Assembly (NCBI GenBank): GCA_016926595.1
Contig: JAFGOG010000112.1
Location: 1-8,614 of the forward strand
From: Anaerolineae bacterium
Lineage (GTDB): Bacteria; Chloroflexota; Anaerolineae; JAAYZQ01
Direction of reading: 5' to 3'
DNA: 8,614 nucleotides
Positions 1 to 8,614 of the stretch are shown in pieces. The notes under the pieces are model-generated. The model was not told the origin of the DNA. It was given only the letters and a program-made list of their open reading frames with translations, and searched no databases. Position numbers and translations under genes: made by a program. Position 1 is the stretch's first letter. Every line of letters begins with the position of its first letter.

Positions 1-1139
1 GGGCGGCGGAGGTCGATGGCCTGCTCGGGGCACAGCTCGTGGCAGCAGTAGCAGTAGATGCAGCCGGCGGGATCGATGCGGGCGCGGCCGTCCACTTTGG
101 CGATGGTCTGAGCAGGGCAGTTGGCGATGCACACGTCGCAGCCGATGCAGCGCTGAGACACAACGGGCCGGGCGACCAGCCGCCGCGCGGCCCAGCGATG
201 CAGAAAGCCGGGCGTGCGGGGCAGGGTGTTGCCCGGGCCGCCGGGCGGGATCTGAAAACCGCTGACCCGGAGCCCGGCCAGGAGGTCCTGGCCGGTAAGG
301 CCGGGAGCGTCGCCCACAATGTCGAGATCGGCAACACGGCCGGTGGTCCAGCCGCGCCGCGCCGCCTGGGCGATGGTGGGTATGGCCAGCGGGTCGTGGC
401 CGACGAGGGCGACGGCAGCCACGTCGACGGCCGTGGGGTCGGCGCCGGCCAGCAGGGCGCCGATGGGAAAGGGCCGGCCGGCCGAAGGGCCGTCGCCGTC
501 CATGCCGACGACGGCGTCCATGACCGTCAGGGCGGGACGGACAAAGCTGACCAGGTCGAGGAGCATGTCGGCAAACTGGTCGGTAGTCTGGAGCTTGACG
601 TGGTAGCTGGGCTTGATCAGGCCGGGGATGGTGCCAAACAGGTTCTTGACCGCGCCGGTGAAGCGCATCAGGTCGTGGGTCTTGAGCTTGGGCAGGGAGA
701 TGACGACGTCGGCTTCAGTGACAAAGGTGCAGGTGTCGACGACCTTGATCAGGCGGCCGTCGGGGTGGGGGCGCTGGAGGGCGACGATCTGGGTGTTGAG
801 CTCGGCGCCGGTCTCGGCAGCCACGGCCGCCAGGCCGGTGCGCTCGTAGGCCCGCTGCCAGGCGTAGTGGATGGTAGACACGCCGGGGTTGTCGGCGATG
901 AGCGCCCAGCCGCCGGCCTCGTGCACGAGCAGGACTACGGCCCGAACCACGGCCGGGTGGGTGACGATGGCCCGGTCGGGGTGGGTGGGCATGAGCAGGT
1001 TGGGCTTGACCAGGACGCGCTGGCCGGGCCGGACAAAGCGGCCCATGCCGCCGAGCAGATCGACGGCGCGGCGAACGGCGGCCTCGACGGCGGCGGTGTC
1101 GTAATCGGGACAGCGGACCAGCGCGACATGGGTATCCAT
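1..1139 (-). CDS. DUF362 domain protein with C-terminal double 4Fe-4S ferredoxin module (3' partial)
   Basis: About 379 residues are visible before the gene leaves the window. Residues 1-300 match the DUF362 family: an early VLVKPNLL segment (42-49), LPKLKTH (149-155) and the signature TGAVKNLFG (161-169). A ferredoxin-like module follows with CIGCDVCIANCP (331-342) and CIYCYCCHELCP (360-371), enough for two 4Fe-4S clusters (C331/334/337/341 and C360/363/366/370). DUF362 proteins of this layout are common in anaerobes and archaea and are presumed cytoplasmic redox proteins, but their reaction is not established. The ATG at 1139 lies 4 bp after the stop of the MBL gene. The nearest Shine-Dalgarno-like stretch (AGAGGA) is 14 nt upstream, so translational coupling is likely. 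It is the last visible gene of the left operon. The family call is firm, the function open. The C-terminus is missing, probably by only a few residues because the second cluster is complete. Confidence 0.88.
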   Translation of the reverse strand, partial: MDTHVALVRCPDYDTAAVEAAVRRAVDLLGGMGRFVRPGQRVLVKPNLLMPTHPDRAIVTHPAVVRAVVLLVHEAGGWALIADNPGVSTIHYAWQRAYERTGLAAVAAETGAELNTQIVALQRPHPDGRLIKVVDTCTFVTEADVVISLPKLKTHDLMRFTGAVKNLFGTIPGLIKPSYHVKLQTTDQFADMLLDLVSFVRPALTVMDAVVGMDGDGPSAGRPFPIGALLAGADPTAVDVAAVALVGHDPLAIPTIAQAARRGWTTGRVADLDIVGDAPGLTGQDLLAGLRVSGFQIPPGGPGNTLPRTPGFLHRWAARRLVARPVVSQRCIGCDVCIANCPAQTIAKVDGRARIDPAGCIYCYCCHELCPEQAIDLRR

Positions 1140-1143
1140 GCGG

Positions 1144-2094
1144 CTAGTCTTCATCCTCTGATTCTTCGCCGGCGCCGGAAGAGGCGCCTGTCTCGAGGCT
1201 CAGCACCGCCCTCTTGGAGGTGGTTAGTGGTTTGCCTTTGGCCTTGGCCTGCTCTTCGGCGCGGATCTCGTTCCAGACCCGGCCGAGGCCCGACTTGAAG
1301 CGCCGGTCGGCCTTGGGCTTCTCTTCGGGTGGGATGGGCCAGAAGCGGATGAGGTGGGACAGGCTGGATGCGGTCTCGGACTTGCTGAGGCCCGACAGGT
1401 AGGCGCTGCGCACGTGGCGGCGCACCAGGCGCAGAAACTCGGACATCCGGTCGGTGGCCTCTTTGCCGGTCGGCTCGCCGTGGCCGGGGATCAGGACGTC
1501 ATAGCGCAGGCGGCGGAGGTAGGACAGCGCTTCGAGCCACTGCTTGGTATTTCCCTGGGACAGAAAGGGCGGCCGGTCGGTGATGACCACATCGCCGGTG
1601 AATAGGATCTTTTCATTTGGAAAGTAGACGACGATGGTGGCCGGGGTGTGGCCGCCGACGGAGATGAGGTGGATCTCCAGATCGCCCTTGAACAGGGTGG
1701 CGCGCCCGGTGAAGGTGACCTGGGGCTTGATGATCTTTAGGTGCCTCCACTCGGCCACCGCCTGCGGGTTGCGCTCGCGGTACATGTTCAACAGGCGGGT
1801 GCGAAAGCTGTCGCCGTAGCTTTTCATCTCTTTCCAGGCGTGCTCGTGGGCCAGGACGCGGGCCATGGGGAAGAATTGGTTGCCGATGATGTGGGCGCGG
1901 TGGTGGTCGGTGTTGATGATGTAGAGGATCGGCTCGTCGGTGTAGCGCTGGATCTCGCTCAGCCAGGCACGGGCGTCGTTGGGCAGCATGGGCGTGTCGA
2001 TGAGGATGACTCCTTCGCCGGTGGGGATAAAGGCCACGTTGGCGCCGTGGTAGCTGGTTTCGACAAAGATTTTGGGCGCTATTTCTCGGATCAT
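1144..2094 (-). CDS. Metallo-beta-lactamase-fold hydrolase with non-canonical metal motif
   Basis: 316 residues with the MBL-fold order: a beta-rich N-terminus (GANVAFIPTGEGVILIDTP, 17-35), the first metal loop NTDHHRAHIIGN (61-72), GGHTP (147-151, H149), FTGDVV (165-170, bridging D168) and IPGHGEP (202-208, H205). The usual loop is T-H-x-H-x-D-H. Here it is T-D-H-H-R-A-H, so the first His is Asp63 and the catalytic Asp is Ala67, while H65, H68, H149, D168 and H205 remain. The protein may still bind metal, with Asp63 as a substitute ligand, but it is probably not a standard two-zinc hydrolase. The C-terminus (about 255-316) is charged and ends in an acidic tail, ESEDED. There is no signal peptide, so it is probably cytoplasmic. 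The ATG at 2094 has GGAG at 2104-2101 with a 6-nt spacer, 12 bp after the alaX stop. The substrate cannot be told from sequence. The fold call is firm. Confidence 0.9.
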   Translation of the reverse strand: MIREIAPKIFVETSYHGANVAFIPTGEGVILIDTPMLPNDARAWLSEIQRYTDEPILYIINTDHHRAHIIGNQFFPMARVLAHEHAWKEMKSYGDSFRTRLLNMYRERNPQAVAEWRHLKIIKPQVTFTGRATLFKGDLEIHLISVGGHTPATIVVYFPNEKILFTGDVVITDRPPFLSQGNTKQWLEALSYLRRLRYDVLIPGHGEPTGKEATDRMSEFLRLVRRHVRSAYLSGLSKSETASSLSHLIRFWPIPPEEKPKADRRFKSGLGRVWNEIRAEEQAKAKGKPLTTSKRAVLSLETGASSGAGEESEDED

Positions 2095-2106
2095 GGGTAG
2101 CTCCGT

Positions 2107-3432
2107 TCAGCCGTCAGCCCCCTCGCCCGCCGGGGAGAGGGAGGCGGAGAGGGCGGAAAAGGCCGCGTCGAGGGCAGCCGGGACTTGAGCGGCGTCGGGA
2201 CCGCCGCCCTGGGCGAAATCGGGACGGCCGCCGCCGCGGCCGCCGATGAGCTGGCAGGCCTGGCCAAGCAGGGCGCCGGCGTGAAAATCGAGGTCGGCGG
2301 AGCGGGCAAAGACCAGGTGACCCTTGTCCCCGGCCTGGCCGGCTCCAAGCAGGACAGCGGTTTGCGGGTGGGCGATCAACCGCTGGGCCAGCAACTTGAG
2401 CTCGTCAGGCGCGCGGCTGGCCAGGTAGGCCTGCACGACGTAAAGATCGCCCAGCCGCGCGGCAGCGTGCCACAGCGCGCCGGCCTCGGCATCGAACAGG
2501 GCGTCTTGGGCGTGGCGCAGCTCACGGCGCGCCTCGCGCAGCTCGTCGTCGAGGCGGCGGATAGCTTCGGGCAGCTCCCAATAGCCGACGCTGAGGTCGC
2601 GGGCCATGTCAAGCAGCAGCGCGTTCTTGACCTGATAGTCGGCCAGGGCGCGCCGGCCACACATAAACTCGACGCGGGTCTCGGCGCCACGCCGCTCGCT
2701 GCGGACGATCTTGATCAGGCCGATCTCGCCGGTGGCCCGCACGTGGGTGCCTCCACAGGCCGAGCAGTCGAAATCGGGAATCTCGACGACGCGCAGCGGC
2801 CCGCTGCGGGCCACAGGCTTGCGCAGCGCCAGGCGGTGGACCTCTTTGCCGGGCACAAAGCGGGCAGAGACCGGCCGGTTGTCAAAGACGGCCTGGCTGG
2901 CCAGCGCCTCAGCCTGGGCCAGCTCATCGGCCGACAGGACGCGGTCCAGGTCGATGGTAGCGCAGTCGGCGGTCAAGTGAAAGCTGACCGTGTTGGCCTC
3001 GCAGCACCGGACAAAGGCCGCCGACAGGAGGTGCTGGCCGGTGTGCTGCTGCATCAGGTCAAAACGGCGCTCCCAGTCGATCCGGCCTTCCACCTGAACG
3101 GCGTCGAGCGGAGCGGCGAGGAGATGGATGACGGCGCCATCGGCCTCGCGCTCGACTACCTCGACCACTGCCACCTCCACGCCGCCGTCCCGGCAGCCCT
3201 CGCCGGCATCGCCCGCCTCCAAGGGCTTGAGCATGCCGGTGTCGTGGGGCTGGCCGCCGCCAGTAGGATAGAAGGCGGTCTGATCGAGGACGACCGCCGG
3301 CCGGCCGGCCCACTCCAGCCGCTCGACCACCTGGGCCGTAAAGTGGGTCAGGTAAGGATGGTCGAAATAGAGCCGGTGCCAGACCTGCGGGCCCTTGGCG
3401 ACCCGGGCAGCCCGGGAGCTCCACCTGGTCAT
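2107..3432 (-). CDS. alaX: Alanyl-tRNA editing protein, AlaX-L type (tRNA-SAD plus DHHA1 domains)
   Basis: 441 residues. It resembles the editing and C-terminal parts of alanyl-tRNA synthetase without the catalytic core. Free-standing AlaX proteins hydrolyse Ser (or Gly) mischarged onto tRNA-Ala in the cytoplasm. The N-terminal domain has AFYPTGGGQPHDTG (53-66). The zinc-binding editing centre is built from HTGQH (130-134) and CSACGGTH (223-230), giving H130, H134, C226 and H230. A charged, coiled-coil-like linker (about 289-315) leads to a DHHA1 domain with GGRGGGRPDFAQGGG (397-411), the hallmark of the AlaRS C-terminus. Length and layout fit AlaX-L rather than the shorter AlaX-S/M. An upstream in-frame start exists at 3672, but the 80 residues it adds are unlike AlaX and lie inside the lipoprotein gene. 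The ATG at 3432 overlaps that gene's TGA as ATGA and has AAGAGGAG (3446-3439) 6 nt upstream. All key residues are present. Confidence 0.93.
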   Translation of the reverse strand: MTRWSSRAARVAKGPQVWHRLYFDHPYLTHFTAQVVERLEWAGRPAVVLDQTAFYPTGGGQPHDTGMLKPLEAGDAGEGCRDGGVEVAVVEVVEREADGAVIHLLAAPLDAVQVEGRIDWERRFDLMQQHTGQHLLSAAFVRCCEANTVSFHLTADCATIDLDRVLSADELAQAEALASQAVFDNRPVSARFVPGKEVHRLALRKPVARSGPLRVVEIPDFDCSACGGTHVRATGEIGLIKIVRSERRGAETRVEFMCGRRALADYQVKNALLLDMARDLSVGYWELPEAIRRLDDELREARRELRHAQDALFDAEAGALWHAAARLGDLYVVQAYLASRAPDELKLLAQRLIAHPQTAVLLGAGQAGDKGHLVFARSADLDFHAGALLGQACQLIGGRGGGRPDFAQGGGPDAAQVPAALDAAFSALSASLSPAGEGADG

Positions 3433-4181
3433 GCCCGGCTCCTCTTGGAGGCCCGGCGCAAGGCAGGGCGTTTCTTGTGAGCTGGTTCGCGCGCTGCCCG
3501 GCGCACGGCAGCCACCGCGCCCAGCGCAAGCCATGTCCAGTCGACCGGCACGTTGTATTTCTGGCTCGGCCACTCGTTGAGGGGCTGGCTGCTCTCGATC
3601 GCAAAGGTCTCGACGACGAGCGCAGGATACTGCCTTTGGACCAGTTTCAGGTCGTCGGTGACGCGGGCGCACTCCTGGCAGCCCGCCTTGTCGAAATAGG
3701 CCAGGTAGATCGGTTGGCTTGACTGGACGGCGGACCCCGGCGTGGGGGGATCTGCCGTCAGCGTGGTATAGTCCACGCCGCCCTGGGCCAGGTAGCGGTC
3801 GACCAGCCCTTCCAGCTCGGCCGGAATCTCGCCACTGCCGACCAGTACCTGGTCGCCGATGATCAGCGTCGGAATATAGCCCCGACTGTCTGCGGGCAGG
3901 CCCAGTTTTTCTTCCAACGCCAGCATGGTCTCATAGTTGTTGCCTTTGCCGACATCAATGTATTGATGCTCCACCTGAGCGCCGTACTTGTCGTACACCG
4001 TAGGCAGATAGCTCTCCATGACCTCGTGGCAGTGGGGGCAGGTGGTGCTGTAGAACAGGGTAAAGCGGGCAACCGGCCCGGCCGGCTGTCCGGACGCGCC
4101 GCACGCAGCCAGCAGCAGGGCGAGCAGCAACAAGATGCCGGCAGATCTCGCCGGGAAGGAAACAGCCGACCTGATTTTCAT
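3429..4181 (-). CDS. Lipoprotein with two thioredoxin/glutaredoxin-like domains (CPHC and CQEC), apparently lacking the usual CcdA membrane domain
   Basis: 250 residues. The N-terminus is a lipoprotein signal: basic start, hydrophobic core (15-24) and lipobox LAAC with C27 as the expected lipidated residue, so the protein should be outside the cytoplasmic membrane. Domain 1 (about 38-132) is thioredoxin-like, with FYSTTCPHC (C48, C51) and cis-Pro IPT (103-105). Domain 2 (about 156-212) begins IYLAYFDKAGCQEC (C168, C171). In related proteins known to me, a domain like the second one runs into further sequence and then a CcdA/DsbD-type membrane segment that feeds electrons. Here the similarity stops at KYNVP (208-212), followed by one short hydrophobic stretch (WTWLALGAVAAV, 215-226) and a basic tail reaching the stop. 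That suggests a C-terminal truncation or internal deletion. The probable role is thiol-disulfide exchange. The gene starts 14 bp after the zinc-ribbon stop with a weak ribosome site and overlaps alaX by 4 bp. Confidence 0.85.
   Translation of the reverse strand: MKIRSAVSFPARSAGILLLLALLLAACGASGQPAGPVARFTLFYSTTCPHCHEVMESYLPTVYDKYGAQVEHQYIDVGKGNNYETMLALEEKLGLPADSRGYIPTLIIGDQVLVGSGEIPAELEGLVDRYLAQGGVDYTTLTADPPTPGSAVQSSQPIYLAYFDKAGCQECARVTDDLKLVQRQYPALVVETFAIESSQPLNEWPSQKYNVPVDWTWLALGAVAAVRRAAREPAHKKRPALRRASKRSRA
3433..3446 (-). promoter_or_regulatory. Ribosome binding site that fixes the alaX start
   Basis: AAGAGGAG at 3446-3439 followed by a 6-nt spacer to ATG 3432. It lies inside the end of the lipoprotein gene, whose TGA (3431-3429) shares bases with the ATG. 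This strong site plus the ATGA overlap supports 3432 rather than the longer start at 3672 and suggests coupled translation. Confidence 0.75.
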
Positions 4182-4195
4182 CCGTCAGGTTCGTC

Positions 4196-4684
4196 TCACT
4201 CTTGGGCTATGGTCTTGCCACACTCGGGGCAAAAGCGCGACCCGGGCGGGACAACCGCTCCACAATTGGGGCAGGTGGCTGGGGCCGGCGGTTCTTCGAT
4301 CTTGGAACCACAGTTTGGACAGAACTTGACGCCGGCCGCCACCTCGGCGTGGCAGTTCGGGCAGGTGAGGCCCGCCGGCGCAGGAGCGGCAACCGGTGCC
4401 TCCGGCGCCTTTTCCTGGCGGATCCGTTCGATCTCTTCCTGCTGATCGGCGACCTGCTGGCGCAGGCTATCTAACTGCTGGAAAAGATCCTGCATCTCCG
4501 GCACAGCCAGCGTCCCGCCGTCATAGAGCTCCACCGCCCGGGTGCCGATGACCGTTACCTGCTCGGTCAGCTCGCCCTTGAGCTTGTTTAGCACTCCCTG
4601 CGCCTGGGTCACCCGCCGCAGGCGATCCGCCTCAAAGGCAGCCTTGTCGGCTCCGCTTTTGATCTTGTCAAAAAAGCCTGGCAT
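4196..4684 (-). CDS. Coiled-coil protein with two C-terminal zinc ribbons
   Basis: 162 residues. The N-terminal half (about 1-92) is helical and heptad-like, ending in a charged coiled coil (LDSLRQQVADQQEEIERIRQ, 71-90). A Pro/Ala-rich hinge (93-105) follows. Then come two CxxC-x10-CxxC zinc ribbons: C108/C111/C122/C125 and C138/C141/C152/C155, both reading CPNC...FCP(N/E)CG. Similar short proteins starting with FFDKIK-like sequence are widespread in Chloroflexota, with no assigned function; scaffold or nucleic-acid/protein-binding roles are guesses. There is no signal peptide or membrane segment. The ATG at 4684 has an excellent Shine-Dalgarno sequence, AGGGAGG (4697-4691), with a TAACA spacer. 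As first gene of the left operon it sits about 86 nt downstream of the predicted transcription start. Confidence 0.9.
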   Translation of the reverse strand: MPGFFDKIKSGADKAAFEADRLRRVTQAQGVLNKLKGELTEQVTVIGTRAVELYDGGTLAVPEMQDLFQQLDSLRQQVADQQEEIERIRQEKAPEAPVAAPAPAGLTCPNCHAEVAAGVKFCPNCGSKIEEPPAPATCPNCGAVVPPGSRFCPECGKTIAQE

Positions 4685-4776
4685 TGTTACCTCCCTCTTG
4701 TTCTCTCTTGATTATCGAATAGACGACAAAGGTCCAAGGTCACCGGATCAGTCCTCGCCTTTCGCCTTCGCCGGCC

Positions 4777-4805
4777 ATTATAACCCCACAGAGCCGATAA
4801 GTCAA
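4777..4805 (-). promoter_or_regulatory. Sigma-70-type promoter for the left operon
   Basis: Read on the minus strand: -35 TTGACT (4805-4800), a 17-bp spacer, and -10 TATAAT (4782-4777). Five of six -35 bases and all six -10 bases match consensus, at optimal spacing, in otherwise GC-rich DNA. The start of transcription is expected near 4770, leaving about 86 nt of leader. The leader opens with three GGCGA copies (4772-4768, 4766-4762, 4759-4755). It also holds a tandem AAGGTC(C/A) heptamer (4729-4742 on the plus strand) that could be a binding site, though this is speculative. No riboswitch or attenuator is recognisable. Confidence 0.75.
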
Positions 4806-4976
4806 GTGCTATGGAGTCCAGACGGATGTGGGCCAGGTAGGCGTCGAAGGTTTTATCCGTCCGTCAAGGGGGTGCAGGCCATCGCCTTTGCGCCGGACGG
4901 ATCGCTATGGCTGGCCACATCCAAAAGGCTGCGCATTTTCGGCCAAAGCACGCCGATTGAATCCACTCACGGCTAG
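4806..4976 (+). pseudogene. Remnant of a beta-propeller (NHL / two-component-propeller-like) gene, 3' end
   Basis: The only convincing plus-strand coding signal. One open frame reads VLWSPDG (4806-4826) and, 21 codons later, VQAIAFAPDGSLWLATS (4872-4922) then KRLRIFG, ending at TAG 4974-4976. The sequence AFAPDGSLWLAT followed by K-R-L-R-I-F is typical of a propeller blade. No start codon with a ribosome site is seen. The frame continues upstream only as antisense of the zinc-ribbon gene, and the stretch between the two PDG motifs is Arg/Gly-rich and unlike a blade. I read it as a decayed C-terminal fragment. Its TAG overlaps the kinase stop codon on the other strand (shared CTAG, 4973-4976). 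The left operon's promoter lies at its left border. A chance resemblance is possible but unlikely for the second motif. Confidence 0.45.
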
Positions 4977-6757
4977 CAACCATCAGCAGCCGTCGGCCTG
5001 GCGGGGAGGGTGAACCAGAAGGTACTGCCCTCGCCAACCTTGCTTTCGACGCCAACCTGCCCGCCAAGCCTCTCAACGATCCGCCCCACGATAGACAGCC
5101 CCAGCCCGTGTCCCTTGGCGTCGATCTGCTCGAGCCGGGTGAACGGGCTGAACAGCCGGGCCTGCTCCTCCGGCGCCAGGCCAGGGCCGCTATCCTTCAC
5201 CCAGAAACGGATCGACGGATCGGCCAGTTTGTCGCCGCCCCGGTCAAACCCCAGCTCGATGCGCAGCGGATCGGCGCCATACTTGAGCGCGTTGCCGACA
5301 TAGTTCACCCACACTTCTTCGACCCAAGGCGCATAGCCGATGGCCACAGGCCAGCGCTGGGGCAGGACGATCTCAGCCTGCCGTGCGGCGATCTCGGCGC
5401 TGAGGCGGATCCTCACCTCAGAGACGATAGCCGCCATGTCTACCGGCCCGGTGGGAAGATCGTCCATCCGGCGCACGCTGGCAAGCAGGAGCAGGTTGTC
5501 GATGATGCTCCTCATCTTGTAGCTCGAAACAAGAACAGTCCGCAGGGTGGCCTTGATCTCCTCCGGCGACTTTTTCCCCACGCCGGCCGCCAGGAGCGAG
5601 GTATAGCCGATGATTGTCGACAGCGGCCCTTTGAGGTCATGGGCGACGGTATGGGCATAGGCATCCAGCTCTGTATTGCGGGCCTCAAGCTCACCGGCAT
5701 ACTGCTGGAGCACCTGTTCGGCCTGGCGGCGCGCGGTCACGTCGTGCAGCACGATCAGCCGCCCGGTCAGCCGCTCGCGCCGGTCGTACAAAGGCGATAT
5801 CCGCAGATCCAGCCACCGTGAGCCGATTGGGCTGTCGAGCGCGACTTCGCTCTGGGCCTCTGGGACATCCTGGTAACGCGCCACCAAGTCGGGCCAGGCG
5901 GCCAGAACAGCACTTGCCTGCTGTCCAATGACATCCGCGGCGTCGCGGCCGATGAACCGGCAGGCCGTGCGATTGATGTCCACCACCCGGTTGCGCGCAT
6001 CGAGCACCAGGACACCGTCGCCCATGCTCTCTACCAGCATATCCCGGGCAACCGGCACCAGGTCCAAGATCTGAAAGCGCAAAAACGCCACAACTGCCGT
6101 CAGGCCGGTCAGGGCAAAAGCGATGGGTGTGAGGTCCAAGCCGGGCAGGGGCACCAGCCCGGCTACGTACAGCGCATTTCCCACCCAGGGCATAGCCGCG
6201 CCGACCAGCATCACCTTGGCCTGCCTCCGATACAACCGCGGAGGGCGCAGTATCGCCCGCACCAGCAGGATCGTTCCCAACAGCAGCAGCAAGTAGGAAT
6301 ATGCCCACTCGACCCAAAATCCAATGCCATGGTCGTAGATCAGTATCGCGCCCGGCGCAGCGGAGGCCGGGGTAATCCTTGGCCAGATCAGGTGATGCCA
6401 CTCGTTGGTAAAGACCAGCGCCAGCGTGATCGCCGGCACAATCCACAGAAGCGCTATTCGGCGCGGCGCCAGCCATTCGTTGCGCTGCGCATAGTCCAGG
6501 ACAAAGAGCAGCCACGACGGAGCGACGCCGACGATGCCCAGGTAGGTGACCTTCGACCACCATATCTTGGCCGGCACGGCGACAGCGGCAAACTCGCCGG
6601 CAGTAGACAGAGCCCACATGGCTACGGCCAGCATCAACAGGACGAGACAGGCGCCGCCGGGCGCAGCTCGCTGCCGCCAGGCATAGATCGCCACCGACAC
6701 GGCGATTCCCGCCGCTATGGCCGATACGACGATGTAGGGCACATTCTGTGGATTCAT
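4973..6757 (-). CDS. Sensor histidine kinase: 7TM N-terminal region, PAS, HisKA, HATPase_c
   Basis: 594 residues. About seven hydrophobic segments (near 7-26, 36-56, 71-90, 101-118, 147-168, 182-202, 208-227) match the histidine-kinase N-terminal 7TM region. A PAS domain (about 235-343) follows, with GDGVLVLDARNRVVDINRTA (247-266). The HisKA H-box AHTVAHDLKGPLS (368-380) places the phospho-acceptor at H373. The ATPase domain shows the N box (VNYVGNALKYG, 484-494), G1 DSGPGL (522-527), an F box (FSPFTRLEQ, 536-544) and G2 GHGLGLSIV (549-557), so it looks catalytically intact. It should sit in the membrane and phosphorylate a response regulator. No receiver domain or regulator gene is in the window, so it is an orphan here. 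The ATG at 6757 is 7 bp after the chlD VWA stop; the nearest GGAG (6774-6771) is 13 nt upstream, suggesting coupled translation. The signal is unknown. Confidence 0.93.
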   Translation of the reverse strand: MNPQNVPYIVVSAIAAGIAVSVAIYAWRQRAAPGGACLVLLMLAVAMWALSTAGEFAAVAVPAKIWWSKVTYLGIVGVAPSWLLFVLDYAQRNEWLAPRRIALLWIVPAITLALVFTNEWHHLIWPRITPASAAPGAILIYDHGIGFWVEWAYSYLLLLLGTILLVRAILRPPRLYRRQAKVMLVGAAMPWVGNALYVAGLVPLPGLDLTPIAFALTGLTAVVAFLRFQILDLVPVARDMLVESMGDGVLVLDARNRVVDINRTACRFIGRDAADVIGQQASAVLAAWPDLVARYQDVPEAQSEVALDSPIGSRWLDLRISPLYDRRERLTGRLIVLHDVTARRQAEQVLQQYAGELEARNTELDAYAHTVAHDLKGPLSTIIGYTSLLAAGVGKKSPEEIKATLRTVLVSSYKMRSIIDNLLLLASVRRMDDLPTGPVDMAAIVSEVRIRLSAEIAARQAEIVLPQRWPVAIGYAPWVEEVWVNYVGNALKYGADPLRIELGFDRGGDKLADPSIRFWVKDSGPGLAPEEQARLFSPFTRLEQIDAKGHGLGLSIVGRIVERLGGQVGVESKVGEGSTFWFTLPARPTAADGC

Positions 6758-6764
6758 CGGGAGC

Positions 6765-7745
6765 TCACTGCTCCAGCCGTTCGCGAACCGTCCGGTACAG
6801 CTCTGTCGCCTTGAGCTCGGCCAGACGGTAACACGAACCGCGCAGTACCTCGGCCAGCTCTTGGGCCAGGCCGCGGTCGTAGGACGGGTGCTCCATGTTG
6901 ATCACCACCGAATGGATCCCGGCGGCGTGGATCAGGTCGCCCACTTGCAGCGCCTCTTCCTGTGGCGGCAGGTCGGTAAGCGCCACGTTGCCAGCGCCGT
7001 CGGTCAGCAGGATCAACAGCGGCATGGCCTCGGGGTTGAGGCGCATCTCGCGGTGAAAGACGCGGTAGGCGAGCAACAGCCCGGCGGCCAGCGGGGTCTT
7101 GCCGCCAACCGGCAGGTGGCGCAAAGCTCGCTGGGCCAGCTCGACGCTGGACGTAAAGGGCAGCACCAGCCGGGCCTCTTCCTTCTGAAAGACGACCAGC
7201 CCCACCCGGTCACGCTTCTGGTAAGCGTCGATAAGCAGTGACATGATCGCGCCCTTGGTGGCCTCCATCCGCTGCGCGCCGGCCATGCTCCAACTGGCAT
7301 CGACGACGAACAGGATCAGGTTGCCGGCGCGGCGGACGCGGACTTTGCGCTGGACGTCATCGGTCGTGAGCGCCAAGGTCCCGGCAGCTCCCGCCGGGAG
7401 GGCGCCCGCCTCGGCGCCGCGCTCGACCTGGTACAGGGCCGCGCGGCGCAGCGTGGCGTCGAGCGCCACATCCGACAGGTCGCCATGGGCCGGACGGGAC
7501 TGGACGTAACGTCCCCGCTTGCGGCTGGTACGGGTGAAGGAGCGCTTGCCGGCAGCATGGCGGGTCAGCCGGTCGAGGGGCGACTCGACCCGGCGCGGGT
7601 TGAACACACTGCCGATGGTTGGCACAATGTCCACCTGTTGGGCGCCGCCGACGCCCAGCGGGTCGGCGACATGGCCTTTGATCGGGGCGCCTTCCCCGCC
7701 TGAGCTGAGATCAGAGGGCGACGGCGGCCCGTCATCCGTTACTTC
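6765..7745 (-). CDS. chlD: ChlD-type VWA domain, C-terminal part of a chelatase subunit reached by -1 frameshift
   Basis: After the slip site the -1 frame starts at 7745 (GAA GTA ACG) and runs 326 codons to TGA 6767-6765. The first about 37 residues form an acidic, Gly/Pro-rich linker, as expected between the AAA+ and VWA parts of ChlD. The VWA domain follows. Counting from the GTG at 7634, it has the MIDAS motif DASWS (112-116), T180 in [10 protein letters not shown] and D212 in LLTDGAGN. The segment [28 protein letters not shown] (122-149) is typical of Mg/Co-chelatase medium subunits. These subunits bind the AAA+ ring and the large porphyrin- or corrin-binding subunit (ChlH or CobN). Separate translation from GTG 7634 is possible, but no Shine-Dalgarno sequence precedes it and there is no ATG or GTG between 7745 and 7635. 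I therefore treat it as the second half of one gene. MIDAS residues are intact. Homopolymer sequencing error is the main alternative. Confidence 0.85.
7720..7733 (-). promoter_or_regulatory. Hairpin downstream of the slip site (possible frameshift stimulator)
   Basis: GACGG (7733-7729), loop GCCG, CCGTC (7724-7720): a perfect 5-bp GC-rich stem starting 11 nt after the heptamer. A second perfect hairpin lies further on: CGGGG (7698-7694), a 6-nt loop, CCCCG (7687-7683). The first spacer is slightly longer than the usual 5-9 nt, so a stimulating role is plausible but not certain. GC-rich DNA forms such stems often by chance. Confidence 0.4.
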
Positions 7746-7754
7746 TTTTTTTTT
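7739..7754 (-). promoter_or_regulatory. Predicted recoding site: A-AAA-AAG slippery sequence before the TAA stop of the chelatase ATPase frame
   Basis: The mRNA has nine A residues (7754-7746) then G (7745). In the ATPase frame this reads GGA AAA AAA AAG AAG TAA, so the heptamer A AAA AAG (7751-7745) lies in the correct X-XXY-YYZ register for -1 slippage, as in dnaX. A -1 slip makes the next codon GAA at 7745 and enters the VWA frame exactly. The TAA is one codon beyond the heptamer. An A9 run can also cause RNA polymerase slippage, and one extra A would give the same fusion. Confidence 0.72.
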
Positions 7755-8614
7755 CCTGCGTCGCTCGACTCGCCGGCCTGTGAGCCGGGAGCCGCCGCAG
7801 CCGCGCCTGCCGGCTTTTCGTTGACCTTGTCGCGAGCCTCACTCAAACGGACCGCCAGGTCCTCCAGGCTGAGAGCTCCATCCTGGAACGGCTGGCGCCT
7901 CAAGCGGTGGGGCAAGGCCAGCTCAGCGGCGGCCAGGATGTCGACCTCGGTCACCGCCGGCTCTTCGCGCCGTCCGGTCCCGTCGCGCGACAGGCGTAGA
8001 GCAGCGTGGGCCAGGGCCGCCTTCAGGATGACGATATCGGCCCGATGGCCGTCGACGTTATATGCAGCCGTCAGCTCGGCGATGGTGTACATGTTGTCGG
8101 CGTCGTACGTCACCTGCGGTAACAGCTCGCGGGCGCGGGCGATCTCGCCACAGACCTGCCGTTCGTACAGCTCCCACTCGGCAAAGAAACCGTCGGGGTC
8201 GCTCTCGAATTCGACGGTGCGCTCCAGGATGTTGACCCGCGACAGGGGATCGGCGATGCCCCGCACCTCGACGCACAGGGCAAAGCGGTCGAGGAGCTGA
8301 GGGCGCAGCTCACCCTCTTCGGGGTTCATGGTGCCGACCAGGATGAAACGGGCCGGATGGGTGAAGGAGATGCCCTCGCGCTCCACGACGTTGCGGCCCA
8401 TGGCCGCCGAGTCGAGCAGCAGGTCGACGACGTGATCGTCGAGCAGGTTGACTTCGTCGACATAGAGCAGGCCACGGTTGGCAGCAGCCAGCACGCCCGG
8501 CTCGAACCTTTTCCGGCCGGTCTTGAGCGCAGCCTCGATGTCGAGGGTGCCGACTACCCGGTCCTCGGTGGCGCTGACCGGCAGGTCAACGAACCGGATC
8601 CGGCGACGGGCGAC
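7739..8614 (-). CDS. chlD: ChlI/ChlD-type AAA+ chelatase ATPase domain (5' partial), zero-frame product
   Basis: 291 residues are visible; the N-terminus with Walker A lies beyond the right edge. Residues count from the edge. [16 protein letters not shown] (15-30) and [20 protein letters not shown] (37-56, Walker B with D53/E54) are hallmarks of magnesium-chelatase AAA+ subunits. Sensor 1 [18 protein letters not shown] (94-111) includes the arginine region, and the lid has [12 protein letters not shown] (189-200). After the AAA+ lid (ending about 243) comes a short Ala/Pro/Ser-rich tail ending in four lysines, then TAA (7741-7739). This terminated form has the size and content of a ChlI-like small subunit, while reading through by -1 frameshift gives ChlD. 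The pair would power metal insertion into a tetrapyrrole. With no photosynthesis genes visible, a cobalt chelatase role with CobN is plausible but unproven. The last 20 residues before TAA are low complexity. Confidence 0.92.

Follow-up and report, generated by a model that had tools for sequence, protein, structure and literature searches.

Slippage within dnaX sets the clamp-loader subunits tau and gamma, and frameshifting reportedly also occurs in the fs-chlD magnesium/cobalt chelatase genes that Antonov described in MBE in 2020. In the portions of the fs-chlD literature available to us (Antonov 2013, PMC3711429; Kuznetsov 2022, PMC9227772), these genes carry their AAA+ and VWA domains in frames 0 and -1, with an A_AAA_AAR motif and a stop right after it, and the gene that we describe here is like them in each of these points. 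For other chelatase genes tested with reporters in E. coli, runs of 7, 9 and 11 A's led to frameshifting of 10, 40 and 63%, respectively, according to the accessible part of PMC3711429; the same part presents fused chelatase proteins as functional parallels, and we found in it no mention of a kept A-run in them. PMC9227772, as far as it was accessible, lists Anaerolineae members of the fs-chlD family, some without CobN/ChlH, and calls their function unexplored.

The sequence analysed here, referred to as the window, is a stretch of 8,614 nucleotides from an Anaerolineae genome. We consider it likely that the window holds a chlD-type gene in which a run of nine A's (A9) acts as a programmed slip site, giving a short AAA+ and a long AAA+/VWA product that probably serve no chelatase reaction with cobalt or magnesium. 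Read on the minus strand, the AAA+ frame closes with GGA (7756-7754) AAA AAA AAG (7747-7745) AAG TAA (7741-7739), so the original prediction had correctly placed this stop one codon past an A-rich heptamer (Table 1). The AAA+ and VWA domains of one chlD thus lie in different frames, with an in-phase A_AAA_AAR heptamer within their overlap. The reading frames also bear out the earlier placement of the VWA domain in a -1 frame that is open to 6765: from the slip site this frame reads GAA GTA ACG GAT (E V T D), has no stop until 6765, and has no ATG, GTG or TTG ahead of the GTG at 7634, which had rightly been named as its first start. No A/T run of 7 or more other than A9 occurs in the window, whose GC content is 66.4%, and 0 of 200 shuffles contained an A9.

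Both halves match TIGR02442, a family named putative cobaltochelatase, in order (positions 84-343, then 388-640), with 351 and 256 bits; the cut-off of 779.45 is reached neither singly nor by the sum, the 5' end being outside the window. The earlier description of a single chlD holds in that the two parts belong to one gene, but the window edge cuts this gene, and its N-terminal part with Walker A lies outside. The NCBIfam and Pfam matches of the two halves are chelatase subunits, and the AAA+ and VWA halves match solved ChlI and BchD-VWA chains. The VWA half has the motifs DASWS, GGKTPL and TDGAGN, which we take to be MIDAS-like. In a homologue search that scored 7999 candidates, with the best 120 of 2476 proteins at E <= 1e-100 listed, the top-scoring homologue (P0001) was a continuous protein of 712 aa, 73% identical to the window. 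Its linker, GKKKDVTGDD, aligns with the -1 join of the window, and because P0001 crosses the junction in one frame, it backs this join. Refolding a 70-nt segment downstream of the run gave z -1.14.

Table 1. Positions of the features around the junction of the chlD-type gene in the window.
Feature	Positions	Strand	Remarks
AAA+ (ChlI-like) part, predicted short product	7739..8614	-	frame 0; carries Walker motif; 5' end beyond window edge
A9 run, putative slip site	7746..7754	-	A_AAA_AAA at 7754-7748; with G7745, A_AAA_AAG at 7751-7745; both in zero frame
Zero-frame stop TAA	7739..7741	-	one codon past the A9 run
TGA in the third (+1) frame	7732..7734	-	also shortly past the A9 run
Linker and VWA domain, -1 frame	6765..7745	-	E V T D ... 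L E Q stop
Earliest possible start in the VWA frame, GTG	7632..7634	-	107 nt beyond the first base of the AAA stop
Candidate downstream hairpins, weak	7640..7745	-	z -1.85; 10/200 shuffles fold equally well

Several other genes were noted in the window, on the same strand. A 7TM-type histidine kinase with a PAS domain (4973-6757; HisKA_7TM, Pfam) starts 7 nt past the VWA stop, so it may share one transcript with chlD. At 2107-3672 and 3429-4181 lie an alanyl-tRNA-editing-like protein (tRNA_SAD, DHHA1) and the ORF before it, whose end runs into the start listed for the protein; the true start of the protein is probably further in. A metallo-beta-lactamase-fold protein (1144-2094) overlaps by 11 nt a DUF362/ferredoxin ORF (3-1154), which is cut by the window edge.

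For comparison, we used the 80 loci that ranked best out of 560 in a single scan of GTDB contigs, whose titles nearly all name Chloroflexota groups (Anaerolineae, Thermoflexales, others), and a class-wide search around genome G001, in which at least 361 of 396 genomes had TIGR02442 at E <= 1e-60. The class search added 51 continuous places (50 of the 57 listed long open frames, 7 being already in the set, plus one partial) and 29 split places picked for sufficient downstream sequence; continuous genes are oversampled in this set. With the window there were 161 rows, and after L063, which is without a VWA part, was dropped, 160 junctions were compared. Of these, 59 are continuous, 99, counting the window, are split in -1, and the remaining 2 (L010 and L171) are split in +1. 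The rows are kin, and counts taken from them are not independent.

The slip site is kept across these relatives. A run of A7-A10 stands between the AAA domain and its stop in 101/101 split genes, and an A7+ run is found in 43/59 continuous ones; the 242,229 nt of these genes outside the linkers contain 12 A7+ runs. In 95 of the 99 -1-split genes, the zero frame meets a stop no more than 10 codons after the run, against a mean of 34.2 in 1000 simulated draws in which codons were redrawn with the amino acids unchanged. None of the draws reached 95, so the early stops go beyond what the amino acids need. A_AAA_AAA is in phase in every one of the 17 A7 runs. Codon usage at the run is 313 AAA to 36 AAG, compared with 1368 to 1639 elsewhere, a difference that is partly circular, since the runs were chosen as A-rich. 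As the original prediction anticipated for aligned junctions, the slip site and the stop right after it are conserved while the linker varies, and its central claim, one gene giving two products by slippage at the A-run, appears well supported by this conservation. Among the run-bearing genes, 143/143 of those whose 5' end is complete have Walker A, and 144/144 have Walker B; a regular expression for the MIDAS motif DxSxS matches 129/144, the misses possibly reflecting limits of the pattern or the alignment. Since the Walker counts are complete, the short and long products would share one ATPase domain with intact motifs.

Another way to obtain two proteins would be two separate genes, the VWA protein being made by reinitiation downstream of the AAA stop. 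Some paralogues (L210-L212) do look like this: they are run-free, their VWA start overlaps the stop, and the start stands behind GGAGG in L210 and L211 and at the same position with GTG in L212. The first start in the window, however, comes 107 nt on, and usable VWA starts are few among the 99 -1-split genes: 24 have no ATG, GTG or TTG in the VWA frame before its conserved part, 58 have no ATG, and in 2 a Shine-Dalgarno (SD)-like 4-mer accompanies a start close to the stop. Two separate genes would also leave unexplained the conserved A-run and the mirror forms described below, and we regard this arrangement as very improbable here.

If slippage makes the two products, the slipping agent could be the ribosome at A_AAA_AAA/A_AAA_AAG or RNA polymerase, which would alter the number of A's and give mRNAs in all three frames. 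Polymerase slippage at A9-A10 runs is a serious candidate, to which we give rather less than even weight. Run lengths of A9-A10 occur in 81/99 -1-split and 33/43 continuous run-bearing genes, but the remainder (18/99 and 10/43) have only A7-A8, and the A7 runs are all in ribosomal phase. Third-frame stops within 10 codons are enriched in both forms, 90/99 (simulated 50.3) and 26/43 (simulated 10.7), which favours polymerase slippage because -1 ribosomal shifting alone needs none; their relation to run length in split genes is unclear, however (14/18 for A7-A8, 76/81 for A9-A10). The two genes split in +1 also fit polymerase slippage, as does the absence of clear stimulators at the run, a point that counts against our main reading as well. 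In split genes the mean downstream folding z was -0.56, compared with -0.32 and -0.18 in control stretches, with no clear structure; upstream SD-like 4-mers were at most slightly above control (32/99 vs 24/99), and continuous genes had fewer such motifs than control (25/43 vs 29/43). Thermus dnaX offers a precedent, having an A9 run and a stop in each of the two other frames (available parts of PMC5009743 and PMC1088944), but the accessible part of PMC3711429 classes the published chelatase cases as ribosomal. Ribosome and polymerase slippage may both act. Of additional note, L010 and L171, with runs of A9 and A10, have the VWA frame in +1, reflecting either the other slip direction or an indel error. 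A length threshold dividing ribosomal from polymerase slippage was also considered, and none was seen in split genes.

The continuous genes present a mirror form of the same junction. The 43 of them with A7-A10 at the same place have a -1 stop within 10 codons past the run in every case, against a simulated mean of 18.1 (0/1000 draws reaching 43) and 22% at control positions. Judging from these frames, slipping in the mirror form would yield the short product and straight reading the long one. The other 16 continuous genes have no A7+ run (12 have none, 4 have A5-6); 7 are paralogues of 43-53% identity and 9 are closer kin. These 16 stand against our main reading, particularly L001 and L138, which lie close to the window in the tree; since their genomes have no other ChlI-like gene above 28 bits, the second product is not always kept.

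With the seven paralogues taken out, a tree of 153 rows shows 16 changes between the split and the run-bearing continuous forms, or 6 once 12 lone rows (9 continuous, 3 split) are dropped. The 98.4% identical pair of L059 (A9, split) and L148 (A10, continuous) illustrates how a single A can switch the form. Because six of the seven continuous A10 genes stand as lone rows, the count of 16 changes may be too high through homopolymer errors or very recent indels. The same concern applies to the window, a lone split row whose nearest rows are L134 (continuous, A9), L137 (continuous, A10) and the run-free, continuous L138 and L001; P0001 is continuous as well. These observations, together with the L059/L148 pair and the lone A10 rows, would fit an assembly or sequencing error by which a true A10 run, and one continuous chlD, appears as A9, and they weigh to that extent against our main reading. 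Yet the 99 -1-split rows come from many assemblies, and a window gene corrected to A10 would still have its A-run, and its TAA would then fall in the -1 frame, giving a mirror form and no ordinary gene. We therefore judge such an error unlikely. Because the nearest kin are of the mirror or run-free form, A10 instead of A9 would change the default product of the window with the slip site staying in place. Ten A's, which the original prediction took as refuting a dual output, are not decisive, because continuous relatives have retained the run together with an early stop in the -1 frame. If the default product flips while the slip site stays, selection keeps the two-product output; such flips, if real, would be a stronger argument for function than the slip site alone and would parallel dnaX, another AAA+ ring gene. 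In the examined parts of the 2013 and 2022 fs-chlD papers, we found no mention of the mirror form, which does not establish its absence from print.

Our preferred reading, programmed slippage at the run, can be put as a mechanism. Straight reading would give a short AAA+ (ChlI-like) protein ending one codon past the run, and a slip into the -1 frame would give a long AAA+/VWA (ChlD-like) protein. Since both products have the same ATPase domain, slippage would set how many ring subunits carry a VWA tail, by analogy with tau and gamma of dnaX. We infer that slippage takes place in this organism, at some ratio, and that the products share a ring, which by the same analogy would be of mixed VWA content. 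Going further, we tentatively suggest, at close to an even balance, that the Anaerolineae orphan chlD is a reversible two-product gene: the run is kept, the frame roles flip repeatedly, in part by slipping of the RNA polymerase, and the VWA stoichiometry of an AAA+ ring depends on slippage; in most of these bacteria this ring would act on some other target without CobN or ChlH.

As to this target, the original prediction held that the two products are partners of CobN. The name of TIGR02442 agrees with this, but the distribution of the large subunit does not. CobN/ChlH (PF02514) was found over the cut-off in 4 and CbiC in 3 of 50 relatives' genomes, taken from the 80 genomes of the loci; among the class genomes, CobN/ChlH was over the cut-off in 46/396, 44 of these being among the 361 family-positive genomes in the matches listed, and CbiC in 28/396. 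The genomes of the window's four nearest relatives have no CobN over the cut-off. The same CobN/ChlH search found it in 5/14 control genomes. In addition, CobN and/or CbiC stands no more than about 4 kb away from 6 of the 7 fetched run-free continuous paralogues (L116, L117, L124, L129, L155 and L166; not L164), and 5 of these 6 genomes also carry a separate run-bearing copy. In genome G205, the copy beside CobN is a run-free pair of genes with its own start (L210), and L211 and L212 are alike. Because the pair in this clade is mostly without the CobN/ChlH large subunit, its target is probably other than the cobalt or magnesium chelatase reaction.

Against this stand nine of the 44 genomes, each with a CobN-family gene (G404, G267, G215, G257, G384, G301, G310, G333 and G368), in which TIGR02442 matches nothing but the two halves of a single A8 split chlD (L213-L221). 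These split genes are closely similar, and CobN is not adjacent where it is on the same contig. The nine genomes weaken the notion that the slip-site copy is never a CobN partner. We therefore regard partnership with CobN as possible in this lineage and doubtful in the family; for the slip-site pair as originally described, it is unlikely. A ChlI/ChlD pair without CobN/ChlH is a published open question, and it becomes easier to test, because several genomes hold a cobalamin copy and a slip-site copy together.

We also looked at other possible components in the relatives. TIGR02030 was over its cut-off in 3/50 genomes, and 23/50 had an extra ChlI-like match of about 200-285 bits. The 14 of these 23 that were fetched (L196-L209) are AAA-only ChlI-like proteins, mostly of about 400 aa and about 40% identical to the window AAA; no VWA match was found near them in the fetched stretches. 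In several of them the following gene, judged from its sequence alone, resembles an rRNA methyltransferase or a membrane protein. The extra match occurs in 2/8 genomes with continuous chlD (G004, G044) and in 21/42 others, so a stand-alone chlI does not replace the slip site. When the ORFs of 81 loci were clustered, chlD was the only family present in more than 22 of the loci, and no partner gene was suggested.

The window gene is a real, conserved slip-site chlD, of a kind already published as fs-chlD, Anaerolineae included, to which it adds one gene. It is itself of no different kind from fs-chlD; the difference is the mirror form among its relatives. What is worth following is this reversible arrangement together with the large subunit missing in relatives. 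The CobN-linked ChlD/BchD of cobalamin clusters has the same AAA+/VWA architecture as the slip-site chlD, whereas the copies beside CobN/CbiC, 43-56% identical in the AAA domain, have no A7+ run and are continuous or two genes with their own start. In the available part of PMC5009743, dnaX resembles the window gene as one gene with a shared AAA+ ATPase, an A-run slip site and long and short products, and both orientations are known. It differs in protein family and tail domain, and the two orientations of chlD occur within one bacterial class. In its NCBIfam and Pfam matches the gene shows no homology to DNA polymerase III tau/gamma, so the likeness to dnaX is in how the gene would work. A further match in this respect is Thermus thermophilus dnaX, whose A9 and double stops recur in chlD and for which, in the accessible parts of PMC5009743 and PMC1088944, RNA polymerase slippage is shown, whereas for chlD it is suggested.
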